Shown one piece after another: positions 1 to 64,000 of a stretch of 64,000 nt of DNA. The notes beneath the pieces are model-generated. The model was given only the letters and a program-made list of their open reading frames with translations, ran no database searches and was not told the DNA's origin. The stretch is taken from positions 1,426,001-1,490,000 of the forward strand of contig NZ_JAKVPE010000001.1 of the NCBI RefSeq assembly GCF_022482365.1, in the 5' to 3' direction. This stretch comes from Limosilactobacillus sp. (GTDB lineage Bacteria > Bacillota > Bacilli > Lactobacillales > Lactobacillaceae). Numbering within the stretch: position 1 is the stretch's first letter; each line of letters begins with the position of its first letter. The position numbers were made by a program, and so were the translations under genes.

Positions 1-507
1 ATCGGTCAGCCAATAGTTGATGTGGCGCGTTTCGGCCGGACCGGACTTCCAGAAGCCCTTCATCCCGTCGCCGAAGATGTCAACCTGGGCTTGTTCACCA
101 GCGGTCAGACGATCCGCCGTCGTGGTATTGGCCTGTCCTTCCAGTGGCAGCTTGATGCCGCGCTGTTCAAAAATCTCATTGGTAGCCTTGAGGAAGGGGA
201 AGACCCGGCCAATCCCAAGGTAGGCGACCGCCTGGTAGACGATTTCCTTGATCTCGACCGGGGTCAGGCCAAAGTTCATTGCTGCCGGAACCATGGCCTT
301 AAATTCGTCAATCCCCTGACAGCCGAGCAGCGTTGCCAAAATCGTCATGAAGCGGGTCTTGCCATCTAGGTCGTCGTGGTTGACCACCTCATCGAAGGCA
401 AAGTTGTCGAAGCGTTCGATAAACTCAGGGTCGGTCCGCTTGAAGTCGGACTGGTAGCCCGGAAACATCTTTTCGTGGTATGCCTGTGCGTTTTTACTAA
501 TTGCCAT
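1..507 (-). CDS. Carboxymuconolactone decarboxylase family protein (partial)
   Basis: The frame is open from an ATG at 507 to the window edge (169 codons), so the C-terminus is missing. The N-terminus reads MAISKNAQAYHEKMFPGYQ. Residues about 50-110 carry the CMD-fold pattern: a helix with GKTRFMTILATLLGCQ, then AAMNFGLTPVEIKEIVYQ and AYLGIGRVFPFL. Related lactobacillus proteins usually have two CMD repeats; the second begins after the TTADRLTAGE linker and is cut. The family includes AhpD-like peroxidase partners and small-molecule decarboxylases, so the substrate is unknown. It is divergent from the MerR-type promoter at 645-675, which could control it too. Confidence 0.85.
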   Translation of the reverse strand, partial: MAISKNAQAYHEKMFPGYQSDFKRTDPEFIERFDNFAFDEVVNHDDLDGKTRFMTILATLLGCQGIDEFKAMVPAAMNFGLTPVEIKEIVYQAVAYLGIGRVFPFLKATNEIFEQRGIKLPLEGQANTTTADRLTAGEQAQVDIFGDGMKGFWKSGPAETRHINYWLTD

Positions 508-644
508 TGTTGATCTCTCCCTTGTTAGTCAATGTTTCGTTCTGATTGATTGTCTATATGATAGCGGGAACGCGCGGCCAGACCAATTCCGCTTTTTGAT
601 GGTTTGGATAAGAAAAACTTATTGAAGATTTTCAGCCGGAACAG

Positions 645-675
645 TTGACTTAGAGTTTACTCTAAGTAGTACGAT
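645..675 (+). promoter_or_regulatory. MerR-type promoter/operator with 19-bp spacer
   Basis: TTGACT (645-650) and TACGAT (670-675) are separated by 19 bp. The spacer holds a perfect dyad CTTAGAGT-TT-ACTCTAAG at 649-666. An over-long spacer with a central dyad is the hallmark of MerR-family activated promoters, and this dyad resembles sites of the aldehyde/thiol-responsive MerR regulators. No merR gene is visible in the window. Confidence 0.8.
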
Positions 676-699
676 CATTCGTGAATCAAAGGAGGTACC

Positions 700-987
700 A
701 TGATGATCCTATTGGGAATTGGCCAGGGTCTAGCGTTCAGCCTACAGACTAGCTCCGGGGTGGCAAATGCGGGCCCGGCGATTGCCGGCTCCGCGTCCGG
801 GGTCGTCAACGTCGTCCACCAACTCGGCAGCTCCGTGGGGATGTCGATCACGGTGGCCCTGACCAGTGGAATTGCTTCCCGATCGGCTGCTTACAACACG
901 GCTGTGTTAATCATGCTGGTGATCGCGCTGATCTCGCTGGCCGCTTGCTTTAACGTCGCCCGGGTAACACGGAAGGCTGCTAAATGA
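700..987 (+). pseudogene. MFS transporter C-terminal remnant
   Basis: 95 codons with an AAAGGAGG ribosome site in front of ATGATG. The protein is two or three membrane segments resembling the last helices of a DHA2-type drug:H+ antiporter: GPAIAGSASGVVNVVHQLGS is typical of the penultimate helices, followed by a basic tail RVTRKAAK. Full transporters have about 450-480 residues, so roughly 80% is missing. A complete MerR-type promoter and ribosome site lie directly upstream, which suggests an internal deletion that fused the original 5' region to the 3' end. It could be expressed, but not as a working transporter. Confidence 0.7.
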
Positions 988-993
988 AAACAA

Positions 994-1034
994 CCCTCAA
1001 GCGCAACTATTCATTGCGCCTGAGGGCTTTCTTA
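994..1034 (+). terminator. Rho-independent terminator
   Basis: Stem 994-1006 (CCCTCAAGCGCAA) pairs with 1014-1026 (one G-U pair), followed by CTTTCTTA. It ends the MFS remnant transcript and overlaps the last codons of the convergent LysR gene. Confidence 0.75.
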
Positions 1035-1916
1035 TTTCTGAAATTGTTCCGCCAGCTTGTCGGCGAAGGCCTCGATGTAATAGCCCGAGTTGTCTTTCTT
1101 CCAATAGGCGTAGTACTTCTGGTGCAGCGGGCGCTTGCCGTTGTAGAGCGGGAGGATCCGCGAGAGCTGCGGGTCGATCAGGTCCTTCGTCCGGCCGTTA
1201 ACCAAGATGTATCCCTGGTTGGCCACGACCAGCGCCTGGGCCTCGCCAAAGGTGCTGACCACCCGGAAGGCGCTGTGGATCCCCAGGATATCCCGGTAGT
1301 AGTCCTCCTCTTCCCCCGCCTGCTGGGGATTGACCACCAGAATGCACGGCAGGTCAGCCAGCTCCGCCGTGGTGATCTTTTCCCGGTCGGCAAACTTGCT
1401 CGAACTGACCACCGCCATGAAGTCGGTCTCCGTCAGCAGGCGGTTGTTGTACTCGTCCGACAGTGCCCGCCGTTGGTCGGAGAAGTTCAGATCGACCCGA
1501 TCGGACCGCAGCAGCTTGAACAGCTCCTCGTGCATCCCGCTGGTGATCTTGACCTCCACGTTCGGGTACTGCTTGGAAAATTCGGCCAGGGCCTGGAGAA
1601 ACTCCTGGGTGCCAAAGTTGCGCAGGTAGCCCAGGTGCAGGACGTACTGCTCACTGCCCCTGGCGATCCGCTGGGTTTCGGCCCTGAGCTGATCAAGCTG
1701 CTTGACGATCTGCTGAGCCTGGCGGTAGAAATATTCGCCGGCCGGGGTCACGGTGAAGCTGCGGCCCTTGCGCTCCAGCAGTTTCACACCCAAGTTGTTC
1801 TCCAGCTCCTTGACCTGCTGGGAAATCGCCGATTGGGAAATGTTGTTGTCCAGAGCGGCCGCGGTGAAGCTGTGGCGGTCCACCACCGCGATAAAGTAGC
1901 GCATCTGTTGGTCCAT
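1032..1916 (-). CDS. LysR family transcriptional regulator
   Basis: 294 residues from ATG 1916, preceded by GGAAGGAAAGTGAG; an upstream in-frame ATG lacks a ribosome site. The N-terminal winged HTH (about residues 5-65) shows FTAAALDNNISQSAISQQVKEL and the wing LLERKGRSFTVTPAGEYF. The remaining about 200 residues are the periplasmic-binding-like effector domain. Length is normal. It is transcribed divergently from nothing obvious, so its target may be its own promoter (dyad at 1996-2015) or the adjacent TMEM175 gene. The effector cannot be told from sequence. Confidence 0.9.
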   Translation of the reverse strand: MDQQMRYFIAVVDRHSFTAAALDNNISQSAISQQVKELENNLGVKLLERKGRSFTVTPAGEYFYRQAQQIVKQLDQLRAETQRIARGSEQYVLHLGYLRNFGTQEFLQALAEFSKQYPNVEVKITSGMHEELFKLLRSDRVDLNFSDQRRALSDEYNNRLLTETDFMAVVSSSKFADREKITTAELADLPCILVVNPQQAGEEEDYYRDILGIHSAFRVVSTFGEAQALVVANQGYILVNGRTKDLIDPQLSRILPLYNGKRPLHQKYYAYWKKDNSGYYIEAFADKLAEQFQK

Positions 1917-1995
1917 TGATCTCACTTTCCTTCCGTGCTCGTTCATGGTTCCATTGTACCCCATCGAACAGCCACCAAGACAAGTAACAAGTCAC

Positions 1996-2015
1996 AATGT
2001 TTCCCGTGGAACATT
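1996..2015. promoter_or_regulatory. Dyad upstream of lysR, possible operator
   Basis: AATGTT-N8-AACATT forms a 20-bp dyad with 16 symmetric positions, 80-99 bp upstream of the LysR start. A TACAAT -10-like hexamer for the lysR gene lies at 1958-1953 on the minus strand. Position and symmetry fit a LysR binding site; the assignment is inference. Confidence 0.45.
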
Positions 2016-2016
2016 T

Positions 2017-2045
2017 TAAAAGCAGGGCGCCGTGAAACGTCCTGC
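2017..2045 (-). terminator. Terminator after the TMEM175-like gene
   Basis: On the minus strand GCAGG (2045-2041) pairs with CCTGC (2026-2022) around an imperfect inner stem, followed by TTTTAA. Confidence 0.55.
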
Positions 2046-2065
2046 CGTTTTGCATTTTTAACAAT

Positions 2066-2641
2066 TTACTCCATCCGGTGCTTGAGCTGGTTCGGGATGA
2101 CCAGGCAGAGCAGGGTCACCAGAACCGAGTAGAGCATTGCCGGTGGCCACACCGTCAGTGTCAGAATCAGGCCGACCACTTTGATGAGGACGTCGGGAAC
2201 GATCCAACCACGGCTGCGCTCCTTCAGCCATTCTCCGTACGACTTCTTGCCATCAGCCTTGGCGACCGAGGCGTACATGTTGGTGTTGGCGAAGGTAATC
2301 AGAAGGACAACGATCCCGTAGAAGGTCTGGGCGCCAACGTCATCGTAGTGGGCTGACATGATGCTCGTCGCGTACGGAAAGAGCGAGGAGAAGAAGAGCA
2401 TGATCAGCGTTGCCCAGAGGGTCCCGGTCGTCACCCGCTTGATGTGGTACCACTCGTTGTGCATGTTGATCCACATCGCTCCGAGCCAGAAGAAGGAGAT
2501 CGCGTAGGCCATGTAATTCGGCCACAGTTTTAAGAAGCCTGCAAGCGTCGTGTGTTCCGGCTTTTCCAGTTCTAACACCAGGATCGTAATAATAATTGCC
2601 AGCACCGCATCGGCGAAGGCAGCCAGTCGGTCTTTGTTCAT
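2066..2641 (-). CDS. TMEM175/DUF1211-family membrane protein
   Basis: 191 residues from ATG 2641 with AAGGTGG eight bases upstream. The first helix has RLAAFADAVLAIIITILVLE, matching the F-(S/A)-D signature of bacterial TMEM175-type potassium channels. About six hydrophobic segments follow with no large soluble domain, as expected for this family. Channel function is inferred from the family. It stands alone with its own terminator. Confidence 0.85.
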   Translation of the reverse strand: MNKDRLAAFADAVLAIIITILVLELEKPEHTTLAGFLKLWPNYMAYAISFFWLGAMWINMHNEWYHIKRVTTGTLWATLIMLFFSSLFPYATSIMSAHYDDVGAQTFYGIVVLLITFANTNMYASVAKADGKKSYGEWLKERSRGWIVPDVLIKVVGLILTLTVWPPAMLYSVLVTLLCLVIPNQLKHRME

Positions 2642-2690
2642 TGTTAGCACCACCTTGTTAGTTTTACCTTATTCTAACATAGAGGGGCAA

Positions 2691-2719
2691 TTAAAAAGAG
2701 CATCCGCGTGAGATGCTCT
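2691..2719 (-). terminator. Rho-independent terminator
   Basis: AGAGCATC (2697-2704) and GATGCTCT (2712-2719) form a perfect 8-bp stem. Read on the minus strand it ends in TTTTTAA and terminates the CDF-like gene. Confidence 0.8.
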
Positions 2720-2744
2720 GATTAGTTAAATTAGCAGCAGAAAG

Positions 2745-3341
2745 CTAACCCCGCACACCTTCAAGCCCCTCTTTAACAATGAAGAAGACCAGCAGGAGTG
2801 AGAAAACGCTGTCCGACCACCACCAGCCTTGCCAAATTGTCAGGAGGTTGCCGACCAGGACCGCGGCCGCAGTGTAGGCACAGGTCAGGTTGCACATGGC
2901 ATCTTCTTTGAGCGCGGCCGAGTTGACCTCCCCGGCGACCCGCAGCTTGATCATCATCAGGATCGGCATGCAGATCAGCGAGGCCAGGGCCATCAGGGTG
3001 CCGGCCAGGCTGCTCTCCGCTCCCTGGTGGGCTAGCAGATTATAACCCGAGGTCAGAACGATGTAGACCGCCAGCGCCAGCAGGCACCAGCCCACGATTC
3101 GGCTGGCTCGGCGTTCGATCCTGGCCACCTCCTCAGCAGGCCGTCGAAAGCCGACAATTAGCCGCCACAGCAGGGCCCCACCGGAGATGATCTCCAGCAG
3201 GCTGTCCAGGCCAAAGGCGATCAGCAGCAGCGAATGGGCCTGCAGCCCAGAGAAAAAGCCGACGAGAAACTCGAAAACCATCCAGGCGATCGAAAAGAGC
3301 TCGACGGTGATTCCCCGCCGGTAAGGATTGATGGTTGACAT
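2745..3341 (-). CDS. Short cation-efflux (CDF-like) membrane protein
   Basis: 198 residues from ATG 3341 (an upstream TTG has no clear ribosome site). About five or six membrane segments are seen. The early helix AHSLLLIAFGLDSLLEIISG and the later LKEDAMCNLTCAYTAAA match the paired metal-site helices of the CDF family, although the usual HxxxD pairs are replaced. The cytoplasmic C-terminal domain of typical CDF proteins (about 290 residues) is absent. It may belong to a compact CDF-like branch with altered or no metal specificity. Confidence 0.75.
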   Translation of the reverse strand: MSTINPYRRGITVELFSIAWMVFEFLVGFFSGLQAHSLLLIAFGLDSLLEIISGGALLWRLIVGFRRPAEEVARIERRASRIVGWCLLALAVYIVLTSGYNLLAHQGAESSLAGTLMALASLICMPILMMIKLRVAGEVNSAALKEDAMCNLTCAYTAAAVLVGNLLTIWQGWWWSDSVFSLLLVFFIVKEGLEGVRG

Positions 3342-3421
3342 TAAATTCCACTTCTTCCGCAAGTTAATGTGAATATTCTAGTAGTTTTGGCCGAATAGTT
3401 CAAATCCGTACTGCCGCTGAC

Positions 3422-3464
3422 AAAAAACGCCGCACAATTGCTAGCACGTGGCTAACCGTTGTGT
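3422..3464 (-). terminator. Terminator of the DUF915 hydrolase operon
   Basis: On the minus strand CACAA...TAGC pairs with GCTA...TTGTG, and the hairpin is followed by GCGTTTTTTG. Confidence 0.65.
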
Positions 3465-3476
3465 GACACTTTCAAT

Positions 3477-4343
3477 TTAATTCTTCAAAAACTGGGCAAT
3501 CGCTTGGGCCACCGCCGGATTATACCGGGTCAAAGCACTGTGCTGGGCAAGCGGCCCGCGAAATTCACGTTCCTGGTAGGTCCCCGTGATTCCGGCGAAG
3601 TCCTGGCGCAAGCCCTGGGCACTTTCGTGACTGACCGCACCGTCGCTCGGTTTCCCCTGGTAGGTTCCGTAGATGTTGAGGTCGCTGAAGTGCGCGCCAT
3701 TGAATGGTGAGTGCCGGCCCTCGTACCATTGCTGGTCGGCCCTCATCTCTTTGACATAGGTCGCAAATCCCCCGGTCTGGTGCTCCCTAAATTCGCGATC
3801 TTGCGCGCGATCAGTGTTGACGCACGAGGCAATGTCGACCAGCTTATTAACCCTGGCTGGCCCATCCCGGTGGGTCGCCAGGTAGTAAACAATGGCGTTG
3901 TTCCCGTAGGAGTGAGCCACGGCGTTGAAGCGCTCCACCCCGTACTTTTGATGCAGGTGGTTGACGATCGTGCCGATCCATCCCGCCGCAACGTGGTAGT
4001 CCCCCTCATGATTGTTAGCAAAAATCACCTGAACCAGGGGCTGGCCATCACCCTGGTGCCACCGACCAGTGTATTTGACCTTGCCGTTTGGTGAAACCGT
4101 CGCCCGAATGGAACGCTGGCCATAGCCATCCGCCGCAATCCGCCGAATCAGCATGTTGCTGGACCGCGCATTGCCGCCAAAACCATGGATAAAGAGCGTC
4201 GGCACTGGTCGCCCGTGTGATTGACCGGGCCGACTTCCCGAAAGCGCCGGGGTTCCGATCCCAAAGAAGCCGGACAGATAGGTGAGCGCCAGCACCACCG
4301 CGGCCATCACAACAATCAGCGCCCTTTTGCCACCCTTCGTCAT
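3477..4343 (-). CDS. DUF915-family alpha/beta hydrolase, membrane-anchored or secreted
   Basis: 288 residues from ATG 4343 (GCGAGG upstream). Residues 8-30 form a hydrophobic signal or anchor. The mature part has TLFIHGFGGNARSS (oxyanion-hole HGF motif) and the nucleophile elbow NAVAHSYGNNA, with Ser in A-H-S-Y-G. These features match the DUF915 family of cell-surface hydrolases in lactobacilli. The substrate is unknown. It is the last gene of a minus-strand run cupin, flavodoxin, SDR, hydrolase with short gaps, so co-transcription is likely. Confidence 0.85.
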   Translation of the reverse strand: MTKGGKRALIVVMAAVVLALTYLSGFFGIGTPALSGSRPGQSHGRPVPTLFIHGFGGNARSSNMLIRRIAADGYGQRSIRATVSPNGKVKYTGRWHQGDGQPLVQVIFANNHEGDYHVAAGWIGTIVNHLHQKYGVERFNAVAHSYGNNAIVYYLATHRDGPARVNKLVDIASCVNTDRAQDREFREHQTGGFATYVKEMRADQQWYEGRHSPFNGAHFSDLNIYGTYQGKPSDGAVSHESAQGLRQDFAGITGTYQEREFRGPLAQHSALTRYNPAVAQAIAQFLKN

Positions 4344-4360
4344 CAATCCTCGCTTCTTTC

Positions 4361-5104
4361 TTAGTTCATCAGCTTGTAGCCACCGTCAATCTTAATCACT
4401 TCACCGTCGATAAAGGCGGCATCGTCGCTGGCAAGGAAGGCCACCAGCTTAGCCACCTCTTCCGGCTTAGCCAGCCGCCCCTTACAGGTCTTGGCCTGCT
4501 GGTAGTCCAAAAGGTCCTGCGGCAGGTCCTTGTTCATGTCGGTCGCCACCCAGCCCGGGCAGACGCAGTTGACGTTGACGTCCGGCTGGTACTGGAGGGC
4601 ACTGTTCTTCGTCAGGTTGATCAGGGCCGCCTTGGAGGCATCGTACTCCGCGCTCTCGGGATTGTAGGTCGTCATGACGTCGATCGTTGCGATGTTGACG
4701 ATCTTCCCATACTTGTTCTTAGCCATTTCCGGCGCCAGAAGCTGGGTTAAAAGGAATGGGGCGTAGAGGTTGACTTGCATTGACTTTTCCCAGTCCGCCA
4801 GCTTTTTATCTTCAAACTTGCCATAGAGGGCGATTCCGGCGTTGTTGACCAAAACGTCAACCCGTCCGAATTCCTGCAGGGCCGTGGCAGCGAGGCGCCG
4901 AACAGCGGCTTCCTTTGATAAATCGGCCTGAATGGCTAGGGCCCGGACGCCATACTTGGCGCTGACCTCCTGCTTCACGGCTTCGGCCATGGTCTGGTTA
5001 TGGACGTAGTTAATGATGACGTCATCGCCACGGGAAGCAAATTCTTCAATCTCGGCCTTGCCCATCCCCCGGCTCGATCCGGTTACTAATACGACACGCT
5101 TCAT
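4361..5104 (-). CDS. SDR family oxidoreductase (FabG-like)
   Basis: 247 residues, a normal length for a classical short-chain dehydrogenase. Visible motifs are the cofactor loop TGSSRGMG, NNAG at about residue 90, and the active-site YDASK. The catalytic Ser of the N-S-Y-K tetrad appears to be Thr (KIVNIATID). The C-terminal PGWVATDM and IDGGYKLMN are FabG-like. It lies 11 bp downstream of the flavodoxin gene. The substrate is unknown; the fatty-acid FabG role is unlikely outside a fab cluster. Confidence 0.88.
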   Translation of the reverse strand: MKRVVLVTGSSRGMGKAEIEEFASRGDDVIINYVHNQTMAEAVKQEVSAKYGVRALAIQADLSKEAAVRRLAATALQEFGRVDVLVNNAGIALYGKFEDKKLADWEKSMQVNLYAPFLLTQLLAPEMAKNKYGKIVNIATIDVMTTYNPESAEYDASKAALINLTKNSALQYQPDVNVNCVCPGWVATDMNKDLPQDLLDYQQAKTCKGRLAKPEEVAKLVAFLASDDAAFIDGEVIKIDGGYKLMN

Positions 5105-5115
5105 AATTTTTCCTC

Positions 5116-5682
5116 CTAATCTTGCTTAAAGTTCACTTGGTGCAACCACTGCTGAATCTCGTCGTGCGGTGCCCCAGTATCATCCACCGGCAGGCCCGGC
5201 TTAATCTCGGCTCCCGGCGCCGCCTTCTTGATTAGGCGGACGCTCTTGCCCAGCCGACTCGATGAAAAGGTTGAGAACGGGTAAATATTCTTTCCCCGCA
5301 GGTCATACTGACGCAGGAAGGTTTTGACCACCATTGGGGCTGTGTTGTACCAGATCGGGTAGCCAACAAAAATGTTTTGGTACTGATCCATGTTCTTAAC
5401 CCGCGTCTTAACGGCTGGTGACAAGTGGCCAAAGTACTCCTTACCGGCCCGGGCACTGACCGCCGAATAGCTCTGGGAATAGGGCTTCGCGGGTTCGATC
5501 CGGACGAGGTCGCCGCCGACCTGGCGGTGCAATTCTTCGGCAACCTGCTTAGTGGTCCCGCTGTAAGAGAAGTAAACCACCAGTGTCCGGCCCGGCTTAG
5601 CGGCCGCGTGAACGGGCCGGGCCAAGCCCCAGCTGGCAAGTACCGTCAGCATGGCTGCAACGATTATTTCAAGCCATCTCAT
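5116..5682 (-). CDS. Flavodoxin-like protein with signal peptide
   Basis: 188 residues from ATG 5682; an in-frame GTG at 5691 is the alternative. Residues 1-28 are a signal peptide or anchor (hydrophobic core, then ARPVHAAAKPG). The mature domain starts with TLVVYFSYSGTTKQVAEEL, the FMN phosphate loop, and has YPIWYNTAPMVVKTFL around the isoalloxazine site. Extracytoplasmic flavodoxins of this kind occur in lactobacilli; the electron partner is unknown. A run of ten G (minus strand) occupies the ribosome-site region. Confidence 0.85.
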   Translation of the reverse strand: MRWLEIIVAAMLTVLASWGLARPVHAAAKPGRTLVVYFSYSGTTKQVAEELHRQVGGDLVRIEPAKPYSQSYSAVSARAGKEYFGHLSPAVKTRVKNMDQYQNIFVGYPIWYNTAPMVVKTFLRQYDLRGKNIYPFSTFSSSRLGKSVRLIKKAAPGAEIKPGLPVDDTGAPHDEIQQWLHQVNFKQD

Positions 5683-5690
5683 GCTTCGCA

Positions 5691-5700
5691 CCCCCCCCCC
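5691..5700. repeat. Homopolymeric C10/G10 tract at a translation start
   Basis: Ten consecutive C on the plus strand (G10 on the mRNA strand) lie between the TAG stop of the cupin gene and the flavodoxin start. Slippage here would change spacing or strength of the flavodoxin ribosome site. Confidence 0.9.
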
Positions 5701-6101
5701 TATGGCAGTTGGTCGTAATCCGCATCACTGACCGGGTCACCCCAGGTCGGTTCGCCCTTCGACCAATCTTCGAGCGCCAGGTGGGTAAAGTAGCTGTCCT
5801 TGGCGGCGCCGTGCCAGTGCCAGACGCCGGCCGGGATTTTGACCACGTCGCCCGCAATCAGTCGCTGAGCGGGCTTGCCCTGCTCCTGGTACCAGCCTTC
5901 GCCGTCGGTCACGAAGAGCACCTGTCCGGCAGCATGGCGATGCCAGTTGTTCCGCACGCCCGGCGCAAAGGTGACCGTGTCGGCAAGCATTGGGTAGTCA
6001 AAGCCGAGGATTTCGTGGATCCAGACCGGACCGTTAAAGTGGGGATTCGCGCTGTCCTTTTCGCCAAGGCCAAAGCGCCCCTGGGGAGTCGTCAATTTCA
6101 T
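5700..6101 (-). CDS. Cupin-domain protein
   Basis: 133 residues from ATG 6101 with GAGG seven bases upstream. Both cupin motifs are present: GVRNNWHRHAAGQVLFVTDG (first motif with HxH) and GDVVKIPAGVWHWHGA (second motif). This is the small single-cupin type often found with carboxymuconolactone decarboxylases and aldo-keto reductases in lactobacilli. It is first in the operon and divergent from the MarR gene. Metal-dependent function is inferred; the substrate is unknown. Confidence 0.88.
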   Translation of the reverse strand: MKLTTPQGRFGLGEKDSANPHFNGPVWIHEILGFDYPMLADTVTFAPGVRNNWHRHAAGQVLFVTDGEGWYQEQGKPAQRLIAGDVVKIPAGVWHWHGAAKDSYFTHLALEDWSKGEPTWGDPVSDADYDQLP

Positions 6102-6126
6102 GTTCAAGCCTCATTTCTTTTAGTTG

Positions 6127-6212
6127 TTGCGACAACTGTTTTGATTGACTATTATCCTACACAAGTATTTGGCGAAAGTCAACGATTTTTTCAGAAAAGT
6201 TTTTGCGACAAC
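6127..6212. promoter_or_regulatory. Repeated TTGCGACAAC sites between cupin and marR
   Basis: TTGCGACAAC occurs at 6127-6136 and again at 6203-6212. The first copy sits within a dyad GTTGT-N4-ACAAC (6123-6136) just upstream of the cupin start. Two direct copies between divergent genes fit MarR operators. Confidence 0.6.
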
Positions 6213-6261
6213 AAAGTGCCATTAAACGACTGTATTTAGGGATCTTGATGAGAAAATGCGA

Positions 6262-6289
6262 TTGACAAAGACCAACAATTCGCTAAAAT
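6262..6289 (+). promoter_or_regulatory. marR promoter
   Basis: TTGACA (6262-6267), 16-bp spacer, TAAAAT (6284-6289). The transcription start is expected about 25 bp before the ribosome site GGAGGGG. Confidence 0.75.
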
Positions 6290-6320
6290 AGTTTTATCAA
6301 CAACTTTCAGGAGGGGAACC

Positions 6321-6764
6321 ATGCGTTATCAACTACCCGCAAGTCTCGGCGAACAAATTTATCTCGTCGGGCAAATGGAAAACAAGTACATTCTGACGAA
6401 GCTAAAGGAGCTCCAGCTGACGGCCGACACTGCCACCATCATTAGCTTCGTCAATGACCATCCCGGCACCCGGCAAAAGGAGATTAACCAGGCGCTGAAC
6501 AAGCAGGCGGCAACCGTCACCAACATGATTAAGCGCCTGGAGAAGCGCAACCTGATGATCCGGCGGGTGGATCCCGAGAATTCGCGCGAAAAGCAGTGCT
6601 TCCTGCTCAAGGACGGTTTGGAAATCGTCGACAAGATCGACCAGTCAACCGCCGACGTCAACGCCCTCTTGAAGCCCTGCGTCCTGCCGACCGGGGAAGT
6701 CAATATTCAGCAATTTTTCCAAGCCTTGCTGGAGGCACTGCGTGAACTTGGCGTGGCGGAATAG
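6321..6764 (+). CDS. MarR family transcriptional regulator
   Basis: 147 residues with GGAGGGG ribosome site. The winged HTH spans about residues 30-100: DHPGTRQKEINQALNKQAAT and NMIKRLEKRNLMIRRVDPEN (recognition helix and wing). Length is normal. Two Cys residues (KQCFLL and LKPCVL) could allow thiol sensing as in OhrR-type members, but this is inference. The divergent cupin-flavodoxin-SDR-hydrolase operon is the likely target. Confidence 0.9.
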   Translation: MRYQLPASLGEQIYLVGQMENKYILTKLKELQLTADTATIISFVNDHPGTRQKEINQALNKQAATVTNMIKRLEKRNLMIRRVDPENSREKQCFLLKDGLEIVDKIDQSTADVNALLKPCVLPTGEVNIQQFFQALLEALRELGVAE

Positions 6765-6849
6765 AAGGTATAAGAAAAGAGCGCTAGCACGGGTGCTTTT
6801 GCTTATTCTAGTTGCCTATGACAAAATAACTTTATGAGGAGGGGATGAC

Positions 6850-7074
6850 ATGGAAACTGTTAAAGTAGAGCTTCAAGGAAACGAGACAGTAGTACCAATT
6901 CCAAAATCATTTCAGGTTCAACCGGGAACAGAATTCCGAATTATTAAGGGGAACGATGGCACATTGACACTAATTCCAACGAAACAATCGCCAGCAACCA
7001 TCGAGAAGCTTTTTAAGGACTGGCACGGGAAATATCAAATGCCCGATGATCTCAAGGAATGGGAAAAACTTTAA
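6850..7074 (+). CDS. AbrB/MazE-like antitoxin, orphan
   Basis: 74 residues with GAGGAGGGG upstream. The first about 50 residues form a swapped-hairpin SpoVT-AbrB DNA-binding domain (VVPIPKSFQVQPGTEFRII); the C-terminal tail SPATIEKLFKDWHGKY resembles a toxin-binding extension. No MazF/PemK gene follows: the next 80 bp hold only a terminator before a convergent gene. Its codon use is AT-richer than its neighbours. It may be a solitary antitoxin or a free-standing regulator. Confidence 0.75.
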   Translation: METVKVELQGNETVVPIPKSFQVQPGTEFRIIKGNDGTLTLIPTKQSPATIEKLFKDWHGKYQMPDDLKEWEKL

Positions 7075-7093
7075 AGCTTAAGCCTGAGCAATC

Positions 7094-7124
7094 AAAAAAG
7101 GGCATCTAATTCAGATACCCTTTA
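7094..7124 (-). terminator. Bidirectional terminator
   Basis: AAAGGG-x-ATCT and AGAT-x-CCCTTT pair with one internal mismatch. The minus-strand tail is TTTTTT, so the main use is probably the GNAT gene; it can also end the antitoxin transcript. Confidence 0.65.
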
Positions 7125-7157
7125 ACATTGTCCTCTGTTGTCAAATCAACATTCTAC

Positions 7158-7760
7158 TTATTCAATTCCGTACTTCTCCCGGATAACATCCCGGACGTCG
7201 TTGAAGTTCTTCACCGGCTGGGCGTCGGCCGGATGGTCACCCAGCAACTTTTCCATCCAGATCATGTCATACCAGCGGCCAAACTTGTAGCCACAGCGGT
7301 GGAACTCACCGACCAGCTGGTAGCCGAGGTGCTTGTGGAATTGGGCACTGTTCTTCGTCAGGTACTTGTCGTCATCCGTTGCCGGGTAGCCGATGCAGGC
7401 GTTGAGGTTCAAAATTCCCATTTCCTTGACGATCTTCTCCAGTGCCGCGTAGAGCTTGCCGCCAACGCCGGTGTGCCGGCAGTCCGGATCGACGTAGATC
7501 GAGGTTTCGACGCTCCAGTCATAGGCTTCACGACCGACAAAGGGCCCCACGTAGGCATAGCCGACCACCTGGCCGAACTGCTCGGCCACAATGTAGGGAT
7601 ACTTGACCAGCGTGTTGGCCATCCGCTGGCGGAAGTCGTCCACCGTCGGCACGTCATATTCAAAAGTAATCACCGTTTTCTCTACGTACGGTGCATAAAT
7701 TTCTACCAAACGGGGTGCGTCCGTCAGCCGGGCCACCCGAATCGTCACATCTGCCGTCAT
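7158..7760 (-). CDS. GNAT N-acetyltransferase, phosphinothricin-acetyltransferase-like
   Basis: 200 residues. The N-terminal IYAPYVEKTVITFEYDVPT, central YDWSVETSIYVDPDCRHTGV with the acetyl-CoA loop TGVGGKLYAALE, and C-terminal FHKHLGYQLVGEFHRCGYK are characteristic of the PAT/MnaT branch. That branch acetylates phosphinothricin-like or methionine-derivative amines. The natural substrate here is unknown. The C-terminus is about 25 residues longer than typical PAT. It is divergent from a LysR gene that may regulate it. Confidence 0.88.
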   Translation of the reverse strand: MTADVTIRVARLTDAPRLVEIYAPYVEKTVITFEYDVPTVDDFRQRMANTLVKYPYIVAEQFGQVVGYAYVGPFVGREAYDWSVETSIYVDPDCRHTGVGGKLYAALEKIVKEMGILNLNACIGYPATDDDKYLTKNSAQFHKHLGYQLVGEFHRCGYKFGRWYDMIWMEKLLGDHPADAQPVKNFNDVRDVIREKYGIE

Positions 7761-7875
7761 TTGATTACCCTCTTTATCAATATTTATTTCCAGTGTAGCC
7801 CACGGCGCCGCGCCCGTCTATTTGACTTTTCCTATCATCGGCCATAAGATTTGGCTATCGCAAGGAGGAATTGTC

Positions 7876-8781
7876 ATGACATTTCAGCAGTACCGCTACC
7901 TGATCGCCATCGCCAAGTACCGGTCGATCTCCCAGGCGGCCAAGGCCCTCTACGTCACCCAGCCCAGCATCAGCAACGCCATCCACCAGCTGGAGCGCGA
8001 ACTCGGCATCCAAATCCTGATCCGCAGCAACCGCGGCGTCCAGTTCACTCCCGACGGCCAGGACCTGCTCCAATACGCCCGCATGCTGGTCGCCCAGGAG
8101 CAAAACATCCGGGCCCACTTCCGTCGTCAGCACCAATCGCCGCGCCACACGCTGACCGTGGCGTCCCAGCACTACAGCTTCGGGGCCGCGGCAATTCAAG
8201 AGCTTCTGCAGGCTTACCAAGAGGATGAGTACCAGCTGAGCTTCTGGGAGGAGCGCTCCACCGCGGTTGCCCACCACGTCGCCACCGGGACCGCCGATCT
8301 GGGAATCACAACCGTGGCCGATTTGAACCGTGAGCTCCTGGCCCGGCGTTTTGCCGACCAGGCCCTGGTATTCACCCCGCTTATGACCACGACCGCCCAG
8401 GTGTTCATCAACCGCAGCCATCCCCTGGCGCAAAAGCAATCAATCACCGCGGCCGACTTGAAAGACTTTCCCTGCCTGACCTACCGCCACGACGACCTCT
8501 CACTCAGCCTGCTGGAAGAATTCACCAGCTTTGCTCGCCAGGTCGTCTATGTCCAGGACCGCGGCACGATGGATAATCTGCTCGCCCACACCGCCGGCTA
8601 CAACCTCGGCACCGGCGTGGTCACTCCTGGCTACGTCGACGCCGGGATCATCGCCCGCCCCTTCCTGCCGCAGCAAATCATTAAAATCGGCTATCTCCAG
8701 CGAGCCCACCACGCCGCCAGCGCTGAGGAGCAACGTTTCATTGCCATTTTGAAGGACATTCTTACCAAACTCACCGACTAA
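7876..8781 (+). CDS. LysR family transcriptional regulator
   Basis: 301 residues from ATG 7876 with AAGGAGG; an upstream in-frame ATG lacks a site. HTH residues 3-60 contain SISQAAKALYVTQPSISNAI. The effector domain follows, with ITTVADLNRELLARRF and LAHTAGYNLGTGVVTPGY, the kind of pocket seen in CysB/CysL-like members. Length is normal. The divergent GNAT gene is the nearest candidate target. A strong terminator follows. Confidence 0.9.
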   Translation: MTFQQYRYLIAIAKYRSISQAAKALYVTQPSISNAIHQLERELGIQILIRSNRGVQFTPDGQDLLQYARMLVAQEQNIRAHFRRQHQSPRHTLTVASQHYSFGAAAIQELLQAYQEDEYQLSFWEERSTAVAHHVATGTADLGITTVADLNRELLARRFADQALVFTPLMTTTAQVFINRSHPLAQKQSITAADLKDFPCLTYRHDDLSLSLLEEFTSFARQVVYVQDRGTMDNLLAHTAGYNLGTGVVTPGYVDAGIIARPFLPQQIIKIGYLQRAHHAASAEEQRFIAILKDILTKLTD

Positions 8782-8832
8782 AAGGGCCAGTCATTCACTT
8801 CATAGTTGAAGTGAATGGTTGGCCCTTTTTTT
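8782..8832 (+). terminator. Strong rho-independent terminator
   Basis: A long stem of AAGGGCCA and TTCACTTC segments (TCATTCACTTC/GAAGTGAATG and GGGCCA/TGGCCC) is followed by TTTTTTT. It ends the lysR transcript and faces the dlt operon end. Confidence 0.85.
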
Positions 8833-8854
8833 AATCTAAATAAGCATTCTTAAC

Positions 8855-10150
8855 TTACTTTTGCAATTCTTGCTTCTTAAAGTTCTGCAAATTCTGCTTT
8901 GTCGGGTTCAGGTTCGCCCAGCGCTTCGACAAGAACTGGTCATTCATCCGGTAGCTCGGCTGCGGCTGCTTTTGCGAGATGAAGCGGTTTGTCTCGTGGT
9001 CAAACTTGACCCAGCCGGCCCAACCGATGTGGATGGTATCCTCCATGAAGGCCGGTTTGTTACCGTCATGGGACAGATCCAAGATATGAGTGAAGCCCTG
9101 TTGACGCAGCTGGAACTTGATCTTCGCCACGCTCCGGTAGTACATGTTCATGTTCAACCCCGTGAACTTTTCCCACTTGGCGTTGACCGGTGGAATGACG
9201 AAGAGCACATTGGAATTGGTGTTCTTGAACTGATTGAGAACCACTTGAAGATCACCGTATTCCGGCGAGGCCGTGTAGGAGAACTTCCGCTGGGAGCCTG
9301 CCATCTTCTTGAGATGGGACTTAACCCGTTTTTCAAAGAAGGCGTTGCGGATGCCAAAGGGGTTATTGCCGGAGTCGCGCTTGCCGACCCGCTCGGCCTG
9401 GGCGGTCAATCGGTGATAATCATACTTTTTCGGCAGCTTATTGACGTTTGGCAAGATGTGATTTTGATAGTTCCGGTTGATTTGATAGTCGGAGAAGAGG
9501 GCGTCCTCGTGGGCCAGCATCGTGATCCGCATGTTGATCACTGTCCGGTCCCACGAATTCAGCGCCTTGCCAGCCGCGATCTTGCGGGCTCCCTCACCAA
9601 CCGTGCCGTCGTCGCCGACCAGCTTCAGCAGTCGTCTAGCCACGTAGCGGTCATAGGGCGACTTTGGATTGGCATGCCTAAGCCAGGTCAGATTAGCGTA
9701 GGAACCGTTATAGTACTGAAAGGCCGGCTTCATGACTCCCTGCTTGGTAAACCACTGGGGTGAGATAATGTAGACCGCCTTTTGGCCCTGCATCGCATTT
9801 TCCATCGAATTGATGTTGAAGAACTGCGGTAACGATTGGGTTCCACGGGAGCCGAAGAGGAACGGCGTGTAGTCGTGGTAACGGGCCGCCATCACTGACG
9901 GGTGGTAGCGATCCATTCGCCGAAATTCACTGGAGCCGAAAAAGGGGACGAATTTAGTCCGCTTGTCGGTAAGAGCCTGAGTCTTCAGGGATTGATTCTT
10001 AAAGACGGTCGGGCTCAGCGAAACGGCGGCCTGCTTCTCCGTATTCAGCGAATGGTTAGCCTTGATCGGCAGGAAGAAAAGGATCAGGACGAGGACGAAA
10101 GCAAGAATTACCGGGCCGAAGATCGACCACAGGCGCTTGCCATTATGCAT
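8855..10150 (-). CDS. dltD: D-alanyl-lipoteichoic acid biosynthesis protein DltD
   Basis: 431 residues with an N-terminal membrane anchor (residues 10-30) and an extracytoplasmic hydrolase-like domain. FVPFFGSSEFRRMD holds the GSSE nucleophile block, and HIGWAGWVKFD carries the C-terminal His region. DltD performs the last extracellular steps of D-alanine transfer to teichoic acid. The start overlaps the dltC stop by 8 bp, which implies translational coupling. It is the last gene of dltXABCD. Confidence 0.96.
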   Translation of the reverse strand: MHNGKRLWSIFGPVILAFVLVLILFFLPIKANHSLNTEKQAAVSLSPTVFKNQSLKTQALTDKRTKFVPFFGSSEFRRMDRYHPSVMAARYHDYTPFLFGSRGTQSLPQFFNINSMENAMQGQKAVYIISPQWFTKQGVMKPAFQYYNGSYANLTWLRHANPKSPYDRYVARRLLKLVGDDGTVGEGARKIAAGKALNSWDRTVINMRITMLAHEDALFSDYQINRNYQNHILPNVNKLPKKYDYHRLTAQAERVGKRDSGNNPFGIRNAFFEKRVKSHLKKMAGSQRKFSYTASPEYGDLQVVLNQFKNTNSNVLFVIPPVNAKWEKFTGLNMNMYYRSVAKIKFQLRQQGFTHILDLSHDGNKPAFMEDTIHIGWAGWVKFDHETNRFISQKQPQPSYRMNDQFLSKRWANLNPTKQNLQNFKKQELQK

Positions 10151-10382
10151 TTTGCAGCTCCTTTACCCGCTGTTCGATCTTTTCAACCGTGTTCCACTGG
10201 CTCCGGTCAAATTCAGAAACCGGCACCTGAATGTCAAAGGCATCCTGGAGTCCCAGCAACAGGGACACCGTGGCCATTGAATCAAGCAGGCCGGATTCAA
10301 AAAGATCCTGACTGGCGTCGCTGAAGTCAGCAGCGTCGCGACCGGTTGCGTCAGCTAAAATGTTGATAATTTGTTCTTGCAT
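10143..10382 (-). CDS. dltC: D-alanine carrier protein DltC
   Basis: 79 residues, an acyl-carrier-like fold. The phosphopantetheine Ser is in FESGLLDSMATVSLLL (LDSM). DltA charges it with D-alanine and the DltB/DltD membrane complex discharges it. It lies 18 bp after dltB and overlaps dltD. Size is normal. Confidence 0.97.
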   Translation of the reverse strand: MQEQIINILADATGRDAADFSDASQDLFESGLLDSMATVSLLLGLQDAFDIQVPVSEFDRSQWNTVEKIEQRVKELQNA

Positions 10383-10400
10383 AATGTTAATCCTCCTAAA

Positions 10401-11621
10401 TTAATGTCTCAGCAGGTAGGTATTTAAGAACCCGCTGAAGATTAAAAATGTAAACATGACAAAGTTAAAGGTAATGAAGATGGCCACGCCCGTCGTCAAT
10501 TTGTTGTGGGGCAGGTTCTTCAGGTGCTTGCGCTTGTACCGCAGCCACCAGTCATTGATCACCAGGGCAAGCCCGTGGATGAACCCGTACAGGATGTAGT
10601 ACCAGGTGATCCCGTGCCAGAAGCCCATCAGGACCATGTTCAACATGTAAGCCGTTGCTGACAGGGTGTTGCGGTTTTTAAACCAGTGCTTCTTGGTGGC
10701 TAAGAAGACGAAGCGCATGAAGATGTAGTCACGGAACCAGAAGGACAGGCTGATGTGCCAGCGGTTCCAGAATTCCTTGATGTTCTTGGATTTAAAGGGC
10801 TGCTTGAAGTTCATTGGCGAGCGAACGCCCATGAAGTACGAGATGGCGACCGCGAAGAGCGAGTAGCCGGCGAAGTCGAAGAACAGGTAGAAGCCGTATG
10901 AGTACATGACCCCCAGCATGCTCCACGACAGCATTGACGGCTGCATCATCGCCATTCGTTCAAACATTGGGTAGATCCGTTGACCAAAGTAATAACCGAT
11001 CACGAACTTGTACAGGAAGCCAAGGAAGAGATAGAAGGTCCCCTTATTGACCAGGGCCAGGTAGTCCTCCCGACTCGGCACCTTGGCGTAATCCTTGGCA
11101 AAACGCCGGTAGCGATCGATTGGCCCGGACGTCAGGGTCGGCATGAAGAGCATGAAGCGGATGAACTTCCAGGCCGAGATGTCCTTGACCATCCCGTCCC
11201 GGCTCTCGATGATCGTCCCGGTCGCCCGGAAGGTCAGGTAGGAAATTCCGAGAAAGCCGAGCAGGGAGTTGTGACCGACCATCGCCGGCGTCAGCTTGAC
11301 GACTACCAACGGGGCAATCGAGAGCGCCGTAAAGAGATAGAAAACCCCGGCAGCGTTATTCTGCTGGCGATAGTGATGGTAGTACATCACCAGGCAGGTT
11401 TCCCAGATGACGTAGGCAATCAGGGAAATCCCCTGCCGCCAGCTGGCCCCGTCAAACATCAGAAAAATGAAGATAAAACTGATCAGTGCTTCGTACCAGC
11501 CGAAGCGCTTCCCGAAGTAGAGGCCGATCCCCAAGGGGAGAATGGCCAGGATCAAGTAGATGAAGTAAACGGGGGTTCCGTAAGCACTGAAGTTCGGTAG
11601 ACTAGCGATCCAATTCATCAT
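10401..11621 (-). CDS. dltB: D-alanyl transfer protein DltB (MBOAT)
   Basis: 406 residues with about 11 membrane segments. The MBOAT signature region is NIKEFWNRWHISLSFWFRDY, with the catalytic His in LMGFWHGITWYYILYG. It moves D-alanine from DltC across the membrane. Its start (ATG 11621, or 11618) overlaps the dltA stop as ATGA. Confidence 0.97.
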   Translation of the reverse strand: MMNWIASLPNFSAYGTPVYFIYLILAILPLGIGLYFGKRFGWYEALISFIFIFLMFDGASWRQGISLIAYVIWETCLVMYYHHYRQQNNAAGVFYLFTALSIAPLVVVKLTPAMVGHNSLLGFLGISYLTFRATGTIIESRDGMVKDISAWKFIRFMLFMPTLTSGPIDRYRRFAKDYAKVPSREDYLALVNKGTFYLFLGFLYKFVIGYYFGQRIYPMFERMAMMQPSMLSWSMLGVMYSYGFYLFFDFAGYSLFAVAISYFMGVRSPMNFKQPFKSKNIKEFWNRWHISLSFWFRDYIFMRFVFLATKKHWFKNRNTLSATAYMLNMVLMGFWHGITWYYILYGFIHGLALVINDWWLRYKRKHLKNLPHNKLTTGVAIFITFNFVMFTFLIFSGFLNTYLLRH

Positions 11622-13144
11622 TTATTGGCCTCGCTAATCAGTTGTTTAATAGCGATCTTGCCGTTGGCCGACATTGGGAAGCTGTCGCGGTAGACGAACT
11701 GGGTCGGCATCATGTACGGCATGATCAGGCCCTGCAGGCTCTCCCGAATTGCCTTGGTCAGGGCAGCGGGATCGTCCGGCTGACTCTGGGGAATCACGTC
11801 GGCGATCAGGTGGGTCACCTTGCCGTCCCGGTTGTACTTCGGCACGGCCACCGCCTGCTTGATCAGGGGACTCTTCTCCAGGCTGGCCCGGACCTCGTCG
11901 AGCTCGACCCGGAAGCCATGAAGTTTGATCTGGAAGTCCATCCGACCCTTGTGGTGGAGGAGCCCATCGGCGTCCAGCACCCCGGCATCCCCGGTCCGGT
12001 AGGCGCGTTGGCCGTTCAGCGTGAAGAAGGCCTTGGCTGTCTTTTCAGAATTGTTCATGTAGCCCTGGGCCACGCTATCGCCACTGATGATGATCTCGCC
12101 CTGCTTCCCTGGCTCGGTGATTTCTTGATCGCCGTTCCAGATTGAGAGCTTAATTCCAGACTTGGCATAGCCGACTGGCAGGCGGTCACAGTGCGCCACC
12201 ATCTCCGGGGTGATTTCGACGCCGGAGATCGCCACCGTAGCCTCGGTGGGTCCGTAGGTATTGAAGATCTTGGCGTGGGGGAAACGCTGCTGAAGATTGC
12301 GGGCGGTCTTGACGGTTAGCTCTTCCCCACAGAAGAGGAAGAACTTCAAGCCACCCATCTGCTTTTCACTAAAGGCGGGGCTGAGCATCAGCATGTCCGC
12401 AAAGGATGGGGTTCCGACGAAGATATTTAGGTCGAGCTTCGGTAGAGCCGTAAAGAGCTGACCGAAGTTTTCCACGACGTCATGCGGGATCGCCTTGATC
12501 GTGCTGCCGCTCAGCAGGGCCGGCCACCAGTACATGTTTGAAAGATCAAAGGAGTACGGCGGTTGGCCGAGGTAGTTAACCTGGTGCGGCAGCTTGAAGT
12601 CCGGGCCAAGCATCCAGTCGATAAAGGCCCGCAGGTTGTCGTGGCTGACCTCGACCCCCTTAGGCGAACCGGTCGTCCCGGACGTAAAGAGCACGTATGC
12701 CAGGTCGTCACCGCTGACCGGTGCAGTCACCGTGAATGCTTGTGGCGTAGCGATGATTTTGTCCAGCTGTTCCCGGGTAATTACCGGTGCGGTCACCTTA
12801 ACTTGATCACTCGGGAAATCATCGACGGCAATCACCATGCCAGGCTGGGCCGTGTCGAGAATCGACTGGAGCCGCGGCAGGGCAGAATCAGTCGCCACCG
12901 GAATGTAGGGGTGGTTGGTTTTCAGGGCGGCTAGGAAGCTTTCGATCATTTGAACCTGGTGGTCACCGAAAACCAGGATTGGCTCCTGGGTGGCAAGTCC
13001 CTGCTTAGCAAGCCAAGCGGCGAGCGTGTTGGTTGCCGCCTGCAGTGCGCCGTACGTGGTGGTGGTCCCCATCTCGTCATAGGCGACTCGGCTGGCGTTT
13101 GCCCGCGCACATTCGTCAAACGATGTCACAATATTTTTGGTCAT
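11618..13144 (-). CDS. dltA: D-alanine--poly(phosphoribitol) ligase DltA
   Basis: 508 residues from ATG 13144 with GGAGG; the longer in-frame extension overlaps dltX and is rejected. This adenylation-domain enzyme shows core A3 LFTSGTTGSPKGVEVSH, A5 NTYGPTEATVA, A7 YRTGDAGVL and A8 GRMDFQIKLHGFRVELDE, with the A10 Lys near the C-terminus (SANGKIAIK). It activates D-alanine with ATP and loads DltC. Confidence 0.97.
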   Translation of the reverse strand: MTKNIVTSFDECARANASRVAYDEMGTTTTYGALQAATNTLAAWLAKQGLATQEPILVFGDHQVQMIESFLAALKTNHPYIPVATDSALPRLQSILDTAQPGMVIAVDDFPSDQVKVTAPVITREQLDKIIATPQAFTVTAPVSGDDLAYVLFTSGTTGSPKGVEVSHDNLRAFIDWMLGPDFKLPHQVNYLGQPPYSFDLSNMYWWPALLSGSTIKAIPHDVVENFGQLFTALPKLDLNIFVGTPSFADMLMLSPAFSEKQMGGLKFFLFCGEELTVKTARNLQQRFPHAKIFNTYGPTEATVAISGVEITPEMVAHCDRLPVGYAKSGIKLSIWNGDQEITEPGKQGEIIISGDSVAQGYMNNSEKTAKAFFTLNGQRAYRTGDAGVLDADGLLHHKGRMDFQIKLHGFRVELDEVRASLEKSPLIKQAVAVPKYNRDGKVTHLIADVIPQSQPDDPAALTKAIRESLQGLIMPYMMPTQFVYRDSFPMSANGKIAIKQLISEANK

Positions 13145-13157
13145 AGTTTCCTCCAAA

Positions 13158-13298
13158 TCAGAATTCATTATAGATAAATGGTTCTTGGCCAGCGCCATAG
13201 TAACCATACATGTAAATCAACAGGAGAATTACGACAAAATAGAACAGCGTCTTGAGCGCGAACCGCCAGTGTGGGTGTTCTTGCAACAATTTTGTCAC
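13158..13298 (-). CDS. dltX: DltX small membrane peptide
   Basis: 46 residues starting at GTG 13298 with GGAGAGG upstream. The chain has a short basic N-terminus (TKLLQEHPHWRFALKTLFYF), one membrane helix and the conserved ending FIYNEF. This C-terminal motif identifies DltX, which interacts with the DltB/DltD machinery. It stops 13 bp before dltA, so it is the first gene of the operon. The non-ATG start makes it easy to miss. Confidence 0.92.
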   Translation of the reverse strand: MTKLLQEHPHWRFALKTLFYFVVILLLIYMYGYYGAGQEPFIYNEF

Positions 13299-13378
13299 CG
13301 TTTAATCCTCTCCTCTCACAATAAACTATCAGCTCGACTGATGTTCCTACGATACCATCGTCGTTCACAAAAAAATCA

Positions 13379-13394
13379 AAGTTTACATAAACTT
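13379..13394. promoter_or_regulatory. Perfect dyad upstream of dltX
   Basis: AAGTTTA-CA-TAAACTT lies 81-96 bp upstream of the dltX start, between it and the IS30 element. Possible operator for a dlt regulator; no assignment. Confidence 0.4.
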
Positions 13395-13422
13395 TACTAA
13401 AATTTGAACATCTTATGAAAAA

Positions 13423-14701
13423 GGTAGATTATAGAATGAAGTTAGCCACCCAGTTGGTGGTAAATAAAAAACGCCATTCGGCGTGACATCAGGTATCATA
13501 TTAAGTGAACCAAACCTATATGAAAGGATGTCCGTCAAATGACGCACTTAAATGATACCATGTCTACTATTTTATTGACTACTCATAAAAAGAATGCTCA
13601 TCTTACTAAAGAAGAACGTGTGATGATTGCGACTTTAAAGTCGCAAGGACTTTCCAATCGCGCAATTGGTCGCCAATTAGGAGTTAATCATCAAACAATT
13701 AATAACGAGCTCAACCGTGGTACGGTCCGCCAACTTCGTCGTCAAAAATCTAATGGTAAGATTTACGAATATTCTTACTACATCTATAGTTATGAAGCTG
13801 GTCAGGCCACATATCTTGAACATCACCGCCATTCTGGTCGTCGTCGCTTATATTATTCTTCAAAGCAATTTTTACGATTAGCTGATCAGCTAATGCTTGG
13901 TGAGTTTGACGACCACCATTACTCCCCACAAGCGGTTATTTATAAGGCTCGAGATTTAATGAATGATGGCACCCTGATCCCAAAGTCGGTTGTAACTTTA
14001 TATCAATGGATTAATGAGGGTGTGCTTCGTACGTCCAATTTAGACCTCTTTGAAAAACCTAAACGTAAGCATCATCAAACTCATCCGCAAGCTAAAAGGT
14101 GCTTAGGGCCTAATATTGCTCAACGACCTCAAACTGCGGACCAACGGTCCGAAATTGGCCATTGGGAACTGGATACAGTTCAGGGACAGAAAAACGGTAA
14201 TGACAGTGTTGTACTAGTAATGACTGATCGCCTTTCACGAGTTAATATCACGAGTAAAATTGCTGGTAAAACTGCGCATGCAGTAAATCAGTTCTTTATA
14301 AATTTGCGCCAGAAAATGGGCACAGATGCTTACTATCGCATTTTTAAGACAATAACCTCTGACAACGGTTCAGAATTTAGTGAGTTAACACAAGTTCACG
14401 ATCATGTTTTCTATGCTGATCCGTATTCCCCTTGGGAACGTGGATCCAATGAGATCAATAACCGGTTTCTCCGCAAGGAGATTACCAAAGGTGAAGCTAT
14501 AAATAACTATAGTAGTGCTCAGATCATAGCGACTAATGATTGGATGAATCACTATCCACGAGCTATGTTTAATGGACATTCGTCAATGGATATCTATCGT
14601 AAGGCCTTCTACCAAGAGATATCACAGCTCCATCAACCAATAATCAATTGGTCAGTATTATTTATTTGAGTCCAGTGGCTAACTTATTCTTGAAATTTAG
14701 G
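13423..14701 (+). mobile_element. IS30-family insertion sequence, copy 1
   Basis: 1279 bp. Ends are GGTAGATTATAG... and ...AAATTTAGG; imperfect terminal repeats share the inner AAGTTAGCCAC. It is flanked by 13-bp direct repeats ATCTTATGAAAAA at 13410-13422 and 14702-14714. A hairpin ACGCC/GGCGT with a T-tract near the left end acts on the minus strand. A TATAAT (13433-13428, minus) points out of the left end toward dlt. Same length and transposase protein as the copies at 17598 and 61899. Confidence 0.95.
13539..14669 (+). CDS. IS30 family transposase
   Basis: 376 residues. The N-terminal HTH has LSNRAIGRQLGVNHQTINNE; a second regulatory region is rich in basic and aromatic residues. The DDE catalytic core shows HWELDTVQG (first Asp), TSDNGSEFSE (second Asp) and SPWERGSNEINNRFLRKE (Glu in NEINN). 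It cuts and joins the element ends. The protein is identical to the other two copies and intact. AT-rich codon use differs sharply from the surrounding genes. Confidence 0.97.
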   Translation: MTHLNDTMSTILLTTHKKNAHLTKEERVMIATLKSQGLSNRAIGRQLGVNHQTINNELNRGTVRQLRRQKSNGKIYEYSYYIYSYEAGQATYLEHHRHSGRRRLYYSSKQFLRLADQLMLGEFDDHHYSPQAVIYKARDLMNDGTLIPKSVVTLYQWINEGVLRTSNLDLFEKPKRKHHQTHPQAKRCLGPNIAQRPQTADQRSEIGHWELDTVQGQKNGNDSVVLVMTDRLSRVNITSKIAGKTAHAVNQFFINLRQKMGTDAYYRIFKTITSDNGSEFSELTQVHDHVFYADPYSPWERGSNEINNRFLRKEITKGEAINNYSSAQIIATNDWMNHYPRAMFNGHSSMDIYRKAFYQEISQLHQPIINWSVLFI

Positions 14702-14703
14702 AT

Positions 14704-14732
14704 CTTATGAAAAACGTTGGAAAATACAACAA
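14704..14732 (-). promoter_or_regulatory. Candidate dlt promoter displaced by IS30
   Basis: On the minus strand TTGTTG (14732-14727), 17-bp spacer, CATAAG (14709-14704). The -10-like hexamer lies inside the duplicated target site, so the same CATAAG also exists on the dlt side of the element. Weak hexamers make this tentative. Confidence 0.35.
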
Positions 14733-14781
14733 TTTTGATATAACTGTTGCGGATGATATTAATTGCCAGACGAACCAACTG

Positions 14782-14822
14782 AAAAAAGACCAGCCGTACG
14801 TATTTTCCGCGTACAACTGGTC
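14782..14822 (-). terminator. Rho-independent terminator
   Basis: GACCAG (14788-14793) pairs with CTGGTC (14817-14822) with further inner pairing; the minus-strand tail is TTTTTT. It ends the short ORF region at 14836-15057. Confidence 0.75.
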
Positions 14823-14835
14823 CTCTGTTTTTATA

Positions 14836-15057
14836 TTATTCATCATCATTTGGATAGTCGACGGCTTCCAAGCCCTCGGTCGGTTTATCCGCATTCAGGA
14901 TCATCCCGATCAAGGTAAACCAGTGCCGAGCCGTGACGCTAAAGACATCCCCGTTGTATTGGTGGCCGGCCTCAGTCGTCAGGTAGGCCAGAATGGTGAA
15001 GTTATTTAATTTGCTATAAAAAAGGCCAGCGCAAGTTTGTCGCTTGCGCTGGTCCAT
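14836..15057 (-). other. Unrecognised small ORF or gene remnant
   Basis: A frame of 73 codons begins inside the terminator of the upstream ProX-type gene and has no ribosome site. The readable part, from NFTILAYLTTEAGHQYNG to EGLEAVDYPNDDE, looks like genuine high-GC coding sequence and is followed by its own terminator. I do not recognise it. The 3' end of a decayed gene is the simplest reading. No other gene is seen between the IS element and 15062. Confidence 0.4.
15017..15054 (-). terminator. Terminator of the ProX-type deacylase gene
   Basis: GGCCAGCGCAAG (15024-15035) pairs with CTTGCGCTGGTC (15043-15054); the minus-strand tail is TTTTTTATAG. Confidence 0.85.
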
Positions 15058-15062
15058 TTATT

Positions 15063-15557
15063 TTAGAGATCAATGATTTCCGGTTCAAAGTCGATTGCCT
15101 TCAAGAACTTCATCAGGTCCGGCGTCTTGATGAAGAGCGTGTGGGTGTTTTCATTCGGGTGGAAGGTCTGGATCGGCTCGTCGACGATGTCCTTATCAAT
15201 GTAGACCGTCACGTTGTGGTCCTCATTGTTGAGCAGACCGAACGGCGACACCACCCCCGGTTCCAGGCCGAGCTGCTCTTCCAGGGCGGCTGGCTGGGCC
15301 ATCGAGACCCGCTTGGCCCCGGTCAGGTCCTGGAACTCATGGAAGTCCATCCGCTTCTTGTCGTCCATGATCACCATGTAGTACTTTTTCTTCTTCCCCT
15401 TGAGAAACATCGTCTTGGTCCGCACGCCCTCGTGCCCGGCGATGTATTCGTCGGCCTCTTCCGTCGTGTGAGCGGCCGGGTGGTCAACTACGTAATAGTC
15501 GTCGATACCCAGCTTCTTCAGTGCGTCCTTGACCTGTTGGTAGGTGCCCTTTGCCAT
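15063..15557 (-). CDS. YbaK/ProX-type aminoacyl-tRNA deacylase
   Basis: 164 residues from ATG 15557 with AAGGAG; a GTG three codons earlier is the alternative. The YbaK fold shows the conserved Lys block RTKTMFLKGKKKKYYMVIM, then FHEFQDLTGAKRVSMAQPAA and GVVSPFGLLNNE. Members hydrolyse mischarged tRNAs (Ala-tRNA-Pro for the ProX/PrdX branch, which this sequence resembles most). A lone gene with its own terminator. Confidence 0.88.
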   Translation of the reverse strand: MAKGTYQQVKDALKKLGIDDYYVVDHPAAHTTEEADEYIAGHEGVRTKTMFLKGKKKKYYMVIMDDKKRMDFHEFQDLTGAKRVSMAQPAALEEQLGLEPGVVSPFGLLNNEDHNVTVYIDKDIVDEPIQTFHPNENTHTLFIKTPDLMKFLKAIDFEPEIIDL

Positions 15558-15683
15558 CTTGATCACTCCTTGTTAAAGCGTTTTCTTGCTTATCACCATT
15601 ATAAGGCGTGCGCGGCAAAATGAACACAGACGGGCAATGCGATTTTTATACGCTTGAATTGGAGAAATTACACTTTGCGGACA

Positions 15684-15755
15684 CGATAAATCTGTAAATT
15701 TATCGGGTGTTATTTTCGGTAAAAAGCAATTTTCGCCCCGCGGTCCCGTATAATG
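15684..15755 (+). promoter_or_regulatory. Promoter region with dyad
   Basis: A consensus -10 TATAAT lies at 15750-15755 with no good -35. A perfect dyad CGATAAAT-N6-ATTTATCG lies at 15684-15705, about 45 bp further upstream, and may bind an activator. Confidence 0.5.
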
Positions 15756-15799
15756 TGAGTTAAGAACGCAATTTTGAATTAATGAACGAGGACCAAACG

Positions 15800-17506
15800 A
15801 TGACAACTATTTACTATGGCAATGACCTCACCAAAAAATTGGGAAAGAAACAAGCACAAACAGCAAGCACATCAGCTGAACCGCAAGCATTTTCTACCTG
15901 GTTCATCGCCCCGCTGACGATTAACCGGAAGCCATACTACCTGCACGTCGAGGCGGTGACTGGTTTCCCAGTCGTCACGAAGGCGCTGACGCCGAAGCAG
16001 TTTGCGCGGGTCTTTCATAAGACCATCGACCGGATCGATTATTTGACTGATGATCAAAAATTTCAAATTGAATCCCTGACAACTGAAAAACTTACCTATG
16101 ATTACGCCCCTACCGCCACAAATCTAATGTTGACGAAGTACCAGCAGCATGCTGCCCAACACCCAGAGGAACTTGAAGAGGCGTTGGCAAAAACTAGGGG
16201 GCTGCCCCGCCAAGACAGTCTGTCGCAACTCTCCTTCAAAGTCTTGCAGTCGTTGGGAGTTAAACAAGAAATCTTGCTTTCACGAAAACTAATCAAGTTT
16301 GCCAACAGCAAATTTGCGGATAAGCCAGGAAAACCGAAGCCAACCGTTAAGTACGTGACCACTACGCCCCAATTTGATGATCCGCGGAAGTGGGAAAAGT
16401 ACGAATGGCAGCCGGTTGATCAACACCCGAAAATTGTTCAGCAAATTCAGCACAATAATCTTCAAGCAATCGCCCAATATGTTGACACGCTGCCATCATC
16501 CTATCGCTTGCCACTTGAACTGGTAATGGATTTTCTCAATGACTTTCTCAATCGCTACCTCTTCATTGAGTGGATCATCCTCCCGACTACTAGTCTCGCG
16601 GAAGCCAATGCCTACTACTACAGCTCGATGACGGCCCAACCAGAGAATTATGAAATGTATACAGAAATGCTGACCGGTTTCTTCCGTTTTCTCAGCAAGA
16701 CTGGCATTATTCGGAAAAGCGATAGCCAGCGGGTCAATTCTTATATCAAGCATACCAGCAAAAAATTCCTCGGCTATAGCAGTCAACGCGAGCAAATGAC
16801 GTATACACTCAAACAGCTGTCCTCACTAATCGAAAACAATCCAGATGCTGTTCAGACGGCGATCGAGCAAATGCAAAATGGTGACGAGCCGGACCTAACC
16901 AACTTCTTTGACCAACCGGCCCATCCCGCTAAAACATTCTCGGCCCCAAGCAACCAAACCTACGAATTGCGGGCTAAATTAAATGACTTCCATCCTTCAA
17001 CTTGGCGACGATTCGTCATCAGCGGCGATGCGAGCCTGGCCGACCTCGAGGAGGCAATGATCTTCATATTCCACGGTCAGTTTGAGCATCTCTATGACCT
17101 GCGAAATGAGCGCACCAATGAAGTCTTTGAACTGCCCGAAGCAATGGACGAGATGTTCTCCCCATTTGCCAATGCGGATTTTAAGGACGCTACCAAGACC
17201 AATGTTTCCTCATTAAAGCTCGACGACCGACTGCTCTTCACCTACGATTTTGGCGACAGCTGGGAGTTTACGGTCCACGTGCGCAAAATCACCAACGAAC
17301 CCGGTCCCGCAACAGCCCAGGTTCTTTCTGGAAAAGGCTACGGCATCATCGAAGACATCGGTGGCGTCGGTGCCCTCCAAGAATACTATGACGACTACAA
17401 GGCTGGGCACGTTGATCCGGATCTGAAGGAATGGATGGGCGAGTCGCTGATCGATCTCAACCAGTTCGATAAAAATGAAATTAACGATCTACTGCGTGGA
17501 GAATAA
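15800..17506 (+). CDS. Large protein with C-terminal pRiA4b ORF-3-like domain
   Basis: 568 residues from ATG 15800 (GAGG eight bases upstream; an ATG at 15782 is less likely). The C-terminal 190 residues match the plasmid pRiA4b ORF-3 family: YELRAKLNDFHPSTWRRFVI, then LLFTYDFGDSWEFTVHVRKI and GGVGALQEYYDDY. The first 370 residues are mostly helical with no recognised domain. The domain occurs near mobile elements and its biochemical role is unknown. Moderately AT-rich codon use and neighbouring IS copies suggest acquisition. Confidence 0.75.
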   Translation: MTTIYYGNDLTKKLGKKQAQTASTSAEPQAFSTWFIAPLTINRKPYYLHVEAVTGFPVVTKALTPKQFARVFHKTIDRIDYLTDDQKFQIESLTTEKLTYDYAPTATNLMLTKYQQHAAQHPEELEEALAKTRGLPRQDSLSQLSFKVLQSLGVKQEILLSRKLIKFANSKFADKPGKPKPTVKYVTTTPQFDDPRKWEKYEWQPVDQHPKIVQQIQHNNLQAIAQYVDTLPSSYRLPLELVMDFLNDFLNRYLFIEWIILPTTSLAEANAYYYSSMTAQPENYEMYTEMLTGFFRFLSKTGIIRKSDSQRVNSYIKHTSKKFLGYSSQREQMTYTLKQLSSLIENNPDAVQTAIEQMQNGDEPDLTNFFDQPAHPAKTFSAPSNQTYELRAKLNDFHPSTWRRFVISGDASLADLEEAMIFIFHGQFEHLYDLRNERTNEVFELPEAMDEMFSPFANADFKDATKTNVSSLKLDDRLLFTYDFGDSWEFTVHVRKITNEPGPATAQVLSGKGYGIIEDIGGVGALQEYYDDYKAGHVDPDLKEWMGESLIDLNQFDKNEINDLLRGE

Positions 17507-17521
17507 TGGTTCCCACGAAAA

Positions 17522-17563
17522 CAGGCACCTTGAGCCTCTTTGGCTCGTGGTGCCTATTTTTTT
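17522..17563 (+). terminator. Strong rho-independent terminator
   Basis: AGGCACC...GAGCC pairs with GGCTC...GGTGCCT and is followed by TTTTTTT. The tail abuts the stop codon of the split ORF on the other strand. Confidence 0.85.
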
Positions 17564-17597
17564 AGTACCAGCCGTATTTTCCAAATTGCTTTTTCAT

Positions 17598-18876
17598 CCT
17601 AAATTTCAAGAATAAGTTAGCCACTGGACTCAAATAAATAATACTGACCAATTGATTATTGGTTGATGGAGCTGTGATATCTCTTGGTAGAAGGCCTTAC
17701 GATAGATATCCATTGACGAATGTCCATTAAACATAGCTCGTGGATAGTGATTCATCCAATCATTAGTCGCTATGATCTGAGCACTACTATAGTTATTTAT
17801 AGCTTCACCTTTGGTAATCTCCTTGCGGAGAAACCGGTTATTGATCTCATTGGATCCACGTTCCCAAGGGGAATACGGATCAGCATAGAAAACATGATCG
17901 TGAACTTGTGTTAACTCACTAAATTCTGAACCGTTGTCAGAGGTTATTGTCTTAAAAATGCGATAGTAAGCATCTGTGCCCATTTTCTGGCGCAAATTTA
18001 TAAAGAACTGATTTACTGCATGCGCAGTTTTACCAGCAATTTTACTCGTGATATTAACTCGTGAAAGGCGATCAGTCATTACTAGTACAACACTGTCATT
18101 ACCGTTTTTCTGTCCCTGAACTGTATCCAGTTCCCAATGGCCAATTTCGGACCGTTGGTCCGCAGTTTGAGGTCGTTGAGCAATATTAGGCCCTAAGCAC
18201 CTTTTAGCTTGCGGATGAGTTTGATGATGCTTACGTTTAGGTTTTTCAAAGAGGTCTAAATTGGACGTACGAAGCACACCCTCATTAATCCATTGATATA
18301 AAGTTACAACCGACTTTGGGATCAGGGTGCCATCATTCATTAAATCTCGAGCCTTATAAATAACCGCTTGTGGGGAGTAATGGTGGTCGTCAAACTCACC
18401 AAGCATTAGCTGATCAGCTAATCGTAAAAATTGCTTTGAAGAATAATATAAGCGACGACGACCAGAATGGCGGTGATGTTCAAGATATGTGGCCTGACCA
18501 GCTTCATAACTATAGATGTAGTAAGAATATTCGTAAATCTTACCATTAGATTTTTGACGACGAAGTTGGCGGACCGTACCACGGTTGAGCTCGTTATTAA
18601 TTGTTTGATGATTAACTCCTAATTGGCGACCAATTGCGCGATTGGAAAGTCCTTGCGACTTTAAAGTCGCAATCATCACACGTTCTTCTTTAGTAAGATG
18701 AGCATTCTTTTTATGAGTAGTCAATAAAATAGTAGACATGGTATCATTTAAGTGCGTCATTTGACGGACATCCTTTCATATAGGTTTGGTTCACTTAATA
18801 TGATACCTGATGTCACGCCGAATGGCGTTTTTTATTTACCACCAACTGGGTGGCTAACTTCATTCTATAATCTACC
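17598..18876 (-). mobile_element. IS30-family insertion sequence, copy 2
   Basis: 1279 bp in inverted orientation to the other copies, with the same ends (CCTAAATTT... and ...ATAATCTACC on the plus strand). Flanked by 13-bp direct repeats ATTGCTTTTTCAT at 17585-17597 and 18877-18889. It splits a 47-codon ORF. Confidence 0.95.
17630..18760 (-). CDS. IS30 family transposase
   Basis: 376 residues, identical in protein sequence to the copies at 13539 and 62015, with intact HTH and DDE residues. It is transcribed toward the pRiA4b ORF-3-domain gene, whose strong terminator shields the two from each other. Confidence 0.97.
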   Translation of the reverse strand: MTHLNDTMSTILLTTHKKNAHLTKEERVMIATLKSQGLSNRAIGRQLGVNHQTINNELNRGTVRQLRRQKSNGKIYEYSYYIYSYEAGQATYLEHHRHSGRRRLYYSSKQFLRLADQLMLGEFDDHHYSPQAVIYKARDLMNDGTLIPKSVVTLYQWINEGVLRTSNLDLFEKPKRKHHQTHPQAKRCLGPNIAQRPQTADQRSEIGHWELDTVQGQKNGNDSVVLVMTDRLSRVNITSKIAGKTAHAVNQFFINLRQKMGTDAYYRIFKTITSDNGSEFSELTQVHDHVFYADPYSPWERGSNEINNRFLRKEITKGEAINNYSSAQIIATNDWMNHYPRAMFNGHSSMDIYRKAFYQEISQLHQPIINWSVLFI

Positions 18877-19036
18877 ATTGCTTTTTCATTCGGGTTTCAT
18901 CAAGAAGCTTACCAGTAAAACTTTCTTCAATCAGGCGCCGATCATGGGCCCGTTGCTCCGCTGCTGTTAAAGTACGTTTCTTTGGTAGTTTCTCCATGCC
19001 ACCATCCCCTTTTCCTTTAATCATATCATACCAACC

Positions 19037-19066
19037 CAAAAGGCCCGAGCATTTGCCCAGGCCTCA
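19037..19066 (-). terminator. Terminator after the 34-codon ORF
   Basis: AGGCC (19041-19045) pairs with GGCCT (19060-19064) with an extended imperfect inner stem; the minus-strand tail is TTTTGGG. Confidence 0.6.
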
Positions 19067-19096
19067 ACCCATCAATCTTTAATTTTCCGCAATCGC

Positions 19097-19201
19097 TCAT
19101 CCCTGCTTAATCCGTTCCGGATGCGGAATCTTCTTAATCACGCGCGCCGGCGACAGCTTTGCGCGGTCCGTCCGCATATTAACGACGGTATACTTGCTCA
19201 T
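19097..19201 (-). CDS. Small basic ORF of unknown function
   Basis: 34 residues: MSKYTVVNMRTDRAKLSPAR then VIKKIPHPERIKQG. A good site GAAAGGGG precedes the ATG by eight bases, and a terminator hairpin follows at 19037-19066. It is strongly basic with no membrane helix. I do not recognise it. It sits between the aldo-keto reductase terminator and the split 47-codon ORF, and the two small ORFs could be a pair in one transcript. Confidence 0.55.
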   Translation of the reverse strand: MSKYTVVNMRTDRAKLSPARVIKKIPHPERIKQG

Positions 19202-19219
19202 TTTGTTTTCCCCTTTCTA

Positions 19220-19250
19220 GCAAAAAACACCGGGCCGCTGCCCAGTGTTA
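19220..19250 (-). terminator. Terminator of the aldo-keto reductase operon
   Basis: AACACTGGGC pairs with the GGCCCGGTGTT arm (one mismatch) on the minus strand, followed by TTTTTTGC. Confidence 0.85.
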
Positions 19251-19259
19251 ACTACCAAT

Positions 19260-20126
19260 TTAGTCGTTGGCGTGAATGTCAAAAGCATTCAGCAGCATGT
19301 CTCCAACACCCGGCGTGTCCGGATCGTGCTGGCCCTTGCCGTGGTCGAGGTTGCGGATGGCGTCCATCTCGTCGGAGGTCAGCTCGAAGTCAAAGATCTC
19401 AGCGTTTGACTTAATCCGTGATTCGTGAACGGACTTCGGGAAGACGATGACCCCTTCCTGATGCTCGAAGCGCAGGATGACTTGACCGACGTCCTTGCCG
19501 TACTTCTTGGCAATTGCGTTCAGGATTGGCTCGGCAAAGAGGTCCTTGTTGCCTTCGCCCAGCGGTGCCCAGGCCTCCAGGGCCACGTGCGCGTCAGCCA
19601 AGACCTGGCGCAGTTCCTTTTGCTGGAAGTAAGGGTTAAATTCAACCTGGTTGACCGCTGGCATCACATCAAAGCTCGGCACGAACTTCTTCCAGAGTTT
19701 TGGCGTCATGTTGGAAACCCCGATTGAGCGGATCTTGCCGGCCTTTTGTGCTTCCTCCAGGGCCCGCCAAGCCTCGTCGACCTTGCCGTATGGCTGGTGC
19801 AGCAAATAGAGGTCCATGTAGTCCAGACCCAGCTTTTCCAGGGAGGTGTCGATGGCCTTCTTGGCGTCCGCATAGGCGTAGTCCTGCAGCCAGAGCTTGG
19901 AGGTTACCCAGATCTGGTCGCGCGGAATCCCGCTGTCCTTGATTGCCTTGCCGACTTCCTGCTCGTTGAAGTAGGCCGCGGCCGTATCGATGTGGCGGTA
20001 GCCCAGCTTCAGCGCGTTGGCCACCGCGTCGTAGGTTGAGCCGTCCGCCGGGATCTGGAAGGTACCGAAGCCAAAGGACGGGATTTCATTGCCATCATTG
20101 AGTTTAAAAGTTGGAATAGTTGTCAT
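19260..20126 (-). CDS. Aldo/keto reductase
   Basis: 288 residues. The catalytic tetrad is visible: Asp and Tyr in YRHIDTAAAYFNEQEVG, Lys in TSKLW, His in YLLHQPYG. The NADPH 2'-phosphate region FPKSVHESRIKSNAEIFDFE is present, as is SIGVSN. The 2,5-diketogluconate-reductase-like branch reduces aldehydes and ketones with NADPH. It lies 12 bp downstream of a paralogue, so the two arose by tandem duplication and are co-transcribed. The substrate is unknown. Confidence 0.93.
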   Translation of the reverse strand: MTTIPTFKLNDGNEIPSFGFGTFQIPADGSTYDAVANALKLGYRHIDTAAAYFNEQEVGKAIKDSGIPRDQIWVTSKLWLQDYAYADAKKAIDTSLEKLGLDYMDLYLLHQPYGKVDEAWRALEEAQKAGKIRSIGVSNMTPKLWKKFVPSFDVMPAVNQVEFNPYFQQKELRQVLADAHVALEAWAPLGEGNKDLFAEPILNAIAKKYGKDVGQVILRFEHQEGVIVFPKSVHESRIKSNAEIFDFELTSDEMDAIRNLDHGKGQHDPDTPGVGDMLLNAFDIHAND

Positions 20127-20138
20127 CGTACATTCCTC

Positions 20139-21032
20139 CTAGAGATTATTCTGTTCGTCGGCTTGCACCTGCTTCAGGCTGGAGCCAAAGATCTGTTCGA
20201 TTGTGACCGGATCGTGGTGATCGAAGAACTGACTGACATTCTTGTCTAGGCCGGCCATCGTCTTCATGTCATCGTCGGAGAGTTCAAAGTCAAAGACATC
20301 GATGTTTTCGGCCATCCGGTTCTGGTGAACGGACTTCGGAATCACCGTGATGCCGCGCTGCAGCAGCCAGCGCAGGATGACCTGGCCGTTGGACTTGCCG
20401 TACTTGTCGGCAATGGCAGCGACCGTTTCGTTCGTGAAGATACCGTCCTTGCCTTCCGCAAACGGTGCCCAGGCTTCCGGCCGAATGCCCTCGCCCTGCA
20501 TGAACTTCACTTCGTTTTCACGCTGGAACCACGGGTTGAGCTCGATCTGGTTGACTGCGGGCTTAACCGGTTCGGTCAGTTCCAGGTCCTTCAGTTGGTC
20601 CGGCCAGAAGTTGGAAACCCCGATGGCACGGATCTTGCCGGCCTTCTGCGCTTCCTCCAGGGCCCGCCAAGCACCCATCGTATCACCGTATGGCTGGTGC
20701 AGCAGGTAGAGATCCATGTAGTCTAAGCCCAGCTTTTGCAGGGAAGTGTCAATCCCCTTCTTGGCACGCTCGTAGTTGAAGTCGGACACCCAAAGCTTAG
20801 AGGTCACGAAGACATCCTCCCGCTTGACGGAACTCTTGGCGATCGCCGCTCCAACTGCCTCCTCGTTTTGGTATGCGGCGGCGGTATCGATCAGGCGGTA
20901 GCCAGTGTTTAAGGCATCGGTGACGGCCTGTTCGGCTTGGGTCAGGTCCGGCACCTGGAAGACCCCGAAGCCCAGGGTTGGCATTTCCACCCCGTTGTTG
21001 AGTTTAACTGTTGGTACGTTTACGTCTGACAT
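20139..21032 (-). CDS. Aldo/keto reductase
   Basis: 297 residues, paralogue of the next gene. Catalytic residues lie in YRLIDTAAAYQNEEAVG (Asp, Tyr), TSKLW (Lys) and YLLHQPYG (His); the cofactor region is IPKSVHQNRMAENIDVFDFE. Ribosome site AAGGGAGC. A weak promoter (TTTTCA-17-TACCAT on the minus strand) may lie just upstream. Likely role: NADPH-dependent carbonyl reduction in the cytoplasm. Confidence 0.93.
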   Translation of the reverse strand: MSDVNVPTVKLNNGVEMPTLGFGVFQVPDLTQAEQAVTDALNTGYRLIDTAAAYQNEEAVGAAIAKSSVKREDVFVTSKLWVSDFNYERAKKGIDTSLQKLGLDYMDLYLLHQPYGDTMGAWRALEEAQKAGKIRAIGVSNFWPDQLKDLELTEPVKPAVNQIELNPWFQRENEVKFMQGEGIRPEAWAPFAEGKDGIFTNETVAAIADKYGKSNGQVILRWLLQRGITVIPKSVHQNRMAENIDVFDFELSDDDMKTMAGLDKNVSQFFDHHDPVTIEQIFGSSLKQVQADEQNNL

Positions 21033-21167
21033 AGCACTTGCTCCCTTCTGTTCTTTTATTCATTTGCTGACTCTATGGTAACGTCCGACCCGCGGTTTGA
21101 AAATTACTAGATGAGCATGCTAGTATACGTTGGATGTATGCTAGCTCACTTCCCCCTTACCGCAAAC

Positions 21168-21205
21168 AAAAAGCCTTCAGCAAGGGTCAAGGCTGAAGGC
21201 TTTTT
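21168..21205. terminator. Bidirectional terminator
   Basis: AAAAAGCCTTCAGC pairs perfectly with GCTGAAGGCTTTTT around a 10-base loop. It serves the minus-strand acetyltransferase/small-peptide transcript. Confidence 0.85.
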
Positions 21206-21235
21206 GCAGTTATATCAATTTGCAGCTATCTCAAT
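21204..21235. repeat. Tandem 16-bp repeat
   Basis: TTGCAGTTATATCAAT (21204-21219) is immediately followed by TTGCAGCTATCTCAAT (21220-21235); 14 of 16 positions match. It lies in the 3' region of the small-peptide transcript. No function seen. Confidence 0.7.
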
Positions 21236-21308
21236 ATTTATGAGGAGCTAGTCATTAGGTAAACTATCCGCTAGTAAACGCATGAATAAGTTGAGAGATG
21301 CATTGTCG

Positions 21309-21389
21309 TTACTTGCTGAGTTTACCATCATATACGGAAAGCAAGATAATAATCAGGATAACAACCAGTAGTGCCAAAATATACTTCAT
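21309..21389 (-). CDS. 26-residue hydrophobic peptide
   Basis: Starts MKYILALLVVILIIILLSVY and ends DGKLSK. It starts nine bases after the acetyltransferase stop, with GAGAG near the ATG. One membrane helix with a short polar tail is the layout of small membrane peptides, including type I toxins. No antisense RNA promoter was recognised opposite it. Translation is plausible; function is unknown. Confidence 0.5.
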   Translation of the reverse strand: MKYILALLVVILIIILLSVYDGKLSK

Positions 21390-21398
21390 GAGCTCTCA

Positions 21399-22025
21399 CT
21401 ACTTTCTATTTTGGATGGCTTCCCAAGCCTCATCATCGAATTTTCTGTTCTTAAAGTAATAGGGCTTATCCGCTTCCGTTATTTTTCGCAAGACATGGCA
21501 CGGATTACCTACGGCGACCACATTGTCAGGAATATCCTTAGTGACCACGCTTCCTGCACCAATTACCACGTTATTGCCAATGGTAACGCCCGGACAGACA
21601 GTAACATTCCCGCCTAGCCAAACGTTATTACCGATGGTGATCGGCATTCCATATTCATATCCAGAATTACGACTTACCGGATGAACCGGGTGACCAGCCG
21701 TTAAAATATTTACGCGCGGGCCGAACAAGACATGGTCACCAATTACAACTTCACCAACATCAGAGATGATGCAGCCAGTATTAGCGTAAAAATAATCGCC
21801 GACTTTGATATGATTCCCATACTCACAGTAAAAAGGCGGTTCCAGGTATATTTCCGTGCCATGCCTTATTCCAGACTCAGCAATCAGTTCTCGCCCCCTT
21901 TCAAGGTCAAATGGCATTACTTCGTTGTACTCCCGAAATGCTTTCTTCGCCCTTAGCTGCTCTTGCAAGACTTCCTTAGTAGCAATATAGGGCAGCTCAT
22001 TATCGCGCCGATATGAATTATCCAT
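21399..22025 (-). CDS. Maltose O-acetyltransferase-like hexapeptide transferase
   Basis: 208 residues. The N-terminal acyltransferase motif (YNEVMPFDLERGRELIAE) is followed by left-handed beta-helix hexapeptides such as VGDYFYANTGCIISDVGEVV and ITIGNNVWLGGNVTVCPGVT. The catalytic His is in NILTAGHPVHP. Family members (Maa, LacA, NodL) acetylate sugars with acetyl-CoA. It is AT-richer than its neighbours and divergent from an AraC gene that probably controls it. Confidence 0.9.
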   Translation of the reverse strand: MDNSYRRDNELPYIATKEVLQEQLRAKKAFREYNEVMPFDLERGRELIAESGIRHGTEIYLEPPFYCEYGNHIKVGDYFYANTGCIISDVGEVVIGDHVLFGPRVNILTAGHPVHPVSRNSGYEYGMPITIGNNVWLGGNVTVCPGVTIGNNVVIGAGSVVTKDIPDNVVAVGNPCHVLRKITEADKPYYFKNRKFDDEAWEAIQNRK

Positions 22026-22122
22026 TTTAACAGCTCCCTTGAATCAGTTGATATCATAATTATATTTGCTGATAATCGTTAAAACTATTAAAATAATATC
22101 TAAAAATATAAGGAAATTGTTT

Positions 22123-22968
22123 ATGGACTTTCATGAATTGGAAAATGTCGATTATAGTTTTAGCGACTATCCCGTTTTAATTGAATATACCAATTTATCG
22201 TCTTACCCAGATTTTCGCGCGATCAACCATTGGCATGATGATTTTGAGTTCACATATATTTTTGCCGGTCAAATGGACTACAACGTTAACGGAACCATCA
22301 TTACCCTGTCCAAGGGAAATGGGATCTTTGTAAATTCCAAGCAAATGCATTTCGGCTTTAATTCAAACCATCAAGATTGCTTGTTTCTATGCGTTGTTTT
22401 TAAGCCAACCTTGCTGTGTATCAATTCAGCCTTTGAGGAAGAATACGTTAAACCAATTATCAATAATGGGGTGCCATTCCTAAAGTTAAGTCAACAAAAT
22501 CCACTGCAAAAGAAGATTCTGTTGTCTTTGCTAACACTGAAGGATTCCGCACAATCAAAGCTGGCAATTCAGGCGAGGCTGTTTGCCATCTGGAACGACT
22601 TATACCAGCTCCTGCCCAAATCCTCTCAAAACGTTTTGGAAAAAAGCGCTGACTTTTCACTGTTAAAGCGGGTTCTCGTTTTTATTGAGAGCAATTATCA
22701 AAATAGATTAACCTTGGCCGATCTAGTGAAAGAATTCAGCATCAGTAAAAGCAAGATTATTAAATTATTCAACCGGTACCTTCAGCAAACGCCAATCGAA
22801 TACCTCAATAGCTTTAGGATCAAAAAGGCTTGCCAACTACTGACTTCGACTGAGCTACCCATTACCGAAATCAGTTTTAAGGTCGGCTTTAATGACAGCA
22901 GTTATTTTGCAAAGACCTTCAAGCAAAAGATGCGGGAGACAGCACGTGAATATCGCAAAGGCCATTGA
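22123..22968 (+). CDS. AraC family transcriptional regulator
   Basis: 281 residues from ATG 22123 with AAGGA eight bases upstream; the 19-codon upstream extension is AT-rich and lacks a site. The N-terminal cupin sensor (about residues 20-90) has NHWHDDFEFTYIFAGQMDYN. The C-terminal double HTH has LTLADLVKEFSISKSKIIKL and LPITEISFKVGFNDSSYFAK. Such regulators commonly sense sugars. Candidate targets are the divergent acetyltransferase and the downstream GH32 gene. Confidence 0.92.
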   Translation: MDFHELENVDYSFSDYPVLIEYTNLSSYPDFRAINHWHDDFEFTYIFAGQMDYNVNGTIITLSKGNGIFVNSKQMHFGFNSNHQDCLFLCVVFKPTLLCINSAFEEEYVKPIINNGVPFLKLSQQNPLQKKILLSLLTLKDSAQSKLAIQARLFAIWNDLYQLLPKSSQNVLEKSADFSLLKRVLVFIESNYQNRLTLADLVKEFSISKSKIIKLFNRYLQQTPIEYLNSFRIKKACQLLTSTELPITEISFKVGFNDSSYFAKTFKQKMRETAREYRKGH

Positions 22969-23006
22969 ATCCTAGCAAAATTCATGGCCCTTCATTTGAT
23001 AAGCGT

Positions 23007-23055
23007 TTGACATTAGGGTGGCTGAATGTGTATCATTGACGTGAAAGCGATTTCA
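23007..23055 (+). promoter_or_regulatory. scrB promoter with perfect CcpA cre site
   Basis: TTGACA (23007-23012), 18-bp spacer, TATCAT (23031-23036). Immediately downstream, 23042-23055 reads TGAAAGCGATTTCA, a full match to the cre consensus TGNNARCGNWWWCA, overlapping the expected transcription start. This predicts catabolite repression by CcpA. Confidence 0.8.
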
Positions 23056-23071
23056 GAAAGGCGGTTAAACC

Positions 23072-24472
23072 ATGCAAAAACTCGATCCAAGCAAATTTGT
23101 CCACGTTACCAACCAGCGTTATCGCCAGCACTACCACATCACGACCCCCGGTGGCTGGCTGAACGACCCGAACGGTCTCTGCTACTTCAAGGGCTATTAT
23201 CACGTCTTCTACCAGTTCCACCCTTATTCCTCCGAGTGGGGACCGATGCACTGGGGCCACGTCCGCAGCCGCGACCTCGTCCACTGGGAGCAGCTGCCGA
23301 TTGCCCTGGTCCCCGGCGATCCCGAGGACAGCGGCGGCTGCTTCTCCGGCTCAGCGATCATCAAAAACGGGCGGCTCTACCTGCTCTACACCGGCCACCA
23401 CTATTACGGCGACGGTGACCTCGACCACTTCTGGGAAAATCAGAACCTGGCCTACAGCGACGACGGCGTTCATTTCACCAAGTACGAGCACAACCCGATC
23501 ATCGAAGCGCCAGCCGACAACACCCAGCACTTCCGCGATCCGAAAGTCTGGGAGCACAACGGCAGCTACTACCTGGTGCTTGGCAGCCAGCATAAGGGCG
23601 ATGAGCTCGGCCGGATCCTCCTCTACAAATCGACCGATCTATTCCACTGGGAATCCTGCGGCCCGATCATCTAGTCCCAGGGCAAGGACACCGAGGGCTG
23701 GATGTGGGAATGCCCCGACCTCTTCTCCGTCGACGGGCAGGACGTCCTGGTTTACTCGCCGATGGGCATTAAGCCCCAGGGCAAGCGATTCTTGAACACC
23801 TCGCAGGTCTGTTACCGGATCGGCAAACTTGACTACCAGACCCAGCGCTTCACCGGGAGCCAGCCGGCGGAACTCGATCACGGGCACAACTTCTACGCCA
23901 CCCAGAGCTTCACGACCCCGGATGGCCGCCAGCTTCAGTTTGGCTGGATGAGCCCCTTTGACGAAACGCCGCAGGAGCACACGGATGGGTGGGCCTGCTC
24001 CCTGACCCTGCCGCGGGAAATTTCGGTAGTTGACGGCGTCCTCCACGCCCAGCCGGCCCGCGAACTGGCCGCCCTGCGCCACCAAACCAACATCGATAAT
24101 GAGATGCGGGTGGCGGGTCAGCAAGTTCTGCCGGTCAGCGACCCACAGCACGCGGAATTAGCGCTCAAGTTTGCAGAGACGCCCCACGACTTCTCCTGGA
24201 TCCTGAGCGACCAGGATGGTGCCCTGGTCAGCCTCGCCTACGAGCAGGGCCAGCTCACCCTGACCCGCCGTGGCAATGATCCGCACCGCTACGCCACGGT
24301 CACAGAACTCGACGACATTCGGATTTTCGTCGACACTAGCTCGGTGGAAATCTTCGTTAACGCCGGCACAACCACCTTCACCGAGCGCTACTACGCTAAG
24401 GGCCAAGTTGAACTTGCCCTGGCCGCCGAAAGGGAATGCCAGCTCCATGTTCAAGCTTTTCAACTTAAGTAA
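23072..24472 (+). pseudogene. scrB: Sucrose-6-phosphate hydrolase (GH32) broken by one amber codon
   Basis: One reading frame of 467 codons is interrupted only by TAG at 23672-23674 (codon 201). All three GH32 motifs survive: the nucleophile block GGWLNDPNGLCYF, then HFRDPKVW, and the acid/base MWECPDLF just after the stop. The C-terminal beta-sandwich (FVDTSSVEIFVNAGTTTFTE) is intact. Sequence on both sides is well preserved, so the mutation is recent or a sequencing error. The truncated product lacks the acid/base Glu and should be inactive unless the stop is read through or translation restarts. Confidence 0.9.
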
Positions 24473-24480
24473 ACAACATT

Positions 24481-24523
24481 AAAAGCCCCGGGCGACGCGA
24501 TTCCTTGCGTTGCCCGGGGCTTG
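24481..24523. terminator. Bidirectional terminator between convergent genes
   Basis: AAGCCCCGGGC...ACGC pairs with GCGT...GCCCGGGGCTT. It separates scrB from the nuclease gene. Confidence 0.85.
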
Positions 24524-24533
24524 TTATTCACCC

Positions 24534-25337
24534 TTATTTGAATAGTTCTTGCATCTGTTGATCGGTTAGGTCAAATTGCTGTTGAACCTTAGATTTTAAC
24601 TGATCTTCCGGCAGGCCTGCTTCACGCAGTAAGGAAATGGCGCCACGAATTGCCTCCATTTTTCCGGTAGCAATGCCTTCTTCACGGACGTCTTCATCAT
24701 GGAACATCATGTGGGTTTTATTATCCATGTAATCATTCCTCCATTCCGTGTTTTTGCTTAGATTCTGGATGTAATCCTTCAATTCATCGACGTACTCGTC
24801 ATTTACTACATCCTTATTATCCACGTAATCAAGGAAGTTGCGCAAGTCTTTACTGACATCATCTTTGGTGCCCTTAGTGTTCAGAAAAATTGCTGTGCGA
24901 CCGTCGCCCAATTCCAGTGACTTCTCCTGCTTACAGTAACTTAAAAAGTCATACCGATGCAGTCCCAGGCCAAAGGGATCGAAGGGACAGATAAAGATCA
25001 CAAAGGACCTGTTCAGCGTTGCGTACTTCTGACCGTGCTTTAACATCTCACTGTCGATCCGGCCCTGATAATAGCGCACCCGCTGCGGCAGGCCGCGCGT
25101 GTGGCGGATCTGCATGTCGATCTCGTAGACGACGCCGTCCTGGTCCTTGGTGTAAACGTCGAAGCGGACACCGTGGCTGAATTGAGTTTCTTGAATCGTC
25201 TTTTGGACCGTCGGAAACTCAATTCGCTCAATCTTCAGTTCCGGCAGGATCAGCTGAATCAACTGCTGACAGAGCTTTTTGTTGCTCATCACGCTGCCGA
25301 AGACAAAGTCGTCCTGAATGCTAATTTCGTTGTTCAT
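24534..25337 (-). CDS. Rpn family recombination-promoting nuclease / PD-(D/E)XK transposase-like protein
   Basis: 267 residues from ATG 25337 (GAGG eight bases upstream; GTG 25346 possible). The nuclease core is visible: GVRFDVYTKDQDGVVYEIDMQ has been read as D...E-x-D-x-Q of the PD-(D/E)XK fold. It is preceded by DDFVFGSVMSNKKLCQQLI, the typical N-terminus. The C-terminus carries the usual short helical repeats (ISLLREAGLPEDQLKSKV). Family members promote RecA-independent recombination; many are mobile. It stands alone between terminators. Confidence 0.88.
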   Translation of the reverse strand: MNNEISIQDDFVFGSVMSNKKLCQQLIQLILPELKIERIEFPTVQKTIQETQFSHGVRFDVYTKDQDGVVYEIDMQIRHTRGLPQRVRYYQGRIDSEMLKHGQKYATLNRSFVIFICPFDPFGLGLHRYDFLSYCKQEKSLELGDGRTAIFLNTKGTKDDVSKDLRNFLDYVDNKDVVNDEYVDELKDYIQNLSKNTEWRNDYMDNKTHMMFHDEDVREEGIATGKMEAIRGAISLLREAGLPEDQLKSKVQQQFDLTDQQMQELFK

Positions 25338-25460
25338 TTCATTCACCTCGTATTTATTGCTCTAATTAATAAATACGTAAAAAATCGCCAAATGTATTAA
25401 AAAAATCCGCACTATTTTTGTAGCGCGGATTTATTCATTAATTGGGAACGAATCAATTAA

Positions 25461-26882
25461 CTAGGCCGCAGCGGCTTCAGTGTGCGCTGCTGGCTTTTCG
25501 GTTGGCTTCAGAAAGGCCCCGGTGATGATGGCGAGGATCGTTACCAGGAACGGGAAGAAGGCCCACGGGATAAACTTGAGCGGGTCAATCTGCAGGGCAC
25601 CAGCGATGAAGACCCCGGAAACCGACCACGGGATGATCGCGTTGACGGCCGCCCCGGCATCGTTTAGGATCCGGGTGAGGTACTTGCGCTTCAAGCCCAG
25701 CTGGTCAAAGGACTTCAGGAAGGACTGACCCGGCAGGATGATGGCGAGGTAGTGTTCCCCGACTAGAACGTTGACCCCGATGCAGGTCACGGCAACGGCG
25801 GTGGTCAGCCGGCCCGGCGTCATGATTGACTTGGACAGGTGGTCGATGATCGCACCGATGATGTTGAACTTGATCAAAAGTCCCCCAAGTGCCAGGGCGA
25901 AAATGATCAGGGCTAAGGACGTCAGCATGCTGGCGATCCCACCCTTGGACAGCAAGGTGTCGATGGTCTTGTCACCGGTGTGGGAAACGTAGCCCATCAT
26001 GATTGTCTTGGTAATCGTGCTGATACTGGTGGCTGGCGCGTGGATCCAACCGAGGGCGGCGGCAAAGAGTGAACCAAGGCCCAGCGATGGAATGGCCGGG
26101 ACCTGCAGGATCGCCAGGACGATCAGCAGAACCACCGGCAGCATCGCCCAGCCGGAGATCCAAAAACCGTTGGCCAAGCCGTGCATCATTTGGTGAACGG
26201 CGGTTAAGCTGACCTTCTTAGAGTTCAGGCCCAGCATGGTGTAGAGCACTACGCAGATTGCCCAGGCCGGAATATCGGTAATCATCAGCGCCTTAATGTG
26301 TTCGTAGATGCTGATCTTACCGACGCTGGCGGCCAGGTTGGTGGTCCCGGACAGCGGTGAAATGTTGGAACCACAGAAGGCCCCGGAAACAATCACCCCG
26401 GCGGTCAGACCAGGGTTGATCTTCAGCGTCGCCCCGATCCCGATGAAGGCAATCCCCATCGTGGAAACGGTGGTAAAGGAGCTCCCGCAGGCGACCCCAA
26501 CCAGGGTACAAACGATGAAGACCGTCGGCAGGAAGAACTTGACCGAGATGATCTTGAAGCCGAAGTACATGATCGTCGGAATCGTCCCGGAGAAGATCCA
26601 GGTGGCAATCAGGACCCCGATCGACAGGAAGATCACCAGGGGGTCAACCCCGGCCCGCAGTCCGCTGCGCATCCCATCCATGACCGTGTCCCAAGAAAAG
26701 CCCCGCAGCCGGCCGTAGATGGCCAGGAAGGTGAAGGCGATGAATAACGGTGCTTGCGGTTCCTGCTTGCGAACGATAATCAGGTAGCCCAGGATACACA
26801 GAATGACTACCAGGACGGCGAGACTCTCGCCAAAGCTAAAGACCGGTTCGGGCCGGTTTGCTGATTTCTTAAATAGACTCAT
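25461..26882 (-). CDS. NhaC family Na+/H+ antiporter or amino-acid/H+ exchanger
   Basis: 473 residues with about 11-12 membrane segments. The IT/NhaC signature is seen in ACGSSFTTVSTMGIAFIGIG and SGAFCGSNISPLSGTTNLAA. The family includes NhaC, malate/lactate antiporter MleN and putative amino-acid carriers, so the substrate is open. The ATG is 12 bases after GGGG. Expression is probably controlled by the long leader at 26883-27162, whose last element is a terminator hairpin. Confidence 0.88.
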   Translation of the reverse strand: MSLFKKSANRPEPVFSFGESLAVLVVILCILGYLIIVRKQEPQAPLFIAFTFLAIYGRLRGFSWDTVMDGMRSGLRAGVDPLVIFLSIGVLIATWIFSGTIPTIMYFGFKIISVKFFLPTVFIVCTLVGVACGSSFTTVSTMGIAFIGIGATLKINPGLTAGVIVSGAFCGSNISPLSGTTNLAASVGKISIYEHIKALMITDIPAWAICVVLYTMLGLNSKKVSLTAVHQMMHGLANGFWISGWAMLPVVLLIVLAILQVPAIPSLGLGSLFAAALGWIHAPATSISTITKTIMMGYVSHTGDKTIDTLLSKGGIASMLTSLALIIFALALGGLLIKFNIIGAIIDHLSKSIMTPGRLTTAVAVTCIGVNVLVGEHYLAIILPGQSFLKSFDQLGLKRKYLTRILNDAGAAVNAIIPWSVSGVFIAGALQIDPLKFIPWAFFPFLVTILAIITGAFLKPTEKPAAHTEAAAA

Positions 26883-26909
26883 TATTAATCATTTCCCCTT
26901 AGTTTAACC

Positions 26910-26958
26910 AAAAAAACACCAACCAGACTGACGAGCCGCTCGGCAATCTAGTTGGTGA
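26910..26958 (-). terminator. Attenuator-type terminator in front of nhaC
   Basis: On the minus strand CACCAAC...GCCGAGC pairs with GCTCG...GTTGGTG and is followed by TTTTTTTGG, 28 bp before the nhaC start. A terminator placed upstream of a gene it shares a transcript with suggests conditional read-through. Confidence 0.75.
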
Positions 26959-27081
26959 CCTTTTGCAAAATAGTAATTAAGGAGACCATCCCTGCTAGAT
27001 TGGACTCACCTAGCAGGGATGCATTAAACACAACGCTGCTTCGGTGCGAGCGCTCCTGCCCGCGCCGAAACGGCACAGACA

Positions 27082-27135
27082 TTACGCTGAATAAGCATCG
27101 TTGTTATAATACTTCGCCGTGTTTAATGACTTCAT
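27082..27135 (-). CDS. 17-residue leader peptide ORF
   Basis: MKSLNTAKYYNNDAYSA, with AAGGGA ten bases before the ATG. It is rich in Tyr (3), Asn (3) and Ala (3). Its last codons overlap the first arm of the large leader stem, so ribosome position would alter folding. Translation is not proven. Confidence 0.45.
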   Translation of the reverse strand: MKSLNTAKYYNNDAYSA

Positions 27136-27168
27136 TGTGATTCGTTCCCTTCGTGATTTGTTGCCATT

Positions 27169-27197
27169 ATTAAAACATTCTCATTTTAATTTGTCAA
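27169..27197 (-). promoter_or_regulatory. nhaC promoter
   Basis: TTGACA (27197-27192), 17-bp spacer, TTTAAT (27174-27169) on the minus strand. Confidence 0.8.
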
Positions 27198-27283
27198 CCT
27201 CTCATAGCACTTTAATCTGAAATTGCTTGTTTTTGTCGGGACCAGCCACTAAAATTTGAGACAAAAACGGGAGCGTTCAGATC

Positions 27284-28276
27284 ATGGCACAGAAAAAACT
27301 ATTATTACTATCCACCGGTGGCACCATCGCCTCGGTCGTCTCTGACGAGGGTCTGGTCCCCGGCGAAACCGGTGAGCAGTTGCTGCAAATGCTGGGGAGC
27401 GTCCCTTACGACGTCACCGTCAAGGACATTCTCCAGCTGGACTCGTCCAACATCCAGCCCGAGGAATGGAAGACGATCGCGGAGGCCATCTACCGCTACC
27501 GCAACGACTTCGACGGAATCGTCGTCTCCCACGGCACCGACACGATGGCCTATACGGCGTCGATGATGACCTTCATGCTCCAAAATATCAACGTCCCGGT
27601 GGTCTTCACCGGAAGTCAGGTCCCGATCAACGTCATCTTAAGCGACGCTCCCGACAACCTCCAGCTGGCCTTCGCTGCGGCCGCCCAGCTGCCACCGGAC
27701 ATCTACCTGGCCTTTAACCGCAAGATCATGCGCGGCTGCCGGAGCGTCAAGGTACGGACGACCGCCTTCAACGCCTTCGAGAGCGTCAACGTGCCGCCAG
27801 TGGCCGCCGTGACCTCCGACGGCTTTACCATCATGAACCGCCGGCCGCACCACCAGCAGGATTGCGTCCTCAACACCCGGATCGACACCAACGTTTTCCT
27901 GGTCAAACTCTTCCCTGGCTTTGATCCCCGCTTCCTGCAAGCGATGGCTAAACACGACTGCCACGGGATCGTGATCGAGGCGTACGGGCTCGGCGGGATG
28001 ACCTACATTCGCCGCAACATCGCCGCTGCGGTCGGCCAGCTGATCCGCCGCGAGATCCCGGTCGTGGCGACCAGCCAGTGCCTGTACGAGCGCAGCGACC
28101 TGACCAAGTATGAGGTCGGCCGCCAGGCGCTGGTCGAAGGGGCAATCAGCGCCCACGACATGACCTCCGAGAGCGCCATCACCAAGCTGATGTGGGGCCT
28201 CGGCCAGGGGATGGACGTCGCGGCGATCACGAAATTCTTCGAGACCGACGTGGCCGGCGAAGTGACTTTGAATTAG
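27284..28276 (+). CDS. ansA: Type I L-asparaginase
   Basis: 330 residues. Both active-site threonine blocks are present: LSTGGTIASV at residues 10-19 and SHGTDTMAY at 82-90 (HGTDT). Absence of a signal peptide indicates the cytoplasmic type I enzyme that hydrolyses asparagine to aspartate and ammonia. It is divergent from nhaC across about 400 bp. A bidirectional terminator follows. Confidence 0.93.
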   Translation: MAQKKLLLLSTGGTIASVVSDEGLVPGETGEQLLQMLGSVPYDVTVKDILQLDSSNIQPEEWKTIAEAIYRYRNDFDGIVVSHGTDTMAYTASMMTFMLQNINVPVVFTGSQVPINVILSDAPDNLQLAFAAAAQLPPDIYLAFNRKIMRGCRSVKVRTTAFNAFESVNVPPVAAVTSDGFTIMNRRPHHQQDCVLNTRIDTNVFLVKLFPGFDPRFLQAMAKHDCHGIVIEAYGLGGMTYIRRNIAAAVGQLIRREIPVVATSQCLYERSDLTKYEVGRQALVEGAISAHDMTSESAITKLMWGLGQGMDVAAITKFFETDVAGEVTLN

Positions 28277-28285
28277 CAATAAAAA

Positions 28286-28334
28286 AAAGAATGAGATTTC
28301 ATCCCCGCCCAAGGCATGAAATCTCATTCTTTAT
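28286..28334. terminator. Bidirectional terminator
   Basis: AAAGAATGAGATTTCAT pairs perfectly with ATGAAATCTCATTCTTT. It divides asparaginase from the convergent esterase gene. Confidence 0.88.
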
Positions 28335-29077
28335 TTTTGCAAAAATTCGCTCACGGTCTGCAGCGTCTCTGCCAGCTTTGGCCCCTCCAAGAGGTGATCC
28401 TCGCCTTCCAGGAGGTGCAGCTCGGTGTTTGGAATAATCACGTTGTACTTACGGGCGGCCTCCGGTGATACCACCTGGTCGTCTAGGCCATGAATGATCA
28501 GCGTCGGATTGCCGAAGTGCTGGGCCGTTTCGTAAATCGGCAGCAGCTGGGCGGTCCGAAAATACTGGCCGCTGACCTCCTGGCCGTTCACCTCGACCGC
28601 CAGCGGAATGTGGTTCGGGTCGTAGGTGCTGCCCTGGCAACGGCCGTAGAGGGCGTCGTCCTTGAGCGTTGCTGCCGGGGCCAGCAGCACCAGCTTGTCG
28701 ATCAGGTCGCGGTAGTAGCCCGCCAGCATCGAGGCCACGACCCCGCCCTGGGAGTGACCGACCAGGTAGATCTGCCGGGCCCCAATCTTGGTCCGGGCAA
28801 AATCGATGATGGCCATCCCGTCCAGGATTTCACCCAGCACCGTCATCTGGGCAAAGTCGCCGTCGCTCTCGCCGCAGCCGGCAAAGTCAAAGCGCAGCGT
28901 CGGGATCCCCGCCTGGTTCAGCTTGGCGGACAGGTCGTACAATAGCTTGCCGGCTTGGTAGCCGCGGTTCCCCTGAAAGCCGTGCATCAGGATCGCTACC
29001 CGATCGTTCTCCAGCTTGTCGGTGCCCTCCAGCACGCCCCGGAGCGTCAGTCCAGCACGTTGAATCGTTATCTCCAT
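28331..29077 (-). CDS. Alpha/beta hydrolase, cinnamoyl/feruloyl esterase-like
   Basis: 248 residues. HGFQGNRGYQAG (oxyanion hole), nucleophile elbow YLVGHSQGGVVASMLAG (Ser 109), Asp in HGLDDQVVSPEA and His in EGEDHLLEG make a complete triad. The length and the TLRFDFAGCGESDG and VVLLAPAA-type blocks closely resemble the L. johnsonii cinnamoyl esterase LJ0536. Likely role: hydrolysis of hydroxycinnamate esters of plant origin in the cytoplasm. Substrate assignment is by resemblance only. Confidence 0.88.
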   Translation of the reverse strand: MEITIQRAGLTLRGVLEGTDKLENDRVAILMHGFQGNRGYQAGKLLYDLSAKLNQAGIPTLRFDFAGCGESDGDFAQMTVLGEILDGMAIIDFARTKIGARQIYLVGHSQGGVVASMLAGYYRDLIDKLVLLAPAATLKDDALYGRCQGSTYDPNHIPLAVEVNGQEVSGQYFRTAQLLPIYETAQHFGNPTLIIHGLDDQVVSPEAARKYNVIIPNTELHLLEGEDHLLEGPKLAETLQTVSEFLQK

Positions 29078-29245
29078 TCTAATCCATCCTTTCTGCTTAT
29101 CACCGTTGCCTTCATTTTACCGTGTCCGGCCCGGGCAAGCTAGCGGGCATTAACCTGACGTTAAGTCCCCTTAGCCAACCCTCAATTTTTCTCCTACCCC
29201 TTTCCTGCTAAGCTGTTAATAAGAACAACGAAGGAGGAAATCACC

Positions 29246-30217
29246 ATGACCAAGAATCGTGTAACGGAAATTTTAGGAAGCGAAAAGCCAATCATCCAGG
29301 CACCAATGGACTGGATCACTGACGCCAAGCTGGTTGCCGCCGTCAATGCGGCCGGGGGCTTTGGCTTCTTGGCGCCCAACGCTGGGCAGACTACCAATGC
29401 CAAGTCACCGGCCGAGGCCGTTTCCCGGATGAAAAACGAGATTGAGCAGACAAAGGCCCTGACCGACCGGCCGTTTGGGCTGTGCGTCCTGCCCGGCGAT
29501 CCCCAAACGGACCAGTTTACCGCGCCGATGGTGGATCTGGCCATCGAGGAAGGCGTCAAGGCCATTGCCTACGTCGGCGACCGCCTGATCCCCGAACTCT
29601 TCGCCAAAATCAAGGACAACGGTCTGATCTTGATCTACCGGGCCCTGAATAATCCGTCCGTCGAGCAGTTCAAGACGGCCGCCGCAATGGGTGCGGACAT
29701 GGTCGTCGTCACCGGTTTCGACCACGGTGGCGACCTGCCGTACAAGTCTATCAGTACCCTGGAACTGATCCCGCAGGTCGTTGATGCCGTTGACATCCCC
29801 GTCCTGGCCGATGGCGGCATCGCGGACCGGCGCACCGTCAACGCGGTCTTTGCCCTGGGCGCCGAGGGTGTTTACTGCGGGACGGTCTTCATTGCCAGCG
29901 ACGAATGCCCGGCCAACAAGACCATCAAGAACTTCATCGTCAGCAACAATGCCGACAGCCTAGTCCTCTTCCGTGGAGCCCCGTCACCATACTACCGGTC
30001 CATTCCAACGACCCTTGCACTCAAGCTCCAGCAGATGAGCCGCCAGGGCGCCGCTAACGAGGAGATCGGCAAGCTGATGCGGGGCGCCGTCCGCAATGCC
30101 CTCGTGGACGGTGACATGGAAAACGGTCTTGCCACCCTGGGCAACGGGATCAGCAACATCCACGCGATCCGGCCCGTTAAGGAAATCATTGACGACCTAA
30201 CCCACGATGTCGCCTAG
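29246..30217 (+). CDS. NAD(P)H-dependent flavin oxidoreductase (nitronate monooxygenase / FabK-like)
   Basis: 323 residues, FMN-binding TIM barrel. Visible are PIIQAPMDWITDAKLVAAVN at the N-terminus, GFLAPNAG, DMVVVTGFDHGGD (conserved G-x-(D/E)-x-GGH-like loop) and PVLADGGIADRRT. AAGGAGG ribosome site. The 3' end overlaps the convergent LysR gene by 21 bp. Nitronate oxidation or enoyl reduction cannot be separated from sequence; no fab genes are nearby, so the former is favoured. Confidence 0.88.
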   Translation: MTKNRVTEILGSEKPIIQAPMDWITDAKLVAAVNAAGGFGFLAPNAGQTTNAKSPAEAVSRMKNEIEQTKALTDRPFGLCVLPGDPQTDQFTAPMVDLAIEEGVKAIAYVGDRLIPELFAKIKDNGLILIYRALNNPSVEQFKTAAAMGADMVVVTGFDHGGDLPYKSISTLELIPQVVDAVDIPVLADGGIADRRTVNAVFALGAEGVYCGTVFIASDECPANKTIKNFIVSNNADSLVLFRGAPSPYYRSIPTTLALKLQQMSRQGAANEEIGKLMRGAVRNALVDGDMENGLATLGNGISNIHAIRPVKEIIDDLTHDVA

Positions 30218-31081
30218 CTGTTTCATCGACTTCAGGATCTCCTGCATGTCTGCCCCCTGCCGGTAGAGCCAACCGACCGCAAAGCAGTTATCGACCCAGG
30301 GGGCCAAATCCAGCGTTGGCAAGTCGCTCAGGCCCGCAAAAACGGAATTTTGGGCGTGCCATTCCAGCGCCATCGTCACGGCATTCTCGTTTTGAACCAA
30401 ACTAAAAATCGTCGAAGGATCACTCGTCTTGAGCATCAGATGGAGTGGTCCTGTTTTCTTTTCCAGTGAACGGAAAAGGTCGGTTTCTAACGAGTCGTTA
30501 AAAAGGACGAATGATTGCCGAGCGATATCCTCCTTACCCGGCTTTTCGAGCGTGTTCAGCTGGTTACCTGGACTAAAGATTAGTTTGGAACGGGTCGTCC
30601 CCAACGATTGAAATTTCAGTCCGCTCAGCTGATCCTGATGCGCCCGGTCGATGATGATCAGCCCCAGGTCCAATTCCCCCGCACGGAGGTCGGCGACAAT
30701 CTGCTTAGTCGGCATGATCGCAATCGTTAGGCGGTATTTCTCCTCTAACTTGGCCATCTGTTCCATCAGCTGCTTGGTCATCGTATTGGCAACGCCGAGC
30801 CGCAAGCGCCGGCGGTTTGACTTCACCAGTTCCTCAGTCTGCCGATCCAGCTCCAGCATGGCGGAGTAGGCTGTGCGCGCCGCTGGCAGCAGCTGCCGAC
30901 CGGCGTAAGACAACGACGTCCCCATCCGGCTCCGGTTAAACAGTGTCAAGCCCATTTCTCGTTCCATTTGTGAAATGGCCTTGCTTAACCCCGGAACGCT
31001 GATGTGCAGCTTTTTGGCGGCCGCAGCGATGCTGGGTGAATCTGCCAGCGTCAGAAAATACGATAGTTGTTCATAGGTCAC
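30197..31081 (-). CDS. LysR family transcriptional regulator
   Basis: 294 residues from GTG 31081 with GGGGGG nine bases upstream; the 14-codon upstream extension is inside a terminator hairpin and rejected. The HTH has SIAAAAKKLHISVPGLSKAI and the wing LFNRSRMGTSLSYAGRQLL. A normal effector domain follows. Its end overlaps the nitronate-monooxygenase-like gene, which is the likeliest partner. Confidence 0.9.
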   Translation of the reverse strand: MTYEQLSYFLTLADSPSIAAAAKKLHISVPGLSKAISQMEREMGLTLFNRSRMGTSLSYAGRQLLPAARTAYSAMLELDRQTEELVKSNRRRLRLGVANTMTKQLMEQMAKLEEKYRLTIAIMPTKQIVADLRAGELDLGLIIIDRAHQDQLSGLKFQSLGTTRSKLIFSPGNQLNTLEKPGKEDIARQSFVLFNDSLETDLFRSLEKKTGPLHLMLKTSDPSTIFSLVQNENAVTMALEWHAQNSVFAGLSDLPTLDLAPWVDNCFAVGWLYRQGADMQEILKSMKQLGDIVG

Positions 31082-31123
31082 GTCAGTTTGCCCCCCTTTT
31101 CCTTTGATTTTAGCACGACACAA

Positions 31124-31160
31124 GGGCCAGCTGGGATCTAGAAGTGATCCCAGCTGGCCC
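31124..31160 (-). terminator. Long perfect hairpin after ndh
   Basis: GGGCCAGCTGGGATC (31124-31138) pairs perfectly with GATCCCAGCTGGCCC (31146-31160). The minus-strand tail TTGTGTCG is weak in T, so read-through into lysR is possible. Confidence 0.65.
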
Positions 31161-31181
31161 TTGTTAAGTCACGATTCAATT

Positions 31182-32402
31182 CTAGTGGTAAAGGTCGAAG
31201 CGCCCCTTAGCAAGCAGTTCCTTGACGCCACCGGTTTCCAGCAGCGATTTGTTCATGATCATCTTCTTGACCACTGATGCCGGGTAGCCCTTAGTTGAAT
31301 GACCCATGGCCACACCAAAGGCCCGGGTGTTCCCGACCGAGGCCACCGTCCCCAGTGACTTATAGGTATAGGCTCCCGGCCGGCTGGTCCCCTTGACGCG
31401 CGCAGCAATGTCTTTGGCAACGTAATTGGCCATCGAAAGCGCAATTTGGGCGGTCGTTGGATACGGCCGCTTGCCGTCAGGTGGCATAACGGCTGCATCG
31501 TCACCGACCATGTACACCTCATCATGATCGGGGGCGGTCAGGTGAGCACTGTCCATTACCCGACCACGCCGCGCTTGCAAGCCAGACTCGGCCACGATCG
31601 GGCTGCCGCTAACCCCGGTCGTCCAGATGATGGTGTTTCCACTAATTTTGTGGAGTGGGGCACCATCCTCATCACCGGCGCCCTTGTAGAGAACCACGCC
31701 CGGCTGGATTTCCTGAATCAGGGCCTCGGTAGTGATGTTGACGTCCAGCTTCTTCAGCAGGTTCACCCCGTAGTCCGCCAGCTTGTCATCAAACATCGGC
31801 AGCAGACGCTTAGAGGCATCCACGATTTCAATCTTAATCTGATCCGGACGCACGCCCGCCAGTTCAGCGTAACGCTTCCGGCCATCCGCCACGGCCCCGG
31901 CAAGCTCGATCCCGGAGAAGCCGGCTCCGCAGATAATGATCTTCAGGTTGTTTTCGTCCTTGGTTTGCCGATAGTCCTTCATTTGCGCGGTGATATGATC
32001 ACGAATTGCCTCAGCCTGATCAACATTGGCCATCGGCAGGCTGTTCTCCTCTGCGCCCTTGATGCCAAAAGTTTCGGAAACAAAGCCCAGGGCAAAGACA
32101 CAGTAATCATAGGAAAGCGGCTCGTGCTTAGCAAGTTCTACCGTCTTCTTTTCGATGTCCACCTTATCCACGTGGTCCTGGATGAAGGTGGTCATCTTCG
32201 GATCCAACACGTCAGCAATCGGGAAGAGGATCTTGCTTGCCGGTAAATTTCCAGAGGCAACCTCATGCAGGTCGGTTGCTTCGTAGTGGTACGAATTTTG
32301 GTCGACCAGTGTGATGGCGACCTCCCCGCGCAGCTTTTTTTGCAATTCAACAACCGTTTTCAGGCCACCGTAACCGGCACCGAGCACTACAACTTTCTTC
32401 AT
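31182..32402 (-). CDS. ndh: Type II NADH dehydrogenase (NDH-2)
   Basis: 406 residues from ATG 32402 with GGAGGAG. Two dinucleotide-binding folds are seen: VVVLGAGYGGLKTVVEL (FAD) and IIICGAGFSGIELAGAVAD (NADH). The quinone-site region YPTTAQIALSMANYVAKDI and the flavin-contacting VGDDAAV are present. It feeds electrons from NADH to the menaquinone pool for the cytochrome bd oxidase encoded nearby. It lies 23 bp downstream of menA in the same operon. Confidence 0.94.
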   Translation of the reverse strand: MKKVVVLGAGYGGLKTVVELQKKLRGEVAITLVDQNSYHYEATDLHEVASGNLPASKILFPIADVLDPKMTTFIQDHVDKVDIEKKTVELAKHEPLSYDYCVFALGFVSETFGIKGAEENSLPMANVDQAEAIRDHITAQMKDYRQTKDENNLKIIICGAGFSGIELAGAVADGRKRYAELAGVRPDQIKIEIVDASKRLLPMFDDKLADYGVNLLKKLDVNITTEALIQEIQPGVVLYKGAGDEDGAPLHKISGNTIIWTTGVSGSPIVAESGLQARRGRVMDSAHLTAPDHDEVYMVGDDAAVMPPDGKRPYPTTAQIALSMANYVAKDIAARVKGTSRPGAYTYKSLGTVASVGNTRAFGVAMGHSTKGYPASVVKKMIMNKSLLETGGVKELLAKGRFDLYH

Positions 32403-32425
32403 TTTGTTCTCCTCCATTTCTAAAA

Positions 32426-33328
32426 TCAAATTATAATTCCAAACCAATAAGTTATCAGTTGGGTAGCTGAACCAACAAGCAGGATCTTGACCGCACAAAT
32501 AAATGTTTCAGTTTTGATTTGCTTTTGAGCCAATAGCTTGTTCTGGTGATAAGTAAACGGTAAAATAACCAGTGAAAGCCAAACTGTCCAGGGGGCAACA
32601 CCAAGCAGCGGCGAGATAACGATCATCACGAAGGCAAGGATGTTCTTGATGCTAAAGGCAGCTAAGGCATTGCGCTTGCCAATGAAATGAACGATCGTCT
32701 TGCGATGATTGTCCTCGTCCTCCTGGGCATCACAGATGTTGTTGGCGAGCAGCAAGTTAGAAATCCACAGTTCATCCGGCAGAGCAACCACCAGGATTCG
32801 CCAAAGCGTTGCCCAATTCCAGGTAAAGTACTGGTAGGCATTCAAATAGACGCTCAGCAGGGTAATCATGACGCCCATCGTAAAACCGGCCGCGATTTCG
32901 CCAAATGGCAAATTCGAGATCGGATAAGGCCCCGATGAATACCAAATGCCAATCGCAAAGCAGAACATCCCCATCCAGAGGACCGGCCAGCCAGCGCGAT
33001 ACACCAGCCAGAATCCCATCAGGGCAGCAACCACGGAAAAGGTCACCAGTAAGGCCAACACTAGCTGGGGTGATAAGTTTTCGCGCCCAATAATGTTGGT
33101 TTTTTGCTTATAGTTTTGCTGATCGACCGCATGGTTATAGTCGTTATAGTTGTCCAGCATGTCAACGGCCATATTGAACAACAGCATTGCAACAAAAAAG
33201 ATAATTGCTAGCGTCCAGTTAATCGAGTGAAAATAATAGAGGCTAAAGCCCATCCCCAAGAGGAAGGGAACCACGCTGGCCGTCTTGGCCTTGATTTCAA
33301 CAAGTTCTAAAAAAACATCTAGTGCCAC
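32426..33328 (-). CDS. menA: 1,4-dihydroxy-2-naphthoate polyprenyltransferase MenA
   Basis: 300 residues from GTG 33328 (AAGGA nine bases upstream; TTG 33331 possible). UbiA-family membrane protein with about eight helices and the first Asp-rich motif NMAVDMLDNYNDYNHAVD; the second is NNICDAQEDEDNHRKT. It joins a polyprenyl chain to DHNA to make demethylmenaquinone. No other men genes are in the window, which fits lactobacilli that import the naphthoate precursor. Confidence 0.93.
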   Translation of the reverse strand: MALDVFLELVEIKAKTASVVPFLLGMGFSLYYFHSINWTLAIIFFVAMLLFNMAVDMLDNYNDYNHAVDQQNYKQKTNIIGRENLSPQLVLALLVTFSVVAALMGFWLVYRAGWPVLWMGMFCFAIGIWYSSGPYPISNLPFGEIAAGFTMGVMITLLSVYLNAYQYFTWNWATLWRILVVALPDELWISNLLLANNICDAQEDEDNHRKTIVHFIGKRNALAAFSIKNILAFVMIVISPLLGVAPWTVWLSLVILPFTYHQNKLLAQKQIKTETFICAVKILLVGSATQLITYWFGIII

Positions 33329-33341
33329 CAAACCACATCCT

Positions 33342-33361
33342 TTCGGTATATTCGGTATAAT
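33342..33361 (+). promoter_or_regulatory. hepT -10 region with tandem TTCGGTATA
   Basis: TTCGGTATA occurs twice in direct contact (33342-33350, 33351-33359), the second running into TATAAT (33356-33361). The -35 is weak. It lies between the divergent menA and hepT genes and may coordinate them. Confidence 0.5.
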
Positions 33362-33402
33362 TAAAGTTAGTTAAATTCATCAAAACAAGGGAACTAAGCA
33401 GC

Positions 33403-34380
33403 ATGAATAATCAATGGCAATCTTACCCGTTTATTAACACACAACTTCAAAGCGTCAATCAATGCATCCAGAACCGGATCAGCTGCAATAACGCCGATCT
33501 TCAGCAGGCCCTGCTCGCCATGGCCAACAACGGTGGCAAATATCTTCGTCCCGCCGTTTTGCTGACGATTGGGCAGATCTGTGGTGCCAAGGATGAGGAG
33601 CGGCTTATCAAGCTCGCCGCCTCAATTGAGATCCTTCACATGGCCACGCTTATCCACGACGACATTATTGATGATTCACCGCAGCGACGGGGCGCGGTCA
33701 GCATTCAAACGCGTTTCGGCAAGGACACGGCCGTTTACGCCGGCGACCTGCTTTTCACGGTCTTCTTCAAGCTGCTTTTAGAGACGGTTCCCGACTCGGA
33801 CTATTTGAAAGTGAACGCGCACACAATGCGCAAGATTCTCAATGGTGAGCTCGGTCAAATGGACCAGCGTTTCAATACCACGCAAAGTCTCAAGAGCTAT
33901 CTACATGACGTTAATGGTAAAACCGCCGCTCTCTTCCGGCTTGCCGCTCAGGAGGGAGCCTACTTTGCCGGCGCCTCTTCCCGAGCTGTCGCCATGGCGG
34001 CCAAGTACGGTCAAAACCTCGGGATTGCTTTTCAAATGCTGGACGACATTCTCGACTATACGGGCGATCAGTCTCTTAATAAGCCGGTAATGGAGGACCT
34101 GGCTACCGGGGTCTATTCCCTGCCATTGCTTCTGGCCCTGCAACAACCGGCTGCGGCGGCCGAACTCAAGCCATTGCTGGCCAAGCGTTACCAATTAACC
34201 GCCACCGACATGGCCAGCGTCCAGCAAATCGTTGTTGCTAGCGGTGCTATCGAACAAAGCCGGACACTCGCGGGCAAGTTCACCCAAAAGGCGCTCGCTT
34301 GTCTGCAAGCGTTGCCGGACAGCCGTTCCCGACGATTCCTAGAAAAGATGACTAAGCGGCTGCTCAAACGCACAATCTAA
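33403..34380 (+). CDS. hepT: Polyprenyl (heptaprenyl) diphosphate synthase catalytic subunit
   Basis: 325 residues. First Asp-rich motif LIHDDIIDDSPQRRG, second AFQMLDDILDYTGD, with GGKYLRPAVLL at the isopentenyl diphosphate site. It makes the long isoprenoid tail used by MenA. The small regulatory subunit of Bacillus heptaprenyl synthase is not encoded nearby. Its terminator hairpin runs into the cydC 3' end. Confidence 0.92.
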   Translation: MNNQWQSYPFINTQLQSVNQCIQNRISCNNADLQQALLAMANNGGKYLRPAVLLTIGQICGAKDEERLIKLAASIEILHMATLIHDDIIDDSPQRRGAVSIQTRFGKDTAVYAGDLLFTVFFKLLLETVPDSDYLKVNAHTMRKILNGELGQMDQRFNTTQSLKSYLHDVNGKTAALFRLAAQEGAYFAGASSRAVAMAAKYGQNLGIAFQMLDDILDYTGDQSLNKPVMEDLATGVYSLPLLLALQQPAAAAELKPLLAKRYQLTATDMASVQQIVVASGAIEQSRTLAGKFTQKALACLQALPDSRSRRFLEKMTKRLLKRTI

Positions 34381-34386
34381 GTTTCT

Positions 34387-34423
34387 GCCGACCATGGCTT
34401 ACCGGCCCTGGTCGGCTTTTTTT
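34387..34423 (+). terminator. hepT terminator overlapping cydC coding end
   Basis: GCCGACCA (34387-34394) pairs with TGGTCGGC (34409-34416), followed by TTTTTTT. The last codons of cydC are encoded within the hairpin on the other strand. Confidence 0.85.
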
Positions 34424-36147
34424 AATTCCCGGTAGCGGGCACTGGTTTGCCATAGGCCACTCGGGGTCCCCTGCATCGCTAGTCGTCCCTCTTCAACGAA
34501 GATCACCTGGTCGAAGCGCTCGATCCCTTGCAGGTGGTGGTTAATCCAAATCAGCGTCTTGTCTGCCAGTTGATCGAGGATCGTGGTGATGACCGCCTGT
34601 TCCGTAATCGGATCCAGGCCCACCGTCGGCTCATCCAGAAGAACAATCGGGGTGTTTTTCAGGAGGATCCGGGCCAGGGCCAGTCGGTGACGCTCACCGC
34701 CGGAAAAACGCAGACCTGCTTCATCGACCTTAGTTTCGATTCCCTTTGGCAAATCCTCAACCATCTTTTTCAGGCCAACCCGCTTCAGGACGTCCCAAAT
34801 TTCAGCATCAGTAGCCTCCTCGTTACCAAGGCGAATGTTATTGGCAATGGTGGTGTTAAAGAGGTAGGGCTGCTGGTTGATCACGCTAATGTAATCAGCA
34901 ATCTGGTCGCCAAAGTGATCCGTCGCCACCCCGTTAAGCTTAACCGAACCGTGTGTTGGCGTTCGGTCGCCACGAATAAGGGCCGCTAACGTACTCTTGC
35001 CGGCGCCGCTTCTGCCGAGGATTGCCAATTTTTCTCCCGGCTCAATCGCCAGGTTGATCCCCTGCAGAACCTCCTTATCGGTCCGCGGATATGCGTAGTG
35101 CAAGTCACTAAGCTCCAGTCGATACGGGGCCGTAATCGTCGGCACCGTCCCGGAGGCCTTTACCGAAGGATTCAGGTCGTTCAGCCGGACCAGTGAATTT
35201 GTATAAACGTTAGTTTCCTGGGCTGCAGCGGGCAGCGGAGCAAGGGCATCAATTAGCGGAAAGACGGCAAGGACAAAGGCCGCAATCCAATTGGCCGGGC
35301 CACCAGCCTGACCGCCAAACCGCCAAGCTCCCCAGATAACCAAACTGATCACAACGACTAGGATCAGCTCTTGAACCAGAAAGTCCCGGAAGTGCTCAAA
35401 CTTCCGCATTGAACGGCCCACCTGCTGGTAGCGTTGCTCGTTTTGGTCGTGGAGGCGAAGGTAACTATCACCCCGCCCCGCCAGAACCCAATCGGCAATC
35501 CCCATTACGTTGTCCGTCAGGTTGACGTAGAGTTCGTCCTTGGCTCGCTTTTCATACTCCTGCCGGGCACCGTTGACCAGGACCGACCAGAGCGGAATGG
35601 CAAAGATAATCAATCCAAAAACCACCAGCATCCAAAGGCCCAGCAATGGCGAGAGAAAGCCTAATGCAACCACGATGATGGCGTATAGGCCCCAGGCAAC
35701 GAACATCGGAAAAATTGTTCGCAGATACAGGTTTTGCACGTGCGAAACATCATCCGACAGCAGTCCAAGAATGTCGCCAAGCTGATACTTACTGCTAAAT
35801 GACGCGGCGTCGTGTTCGAGCGTGTCATACAGCTTTTGCCGCAGGCGAGAGGTCATCTTCAACACCCAATTATGACTGACCAGCCGTTCCAGGTAGCGGA
35901 AGGCCGGCCGGGCAATCCCAAAGGCCCGGGTGAGGACGATCGGCACATACACCAGCAGGATGTTTTCCGGTCGGGTCGCCGACTTGCTGATCAAAAATCC
36001 GGCCGAAAACATCAGTCCTGCACCGCAGACGAAGGTGATGATCCCCAACGTGATTGCCAGCACCAGCGTTTTGCGGTAGCGGTAAAGAAACGGCCGGACC
36101 CAGCGATCGTGTTTCAACGCCCGCAGCAGTGGAATTTTCTTTAGCAT
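34399..36147 (-). CDS. cydC: Heterodimeric ABC transporter subunit CydC
   Basis: 582 residues: six-helix transmembrane domain, then an ATPase with Walker A ILGRSGAGKSTLAALIRG, signature LRFSGGERHRLALARILL and Walker B IVLLDEPTVGLD. With CydD it is needed for cytochrome bd assembly (heme/thiol handling). The start overlaps the cydD stop at 36147. Its 3' end is shared with the hepT terminator. Confidence 0.95.
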   Translation of the reverse strand: MLKKIPLLRALKHDRWVRPFLYRYRKTLVLAITLGIITFVCGAGLMFSAGFLISKSATRPENILLVYVPIVLTRAFGIARPAFRYLERLVSHNWVLKMTSRLRQKLYDTLEHDAASFSSKYQLGDILGLLSDDVSHVQNLYLRTIFPMFVAWGLYAIIVVALGFLSPLLGLWMLVVFGLIIFAIPLWSVLVNGARQEYEKRAKDELYVNLTDNVMGIADWVLAGRGDSYLRLHDQNEQRYQQVGRSMRKFEHFRDFLVQELILVVVISLVIWGAWRFGGQAGGPANWIAAFVLAVFPLIDALAPLPAAAQETNVYTNSLVRLNDLNPSVKASGTVPTITAPYRLELSDLHYAYPRTDKEVLQGINLAIEPGEKLAILGRSGAGKSTLAALIRGDRTPTHGSVKLNGVATDHFGDQIADYISVINQQPYLFNTTIANNIRLGNEEATDAEIWDVLKRVGLKKMVEDLPKGIETKVDEAGLRFSGGERHRLALARILLKNTPIVLLDEPTVGLDPITEQAVITTILDQLADKTLIWINHHLQGIERFDQVIFVEEGRLAMQGTPSGLWQTSARYRELKKADQGR

Positions 36148-37856
36148 TAGTTCTCACCCCGCATTTCCTTCATTAGCCGTGTAAAGTAGCCACCCTTGGC
36201 TTGCAGCTGTTCAAAAGTCCCCTGCTCAACCAATTCACCATGGTTCATCACCAGAATGTAATCCATTTGTTTCATCCAGTGCAACCGGTGAGTGGCAAAG
36301 AAGACCAGCCGGTTCTCCATCAGTGGCAGCATTCGTTGTTTTAAGTCCATTTCCGTTTCGATGTCCAGGTGCGCGGTCGGCTCATCAAAAATCATCACTC
36401 GCCGTTTCTGGTCCAAAAAGGCCCGGGCCAGGGCAATCCGCTGGGCCTGTCCGCCGGAAAGCACCCGGCGGCCGCTGCCAATCACGGTATCGAGGCCGTC
36501 CGGCAAATCGCTCAGGAGGTCATCGAGACCGACGACGTGGATCGCCTGCAGCACCTGCTCATCGCTGACATTGGGCGTGTAGAAGGCCACGTTTTCCCGC
36601 AAAGTCGCCGTAAACACATACGGATTCTGGGGGATGTAGAGCAACTGTCTGTGCCAGGCCGGAATATCCAGGGTGGTCGTCTCTCGTCCCTGAATCTTAA
36701 TCTTGCCGGCGCTGGGGGTCAGAAAGCCACTGAGCAGGTTAATCAGGGTCGTCTTGCCGGCGCCACTCATTCCAATAATACCGATCTTTTGGTATCCCTG
36801 AATATCCAATGAAATGGGCTTGATGGCCATGCCATTCGGGTATTTGAACTCGAGGTCGGTTAACTGCAATTGGTCGGCATCAGTCCAGTCGTGAAGTGGC
36901 AGCTTAGCCACTTTAGCATCCGGTTCGTCAATCAGCTGCCGGATCGCCTTAAATGAATTTTTCCCGTTCAATGTCGCGTGAAAATCGCTGGCAAAATTTC
37001 TGATGGGTAAAAAGTATTCCGGTGCCAGAATCAAAATGGCCAGGGCCGGAAAAAGGCTCATTTTACCGTTAATCAGGCCAAACCCTAGGTAGACGGCGAT
37101 TACCGCAATTGAAAGGGTCGTAAAAAAATCAAGGGCAAAAGTCGACAGCATGGCAATCTTTAGGACCCGCATCGTCCGTTCCCGGAAAAGCTCGCTAGAA
37201 TTGAAGATACTCCTGGAATAGCGCTTGCTCAGGCCCAGGTACTTCAGGGTGTCAATTCCGCGCAGCGAGTCGATAAAATTATTTGATAATTTCTGAAAGT
37301 TGCCAAACTGCTTTTCTGCCTTCGCCTGGGCGGCCTTGCCGAGGATAATCATGAACATCACGATCAGCGGATACATGATCAGTAAGATCAATGCTGACTT
37401 GAGATCCAGGAAACCCGCTGCAATTAAAAGCAGCACGGGAACAATCATCATCGTCAGCACCTTGGAAAAGGTCAGCTTGATGTAGTCACGCACCTCGCTG
37501 ATGCCATCGAGGGCCATCGTGATCATGCTCCCGGTCCCCTGCTTCTGAACCAGCGCCGGACCGCGTCGAAAAAGCTTCTGCAGGAGCGCACGGCGCAAAT
37601 CCTGGGCAGTCCGTCCCGCATAGCCGTCCAGCCAGTGCTCACTCAGCCAGTTCAGCAACTGGCGTCCGGTGAAACAGAGTGCAAAGAGGAGCAACAGCTT
37701 CCAATTCAACCGGTCGCCTTGCCATAATTGGGTAATGCTCGCACTGAGCGCCAGGGCTTGCCCAATAATCAAAAAGGCCTGCAGAACATCGAGTCCCGCA
37801 AGCCTTATGCTGATTGATCGAGCTCCTGCGAGCCGAAATAACTCTCGATCAATCAT
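36147..37856 (-). CDS. cydD: Heterodimeric ABC transporter subunit CydD
   Basis: 569 residues: transmembrane domain, then Walker A IGMSGAGKTTLINLLSG, signature LSGGQAQRIALARAFL and Walker B VMIFDEPTAHLD. It is the partner of CydC. The stop and start codons of neighbouring genes overlap by one base on both sides (36147, 37856), so translation is coupled along the operon. Confidence 0.95.
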   Translation of the reverse strand: MIDRELFRLAGARSISIRLAGLDVLQAFLIIGQALALSASITQLWQGDRLNWKLLLLFALCFTGRQLLNWLSEHWLDGYAGRTAQDLRRALLQKLFRRGPALVQKQGTGSMITMALDGISEVRDYIKLTFSKVLTMMIVPVLLLIAAGFLDLKSALILLIMYPLIVMFMIILGKAAQAKAEKQFGNFQKLSNNFIDSLRGIDTLKYLGLSKRYSRSIFNSSELFRERTMRVLKIAMLSTFALDFFTTLSIAVIAVYLGFGLINGKMSLFPALAILILAPEYFLPIRNFASDFHATLNGKNSFKAIRQLIDEPDAKVAKLPLHDWTDADQLQLTDLEFKYPNGMAIKPISLDIQGYQKIGIIGMSGAGKTTLINLLSGFLTPSAGKIKIQGRETTTLDIPAWHRQLLYIPQNPYVFTATLRENVAFYTPNVSDEQVLQAIHVVGLDDLLSDLPDGLDTVIGSGRRVLSGGQAQRIALARAFLDQKRRVMIFDEPTAHLDIETEMDLKQRMLPLMENRLVFFATHRLHWMKQMDYILVMNHGELVEQGTFEQLQAKGGYFTRLMKEMRGEN

Positions 37857-38872
37857 TAATCAGTCACTCCAATCCTTGGCATCGCGATCCGCTTCCGGAA
37901 AATCCAATAAGCCCAGATTGTGTAGGCCAGAACGCACGGTACCAGGATCACCGTTGCAATCGTCATCACGATCAGGGTGTAGTTGGATGACGAGGCGCTC
38001 TGAATCAACAGGTCAAACTTGCTGCTGATTGATGAGATCATTACCCGTGGGAACAGGCCGCAGAAAATCAGTGCGACCAACGAAACCAGGGTCAGGCCGC
38101 TCGCCGTGAATGCGTGCCCCTGCTTGTTGGCAAAGGTGGCCGCGTGGGCCCAAACGGAGAAGCCGACGATCAGAACCAGACACAGCAGCGTGGCGATCGG
38201 ATGAACCGCCAGGAAGTCGGTTTGGAAAAGCAACAACAGGGCAAAAATAACCTCACCCAGGTAGAGCACCCAGTAGAAGAAGTGGGCGTAGTTTTGTGCT
38301 CGTTCCGAAACCGGGCCCTTAGTCTTCAAAGTAATGTAGTTAAGGCCGTGCAGGTAGGTCAAAAGGGCCAGGGCAATCCCACCGACGATTGAGAACCAGT
38401 TGAAGTAGTCAAAGAAGTGGGCATGCATGTTACCGGCCGCATCAATTGGCATTCCCTTGATCATGGAGATAAACATCACCCCAAAGAGGAAGGGAACGAG
38501 GAAACTCGTTACGGCCATAATCCGCTCCCAGATCGGCTTCTTCTCATCCGGACTCTTTGCCCGGAATTCAAAGGAGACGCCCCGTAGAATCAGGCCAACC
38601 AAAATGAAGAGCAGAATCAGGTAGTAGCCAGAAAACAATGTCGCGTACCAGTACGGGAAGGAAGCAAACATCGCCCCACCGGCAGTAATCAGCCAGACTT
38701 CGTTTCCGTCCCAAACCGGACCGATCGTCTGAATGATTTGAGCACGCTCCCCCTCATTGTGGGCCAGCGTCCCCACGGCCATACCAACACCGTAATCGAA
38801 GCCGTCCAGGAAGAAGAACCCGGAAAACAGGACCCCGATTAGTATGAACCAAAGTATTTGCAGAAATGACAT
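37856..38872 (-). CDS. cydB: Cytochrome bd ubiquinol/menaquinol oxidase subunit II
   Basis: 338 residues, about nine membrane segments. The N-terminal FFLDGFDYGVGMAVGTLA and GPVWDGNEVWLITAGGAMFA are signature stretches of CydB. It is the structural partner of CydA in the membrane. It abuts cydA directly (38872/38873). Confidence 0.96.
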   Translation of the reverse strand: MSFLQILWFILIGVLFSGFFFLDGFDYGVGMAVGTLAHNEGERAQIIQTIGPVWDGNEVWLITAGGAMFASFPYWYATLFSGYYLILLFILVGLILRGVSFEFRAKSPDEKKPIWERIMAVTSFLVPFLFGVMFISMIKGMPIDAAGNMHAHFFDYFNWFSIVGGIALALLTYLHGLNYITLKTKGPVSERAQNYAHFFYWVLYLGEVIFALLLLFQTDFLAVHPIATLLCLVLIVGFSVWAHAATFANKQGHAFTASGLTLVSLVALIFCGLFPRVMISSISSKFDLLIQSASSSNYTLIVMTIATVILVPCVLAYTIWAYWIFRKRIAMPRIGVTD

Positions 38873-40306
38873 TTAGAAGGCCCCCTTTGCAAACGGATCC
38901 GTTGCTTTCTTGTCCGCTTGGGCAGCATCCCATTCCACTGGATCATTGCGCAGGAAACGAACGATCAGGGCAACCAGAATAGCGGCCAGCGACGCGAACA
39001 GCACGAAGTAAATGATATTCGACGTCAAGAGCGAGGCCACGGAAACGTTTGGCGAAACGCTTTGCTGAATAGTGAAGAGACCATAGACCGTCCATGGAAC
39101 CCGGCCAAACTCAGTAATCAGCCAGCCAGAGGTATTGGCGAGGAACGGTGAGAAGGTCATGAGGGCGATGACCCAAAGCATCCAGCGGTGATTGTAGAGC
39201 GTCTCCTTGCCCCTTCGTGTCGTAATCAAACCGACCAAGGCAACTAGGAACATAAGGGCGGCGAATCCACACATGACCCGGAAGCTCCAAAACAGCGTGT
39301 TGACCGGAACGTAGTAGCTCATCTTGTGCCCGTCAATGTGGGTCCCGTAGGTCTTTTCGAGTTGGGCATTCACTTCGTCCATCCCCTCAACGGAACCACT
39401 TAATTTGTGATAAGAGAGCAAGCTTAAGACGCCAGGAATCTCAATCTTACCATTAACCTGGTGAGTCTTCGGATTGGCAATCCCGACAACCGTCCAGGGA
39501 GCCGGACTCTTCGTAGTCTTGTAGACCGCTTCGGTAGCGGCAAACTTCATCGGCTGCTCCTTAATCAGGTACTGCATCTGCATGTCCCCGGCGCCAATAG
39601 AACCCAGGGAGAAGATCAGCATTAACCACAGGCCAACCCGCATCGTCTTGTGGTAGATCTTCTTGTTTTCAGCGGATAGCTGCCGTTTCTTCAGCAGCTG
39701 GAAAGCAGCCAGGCCACAAATAATGGTGGCCCCGGTCAGCAACGCGCCCATCAAGACGTGACTCAGTTCAAAGATCAGCTGCGGATTAGAAATTAAAGCG
39801 CCAAAGTCGGCCATTTCCGCCCGGCCGTTCCGGATCGTGTAGCCAACCGGATGCTGCATAAACGAGTTCGCGGTCAGAATCCAGAGTGCGGACGTAATGG
39901 TCCCAAAGACGATCATCCAGATAAAGAAGAGGTGCAGGCCCTTCTTAACCCGGTCCCAAGTGAAGACCCACAGGCCGATGAAGGTCGATTCGATGAAGAA
40001 TGACAACAGGGCTTCGAAGGCCAGCGGCGCACCGAAAATGTCTCCCATGAATCGAGAATAATCAGACCAGTTCATCCCAAACTGGAATTCCTGAATCAAG
40101 CCGGTAACAACCCCGACGGCGAAACTCAGCATGAAAATGTTCCCCCAGAACTTCGTCATCTTTTTGTATGACGGGTCCTTGGTACGGACATAGAGTGTCT
40201 CCATAATTGCAACGACGAACACCGTCCCAATTGAGAACGGCACAAAGAAGAAGTGAAAAATTGTCGTCATTGCAAATTGGAAACGAGCTAAACTAACAAT
40301 ACTCAT
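38873..40306 (-). CDS. cydA: Cytochrome bd oxidase subunit I
   Basis: 477 residues from ATG 40306 with GGAGGAG; the 12-codon extension is rejected. The N-terminus SLARFQFAMTTIFHFFFVPF carries the heme-ligand His; GLIQEFQFGMNWSDYSRFMG and PWTVYGLFTIQQSVSP are typical. It oxidises menaquinol and reduces oxygen. Heme must be supplied: no heme-synthesis genes are seen here. First gene of cydABDC. Confidence 0.96.
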   Translation of the reverse strand: MSIVSLARFQFAMTTIFHFFFVPFSIGTVFVVAIMETLYVRTKDPSYKKMTKFWGNIFMLSFAVGVVTGLIQEFQFGMNWSDYSRFMGDIFGAPLAFEALLSFFIESTFIGLWVFTWDRVKKGLHLFFIWMIVFGTITSALWILTANSFMQHPVGYTIRNGRAEMADFGALISNPQLIFELSHVLMGALLTGATIICGLAAFQLLKKRQLSAENKKIYHKTMRVGLWLMLIFSLGSIGAGDMQMQYLIKEQPMKFAATEAVYKTTKSPAPWTVVGIANPKTHQVNGKIEIPGVLSLLSYHKLSGSVEGMDEVNAQLEKTYGTHIDGHKMSYYVPVNTLFWSFRVMCGFAALMFLVALVGLITTRRGKETLYNHRWMLWVIALMTFSPFLANTSGWLITEFGRVPWTVYGLFTIQQSVSPNVSVASLLTSNIIYFVLFASLAAILVALIVRFLRNDPVEWDAAQADKKATDPFAKGAF

Positions 40307-40374
40307 TGCTAATCTCCTCCAATTTACCAAATACCTTATCAATCACTCAATAATAATTGCTTCTTATATTTCAT

Positions 40375-40403
40375 AGTGTACCCCTTAAACCGCTTACTTT
40401 CAA
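40375..40403 (-). promoter_or_regulatory. cyd operon promoter
   Basis: TTGAAA (40403-40398), 17-bp spacer, TACACT (40380-40375) on the minus strand, about 70 bp before cydA. No Rex-type TTGTGAA-N6-TTCACAA site was found. Confidence 0.65.
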
Positions 40404-40473
40404 ATAATATATTCCATTTTGTTTAAATATCAGTCGATAAGTATTTTGCTATTTTTTATGCTCATGGGTCCAC

Positions 40474-40514
40474 AAAAAAGGGACTAACCAATTACCATTT
40501 TGGCCGGTCCCTTT
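40474..40514 (-). terminator. Terminator of the tetR gene
   Basis: AAAGGGAC pairs with GTCCCTTT plus inner CCAA/TTGG; the minus-strand tail is TTTTTTG. It shields the cyd promoter. Confidence 0.8.
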
Positions 40515-40557
40515 GGGGTTATATAATTTTAAGATCATTCTAAACTATTGGTATGAC

Positions 40558-41109
40558 TTATGACAAGACGGTCATCATCACCCGTTTCAGCTCCTTAATC
40601 TCCTCCTCGTTCGGAAAGCGCCCCATCAAAAGAACGTGCCGGACCATGTTGACGAAGGCACCGGCGCAGAAGTCGAGCGTGAATTCGGAAGGCCGGGGAG
40701 TGATCACCTCGTTCAGCGTCTGTTCAACCCGGCGGTGCAGTTGGCTTTGCAGGCTCCGCTCATCGTACTGGATTTGAAACAGCTTGAGAATCAGCTGGCG
40801 GTGGCGGAATAGTTCATCGTAAATCCCGTTTGCCCGGCCCAGAAGAACAAAAGTCGTCAGTGATTCATGCTCTTCCATCTTTTGGGCCCGTTTGGTAAGC
40901 AAGCGATCAAAAATTGCCAGCATTTCAGCCGTGAGCTTTTCCGTCAGGTCATACTTATCCAGGTAGTAGTTATAGAAGGTTTGGCGGTTGATCAGGGCCC
41001 GTCTAGCAATCTGGGTCACGGTCACCTCACGGAAGGATTCTTCCTGGAGCAGTTCGACGAAGGCATTTTGGATCATCTTCTGGGTTCGCTGGGCTTGCAG
41101 GCTTGCCAT
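40558..41109 (-). CDS. TetR/AcrR family regulator
   Basis: 183 residues. The HTH has VTVTQIARRALINRQTFYNY YLDKYDL in one run (recognition helix RQTFYNYYLDK). The C-terminal ligand domain is of the short TetR_C type. Ribosome site GAGGTGA. It is divergent from a two-gene ABC exporter, the probable target, with a dyad at 41142-41153 between them. Confidence 0.9.
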   Translation of the reverse strand: MASLQAQRTQKMIQNAFVELLQEESFREVTVTQIARRALINRQTFYNYYLDKYDLTEKLTAEMLAIFDRLLTKRAQKMEEHESLTTFVLLGRANGIYDELFRHRQLILKLFQIQYDERSLQSQLHRRVEQTLNEVITPRPSEFTLDFCAGAFVNMVRHVLLMGRFPNEEEIKELKRVMMTVLS

Positions 41110-41141
41110 ATCATCACCTCATTGATAGCTGTCATTATTTG

Positions 41142-41153
41142 TGACACATGTCA
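41142..41153. promoter_or_regulatory. TGACA-CA-TGTCA dyad, candidate TetR operator
   Basis: A short perfect dyad between the divergent tetR and ABC genes, 33 bp from the tetR start. Location and symmetry suggest autoregulation and exporter control. Confidence 0.5.
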
Positions 41154-41245
41154 TGATCAACGACAATTCTAGCACAACTGGGGATTGTCGGCTAGGCGGG
41201 CGCATTGGATAATGAGGGCAATAAAACAACACGGGAGGAATTAAA

Positions 41246-41971
41246 ATGCAAAACCTACTCGACATTCGCCAGCTTGAGAAACGGTTCGGCGACCAGGTCG
41301 TCCTCCGCGGCGTCAATCTCCAAGTCACCGCCGACCGGATCACCGGCCTGATCGGTCCCTCCGGCTCAGGAAAGACCACCCTGATCAAGACCGCCCTCGG
41401 GATGGAAAAGAGTTCCGGCGGGTCCGCCACGGTGCTGGGCAAAACGATGCCTAACCGCCTGGTCCTGGCCAAGATGGGCTACATGGCCCAGAGTGACGCC
41501 CTCTATCTTGACCTGACCGCCCGGGAAAATCTCCAGTTTTTCGGCCAGATGAAGGGCCTGACCGGGGCGAAGCTCAAGGACGACATCGAACACGTCGCCG
41601 GGATTGTCGACCTGACTGCCAGCCTCGATAAGCGCGTCCAAGCCTTCTCGGGCGGGATGAAGCGCCGGCTGTCCCTGGCCATCGCCCTGCTCGCCAGCCC
41701 GCAGCTGTTGATCTTAGACGAGCCCACCGTTGGCATTGATCCTGCCCTAAGCAAGCAGATCTGGGCGGAGTTGAAGCGGCGGCGAGACGCGGGCTGCGGC
41801 GTTTTGGTCACCACCCACGTCATGAGCGAGGCCGAACAGGTTGATTCCGTTGCTCTCCTGATGCAGGGGACGATCATCGCCAAGGACACCCCGCAGAACC
41901 TGAAAAAGCAATACCAGGTTGACTCGATCGAAGACGTCTTCCTTAAGGCAGAAAAGGAGGTGGAAGACTAA
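41246..41971 (+). CDS. ABC-2 type exporter ATP-binding protein
   Basis: 241 residues. Walker A GLIGPSGSGKTTLIKTALG, signature AFSGGMKRRLSLAIALL, Walker B LLILDEPTVGIDP, and the H-loop VTTHVMSEAE. It powers the permease encoded immediately after it; the stop and start overlap as TAATG. A drug or lipid export role under TetR control is likely; the substrate is unknown. Confidence 0.93.
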   Translation: MQNLLDIRQLEKRFGDQVVLRGVNLQVTADRITGLIGPSGSGKTTLIKTALGMEKSSGGSATVLGKTMPNRLVLAKMGYMAQSDALYLDLTARENLQFFGQMKGLTGAKLKDDIEHVAGIVDLTASLDKRVQAFSGGMKRRLSLAIALLASPQLLILDEPTVGIDPALSKQIWAELKRRRDAGCGVLVTTHVMSEAEQVDSVALLMQGTIIAKDTPQNLKKQYQVDSIEDVFLKAEKEVED

Positions 41972-43083
41972 TGCGCACCCTTGCAATTACCAACCGAATC
42001 GTGAAGGAACTGAGTCGGGACAAGCGGACGCTGGCCCTGCTCTTCCTCGCGCCAATCTTCATCATGTGGCTGCTCTCAATCATGTTTTCCGCCAACACCA
42101 AGCCCCACGTGACGATTGGGACCTACAACGTCAGCTCCTCCCTGGTCCAGCGGATGGACAAGGTCAAGAACGTCAGAACTAAGGAGTACGGCTCCAAGGC
42201 CGCCGCACAGCGGGCACTGAAAGACTACCGGGTCGACTCAATCGTGACCAAGAGCGGCAGCAACTACCACGTCCGCTACGCCAACATCGACTCGACCAAG
42301 ACGGCACTGTCTCGTCAGGCCTTCCAGCTGGCCCTGCAGAAGACCCAGGCCACGGCGACCCAGCGGACAATCCACAAGCTGGTGGCAACCTTGCCGGCCA
42401 GCGTCCAGGCCCAGCTCGGCAAACAGCAAGCTGCGGCCGTTCCGTCGGTGAAGTCCTCCTACCAGTACGGGGATCACAACACCAACTTCTTCTCCAAGGT
42501 AATCCCCGTCTTCATGGGCTTCTTCGTCTTCTTCTTTGTCTTCCTGATTTCGGGAATCGGCCTGCTCAAGGAACGGACCAGCGGAACCCTCGACCGCCTG
42601 CTGGCCACCCCGGTGCGGCGCGGTGAAATCGTGGCCGGCTACATGATCAGCTACGGGGCCGTCGCCATCCTGCAGACCGTCGTGATCGTCGCCACCACCA
42701 TCTGGCTGCTCAAGGTTGAGGTCGTCGGCAGCCTCTTCTGGGTCTTCGTGATCAACTTCCTGCTTTCCCTGGTCGCCCTGGCCCTTGGGATCTTCATCTC
42801 AACCTTTGCCTCCTCGGAATTCCAGATGGTCCAGTTCATCCCCCTGGTGGTCCTGCCGCAAATCTTCTTCTCCGGCCTGGTGCCGTTGTCGGGAATGCCA
42901 TCGTGGACCGTCGCGGTTTCTAAGATCCTGCCGCTGACCTACGCCAGCAACGCCATGAACGACGTGATCCTCAAGGGCGGCGGCTTCAACGCCATCGCCG
43001 GCGACCTCTGCGCCCTCTTGGTTTTTGGGATCATCTTCGTGGTGCTCAACATCATCGGGCTGAAGCGGTACCGGAAGGTTTAA
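41971..43083 (+). CDS. ABC-2 type exporter permease
   Basis: 370 residues. One N-terminal membrane helix (ALLFLAPIFIMWLLSIMF), an extracytoplasmic domain of about 150 residues with no Cys, then five helices with LKERTSGTLDRLLATPVRRG, the ABC-2 signature. It pairs with the upstream ATPase. Similar to YhfE/LmrA-linked multidrug exporters of lactobacilli. A terminator follows at 43111-43146. Confidence 0.92.
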   Translation: MRTLAITNRIVKELSRDKRTLALLFLAPIFIMWLLSIMFSANTKPHVTIGTYNVSSSLVQRMDKVKNVRTKEYGSKAAAQRALKDYRVDSIVTKSGSNYHVRYANIDSTKTALSRQAFQLALQKTQATATQRTIHKLVATLPASVQAQLGKQQAAAVPSVKSSYQYGDHNTNFFSKVIPVFMGFFVFFFVFLISGIGLLKERTSGTLDRLLATPVRRGEIVAGYMISYGAVAILQTVVIVATTIWLLKVEVVGSLFWVFVINFLLSLVALALGIFISTFASSEFQMVQFIPLVVLPQIFFSGLVPLSGMPSWTVAVSKILPLTYASNAMNDVILKGGGFNAIAGDLCALLVFGIIFVVLNIIGLKRYRKV

Positions 43084-43110
43084 GCGAACAATAGCAAAGC
43101 TTGATCAAAT

Positions 43111-43146
43111 ACCACAACCTTGTTTCTTTCGGGTTGTGGTATTTTT
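43111..43146 (+). terminator. Terminator of the ABC exporter
   Basis: ACCACAACC pairs with GGTTGTGGT and is followed by ATTTTTAA. Confidence 0.85.
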
Positions 43147-43154
43147 AAGTTTCC

Positions 43155-43194
43155 AAAAAAGTCCAGGGTAGCGTGGATTACCCTGGACTTTTTT
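43155..43194. terminator. Bidirectional terminator
   Basis: AAAAAAGTCCAGGGTA pairs perfectly with TACCCTGGACTTTTTT. It ends the minus-strand transporter operon. Confidence 0.9.
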
Positions 43195-43216
43195 GAAATA
43201 GGTTTTATAAGCATTA

Positions 43217-44614
43217 TTAAGCAAGATGCATTAATTGCCATAATGGAACGCAAGCTAATAGCCCAATAATATTTAATATCATGTAGCCACTTGACGACAT
43301 TGCCAACGCTTTTTTAGTAAACATGTGATTCTGCACTGCTGCTTCCCCTGTAATAAATGGTGGATTCATATACTGAAGCAGCCAAATGTTAACACTTGTT
43401 GTCACAATCAAAATTAACAGCGCTGGATTAAAGGCCATCTGACTGAAGAAGGGAACAAATGCCAAAATCACCAAAGTACCGCAAGAGATAGCTGACACTA
43501 CCACAAATTTTAGAAGATAGATCAAAAGTGGAACAATCACAACTGCCAGCCAAATATTATTTGTCACCGGACCCAATACTGGTTGTAAAATCTGACGGAG
43601 CCAAGTCGTCAAGTTTACTTTCTGCATTACATTGCCAAGCGCAATTACGGAGCCAACAAAAAGCACCGTACTCCAGCTGACCCGGCTGCCCAAGTCTTTG
43701 CCAGTAAAGACATGACAAGCGGTTAGAATTGAAACACCAACAAGTGCCGTTACCGCTGCAGGAATGTGCAAAATATCTTCAAAAACCCAAAAGACAATTG
43801 CAACTAAAATCACTACTGCCGTGATCTTTTCTGCAGAAGTCATCGGTCCTAGATCAGCTAATTGTTTTTTTATAAAGTCATTAGATACCCGATGATCATC
43901 ATGAGGCTTAAACATAATTTTAAGCATATAGAAGCCCAGTACCAAAATAATAATTGTCCACGGCAGCATCAATAGCAGCCAGTTCCCCCAACTAAGCGTA
44001 TCCTGCACCTTAGCAGGAAGAATACCCTTAAAGGCATAATTACGAGCCGTTGCCGAAAGAAAGCCTGATTCCGTTACACAGAACCCCCACATTGCTGCTA
44101 GAAACAGGCCCGCGGATCCCTTACTACGGTCGCGATATCCCAGTGCCTGACTAATTCCCTGCGCGATGGGCGCACTCATGGCGTTCCGCGGATGATCACT
44201 GGGAATCAGCGGTGAAATGATTGTACCTGCCGTCAGTAAGGCTAGTACCTGTCCACTAAAGTTAGCCGGGAACAGGGACATAATCTTAAAAGCAATTCGC
44301 TTTATTAGACCCGTCTTTTGCGCAGCTGCTCCCAATGCCAAACCACCAATAATAATCCACATTGTTGGCATCGCAAAATCACCGAACGCAACTTGAAACT
44401 GAACATGACCCAAAATTATCCAGGACGCCATCATCAGCAAACCAGTGGCAAAGGTCGGCATTACATTAAAAATCCAAAAAACATTTGCCACAAGCAATGA
44501 GGCCAAGACGACCATTCCGTTATGATTAAGCCCTTGTGGAACGGGAATTAAGTAGGCGACGATTCCTCCCAAAACAAGGCCAATTATTCCTATTATTAAT
44601 TTCCGATGTTTCAT
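43217..44614 (-). CDS. DASS/SLC13-family anion:sodium symporter
   Basis: 465 residues from ATG 44614 (GGGAAGAG upstream). About 11-12 membrane segments. SPLIPSDHPRNAMSAPIAQG and VVSAISCGTLVILAFVPFFS resemble the paired SNT/SST loops of CitT/DASS carriers. Likely substrates are di- or tricarboxylates or hydroxy acids. It is co-transcribed with a 2-hydroxyacid dehydrogenase, which supports uptake of its substrate. AT-rich compared with most of the window. Confidence 0.85.
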   Translation of the reverse strand: MKHRKLIIGIIGLVLGGIVAYLIPVPQGLNHNGMVVLASLLVANVFWIFNVMPTFATGLLMMASWIILGHVQFQVAFGDFAMPTMWIIIGGLALGAAAQKTGLIKRIAFKIMSLFPANFSGQVLALLTAGTIISPLIPSDHPRNAMSAPIAQGISQALGYRDRSKGSAGLFLAAMWGFCVTESGFLSATARNYAFKGILPAKVQDTLSWGNWLLLMLPWTIIILVLGFYMLKIMFKPHDDHRVSNDFIKKQLADLGPMTSAEKITAVVILVAIVFWVFEDILHIPAAVTALVGVSILTACHVFTGKDLGSRVSWSTVLFVGSVIALGNVMQKVNLTTWLRQILQPVLGPVTNNIWLAVVIVPLLIYLLKFVVVSAISCGTLVILAFVPFFSQMAFNPALLILIVTTSVNIWLLQYMNPPFITGEAAVQNHMFTKKALAMSSSGYMILNIIGLLACVPLWQLMHLA

Positions 44615-44631
44615 TATTTTCACTCTTCCCT

Positions 44632-45612
44632 TTATTTTGCCAACACGTCTGGATTAACAGCCCCGTTTGGAAGTTTGCCATCAAAATAGTCAATAATAGA
44701 TTGGGCTGCTCCCACGGCTTGAGCACGGCTGGATTCTAACGTTGTTCCTGCAAAATGCGGCGTTAAAATGATGTTCGGTACATCAAAAAGCAGATTGTTG
44801 TCGAGAGGTGGTTCGACTGAATAAGAATCAATCGCTGCTCCCGCAATCACTTCCTGTCTTAAAGCCGTTGCCAAATCATTTTCGTTAATAATCCCGCCCC
44901 GTGCAGAATTAATAATGTAGGCAGATGATTTCATCTTCTTTAGTTCATCAAGCGTTATTAGATTTTGCGTTTCGGGTGTCAGGGGCATGTTAATCGAAAC
45001 AAAATCAGCTTGACTAAGAGCGTCGGCTAATCGTGGAATAATCGGAATTGTTTGCTGTTTGGCGTAAGGATCATAAGCAACTACTTTCATCCCCAGTGGT
45101 TGCGTCAGTTGGGCAATCACTTTCCCAATGTGCCCCAATCCTAGAATTGCCAACGTTTTACCACGAACCTCATGCCGATTTAAGTTAAAGTAGTTGGTGA
45201 ACCCCGTTAAGGAATTAAAGTTTTTTAATTGGCTTCGCTGCTCTCTGAATGTCCGCTGTGCCCTTTCAACTCCCCGACTTAACATTAAAATCATCATCAA
45301 AACATACTCTGCAACCGCAAAAGTATTGGCCCCGATTACTCGAGTAACAAGAATTCGATTGTGAGTAGCGGTCTGAATATCGATGTTATTTACCCCCACT
45401 CCATGACGAGCAATGATCTTTAAATGATCAGCGGCATTAATAACTTCTGCGGGCAATTCAGTTGACCTGATAATTAACGCATCGGCGTCTTTGATTTCCT
45501 TTTCTAGCGTTGGTGTATCAGTACCGTCAGCTATTTTTACAGAATAATGATGCTTCTTTAACAACTCGATTCCAGCAACATCAATTTGCTCACTTACTAA
45601 AACTTTTTTCAT
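44632..45612 (-). CDS. D-2-hydroxyacid dehydrogenase (SerA-like)
   Basis: 326 residues from ATG 45612 (GAGG eight bases upstream). NAD fold LAILGLGHIGKVIAQL; catalytic Arg in IINSARGGIINE, Glu in SYSVEPPLDNN, His in ILTPHFAGTTLES. Early HGVGVNNIDI is phosphoglycerate-dehydrogenase-like, but no ACT domain is present and no ser genes are near. Pairing with a DASS carrier and a divergent LysR suggests catabolism of an imported hydroxy acid. Confidence 0.9.
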   Translation of the reverse strand: MKKVLVSEQIDVAGIELLKKHHYSVKIADGTDTPTLEKEIKDADALIIRSTELPAEVINAADHLKIIARHGVGVNNIDIQTATHNRILVTRVIGANTFAVAEYVLMMILMLSRGVERAQRTFREQRSQLKNFNSLTGFTNYFNLNRHEVRGKTLAILGLGHIGKVIAQLTQPLGMKVVAYDPYAKQQTIPIIPRLADALSQADFVSINMPLTPETQNLITLDELKKMKSSAYIINSARGGIINENDLATALRQEVIAGAAIDSYSVEPPLDNNLLFDVPNIILTPHFAGTTLESSRAQAVGAAQSIIDYFDGKLPNGAVNPDVLAK

Positions 45613-45750
45613 CCTTTTCACCTCATAAACATGTGATTTCCTTCACACTGCTAATTCTAATGAGGTTATAATGAAATGTAGATTCCCAAATTTGGACGGC
45701 TGCGGAACAATTTATTCGCCGCACAGAATGCTAAGGAAGTGCTCAGCTCA

Positions 45751-46701
45751 ATGGATACTGAAAAAGTCAGAAATTTTCTTAAGGTTGTTAATTATGGCAG
45801 TTTTAACAGTGCCGCTGATCACCTATACCTAACTCCACGTGCTATTTCTAAGCAGATTCGTCAACTTGAAGATGAACTCGGCATTACGCTTTTTAAGCGC
45901 GAAAAAAATGGAATAACCCTCACCGGGGATGGCAATGCATTCCTGCCAATTGCAAAAGAGATTATTAATAATTACAATCAAGCGCTGCTCATCAATTTGC
46001 AGCATACACAGCACCAAATTAAAATTGGCTATTGCTCCGCTTATCAAGGTGCACTTATTGCCGCTATTCTGGGAAAATATCGCAATTTAAAGCCATCGGC
46101 CCACTTTGTCTTTAAAGAAGACAGTGCTGAAGCGCTCGCCCAACAGGTCATCACCGGAGCGGTTGATTTGGCCGCGGTTCCTGACGAACAGCACCGCCTT
46201 TCTAAAATTGACCCCCACTTAGCGACTATTAACCTAATGACCGGCGAATGGGGAGTTGGCATTAGTCGGTCAAACCCACTAAGCACTGCTAAAAAGATAA
46301 GCCTGGAAAGCCTCACTGCATTGCCATTACTGCACCATAGCTTTAACGATTCTGACTTCTTCCCTGATAGCTATAAGGCTGCATTTGGCGGACTACTGAA
46401 AAACTGCCAAATGCAGCGAATCCCGACATTGGAACAGCGAAATCTTTTAATTGCATTTGATCAAGGGTTTGGGCTGTTCCCCCTTCCCCTCATCGGCTTG
46501 CTTTCAAATCCTCAAAAGGGGTTAATTAAATATTGCCAGATTGCTGACAACGTTCCCAAGGAGTATCAAGTATCGCTTCTTTATAATTCTGCCAACCACA
46601 CCGCTTCATTCGAGGCGTTGAAGGAACACATTCAGGAACAAAATAAAATTGGAAACTATCGCCAGCTTTTCAATCGGGGCCTCAAAAATTTGGAGGAATA
46701 A
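45751..46701 (+). CDS. LysR family transcriptional regulator
   Basis: 316 residues from ATG 45751; the nearest Shine-Dalgarno-like AAGGA is 13 bases upstream, and a GTG at 45739 is the alternative. HTH with SFNSAADHLYLTPRAISKQI and wing LFKREKNGITLTGDG. It is divergent from the dehydrogenase/transporter pair and presumably regulates them. It shares their lower GC. Confidence 0.88.
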   Translation: MDTEKVRNFLKVVNYGSFNSAADHLYLTPRAISKQIRQLEDELGITLFKREKNGITLTGDGNAFLPIAKEIINNYNQALLINLQHTQHQIKIGYCSAYQGALIAAILGKYRNLKPSAHFVFKEDSAEALAQQVITGAVDLAAVPDEQHRLSKIDPHLATINLMTGEWGVGISRSNPLSTAKKISLESLTALPLLHHSFNDSDFFPDSYKAAFGGLLKNCQMQRIPTLEQRNLLIAFDQGFGLFPLPLIGLLSNPQKGLIKYCQIADNVPKEYQVSLLYNSANHTASFEALKEHIQEQNKIGNYRQLFNRGLKNLEE

Positions 46702-46735
46702 TTTTTATTACACAGAAAAAATTGCCAAATAAAAA

Positions 46736-46780
46736 ATAACGGTGCAATCTCCTCCGGGAAACTGCACCGTTGTTTTTTAC
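46736..46780. terminator. Bidirectional terminator
   Basis: AACGGTGCA pairs with TGCACCGTT; T-rich on both sides (ATTTTTTATT on minus, GTTTTTT on plus). Confidence 0.8.
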
Positions 46781-46989
46781 TTTGTACTATTTTCTTCTTC
46801 CGCTTCCGTGCGTTGCTTGTAGCGCCGCCACTCCGTTACGAAGGTGAAGGCAAAGGCACTGGCGAGAAAGATAATCAGGATGACTGCCTGAAGCCACTTG
46901 GCACCGTGCAGGCTGTAGGTCAGCACCAGAAGTACCAGGCTGATCAGCGCAACACTGGTCGTTGCCCGGCGATTACTGAAAAACTTCAT
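46777..46989 (-). CDS. Small two-helix membrane protein, unknown function
   Basis: 70 residues from ATG 46989 (AAGGGG 11 bases upstream). Basic start MKFFSNRRATT, two hydrophobic helices, then a charged tail EWRRYKQRTEAEEENSTK. I do not recognise a family. It follows ribH in the same direction, after 72 bp, and could be read from the rib transcript. Confidence 0.7.
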   Translation of the reverse strand: MKFFSNRRATTSVALISLVLLVLTYSLHGAKWLQAVILIIFLASAFAFTFVTEWRRYKQRTEAEEENSTK

Positions 46990-47061
46990 CGAAAATTCAT
47001 CCCCTTCACGCGATTTCTCTAATGATAACACATCACCGGTGCCCGTGCTGATTGGCCGTCG

Positions 47062-47523
47062 CTACAGGGAGCGTGCCAAGCTGATCATCTCAAGCAGGCT
47101 CTGCGCCGTGCTGGCCCCCTCGTTGCCCATCTTGAGTCCGGCTCGCTGCATGGCCTGCTCGATGTTGTCCGTGGTCAGGATGCCAAAGGTCACTGGAATC
47201 TTGCCCTGCAGATTCAGGTCCATGATCCCGCGGGTCACGTTCTGGCAAATCAAATCGTAGTGGTCCGTGTCGCCCTTGATCACCGCACCCAGGGTCATGA
47301 TGCCGTCGAAGCGCTCGCTATCCATTAGTTTTTTCGCCGCAAAGGGAATCTCAAAGGCCCCCGGGACGTGGTAGACGTCAATTTGGGCAGTCGGGACGCC
47401 GAACTTTTCGAGGGTCGCCACCGCCCCTTCCTTGAGCTGGCGGGTCACCGTCGAGTTGAAATCGGCGACCACGATTGCGATGCGCAGGTCCTGCTGGTCA
47501 AATTTGCCACTGAATTCATTCAT
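47062..47523 (-). CDS. ribH: 6,7-dimethyl-8-ribityllumazine synthase
   Basis: 153 residues. Conserved blocks [37 protein letters not shown] and [20 protein letters not shown] (catalytic His in DHYD) with [14 protein letters not shown]. It condenses the RibBA and RibD products to lumazine. Last gene of ribDEBAH, two bases after ribBA. Confidence 0.97.
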
Positions 47524-47525
47524 GA

Positions 47526-48707
47526 TTATGCCTCCAAATTTAATAGGTGATGAAACTTGTGCTTCTTGGTTTCCAAATATTTGTGGTCGTAGATGTTGGG
47601 CGCGATCTCCAACGGCAGGCGGCGGTTGATCGTGATCCCGTCGAGTTCGAGCTGATCAATCTTATCCGGATTGTTGGTCAAAAGGTCAACCTTTTCGATC
47701 CCCAACTGGCGAAGCATCCGGGCGGCTAGTGCATATTTGCGCTCGTCGGCCCGGAAGCCGAGCTGCTCGTTGGCCTCGGCCGTGTCCGCGCCTTCCTCCT
47801 GCAGTCGGTAGGCCTTGAGCTTGTTGCGCAAGCCGATGCCCCGCCCCTCCTGACGCAGGTAGAGAATCACGCCCCGGCCATTGGCTTCAATCCGCCGCAT
47901 CGCCTCGTGGAGTTGGGGCCCGCAGTCACAGCGCAAAGAGCCCAGGACGTCGCCGGTAAAGCATTCGGAGTGCAGGCGGACCATCACCGGCGCCGATCCG
48001 GAAACGTCACCCTTAATCAGGGCCAGGTTGTCCCCGGCGAAGTAGTGCAGACGAAAGCTGCCGTACTTGCTGGGCAGTTTGACCTCCTCTACGGGTTTAC
48101 TCACCTCGCTCTTGCGGTATTCCTGGAGATCCTTGATCGTGATGATCGGCAGGCTGTATTCCGCCGCCATCTCGTGGAGTTCCTTGGACCGGGCCATCTC
48201 CCCGTTGGACTTCAGGATTTCACAAATGTAGGCAACCGGCTCCGCCCCCGCCAGCTTGGCCAGGTCGACCGCCGCCTCTGTATGACCATTTCGTTCCAAC
48301 ACGCCGTTTTCCTTGGCGACCAATGGGAAGATGTGCCCGGGCTTGTAGAAATCAGCGTTGACTGCCTGCGGGTCCGCCAGGTGGGTGATCGTCCGCCAGC
48401 GGTCAAAGGCCGAGATCCCGGTGGTCGTCGTCTTGTGATCCACGCTGATCGTAAAGGCGGTCCCGAACGGGTCGGTGTTATCTGCGGTCATCTGTCCTAG
48501 TTGCAAGCGCCGGGCCACTTTGGGCGCCATCGGCACGCACATCAATCCCCGCGCGTACTTGGTCATGAAATTCACCTTCTGGGGCGTCGCTTTGGCGGCC
48601 AGGCCGATCATGTCGCCCTCGGCTTCCCGGTCCAGATCGTCCATCACAATCACCAGGCCCCCGTTCTTTAATTGCGTTAAGGCATCCTGAATTTTCTTGA
48701 CATCCAT
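47526..48707 (-). CDS. ribBA: Bifunctional 3,4-dihydroxy-2-butanone 4-phosphate synthase / GTP cyclohydrolase II
   Basis: 393 residues. N-terminal half (about 1-200) is DHBP synthase with [19 protein letters not shown] and GHIFPL; C-terminal half is GTP cyclohydrolase II with zinc ligands in [20 protein letters not shown] and [18 protein letters not shown]. It supplies both precursors of riboflavin. The start overlaps the ribE stop as TAATG. Confidence 0.97.
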
Positions 48708-49309
48708 TATTTCGTCCCCACTTTCAGATTTGCGGCTACGTACTTCCCCAAAATATCCGTTTCTAAATTCACCGAATCGCCAACCCGCAGCGAGTCGAGG
48801 TTGGTAATCGTCTGCGTGTGCGGAATCAGGCCGACGCTGAACCGGTCGCTTCCCGTCTTCATCACGGTCAGGCTGACACCATTGAGCGCCACGCTGCCCT
48901 GGGCCACCACTTGGGTCCGCAAGCGTGGCGGCAACGACAGGGTCAATTCGATGGCGTTTTCGTTTTGCCGGCGGGCCAGTACGGAAACCACCTCATCGAC
49001 GTGGCCGGTAACGATGTGGCCCTCGAGCCGGCCGCCAACCGCCAGCGACCGTTCCAGGTTCACCCTGTCGCCGACTTGGCGGTCTTTAAAGGTCGTCTTC
49101 TCAAAGGTCTGCGGCATCAGAGTGACCGTGAAATCCCGGTCGTTAAAACACTCCACGGTCAGGCAGGTCCCGTCGATGGCAATCGAATCCCCAACCTTGA
49201 TTCCATTGAGAAAATCCGCTGGCTGCGGTGCGATTCCCATTCGAATAGTCTCGCCCTCCTGCTTGAGCTCACTGATTCGGCCGGTTCCCGCAACTAATCC
49301 ACTAAACAT
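48707..49309 (-). CDS. ribE: Riboflavin synthase alpha subunit
   Basis: 200 residues from ATG 49309; the 37-codon upstream extension lies inside ribD and is rejected. Two lumazine-binding repeats are seen, MFSGLVAGTGRISEL and LEGHIVTGHVDEVVSVL, with VGDSIAIDGTCLTV and GSVALNGVSLTV in corresponding places. It dismutates lumazine to riboflavin. Overlaps ribD by 8 bp. Confidence 0.96.
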   Translation of the reverse strand: MFSGLVAGTGRISELKQEGETIRMGIAPQPADFLNGIKVGDSIAIDGTCLTVECFNDRDFTVTLMPQTFEKTTFKDRQVGDRVNLERSLAVGGRLEGHIVTGHVDEVVSVLARRQNENAIELTLSLPPRLRTQVVAQGSVALNGVSLTVMKTGSDRFSVGLIPHTQTITNLDSLRVGDSVNLETDILGKYVAANLKVGTK

Positions 49310-50366
49310 CTTCATCCACCCTTTCTTCAATCCTGACGTTGTCTCCCAATTGTTCAATTGCGACGGCCCGCGGTGTGACCAGGTGCGCGGGTTGGAAGCC
49401 AGCCAATCCTTGTTGGCCAAGCAGTCGTGGGCTCAGGTAGGTCAACAGCTCGTTTACCAGGCCGCTGTCAAAGACGGCGCGATGAATCGTCGGGCCACCC
49501 TCGACGTACAGCGACTGCAAGCCCCGTCGACCACACTCCTTCACCACGGCGGCAATCGTCGGGTGCGCCTGGCAAATCACCGTGGCATTGGTCGTCGCCA
49601 GTTGCGCACTCAAAGCGGGGTTAGCGGTAAACACCCAGGTCGGCGCGGCCCGGTCATGAAGGATCCGCAGCTCCCGGTGCCGCCCCAATCTGCCCCGGCG
49701 ATCCAAAATGATCCGTACCGGCGGAAAGTCCGTCCGGGCCGTGGTCGTCAGGAGCGGATCGTCAACAATTGCGGTCTGGCTGCCGATTACGATTCCATGA
49801 AACCAGGCTCGCTCCTGGTGCACCCGTTCGTACACCAAGCGGTTAGTGATCGCCGTTCGGGTGCCGGGCGCGCTCGTCACCTTGCCGTCGAGCGACAGGG
49901 CCTGTTTCAGCGTCACCCACGGCCGTCGGTGACGAAAGTAGAAGTTGTAGTGGGGGTTGACCGCCGCTGCTTCGTTTTCCAGCATCCCGGTCTCCACCGT
50001 GATTCCGTGGTCCTGAAGCTTTCGGATTCCTTTCCCGGTCACCAGAGCGTGCGGATCCGTCTCGGCGATCACCACCCGGTTGATCCCGGAAGCGACGATC
50101 AGGTCCGCACAGGGCGGTTGCTTCCCATAGTGATTGCAGGGCTCTAGGGTCACATAGAGGGTCGAATTCAATAACTGCTCCGGAGAAAGCTTGCTAATGG
50201 CGTCGCGCTCAGCATGAATGTCACCAAACGCGTGGGTATGGCCCGTCGCCAGCACCCGCGAATTTTTGACCACGACCGCCCCGACGCGGGGATTTTGCCA
50301 GGTCGACCAGTCGGCGAGTTGTGCCTGCTTGATCGCCAAGCGCATCATCTTTTCGTCAATTTGCAT
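49302..50366 (-). CDS. ribD: Bifunctional riboflavin deaminase-reductase
   Basis: 354 residues from ATG 50366 (GGAGG eight bases upstream). N-terminal deaminase with zinc motif DIHAERDAISKL and PCNHYGKQPPCADLIV; C-terminal reductase with VTLKQALSLDGKVTSAPG and SLYVEGGPTIHRA. First enzyme gene of the operon, downstream of the FMN riboswitch. Its ATG overlaps the stop of a leader ORF as TAATG. Confidence 0.96.
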   Translation of the reverse strand: MQIDEKMMRLAIKQAQLADWSTWQNPRVGAVVVKNSRVLATGHTHAFGDIHAERDAISKLSPEQLLNSTLYVTLEPCNHYGKQPPCADLIVASGINRVVIAETDPHALVTGKGIRKLQDHGITVETGMLENEAAAVNPHYNFYFRHRRPWVTLKQALSLDGKVTSAPGTRTAITNRLVYERVHQERAWFHGIVIGSQTAIVDDPLLTTTARTDFPPVRIILDRRGRLGRHRELRILHDRAAPTWVFTANPALSAQLATTNATVICQAHPTIAAVVKECGRRGLQSLYVEGGPTIHRAVFDSGLVNELLTYLSPRLLGQQGLAGFQPAHLVTPRAVAIEQLGDNVRIEERVDEDV

Positions 50367-50527
50367 TAGCATCTCCTCCTTCCATGCAAAAAAGCCTCGA
50401 GAAAATCTTCCCGGGGCCTTACTTGTTTGATCAAAACGCCTTTAAAAATCGAAAACCCGGATAACATTTCGTCATCCGGGGCCATTTCAAGATTAAAAAA
50501 GCTGGCAACTGTCCTGCCACGTTTCAT
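50366..50527 (-). CDS. Possible leader ORF in the FMN riboswitch expression platform
   Basis: 53 codons from ATG 50527, directly after the aptamer's GGGAGAAG, to a TAA that overlaps the ribD ATG. The frame stays open across both leader terminators. The product (MKRGRTVASFFNLEMAPDDE at the start) matches no family I know. It may be chance, but the coupling geometry is notable. Confidence 0.35.
   Translation of the reverse strand: MKRGRTVASFFNLEMAPDDEMLSGFSIFKGVLIKQVRPREDFLEAFLHGRRRC
50387..50420 (-). terminator. Second terminator of the rib leader
   Basis: GGCCCCGGGA pairs with TCGAGGC (imperfect) on the minus strand and is followed by TTTTTTGC, about 20 bp before ribD. Confidence 0.7.
50494..50520 (-). 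terminator. First terminator of the rib leader
   Basis: TGGCA-N7-TGCCA then GCTTTTTTAA, directly downstream of the aptamer. A third hairpin without a clear T-tract (CCGGATGACG.../...TATCCGG) lies between the two terminators. Confidence 0.7.
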
Positions 50528-50665
50528 TTCTTCTCCCATCCAGACTATCACTGTCGGTACCAGACTCGCACTGGTTCAGCCGCTGACCAGAGCGATCAGC
50601 GGGTCACGGACTTCAAGCATTGCTTGTCACCGTCGGTTGGGAATTGCACCCTGCCCCGAAGAAAT
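50527..50665 (-). promoter_or_regulatory. FMN riboswitch (RFN element)
   Basis: On the minus strand the aptamer opens with CTTCGGGGCAGGGTGCAATT, continues with ACCGACGGTGA, GAAGTCCGTGACC and GGTACCGACAGTGATAGTCT, and closes with GGATGGGAGAAG. These are the conserved blocks of the FMN aptamer in correct order. FMN binding is expected to favour termination before ribD. Confidence 0.96.
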
Positions 50666-50768
50666 TATTAATTCGACTTAATTTCAGTCTAGTACCGAAC
50701 CGCTAATTTGTAAAGGCGACCAGTTTGTCAATTAAATATCTGATAGAGCCTTGCCAACGTGCAAAAAG

Positions 50769-50815
50769 GTTTAAAAGGGTTTAAAAGAAAATCGAAAGTT
50801 TAAAAAGGTTTAAAA
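50769..50815. repeat. Array of GGTTTAAAAG repeats without an adjacent ATPase
   Basis: GTTTAAAA begins at 50769, 50779, 50798 and 50808, giving steps of 10, 19 and 10 bp. The first, second and fourth sit in GGTTTAAAAG. The same step pattern occurs at 63187-63252 in front of an ATPase gene. Nothing else is seen between the riboswitch and 50957. Confidence 0.75.
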
Positions 50816-50957
50816 GAAAATAGCTTTTTATGGAAGAGAGATGCGCTTTCTTGCCTGTTTGACAAAAATCCAGTTTTGCTGTTGCTTAGGCTAAATTCGC
50901 GGGAGTGGGAAGACGAACTCGCAAGCGAGTCCTGTCCCACTCCCTGCCCCACCGCTT

Positions 50958-51356
50958 TTAATTTTCCAGTAAATCCGCTGCTTGACTGTCAGCAATAAAT
51001 TCGCGCATCACTTGCTCATCCTTAATCAAAATTTTCAACAAGCGATTGTTCCCAGTTGTTGGCAATTCTCCTGTCTCATACAAGGCAACGGTTGATGGAC
51101 TCCATCCAACCACCTTGGCAAATTCGCGTTGTGTTAGGTGCCATTTTTGCCGTAATGCTTTAATTTCTTGCGGAGTTACAACCTTATACCGTTTGCGATA
51201 CTGAGCGCGGGCAAGGGCCAAGGCCTGGTCATCTAGTGCCGTGTCTGCCACAATCCGATCGGTCTCACAGTCAAACCGTGCCGGAGCACTAACGCTAATT
51301 TCACTGCCACGAATATTAAAGGTATTTGTGTAATTTTTGACGTATGTTTTACTCAT
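50958..51356 (-). CDS. MqsA/HigA-like HTH antitoxin
   Basis: 132 residues. The C-terminal Xre HTH (about 60-120) reads TPQEIKALRQKWHLTQREFA then VVGWSPSTVALYETGELPTT, the MqsA pattern. The N-terminal region (TFNIRGSEISVSAPARFDCE) is positioned like the MqsA toxin-binding domain but has only one Cys, so the CxxC zinc site is missing. It follows the toxin-like gene by 11 bp. Confidence 0.85.
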   Translation of the reverse strand: MSKTYVKNYTNTFNIRGSEISVSAPARFDCETDRIVADTALDDQALALARAQYRKRYKVVTPQEIKALRQKWHLTQREFAKVVGWSPSTVALYETGELPTTGNNRLLKILIKDEQVMREFIADSQAADLLEN

Positions 51357-51367
51357 AAATGCTCCTC

Positions 51368-51661
51368 CTAGTAACTACTCTCGTGAAACGAAATAAACTT
51401 AACCCACCCGAAATCATCAGTGAACTTGCATTTGATGTAATATACAATGCCAACATCTGTTTTATAAATCCAGAGATATTCCCCGGGATAGGCCCGATCT
51501 TCACTCTTCTTAACGAAGTCGTTAATCGTCAACTGCTCTACGATAATTTTAGCCGCCGCAAAAGAAACAGCCCGAGCGTGTGGCGCACGGCGATTAACTA
51601 AAGTAAATTTTTCTTCGGCTACCAACATTTTCATAAGCTTTAACGCGAACTCATTGCTCAT
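51368..51661 (-). CDS. MqsR-like toxin
   Basis: 97 residues. The pattern AAAKIIVEQLTINDFVKKSE, then GEYLWIYKTDVGIVYYIKCK and WVKFISFHES matches the MqsR/RelE-fold toxins (D-F-x-K-S, W-x-Y, Y-I-K, S-F). Such toxins are ribosome-independent mRNA interferases. GGGGTGAG precedes the ATG. Toxin-first order is that of mqsRA. The promoter at 51675-51695 overlaps a dyad, consistent with autoregulation. Confidence 0.8.
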   Translation of the reverse strand: MSNEFALKLMKMLVAEEKFTLVNRRAPHARAVSFAAAKIIVEQLTINDFVKKSEDRAYPGEYLWIYKTDVGIVYYIKCKFTDDFGWVKFISFHESSY

Positions 51662-51674
51662 GCTCTCACCCCTA

Positions 51675-51695
51675 ATTATAGCATCAGTTTGCTAT
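51675..51695 (-). promoter_or_regulatory. Toxin-antitoxin promoter with overlapping operator
   Basis: Consensus TATAAT on the minus strand at 51680-51675 overlaps a perfect dyad ATAGCA-N6-TGCTAT at 51678-51695. Binding of the antitoxin there would block the promoter. Confidence 0.7.
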
Positions 51696-51760
51696 GAATT
51701 CATATTTTAGGAGATTCGTCCCCCTATCTTTAAAGTACGTAAAAATTTGAGAATAGTATT

Positions 51761-51790
51761 AAAAAAATGCCCGAAAAATCGAGCATTTTT
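51761..51790 (-). terminator. Terminator of the OsmF-type ABC operon
   Basis: AAATGCTCGA pairs with TCGGGCATTT (one G-U pair) on the minus strand, ending in TTTTTTT. Confidence 0.85.
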
Positions 51791-51797
51791 ATTTCTA

Positions 51798-52436
51798 TCA
51801 AATTCTCACCATCTTCGCCCACCGCCGGGTCAGCGCCCACTGCAGCAACCAGATTGCGCCGGCGCAAAGCAAGGTCAGCACCATTGTCAGCAGGATCCCC
51901 CAGAGAATCGGCACCACCCGCAGGCTCTGAAGGCCGTCGAAGAGCAGCTGGCCGAGACCCCCGGCATTGATAGTTGCCGCGATCGTCGCCATCGCCATTG
52001 TCGATGCCAGGGCAACCTGAATGCCGGAGAAAATTGCCGGCAGGGCCAGGGGCAGCTGTACCCGTGCAATGACCTGCCAGTTAGTCATCCCCAGGCCGCG
52101 AGCCACTTCCACCAGGTCCGAATCAACACCCCGGATGCCGGTGATAAATGACCGCAGCAGGATGTATTCGCTGTAAACCGTCAGCACGATCACCGCCGTC
52201 CACATGCCAAGGCCCGACAGCGGCAAAAGCAGGGCGAAAAAGGCAAAACTCGGGATTGAATACAGGAGGGAAAAGAAATATACCAGCCCGTTCAGCCAAC
52301 GCTGGCGCCGGAGGAAAAATAGCACCAGCAGGATCGTGATTAATAGGGCGATCGCCAAGGCGGACAGGACCATCGCCGCGTGCTGTTCCACCTCTAGCAG
52401 CATTTGGGGCGCATTTTCTTGCCAGTATTTAATCAT
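51798..52436 (-). CDS. OpuC/OsmF-type ABC permease
   Basis: 212 residues from ATG 52436, within the end of the ATPase gene. Six helices and the EAA loop DLVEVARGLGMTNWQVIARV. AINAGGLGQ-type ending (TINAGGLGQLLFDGL) is typical of glycine-betaine/choline permeases. Second permease of the four-gene operon. Confidence 0.9.
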   Translation of the reverse strand: MIKYWQENAPQMLLEVEQHAAMVLSALAIALLITILLVLFFLRRQRWLNGLVYFFSLLYSIPSFAFFALLLPLSGLGMWTAVIVLTVYSEYILLRSFITGIRGVDSDLVEVARGLGMTNWQVIARVQLPLALPAIFSGIQVALASTMAMATIAATINAGGLGQLLFDGLQSLRVVPILWGILLTMVLTLLCAGAIWLLQWALTRRWAKMVRI

Positions 52437-53199
52437 TGCCTTGCCCCCACAGTTCCTGGTTCTGCCGGACGGTACCCAGCAGGTCGCGGACAAATTCGGT
52501 TGCTGGATGGGCCACTACTTCCCGCGGGGTGGCGAATTGTTCGATTCGTCCTCTGTTCATCACCAGCACCCGCTGCCCCAGGTAAAGCGCCTCGTTGATA
52601 TCGTGAGTAACAAAGAGGAACGTCTTCCCGGAAAGGGTGGCGTGGATCCGCTTGATCTCCTTTTGCAATTCCAGTCGGGTCAGGGCATCAAGGGCACCAA
52701 ACGGTTCGTCAAAGAGGACGTAAGGCGGGTTGGCAGCCAGCGCACGGGCCACGCCGATCCGTTGCTGCTGCCCACCAGAAAGCTGGCTCGGATAACGATC
52801 CGCGTACTTGCCCGGATCAAGTTTCACCAGTTTCAGCAGCTGTGTTACACGTGAAACTATTTGGTCCTGTTCCCAGCCAAGCAATTGTGGCACCACCCCG
52901 ATGTTTTGACTGATGGTCATGTGTGGGAAAAGGCCAATCTGCTGAACCACGTAGCCGATGTGACGGCGCAATTCAACTAGGTTATACTCCGCCAGTGGTC
53001 GGCCGGCGATCAGTATCTCACCTGCATCTGGCTTCAATAGGCCGTTAATCATCTTCAGCGTGGTCGTCTTTCCACTACCAGAAGAGCCCAGGATCGTTAT
53101 GAACTCACCCTGGTTGACGGTAAAGGAGAGATCGGGAATGACGGTGTTTGTTCCGAAGCTCTTTTTGACGTGCTTAAATTGAATACTTGCCGTGGCCAT
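52429..53199 (-). CDS. Glycine-betaine/osmoprotectant-type ABC ATPase
   Basis: 256 residues from ATG 53199 (GGAGGG upstream; the longer frame overlaps the permease and is rejected). Walker A ILGSSGSGKTTTLKMINGL, signature LSGGQQQRIGVARALA, Walker B VLFDEPFGALDALTR, and VTHDINEAL. No C-terminal CBS domains, unlike OpuCA, so it is the shorter YehX-like type. Confidence 0.92.
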   Translation of the reverse strand: MATASIQFKHVKKSFGTNTVIPDLSFTVNQGEFITILGSSGSGKTTTLKMINGLLKPDAGEILIAGRPLAEYNLVELRRHIGYVVQQIGLFPHMTISQNIGVVPQLLGWEQDQIVSRVTQLLKLVKLDPGKYADRYPSQLSGGQQQRIGVARALAANPPYVLFDEPFGALDALTRLELQKEIKRIHATLSGKTFLFVTHDINEALYLGQRVLVMNRGRIEQFATPREVVAHPATEFVRDLLGTVRQNQELWGQGND

Positions 53200-53830
53200 T
53201 TTTTTGAACCCTCCTAATAAGATAATCAAAACCGAGCATCGAAAACAGTGACAGGAGCGCCACACTGACCGCCCCGATGATGACGTAGGACATGTCATAA
53301 AGACCCAATCCCGTGAAAATCAGCGTCCCCAGGCCCCCGGCACCGATGTAGGTGGCCAGGGTCGCGCTGGCGATGATTTCGACCAGGGCCAGCTTGATCC
53401 CGTTCAAAATGTACGGCAGGGCCAGCGGGATCTCGATTTGTCGCCGCAATTGACGCCAATCCATCCCGAGAGCCAAGCCAATCTCCTTGTAGGTCGGGCT
53501 GACTTCATTAAAGCCAAGGATCGTGTTGATCAAAAGCGGCGGCAAGGCCAGCACGACCAGGGCAATCAGAGCCGGTGCCATCCCAGTGCCGAGAAAGGGG
53601 ATCAGCAGGAAGAGCAGCGCCAGGCTGGGAATGATCCGCAGCACCTGGGCAAAGGCCGTGCAGAAACTGGCCAACGGTTTGACCCGCGAGCCCAGGTAGC
53701 CCAGCGGCAGGGCAATCACCAGCGAGATCGCCAGGGTCAGTAGGCAGAGCTCGAGGTGCTGACCAACGTACTGCCAGTACTGGCCGCTGTTGGTTTGAAA
53801 ATAGCGAATAATCTGTCTTAACAAGGGCAA
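53174..53830 (-). CDS. OpuC/OsmF-type ABC permease
   Basis: 218 residues from TTG 53830 (GGAGG five bases upstream; TTG 53824 possible). Six helices with EAA loop TYKEIGLALGMDWRQLRRQI and YIGAGGLGTLIFTGL. It overlaps the ATPase gene by 26 bp. Works with the second permease at 51798. Confidence 0.9.
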   Translation of the reverse strand: MPLLRQIIRYFQTNSGQYWQYVGQHLELCLLTLAISLVIALPLGYLGSRVKPLASFCTAFAQVLRIIPSLALLFLLIPFLGTGMAPALIALVVLALPPLLINTILGFNEVSPTYKEIGLALGMDWRQLRRQIEIPLALPYILNGIKLALVEIIASATLATYIGAGGLGTLIFTGLGLYDMSYVIIGAVSVALLSLFSMLGFDYLIRRVQKNGHGKYSI

Positions 53831-53846
53831 TTCCCCCTCCTCAATG

Positions 53847-54746
53847 CTAGTTCATGTTTTGCCGATACCAATTTCGGGCAACCATCCGGTAGTTTTGCCC
53901 GTCAACGCTAACCTTTCGATTCAGCCTCGTCAGCTCCCTGTTCGTCAGTTTGGCGTCGACCTTGTTCAGGGTACGCGCCATTTTGGGGCAGCGCTTAGTC
54001 GCCTTAATGTTGGCGACCGGGACCAGGTTGTACGGCGGCCAAATGCCCTTATTGTCCTTAATTAAAGTGAACCTCTTCGTCGCCAGCTGACCATCGGTGG
54101 TCGATACCGGTGCCGCGTCCGCCTTGCCCTGTTTCATGATCTGATAGAGCAGGCTGGCATCGTAGTCTCTCAGTGATTTGAAGCGGTATTTGCCGTACGC
54201 ATTTTCCATCGCCGGCAGCGCATCGACGCGTTTTTCGAACTCACCCTGGGAAGCGAACCGCAGCTGCGGGGCCTTCTTCTGGAGGTCGCTCAGATTATTA
54301 ATGTGATATTTACGCGCGGTCTTCGTCGGCATCCCAATCCCCTGCCGGTCATCACCGGGCGCGTAGTCGAAGGTGGTCAGGTCCTTCTTCTTTACGCCCG
54401 CCTTCGCCATCTTGGCCATCTGGACACTCGATTTTCCTCGCCCGTCTTGCTTGAGGTAGGTCTCCACGATCGTTCCCGTGTAGTCAGGGTAGACATCGAC
54501 CTGGCCTTTTTGCGTGGCGGAAAAGATCACGCTGTTGGCGACGTTGGGCTTGCGGACAACCCGATAGCCGGCATGTTCGAGGGCTAGAGCATAGATTTCG
54601 CCAACCGTCCTGCTCTCAACACCGTTCTTGGAGCCAACAATCAACGACTGCTTGCTGGCACTGCTGGGCGTTTCGAACACGCCCAGCATCACCACGAGTG
54701 ACAGCAGGGCAAGCCCGGTCGCCCCAGCTATTCTTCTAAAATTCAT
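53847..54746 (-). CDS. Osmoprotectant-type substrate-binding protein (OsmF/OpuCC-like)
   Basis: 299 residues, ribosome site GGAGGCGG. Signal peptide residues 1-30 (LALLSLVVMLGVFETPSSASK) has no lipobox Cys, unusual for a Gram-positive binding protein. Mature QBP-like fold: SLIVGSKNGVESRTVGEIYA, QVDVYPDYTGTIVETYL and LVPVANIKATKRCPKMA. Binding-pocket ligand is unknown; betaine, choline or carnitine are family ligands. First gene of the operon with a strong promoter. Confidence 0.88.
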   Translation of the reverse strand: MNFRRIAGATGLALLSLVVMLGVFETPSSASKQSLIVGSKNGVESRTVGEIYALALEHAGYRVVRKPNVANSVIFSATQKGQVDVYPDYTGTIVETYLKQDGRGKSSVQMAKMAKAGVKKKDLTTFDYAPGDDRQGIGMPTKTARKYHINNLSDLQKKAPQLRFASQGEFEKRVDALPAMENAYGKYRFKSLRDYDASLLYQIMKQGKADAAPVSTTDGQLATKRFTLIKDNKGIWPPYNLVPVANIKATKRCPKMARTLNKVDAKLTNRELTRLNRKVSVDGQNYRMVARNWYRQNMN

Positions 54747-54791
54747 GCAGTTCCGCCTCCGAGTGTAACTTTTATCGTTTCAACTGTCACG

Positions 54792-54820
54792 ATCATATTC
54801 TCTAGCTTGCTTTTTGTCAA
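54792..54820 (-). promoter_or_regulatory. Promoter of the OsmF-type operon
   Basis: TTGACA (54820-54815), 17-bp spacer, TATGAT (54797-54792) on the minus strand. Confidence 0.85.
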
Positions 54821-54914
54821 GTTAATAAAAGCATTAGTTCGCCAATGGTCAGCAATTTAGATACTTGATATTTGTAACTTGATTAATTACAATAATGCCA
54901 AAGGACTGATCAAA

Positions 54915-55370
54915 ATGAAAATCTCAACTCGTTTTAGCGACAGTATTCATATCCTCGCTTTTATCAACATCTACGCGGGCAAGATCCCGCTAACCAGCAC
55001 CAACATTGCCGGAAGCGTCGAGACCTCACCGGTAGTCGTGCGCCGGCTGATGAGCCAGTTGCGCAAGGCTGGCCTGATCACCACCATTCACGGCGCCGCC
55101 GATCCCCAACTGGCCAAGGATCCTAGTGAAATCTCCCTCTACGACATCTTCCTAGCCGTCGAGGGCGATTCCCACCTCTTCGCCGTCGACCCCAAGACCA
55201 ATCCCGAATGCGTTGTCGGTGGCAACATCCAGGAGACCCTGACAGCCTACTATCGTCAGGCCGAAGTGGCGGCTGAGGCCAAGCTGGCCCAGATCAGCCT
55301 CCAGGACATCATCAACACGGTCCTCGTCAAGCAGGCCCAAAAGGAAGCGCAACAGAGAAAGGAAGAATAG
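54915..55370 (+). CDS. Rrf2 family transcriptional regulator
   Basis: 151 residues from ATG 54915 (AAAGGA upstream). Winged HTH with MKISTRFSDSIHILAFINIY and SVETSPVVVRRLMSQLRKAG. The cluster-binding three-Cys motif of IscR/NsrR is absent (one Cys in NPECVVGG), so it is YwnA-like and not Fe-S dependent. One base separates it from the reductase gene, which it presumably controls. Confidence 0.9.
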   Translation: MKISTRFSDSIHILAFINIYAGKIPLTSTNIAGSVETSPVVVRRLMSQLRKAGLITTIHGAADPQLAKDPSEISLYDIFLAVEGDSHLFAVDPKTNPECVVGGNIQETLTAYYRQAEVAAEAKLAQISLQDIINTVLVKQAQKEAQQRKEE

Positions 55371-55371
55371 T

Positions 55372-56235
55372 ATGCAATACATGATTACCGGTGCCACCGG
55401 TCACCTCGGTCAACAGGTGGTCGAACAGCTCAGTAAATTGACCGCTAAGGAAAACATTCGTCTCGGGGTCCACACCCCTGCCAAGGCCGCCAAGCTCAAG
55501 GACGCCGGCTTTGAGCTGGCCGCCGTCGACTACCGCAATATTGATTCGATGGTGACCGCCTTTCAGGGGGTCGACGTTCTGGTCTACATCCCCAGCATCA
55601 CCTACAACGTCCAGGACCGGCTCAACGAGTTTGAAAACTCCCTGACCGCCATGCAGCGGGCCGGGGTTCAGAACCTGGTGGACGTCAGTTTCATCGCCGA
55701 CCAGGCCAACAATCCCTTTCAGATGGCCGGCTACTACGCCTACCTGCCCGCACGCCTGGCTTCATCAGGGCTGAACTACGCGGTCGTCAAAAACGCGCTC
55801 TACGCCGATCCGCTGATCCCCTATTTACCAGAACTGATTGAGCGCCACAACGTCATCTACCCAATCGGTGACCAGGCAATGAGCTTCATCTCCCGAACCG
55901 ATAGTGCGGAAGCGATCGCTAACGTAGCGGTTAAGCCCTACTTGCGCGATCACGGCCAGAACTACCTGCTGACGATGGGGCAGAATTACAACATGGTCGA
56001 ACTCGCCCGCCTGATGACCGCCGCCACCGGCAAGCAGATTGGTTACGCCCCCGTTTCCGTCCAGGAATTCGCCGACATCTACCGGGCCGAGGGTGATGGC
56101 GATGAGCTGGCCTCGATGTACCAGGCCGCCGCAATGGGGCTGATGGACGCAGTCACCAGTGACTTTCGCCACATTACTGGTCACGCCCCGCAGGCGATGG
56201 GGGCTTTTTTGAAAGAAAATTACCAACCGCAATAA
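55372..56235 (+). CDS. NmrA/SDR-type NAD(P)-binding quinone-oxidoreductase-like protein
   Basis: 287 residues. NAD(P) loop ITGATGHLGQQVVEQL; DVLVYIPSITYNVQDRL and VVKNALYADPLIPYLPELIE are typical of the QorB/NmrA-like atypical SDRs, which lack the YxxxK catalytic pair. Likely reduces a quinone or senses NADP. Operon with Rrf2; terminator follows. Confidence 0.88.
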   Translation: MQYMITGATGHLGQQVVEQLSKLTAKENIRLGVHTPAKAAKLKDAGFELAAVDYRNIDSMVTAFQGVDVLVYIPSITYNVQDRLNEFENSLTAMQRAGVQNLVDVSFIADQANNPFQMAGYYAYLPARLASSGLNYAVVKNALYADPLIPYLPELIERHNVIYPIGDQAMSFISRTDSAEAIANVAVKPYLRDHGQNYLLTMGQNYNMVELARLMTAATGKQIGYAPVSVQEFADIYRAEGDGDELASMYQAAAMGLMDAVTSDFRHITGHAPQAMGAFLKENYQPQ

Positions 56236-56246
56236 TAAAAAAATAG

Positions 56247-56292
56247 CAAAAATCGGTACCCAGCATTCCCAATGCTAGAGTACCGATTTTCT
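56247..56292. terminator. Bidirectional terminator
   Basis: AAAATCGGTAC (56249-56259) pairs with GTACCGATTTT (56280-56290), with inner AGCATT/AATGCT. It divides the reductase from the helicase gene. Confidence 0.9.
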
Positions 56293-58548
56293 TTATTCCT
56301 TCGTCTTATCGCGCCGGTGCTTGCGAATCATCCGCCGCACACAGCTCTTCATCGTCTTTACGTCGAGAACGCCGCGCGCAAAGCCCTTTTTGATCAACTC
56401 GTCCGGGACGTACTGGTCGTATTTGTCGAAGACCGGGACCTCGTTTTCAAACACCAAGTCGAGCGGATCGAAGTCCTTGGCCGCTTCCTCGCCGATAACT
56501 TGGTAGAACTCGTCGGCCGAGGCGTCCATCGAGAATTCCATGTAGTAGGGCCGGACCGAGTTGAAGCCGCGCAGGCCGAGTCGGTCGGCACACTTGAGCC
56601 GCAATAAGCGCTCCAGGGCCAGGAAGGCATAAGTCCCTGTCCACGGGAAAAGGCACCACATCTTGCCACCGAGGTTGATCAACGACTCATTGAGCATCTC
56701 CGCCGCCTGTGCTGTGGCCCGAGCCTCGCGCAGGCGGGCGGTCGCGTTGGTCATCAAGTATGGGTAGGACTTATCCTCGGCCAGGACCTGCTGCATCCGT
56801 TCCAGTATCCGCGGATCGATGTCGCCGGCCACGTCGCCGAAGTAGGCCGGGATCCGGCCCTTGACCTGGTGGCAGTAAACCTGGTGGCGTTTGCGGTCCA
56901 CGTCCTCGACCACCCAGACGCGCCCGGCGATGGCGATTTTGTCGCCAACCGGCGGCGGCTTGACGATCGTCCCCAGCTCTTCGGAACCGGAGTGAACGCT
57001 GAATTCCTCATTTTCCTGGAAGACCGCGTAGAACTTGAAGTTGTTGACGACCCGCTCACCGGCCAAACCAACAATCACCCCGCCATTTTCCGTCTGCTCG
57101 ATGTGGTCAATCTTAATTAGGTGGCGCAGGAGGACCCGGTAATCGTCCTGGCTGATGTTGTGAAAGTACGACAGGGTCAGGACCCGCGACGCCAGTTCGG
57201 CCGGGGTCATCTCGCCGCCCGCTGCCAGGGTGCTCATCGTTTGGTGATAGAGCAGACTGTAAGGCAGGCGTCCGGTCCGCGGCGGCTCCACGAAGCGTTC
57301 CTCGAGGTAGAGCTGAACCAGGGCAATTCCCTGAATCAGCGGCCAGGGAATCAGCTCCGGCAGCATCGCCCGCGACTCGGGATGTTCCTCACGCATCACG
57401 AACCACATCTCAGGCGGGTTGCCCCGGCGACCGGTCCGGCCCATCCGCTGCAGGAAGCCGGAGACGGTAAAGGGAGCATCGATCTGAAAGGCCCGTTCGA
57501 GCCGACCGATGTCAATTCCCAGCTCCAGGGTGGCGGTCGCACAAGTCGTCATCAGGGAGTTCTCGTCCCGCATCGCCTCCTCGGCCGTCTGCCGGAAGGA
57601 GGTCGAGAGATTGCCATGGTGGATCATGAAGCGGTCGGGCTCGTGGTTGGCCGCGCAGTATGCCCGCAGCGCCTGGCAGACCGCCTCGCATTCTTCCCGA
57701 CTGTTGGTGAAGACCAGGCACTTCTTTCCCCGGGTGTGCTCAAAGACGTAGGCCAGGCCCGGATCTGCCATCGTCGGCGCCTTGTCGGTTGCCTGTTCGA
57801 GCACCGGCTGGGCGTCCTTGACGTTGGCATCGTCACCGGCCTGGACCGGGTCCTTGTAAAAGTGCTCCATCGAAAGGCGCCAGACCTCATGGGTGTCAGC
57901 GATCTTCGGAATGACCGTCCCCTTACCGCTGCCGGCCGCTAAGAGCTGACCGGCCAACCGCGGATCGCCAATCGTCGCGGAGAGGCCGATCCGGCGGGGA
58001 TGACAGCCGGCCAGGCGGGTCAGGCGTTCAATCAGGCAGAAGGTTTGCCCACCCCGGTCGCCCCGCAGCATCGAGTGGATCTCATCGATCACGATGAAGC
58101 GGAGGTCGCCGAAGAGGCTGGGGATATCCATGTGCTTGTTGAGCATCAGGGACTCCAGTGACTCCGGAGTAATCTGCAGGACGCCGGACGGGTGGCGGAG
58201 CAGCTTGCGTTTCTGCGACTGTGACACGTCGCCGTGCCAGCGCCAGACCGGGATCCCCGGCTCGTGGCAGAGGACGTTGAGCCGCTGGTACTGGTCGTTA
58301 ATCAGGGCCTTGAGCGGGGCGATGTAGAGGCAACCAACCGAGGACGGCGGCTCCTCATCCATCAGGGTCAGGATCGGGAAGAAGGCCGCCTCCGTCTTTC
58401 CCGAGGCGGTCGGGGCGGACAGGAGGACGTTCTGGTCGGTCGTAAAAATTGCCTCACCGGCCGCCTGCTGGATTGCCCGGAGGCTGCGCCAGCCCTGGCT
58501 ATAGATGTAGTCCTGGATAAAGGGCGCGTACCGTGAAAAGACGTCCAT
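56293..58548 (-). CDS. Lhr-like DEAD/DEAH-box helicase
   Basis: 751 residues, AGGAGG ribosome site. Superfamily II motifs: LLSAPTASGKTEAAFFP (motif I, about 42-58), VIDEIHSMLRGDRGGQ (motif II DEIH, 155-158), LSAT (189-192), CATATLELGIDIG (motif V) and LQRMGRTGRRG (motif VI). The C-terminal 330 residues resemble the winged-helix and accessory part of Lhr-type helicases. Third gene of the TerB/P-loop/helicase operon. A DNA or RNA translocase role is known for the family; the function of this set is unknown. Confidence 0.88.
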   Translation of the reverse strand: MDVFSRYAPFIQDYIYSQGWRSLRAIQQAAGEAIFTTDQNVLLSAPTASGKTEAAFFPILTLMDEEPPSSVGCLYIAPLKALINDQYQRLNVLCHEPGIPVWRWHGDVSQSQKRKLLRHPSGVLQITPESLESLMLNKHMDIPSLFGDLRFIVIDEIHSMLRGDRGGQTFCLIERLTRLAGCHPRRIGLSATIGDPRLAGQLLAAGSGKGTVIPKIADTHEVWRLSMEHFYKDPVQAGDDANVKDAQPVLEQATDKAPTMADPGLAYVFEHTRGKKCLVFTNSREECEAVCQALRAYCAANHEPDRFMIHHGNLSTSFRQTAEEAMRDENSLMTTCATATLELGIDIGRLERAFQIDAPFTVSGFLQRMGRTGRRGNPPEMWFVMREEHPESRAMLPELIPWPLIQGIALVQLYLEERFVEPPRTGRLPYSLLYHQTMSTLAAGGEMTPAELASRVLTLSYFHNISQDDYRVLLRHLIKIDHIEQTENGGVIVGLAGERVVNNFKFYAVFQENEEFSVHSGSEELGTIVKPPPVGDKIAIAGRVWVVEDVDRKRHQVYCHQVKGRIPAYFGDVAGDIDPRILERMQQVLAEDKSYPYLMTNATARLREARATAQAAEMLNESLINLGGKMWCLFPWTGTYAFLALERLLRLKCADRLGLRGFNSVRPYYMEFSMDASADEFYQVIGEEAAKDFDPLDLVFENEVPVFDKYDQYVPDELIKKGFARGVLDVKTMKSCVRRMIRKHRRDKTKE

Positions 58549-58571
58549 TTCCGCTCACCTCCTTTGGCAAA

Positions 58572-59903
58572 TCAAATCGTAAATTCCGCAAAACCGTCGT
58601 CCTTTTTGTCGGAGACGGCAGCCGACTGGTTGTAGTTGAACTGGTCGGAATTAAGCAGGGTCTTCACGTCAGTTCCCGGGTTCTGCCAGAGGATGTCCAG
58701 CAGCTCAATAAAGTCCCGGATGACCTCCCGGGGCGTGATGTTGGCACTCGCCCCAATCCGGCCGTACTCAATCTTGATAAAGGTCGCCAGGTCCTCCTCA
58801 CTGATCGTCCGCTGGTAGCCGTACAGGTTGGCGTGCATGTCGGCCAGCTTCTCCGTCAGCACCAGCATTTCTTCAGCCGTCAACGGCTCCAGCTTGATCA
58901 CCGGCGCGTACATGTCGCGGGCCCCATCACGGGAAAACTTCCCGGCGGTCAGCCGCGAGCGCAGGGCCTCGTATGAGTAGACGCCCCGCCGCCGGTCCTC
59001 GATCGCCTGCGGGGTCCCGCACATGATGATGCCCAGGTACTTGGCCTTGCCCTGGAGCGTATCGTTGTACATCGTTAGGATCTTCTCGTAGTTGTACTGG
59101 CGGCTGATGCTGTTCGGGATCTTCGAAATGTTGACCAGCTCGTCGATCATGATCATCATCCCCTGGTAGCCGGCCTGGCGGAAGAAGGCGGCGAAGAGCT
59201 TCAGGTACTCGTACCAGTCGTCGTCGGAAATGATGATGTTGACGCCGAGCTCCTTCTTGGCGTCGGTCTTGCGGTCGTACTCGCCCCGGAACCACTTCGT
59301 CACCTTGGCCTTGGTCTCTTGGTCATCATCCACGTAGGCGCGGTAGTACATCTCAAGGAGCTTGGCGAAGTCGAAGCCGTGCACCAGCTCGTTTAAGGAG
59401 GCGATCACCTTGTAGATCTCCTTGTCGACCGCCGTTGCGAAATTGGGCGCACTCGGGTCGATCCCCTGCTCGCTAGCCACCTTGGCCTGGACCGAGCTGA
59501 TCCAGCGGTCGAGGACCAGGTTGAGGGCCCCACCCTCGGGCCGCGTCTTGGTGGACAGGTTTTGAATCAGCTCCCGGTAGGTGGCCAGCCCCTTGCCGTT
59601 GCCGCCGTGCAGCCGGCGCTCGGGCGAGAGGTCGCCGTCGACCACGATGAAGCCCTTGTCCATCACGTAGTTACGAATCGTCTGCAGAAGGAAGCTCTTC
59701 CCCGAGCCGTAGCGCCCCATGATGAAGCGGAAGGAGGCGCCCCCTTCGCTGATGATGTCGACGTCGTGGAGCAGAGCCGCGATCTCGTCTTTACGGCCGA
59801 CCGCGATGTAGGGCAGGCCGATCCGTGGCACCACACCACCCTTGAGTGAATTCAGAATTGTTTGGGCAATCCGCTTGGGAACCCGTTTACGTACTTCTGG
59901 CAT
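58572..59903 (-). CDS. BrxD-like (DUF2791-type) P-loop ATPase
   Basis: 443 residues, GAGGAG ribosome site. Walker A RFIMGRYGSGKSFLLQTI (63-70), Walker B MMIMIDELVNISKI (Asp-Glu 254-255), sensor-like IIMCGTPQAIEDRRRGVYSY, and an N-terminal RIAQTILNSLKGGVVPRIG typical of the BREX system ATP-binding domain family. BrxD is an accessory ATPase of BREX type 2, but no BREX methylase, PglZ or PglX is seen. Middle gene of the operon: 10 bp after the TerB gene, 23 bp before the helicase. Confidence 0.85.
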   Translation of the reverse strand: MPEVRKRVPKRIAQTILNSLKGGVVPRIGLPYIAVGRKDEIAALLHDVDIISEGGASFRFIMGRYGSGKSFLLQTIRNYVMDKGFIVVDGDLSPERRLHGGNGKGLATYRELIQNLSTKTRPEGGALNLVLDRWISSVQAKVASEQGIDPSAPNFATAVDKEIYKVIASLNELVHGFDFAKLLEMYYRAYVDDDQETKAKVTKWFRGEYDRKTDAKKELGVNIIISDDDWYEYLKLFAAFFRQAGYQGMMIMIDELVNISKIPNSISRQYNYEKILTMYNDTLQGKAKYLGIIMCGTPQAIEDRRRGVYSYEALRSRLTAGKFSRDGARDMYAPVIKLEPLTAEEMLVLTEKLADMHANLYGYQRTISEEDLATFIKIEYGRIGASANITPREVIRDFIELLDILWQNPGTDVKTLLNSDQFNYNQSAAVSDKKDDGFAEFTI

Positions 59904-59913
59904 GCTTTTCTCC

Positions 59914-61782
59914 TCACTTTAGTAAATCCTCAAGATCCTCCCGGTAGTCATCAATGACTGCGGGCTGGTCCTGATCATCAAATTCAATCACCGTGTCACC
60001 AATCTCGTCAAACAGCTTTTCGTTGAGGCCATCAACTAAAATGCTGACCATCAGGTGGTGCTGGCGAACATAATCCTGCCAATCCGTCCCGGCCAAAAGA
60101 TGAACCAGTAGGTAGGATTCGTCCTTTGTCAGGCCGAGTTCTGCACCCCCGGACGCTGCGCTTGTGCTGTCCGAAGCAGGCGACTCTTCCGCTGGTTGTT
60201 GCGGTGCCGCGGGCTGGGGCACGGTGTTCGCGACACTGGCCACGTTCCGTTGCTCCTCGGCCCGTTCGGCGGCCTTTTCCTCGTCCGTCAGCAAGCTCTC
60301 CCTGGTTACCGACGCGTCGGCCCGGATCTGGTCCAGATTGGCCAGGTTAATCTTGATTTTCGGCCGGCGCTCCTCTTCAATCTGGTGGCGGGCCTCCGCA
60401 ATTGCCGGCTCGATCTGCGTCAGCATCGCTTGTGCCAGTGGTCGCGGTTTCAGTCGTCGGCCCAAATGAAACTCCTGGCGAATGAGCCGGTCAATTTCGT
60501 GCAGCAGGCAACCGATCTTCTGCGCCCGCCGCTGGGCCGGAACGCAGTAGCGGTGCTCCCAGCGGCCGTCGTGATAGTGGTAGCTGCAAAGAGCGTCGAC
60601 CTGGCGACTAAACCGTCGCTGCGGCTGCCGGTCATAAAAGACCGCGTTCGCAAACGGCCGGGTCGTGCTTTCCCCCTGCCACCCCAGGAGATTGCTCTCG
60701 ACGTTTTCGTCCGGCAGGTGGCACAACCGGCACCAAGCTGCCTTGACGATCGCCGCCGTCAGGGCCGGATCCCGCTTCTTAAGAGGACAGCGGCCGAAAT
60801 CATAGGAAGAATAATTCTCCAGGGCCGCCGTTACGGCCGCGGCCGGTTGCTCCGTCGGTTTGACCAGGGTCCAATAGGCATCGTCTGCTGCGATCTGTTC
60901 TTGAAATTGTTCCCGCATTGCCGAATCAGGCAGCTGATAGTAAATCGTGTAGTCACGAAGCCACTGCTGAAGGCACTGACCCATCCGTGGATCCATCAAC
61001 TTGGCATAGCCATGCTGAAAGTCCCGCAGCTTCTGGTAACCCTCCTCGGGTGTCTTGACCCCGATCTGGTTGATCAGCTCGTACAGGTAAACGTAGGCAA
61101 AGGAGTCCGGCGCCAGGACATACTCCCCCTGACGAATCTTGGTCCGCCAGGCAAAGTAGCCGCGCAGCTGGGCGGTCGTCATGTCGTGGTAGACAGGAAA
61201 ATAGCGGTGAAAATCGCCTTGGTAGCGATAGTCGTCCGTATAGTCCGCCACGCTTTGCCCCTGGACGTAAAAGTTCTTCGCCCGACCACTGGCTGGTGGC
61301 AATGTGTAGTCGTAGAGCTTCCGCATTTTCTGCAGGGGCGCCGGCAACTGCTTGTGCTTGGCAAAGGGCAGGGCCCGCTCGCCTAGCTGTGGCAGTGGCT
61401 GATCGTGGTAGATGTGGGTCTGGCGAACTGGTGGCACGTAGATGAGCCGCTCGGTCTGCTTGGCCCCTTCCGGCGACTGCAGGCTCTGCTTGAAGGCCCG
61501 GCTGAGGGCAGCCTGGATTGTTGCCACCGGCGTCTGGTCGTCAAGGATCACCCCGTGCCAGCCAGCCTTGTGCATCCGGTGCGCTTCTCCTAGTCCCGGC
61601 TCCTCTGCCTGAATATCCAGGTAGGCGCGACCAGTCTCACCCTGGGGCTGCTCCAAGAGGGCAAACCAGCGACCGTTGACGGGGGAAGCAAAGACGCAGG
61701 CGTTCCACTGCTGGGCCAGGCGATAGTTCGGCTGAACACCGAATTGCTGGCGAATGTATTGGATCACGTCATTTTGGTTCAC
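59914..61782 (-). CDS. YjbR-like / TerB_N / TerB_C fusion protein
   Basis: 622 residues from GTG 61782 (GGGAGG eight bases upstream; GTG 61791 lies inside that site). Residues 1-100 resemble MmcQ/YjbR domains (RWFALLEQPQGETGRAYLDI, then MHKAGWHGVILDD). Residues about 170-300 are TerB_N-like (FAYVYLYELINQIGVKTPEE, WLRDYTIYYQLP). Residues about 470-620 are TerB_C-like (KIKINLANLDQIRADASVTR, ESLLTDEEKAAERAEE), with a low-complexity Pro/Ala/Ser linker inside. TerB modules occur in stress and phage-response gene sets. First gene of the operon. Confidence 0.75.
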   Translation of the reverse strand: MNQNDVIQYIRQQFGVQPNYRLAQQWNACVFASPVNGRWFALLEQPQGETGRAYLDIQAEEPGLGEAHRMHKAGWHGVILDDQTPVATIQAALSRAFKQSLQSPEGAKQTERLIYVPPVRQTHIYHDQPLPQLGERALPFAKHKQLPAPLQKMRKLYDYTLPPASGRAKNFYVQGQSVADYTDDYRYQGDFHRYFPVYHDMTTAQLRGYFAWRTKIRQGEYVLAPDSFAYVYLYELINQIGVKTPEEGYQKLRDFQHGYAKLMDPRMGQCLQQWLRDYTIYYQLPDSAMREQFQEQIAADDAYWTLVKPTEQPAAAVTAALENYSSYDFGRCPLKKRDPALTAAIVKAAWCRLCHLPDENVESNLLGWQGESTTRPFANAVFYDRQPQRRFSRQVDALCSYHYHDGRWEHRYCVPAQRRAQKIGCLLHEIDRLIRQEFHLGRRLKPRPLAQAMLTQIEPAIAEARHQIEEERRPKIKINLANLDQIRADASVTRESLLTDEEKAAERAEEQRNVASVANTVPQPAAPQQPAEESPASDSTSAASGGAELGLTKDESYLLVHLLAGTDWQDYVRQHHLMVSILVDGLNEKLFDEIGDTVIEFDDQDQPAVIDDYREDLEDLLK

Positions 61783-61811
61783 TGGCTCCACCTCCCTTAT
61801 TACAACTCATC

Positions 61812-61842
61812 ATTGTAAACTATGAACCAAGGTTCCAGTCAA
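61812..61842 (-). promoter_or_regulatory. Promoter of the TerB/ATPase/helicase operon, 19-bp spacer with dyad
   Basis: TTGACT (61842-61837), 19-bp spacer, TACAAT (61817-61812) on the minus strand. The spacer is centred on GAACC-AA-GGTTC (61824-61835). The layout is MerR-like, as at 645-675, but the dyad sequence differs. Confidence 0.6.
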
Positions 61843-61898
61843 CTAATTCGGCCAGAAATCTTCCGGTTACTGCGCTGCCGTTCTGGTAGCAAAAAAGT

Positions 61899-63177
61899 GG
61901 TAGATTATAGAATGAAGTTAGCCACCCAGTTGGTGGTAAATAAAAAACGCCATTCGGCGTGACATCAGGTATCATATTAAGTGAACCAAACCTATATGAA
62001 AGGATGTCCGTCAAATGACGCACTTAAATGATACCATGTCTACTATTTTATTGACTACTCATAAAAAGAATGCTCATCTTACTAAAGAAGAACGTGTGAT
62101 GATTGCGACTTTAAAGTCGCAAGGACTTTCCAATCGCGCAATTGGTCGCCAATTAGGAGTTAATCATCAAACAATTAATAACGAGCTCAACCGTGGTACG
62201 GTCCGCCAACTTCGTCGTCAAAAATCTAATGGTAAGATTTACGAATATTCTTACTACATCTATAGTTATGAAGCTGGTCAGGCCACATATCTTGAACATC
62301 ACCGCCATTCTGGTCGTCGTCGCTTATATTATTCTTCAAAGCAATTTTTACGATTAGCTGATCAGCTAATGCTTGGTGAGTTTGACGACCACCATTACTC
62401 CCCACAAGCGGTTATTTATAAGGCTCGAGATTTAATGAATGATGGCACCCTGATCCCAAAGTCGGTTGTAACTTTATATCAATGGATTAATGAGGGTGTG
62501 CTTCGTACGTCCAATTTAGACCTCTTTGAAAAACCTAAACGTAAGCATCATCAAACTCATCCGCAAGCTAAAAGGTGCTTAGGGCCTAATATTGCTCAAC
62601 GACCTCAAACTGCGGACCAACGGTCCGAAATTGGCCATTGGGAACTGGATACAGTTCAGGGACAGAAAAACGGTAATGACAGTGTTGTACTAGTAATGAC
62701 TGATCGCCTTTCACGAGTTAATATCACGAGTAAAATTGCTGGTAAAACTGCGCATGCAGTAAATCAGTTCTTTATAAATTTGCGCCAGAAAATGGGCACA
62801 GATGCTTACTATCGCATTTTTAAGACAATAACCTCTGACAACGGTTCAGAATTTAGTGAGTTAACACAAGTTCACGATCATGTTTTCTATGCTGATCCGT
62901 ATTCCCCTTGGGAACGTGGATCCAATGAGATCAATAACCGGTTTCTCCGCAAGGAGATTACCAAAGGTGAAGCTATAAATAACTATAGTAGTGCTCAGAT
63001 CATAGCGACTAATGATTGGATGAATCACTATCCACGAGCTATGTTTAATGGACATTCGTCAATGGATATCTATCGTAAGGCCTTCTACCAAGAGATATCA
63101 CAGCTCCATCAACCAATAATCAATTGGTCAGTATTATTTATTTGAGTCCAGTGGCTAACTTATTCTTGAAATTTAGG
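61899..63177 (+). mobile_element. IS30-family insertion sequence, copy 3
   Basis: 1279 bp with the same ends as the other copies. Flanked by 13-bp direct repeats GTAGCAAAAAAGT at 61886-61898 and 63178-63190. It lies between the TerB operon promoter and the repeat array of the divergent ATPase; the right duplicate contains the first bases of that array. Confidence 0.95.
62015..63145 (+). CDS. IS30 family transposase
   Basis: 376 residues, identical in protein sequence to the copies at 13539 and 17630, with intact HTH and DDE core. It is read toward the AAA ATPase gene; no terminator is obvious between the transposase stop and that gene, so read-through transcription is possible. Confidence 0.97.
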   Translation: MTHLNDTMSTILLTTHKKNAHLTKEERVMIATLKSQGLSNRAIGRQLGVNHQTINNELNRGTVRQLRRQKSNGKIYEYSYYIYSYEAGQATYLEHHRHSGRRRLYYSSKQFLRLADQLMLGEFDDHHYSPQAVIYKARDLMNDGTLIPKSVVTLYQWINEGVLRTSNLDLFEKPKRKHHQTHPQAKRCLGPNIAQRPQTADQRSEIGHWELDTVQGQKNGNDSVVLVMTDRLSRVNITSKIAGKTAHAVNQFFINLRQKMGTDAYYRIFKTITSDNGSEFSELTQVHDHVFYADPYSPWERGSNEINNRFLRKEITKGEAINNYSSAQIIATNDWMNHYPRAMFNGHSSMDIYRKAFYQEISQLHQPIINWSVLFI

Positions 63178-63186
63178 GTAGCAAAA

Positions 63187-63252
63187 AAGTATAAAGAAGT
63201 ATAAAATAGAGAAAAAGTATAAAGAAGTATAAAAGAAAACAAAAAGTATAAA
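63187..63252 (+). repeat. Array of AAGTATAAA repeats before the AAA ATPase
   Basis: AAGTATAAA begins at 63187, 63197, 63215, 63225 and 63244 (steps 10, 18, 10, 19). A 20-bp unit of two motifs is exactly repeated at 63187-63206 and 63215-63234. The last copy runs into the ribosome site AAAGGAGG. Confidence 0.85.
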
Positions 63253-63265
63253 AGGAGGATGGCTC

Positions 63266-64000
63266 GTGAAAAATCCTTTTAACCCCAGCTTCGGTCGGGT
63301 TCCCAAAATTTACCTGGACCGCACCCAAACCGTCAAACAGCTTGAAACTGACATTCAGGATGTTGACAGTCCCTACTTAACCACCCTCATTTACGGGATG
63401 CGTGGCTCTGGAAAGACTGCGCTCTTGACTGACGTCAGCCGTGATATCAGGAAGCTTCCCGACTGGCTAGTCGTCGACCTTACCATGAGTGACAAGCTGA
63501 TCCCAACGCTAATTGAATTGGTCTACAAGCAGGCCGATCGTGGGCTGCAAAAGCTGCTGACGGGGATTAACGGCATCAGCGTAGACACGGCGGGGATTTT
63601 GAAGGTAGCCTACCAGCGTGATCGTTCCAGTGTAACAAATTCGCCGCACCAACCCCTGCTGGAATCACTGGCGGAAACCCTTCACCAGCGGAAACTCAAG
63701 TTGCTAATTACCATTGATGAGATTAGTTCCACCCCCGCGTTAAGGGAGTTTGCTTCAATTTATCAAATTCTTTTGCGCAATGAATACCACATCGCCCTGC
63801 TGATGGCGGGCCTTCCCAGCAAGGTTTCGGAGCTGCAAAACGACGATGTGCTCACCTTCCTGCTCCGAAGCCAGCGAATTTATCTTGAACCCCTCAGCCT
63901 CCTTACCATTAAAAGCAGCTACCAAACGGCCTTTTCCCGTGACGGTCGCTCCATCAATTCCGCAAATCTAAACTACATCACCAAGGCCACTAATGGTTAC
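63266..64000 (+). CDS. AAA family ATPase (partial)
   Basis: 245 codons from GTG 63266 (AAAGGAGG seven bases upstream; the nearer ATG stops after seven codons), open to the window edge. The N-terminus KNPFNPSFGRVPKIYLDR is typical of a family of stand-alone ATP-binding proteins. Walker A IYGMRGSGKTALL (44-51), Walker B LLITIDEISSTP (Asp-Glu 151-152), then LMAGLPSKVSEL like the sensor region. The C-terminal domain lies outside the window. Divergent from the TerB operon. Confidence 0.85.
   Translation, partial: MKNPFNPSFGRVPKIYLDRTQTVKQLETDIQDVDSPYLTTLIYGMRGSGKTALLTDVSRDIRKLPDWLVVDLTMSDKLIPTLIELVYKQADRGLQKLLTGINGISVDTAGILKVAYQRDRSSVTNSPHQPLLESLAETLHQRKLKLLITIDEISSTPALREFASIYQILLRNEYHIALLMAGLPSKVSELQNDDVLTFLLRSQRIYLEPLSLLTIKSSYQTAFSRDGRSINSANLNYITKATNGY

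What the first reader, a model, noticed from the sequence alone, without database searches (positions are those of the whole stretch)
56293..61782. TerB-fusion / BrxD-like ATPase / Lhr-like helicase operon: candidate DNA-processing or defence module
Seen: three tightly spaced minus-strand genes encode a YjbR-like + TerB_N + TerB_C fusion, a BrxD/DUF2791-type P-loop ATPase with intact Walker motifs, and an intact DEIH-box Lhr-like helicase. Known: BrxD-type ATPases and DEAD/DEAH helicases occur in BREX type 2 loci, and TerB domains in stress and phage-response gene sets. No methylase, PglZ, nuclease or BREX core is present here. Inference: this is a self-contained helicase-ATPase system, possibly acting on foreign or damaged DNA. 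To my knowledge its biochemical role is not established.
Basis: partly seen in the sequence, partly recalled or inferred. Interest (0 to 1): 0.75.

Follow-up and report, generated by a model that had tools for sequence, protein, structure and literature searches.

The report
Shango anti-phage operon in a lactobacillus
The three genes are a copy of Shango, an anti-phage defence system already described in Pseudomonas and E. coli, carried here by a lactic acid bacterium with a differently built sensor-like protein.

Summary
They are not an undescribed module. Each has its own Shango model as best PADLOC hit (SngA 1.4e-77, SngB 6e-193, SngC 3.6e-278). Shango is a published three-gene anti-phage system (PMC10250203, passages). 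The triad is a set in 18 of 18 same-genus carriers; all three genes were found in 71 of the 80 best genome loci. It is patchy (18 of 50 genus genomes), and two relatives have other genes at this site. The one twist is SngA: an N-terminal YjbR/DUF419 fold (Z 15.3 to 3h9x) and no TerB core, whereas the two proteobacterial SngA scanned have a TerB core and no YjbR. YjbR-TerB fusions were noted in print in 2020. Activity of this copy, and the mechanism, are untested here.

The parts
59914..61782 (-). sngA: YjbR/DUF419 fold (residues 1-101), disordered linker, TerB_N (144-350), middle region without a TerB core, TerB_C (462-618) ending in a winged-helix-like segment
58572..59903 (-). sngB: AAA+ ATPase of the BrxC/BrxD Pfam family, Walker A and B intact
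56293..58548 (-). sngC: SF2 DEIH-box helicase, closest solved structure Lhr (5v9x), closest defence relative BrxHI
61788..61798 (-). ribosome-binding stretch AAGGGAGGTGG ahead of the GTG start of sngA
   Evidence: read directly from the sequence
62015..63145 (+). transposase-like gene (HTH_38 + integrase core, the latter just under cut-off; IS30 label recalled) next to the operon; inferred part of the exchanged block, not of the system

Best explanation
This is a Shango anti-phage operon (the confidence given is for that identity; for the mechanism that follows it is about 0.5). SngA is a sensor and adaptor that binds DNA, or a DNA-protein target of an invader, through its double-wing YjbR domain and its winged-helix-like tail, and holds the complex together through TerB_N/TerB_C. 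SngB, an ATPase of the BrxD kind, loads or switches on SngC. SngC, an Lhr/BrxHI-type translocase, then moves along invader DNA and blocks its replication or packaging. Shown here: gene identity, intact catalytic motifs, grouping of the three genes, patchy distribution, fold of the N-terminal domain. Shown by others for homologues: phage inhibition. Inferred: DNA binding by SngA, helicase loading by SngB, a nuclease-free mode of action, and activity of this copy.
For: Shango models are the top PADLOC hit for all three proteins: SngB 640 bits against BrxD 178, SngC 923 against BrxHI 424. The PA14 operon of the same make-up lowered plating of many, not all, phages 10-100 fold and generally protected liquid cultures (PMC10250203, passages). 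A-B-C in one order in 18 of 18 genus carriers, this one included. In the other 17, SngA is 32-58% identical, against 76-91% for SngB and 70-92% for SngC, as expected for a part under an arms race. Patchy: 18 of 50 genus genomes, 17 of 301 family genomes in 3 of 40 genera. Flanks differ among carriers, and the NmrA to AAA-ATPase interval holds other genes in G020 and G032. On plasmids: 680 records match SngB, 540 of them typed conjugative; the three whose neighbourhoods I opened are Shango (all nine proteins). The loading idea follows PMC12839542, which proposes it for BrxD-BrxHI (passages).
Against: I have no phage or biochemical data for this copy. No known defence genes were recognised beside it, and few near the homologues. 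SngA differs in domain make-up from the proteobacterial kind, so function may not carry over. GC is weak evidence of transfer: triad GC exceeds flank GC in 17 of 17 loci compared (L028 left out), but the triad's GC3 (0.71-0.86) is like that of 6 of 8 other window genes (0.67-0.87; the other two 0.34 and 0.42). The double-wing DNA-binding role of YjbR is itself a structural inference in the literature. The winged-helix-like tail rests on Z of only 5 to 6.
Confidence: 0.9

Rival explanations
1. A remnant or minimal form of type 2 BREX: BrxD and BrxHI kept after loss of PglX, PglZ, BrxC and PglW.
For: SngB belongs to PF10923 BrxC_BrxD; SngC matches BrxHI at 424 bits. SngC, BrxHI, DruE and DpdJ are reported as a potential helicase clade (PMC12278908, passages).
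Against: SngB scores 181 against the BrxD equivalog cut-off of 350 and 640 on SngB. The triad with SngA recurs in Firmicutes and in the two proteobacterial plasmids opened, so it is not a local remnant.
Confidence: 0.03
2. A housekeeping DNA-repair or stress operon: an Lhr-type helicase with a TerB stress protein acting on the cell's own damaged DNA.
For: Nearest solved structure is Lhr (Z 26.1); NCBIfam's best hit for SngC is the ligase-associated DNA-damage helicase, though at 207 against a cut-off of 850 bits. Lhr as a repair helicase is recalled.
Against: Not found in 32 of 50 genus genomes (SngB at 1e-80); another gene set at the same site in two relatives; fast-changing SngA; a split SngA copy in L034 and a domain loss in L023; anti-phage data for homologues.
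Confidence: 0.05
3. It acts mainly on plasmids or conjugative elements rather than phages (compatible with being Shango).
For: Nothing in the sequence favours phage over plasmid DNA; plasmid-borne relatives are common, which could mean competition among plasmids.
Against: The published tests I saw are phage tests; no plasmid test seen.
Confidence: 0.1

Closest known systems
Shango (PADLOC SngA PDLC03958, SngB PDLC03959, SngC PDLC03960; P. aeruginosa PA14 and E. coli systems)
   Same: Three genes in the order TerB protein, ATPase, helicase; best PADLOC model for each; near full-length coverage of SngB and SngC.
   Different: SngA has an N-terminal YjbR/DUF419 fold and lacks the TerB core (PF05099) found in the Azospirillum and Klebsiella SngA; the SngA model matches only from residue 104 of the 625-aa ORF on. 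I did not fetch the PA14 SngA itself.
Type 2 BREX BrxD-BrxHI pair
   Same: Same ATPase Pfam family and related helicase; a tightly linked ATPase-helicase pair.
   Different: Scores far below Shango models; SngA takes the place of the BREX core genes in the operon.
YjbR (MmcQ)/DUF419 proteins, e.g. PSPTO_3016 (3h9x/2kfp), DR2400 (2a1v), E. coli yjbR (2fki)
   Same: Fold of SngA residues 1-101 (Z 15.3, 11.1, 9.4); profile match E 5.7e-15.
   Different: Stand-alone proteins there, here fused to TerB_N/TerB_C. PMC7641849 mentions YjbR-TerB fusions (passages).
Lhr helicase (5v9x, M. smegmatis)
   Same: First in both fold searches; aligned over 475 residues from 1 to 745 (Z 26.1, rmsd 7.8).
   Different: 19% identity; the SngC model is only of moderate confidence (pLDDT 71.5).

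Membership tests
Shango | SngA, SngB and SngC models all matched in one operon | tested here: met
   1.4e-77, 6e-193, 3.6e-278; 10 and 23 base gaps
Shango | TerB-type protein | tested here: met
   TerB_N and TerB_C over cut-off. The TerB core PF05099, listed for Shango in PMC10952713, is matched by 0 of 43 SngA of this type at E 0.01 and by the 2 proteobacterial SngA over cut-off; if the core were required, this feature would fail
Shango | Anti-phage activity | not testable with these tools
   Shown for the PA14 operon by others (PMC10250203, passages)
Type 2 BREX | BrxD equivalog | tested here: not met
   181 bits, cut-off 350
Type 2 BREX | PglZ beside BrxD/BrxHI | tested here: not met
   The genome's only PglZ match is at C1:1152291, about 330 kb away
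Type 2 BREX | PglX, BrxC and PglW beside BrxD/BrxHI | not tested
   No family search run for these around the operon; none recognised by eye among the ORF translations of 40000-64000
YjbR/DUF419 (SngA residues 1-101) | Sequence and fold of the family | tested here: met
   Fold Z 15.3, profile E 5.7e-15; against: single-sequence Pfam score below cut-off (20.6 against 30.1), and only 9 of 43 SngA match PF04237 at E 0.01
Lhr-type helicase | Lhr core and C-terminal architecture | tested here: inconclusive
   5v9x top, but model pLDDT 71.5; NCBIfam helicase equivalogs match far below cut-off

The most novel reading that the evidence does not exclude
Shango is one conserved ATPase-helicase engine with an exchangeable, fast-evolving sensor: SngA carries a YjbR double-wing domain in many gut Firmicutes (42 of 66 uncut SngA among the best 80 loci), a TerB core in the two proteobacterial SngA scanned, and neither in others (e.g. 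Paenibacillus). The swapped domain would set which invader DNA is recognised, so this lactobacillus copy would be a distinct Shango subtype with its own target range.
Probability: 0.35. Interest if true: 0.5.

Novelty: new member of a known kind. Interest (0 to 1): 0.28.

Why it matters
It places a known defence system of unknown mechanism in a food- and gut-related genus, and shows that its one variable part (SngA) is built from different domains in different lineages while ATPase and helicase stay alike. That gives a direct test of whether SngA is the sensor: swap or delete its N-terminal domain and look for a change of phage range.

Tried and rejected
Searches without result: SngB in the phage records at 1e-10, and SngB peptide patterns in the viral contigs. 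SngB has no relative of solved structure by phmmer at 0.01. NCBIfam gave nothing for SngA at 0.001.

BREX remnant: rejected on scores. Recent foreign origin from GC: not upheld (17 of the 18 genus loci compared, L028 left out). One search found 9 promoter-like sites in 55800-63500 where shuffles give 3.6 (sd 1.5), two of them on the minus strand within about 280 bases ahead of sngA, and 7 terminator-like sites where 7.0 are expected; I did not follow these up. No inverted-repeat pair of 14 bases or more brackets the transposase gene. Defence-island test: I gave 95 of the 195 flanking proteins listed; no control set was run. The fold search for SngA lists only weak helical matches for the TerB_N region and Z 5-6 winged-helix matches for residues 551-622; that list is a second look at Foldseek's matches and does not show that a fold is absent. 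Papers on Shango's mechanism or on YjbR within Shango: none recognised by title or abstract start in the capped lists; many subscription papers are not held, and Millman 2022 is cited only through.
Full report
What is there. Three minus-strand genes at 56293-61782. The first, sngA, starts at GTG 61782 behind AAGGGAGGTGG, so it is 622 aa; 10 bases later follows sngB (443 aa), and 23 bases later sngC (751 aa). Pfam: TerB_N and TerB_C in the first, BrxC_BrxD in the second, DEAD and Helicase_C in the third.

What it is. In PADLOC each protein's best hit is its own Shango model: SngA 260 bits, SngB 640 bits over the whole protein, SngC 923 bits. The BREX models score 178 (BrxD) and 424 (BrxHI). NCBIfam's BrxD equivalog scores 181 against a cut-off of 350. 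Shango is in print: a three-gene TerB, ATPase, helicase system of P. aeruginosa PA14 that, in PAO1, lowered plating of many phages by 10-100 fold (not of all phages tried) and generally protected liquid cultures; the same paper says it was also found in E. coli, with modest inhibition of two phages (PMC10250203, passages). A review table lists PF05099 TerB for Shango (PMC10952713, one passage), and a 2026 review lists its mechanism as unknown (PMC12926258, passages). SngC, BrxHI, DruE and DpdJ were reported as a potentially distinct helicase clade of immune function (PMC12278908, passages). For BrxD-BrxHI a helicase-loading role has been proposed (PMC12839542, passages).

Grouping and spread. 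SngB (E 1e-80) is in 18 of 50 genomes of the genus. All 18 carry A, B and C in that order on one strand; in one (L034) SngA is split into two frames, and in one (L028) SngC is only 701 aa, ending 95 bases before the contig end. In the family, SngA at 1e-20 is found in 17 of 301 genomes and 3 of 40 genera, a lower bound because SngA diverges quickly. Of the 8 loci without SngC, 6 have a contig that ends within about 150 bases after SngB, and L069 and L114 have about 1 kb left without it. L127 and L131 are arranged differently, and SngC lies further off in L096, L119 and L123. 680 plasmid records match SngB at 1e-40, 540 of them typed conjugative; I opened the neighbourhoods of three, all Shango. 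The Klebsiella Shango DNA matches 454 of 5426 E. coli genomes. No hit in phage records or viral contigs. The genus is probably Limosilactobacillus: one genus carrier's contig (G040:C6, 629,925 bases) has the length and SngB position of a contig titled Limosilactobacillus secaliphilus; this is an inference.

Site. Among 18 carriers the genes beside the triad differ; no flanking gene cluster is shared by more than 4 loci. To the left of this copy, the OpuC-Rrf2-NmrA arrangement is kept in 9 of 10 relatives fetched, which I had picked by hits to these genes; in L146 the OpuC gene is turned round and further off. In 2 of the 10, G020 and G032, the AAA-ATPase gene follows too, and the interval between NmrA and it, which here holds Shango and a transposase-like gene, holds a LysR-like, a LytR-like and a lyase-like gene instead (these names are read from the sequences, not from a family search). 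In the other 8 no relative of the AAA-ATPase gene lies in the stretch fetched. G020 carries Shango on another contig and G032 has no match. That lyase-like gene is not found in this genome at 1e-80; 7 of 50 genus genomes have it. So the locus looks like an exchanged block, not a core locus. The neighbours on the left are ordinary (Rrf2 and NmrA by Pfam; a transporter by reading). Of 95 flanking proteins from the wider set, at E 1e-30, two match a mad3 model and three PDC-S01 models match one member each (95 of 195 given, no control).

SngA. It is the fast-changing part: 32-58% identity in the genus against 76-91% for SngB and 70-92% for SngC (17 relatives). By region the N-terminal domain and the linker behind it are mostly the least alike and the last 45 residues mostly the most alike. 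AlphaFold2 with 43 sequences gives mean pLDDT 87.7. Residues 1-101 match the YjbR/DUF419 structures 3h9x (Z 15.3), 2a1v (11.1) and 2fki (9.4). The A4 profile hits 2kfp at E 5.7e-15. Pfam's YjbR model reaches E 0.01 in only 9 of the 43, of which 35 were picked as carrying the domain; of six further genus SngA, four match it (E 4.5e-5 to 0.12, all below cut-off) and two do not at E 1. The domain has drifted. Residues 551-622 look winged-helix-like, but at Z 5-6 only. All 43 have TerB_N and TerB_C and none the TerB core at E 0.01, while the Azospirillum and Klebsiella SngA have it over cut-off and no YjbR. Among 79 SngA of the 80 loci, 13 are cut by a contig end; of the other 66, 42 carry the YjbR-like domain, 17 have a short or no N-terminus, and 7 have something else (L126 among the 7 contains an unreadable stretch, and the ORFs of L064 and L068 are incomplete). 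In the genus 17 of 18 have the domain; L023 has none. That YjbR is fused to TerB in some contexts was stated in PMC7641849, which also reviews its double-wing, probably DNA-binding, fold (passages). I recognised no paper on YjbR within Shango in the lists.

SngB and SngC. Walker residues of SngB are invariant in 8 aligned proteins as far apart as Klebsiella. SngC motifs are invariant in 34. The SngC model is moderate (pLDDT 71.5); its first match in both fold searches is Lhr bound to ssDNA (5v9x: Z 26.1 over 475 residues; E 5e-20).

How it most likely works. Shown here: identity, intact motifs, grouping, patchiness, the N-terminal fold. From others: phage inhibition by homologues. Inferred: SngA detects invader DNA or a DNA-protein feature of it; SngB, by likeness to BrxD, loads or activates SngC; SngC runs on the DNA and stops its use. 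Pfam at 0.001 shows no nuclease domain in the three proteins (weak ResIII and Cas3-like helicase-part matches apart), so either motor action alone suffices or a host nuclease follows. Confidence that it is Shango is 0.9; confidence in the motor-and-loader mechanism is perhaps 0.5.

Verdict. A correct observation of a known system. The name, the gene set and anti-phage activity are already published for homologues; the architectural variant of SngA is a modest addition.

Noticed in passing
own genome C1:1151670-1160900 (L148:10671-19900): A BREX-1-like set (PglZ 838 aa, Eco57I-type methylase 1178 aa, part of BrxC) on a stretch that also has a phage-type integrase gene and, by reading only, relaxase-like and replication-like genes; about 330 kb from the operon.
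   Followed up: partly
63266-64366 (runs past the window end; L036:14267-15367) and L148:31-1143: Two AAA ATPase genes that look alike (N-termini NPFNPSFGRVPKI and NPFMPSFGRLPKI), one beside Shango and one near the integrase of the BREX region; only weak, sub-cut-off AAA matches.
   Followed up: partly
62015-63145: Transposase-like gene of low GC (0.40 against 0.53 for the window) between the operon and the AAA ATPase gene; GC3 0.34.
   Followed up: partly
L034:11684-13550: SngA of this relative is split into two frames near its C-terminus, a possible sign of decay of an accessory gene.
   Followed up: partly
L124:3724-5970, L123:4202-6001, L127: SngA ORFs with other, unclassified N-terminal extensions (255, 116 and 167 residues before the matched TerB region); start codons not checked. 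L127 and L131 also differ in gene arrangement.
   Followed up: no
L149:15689-19318 (E. coli H6 chromosome): A large DEAD/DEAH helicase gene near E. coli Shango beside integrase remnants; Azospirillum Shango also has a helicase gene upstream.
   Followed up: no
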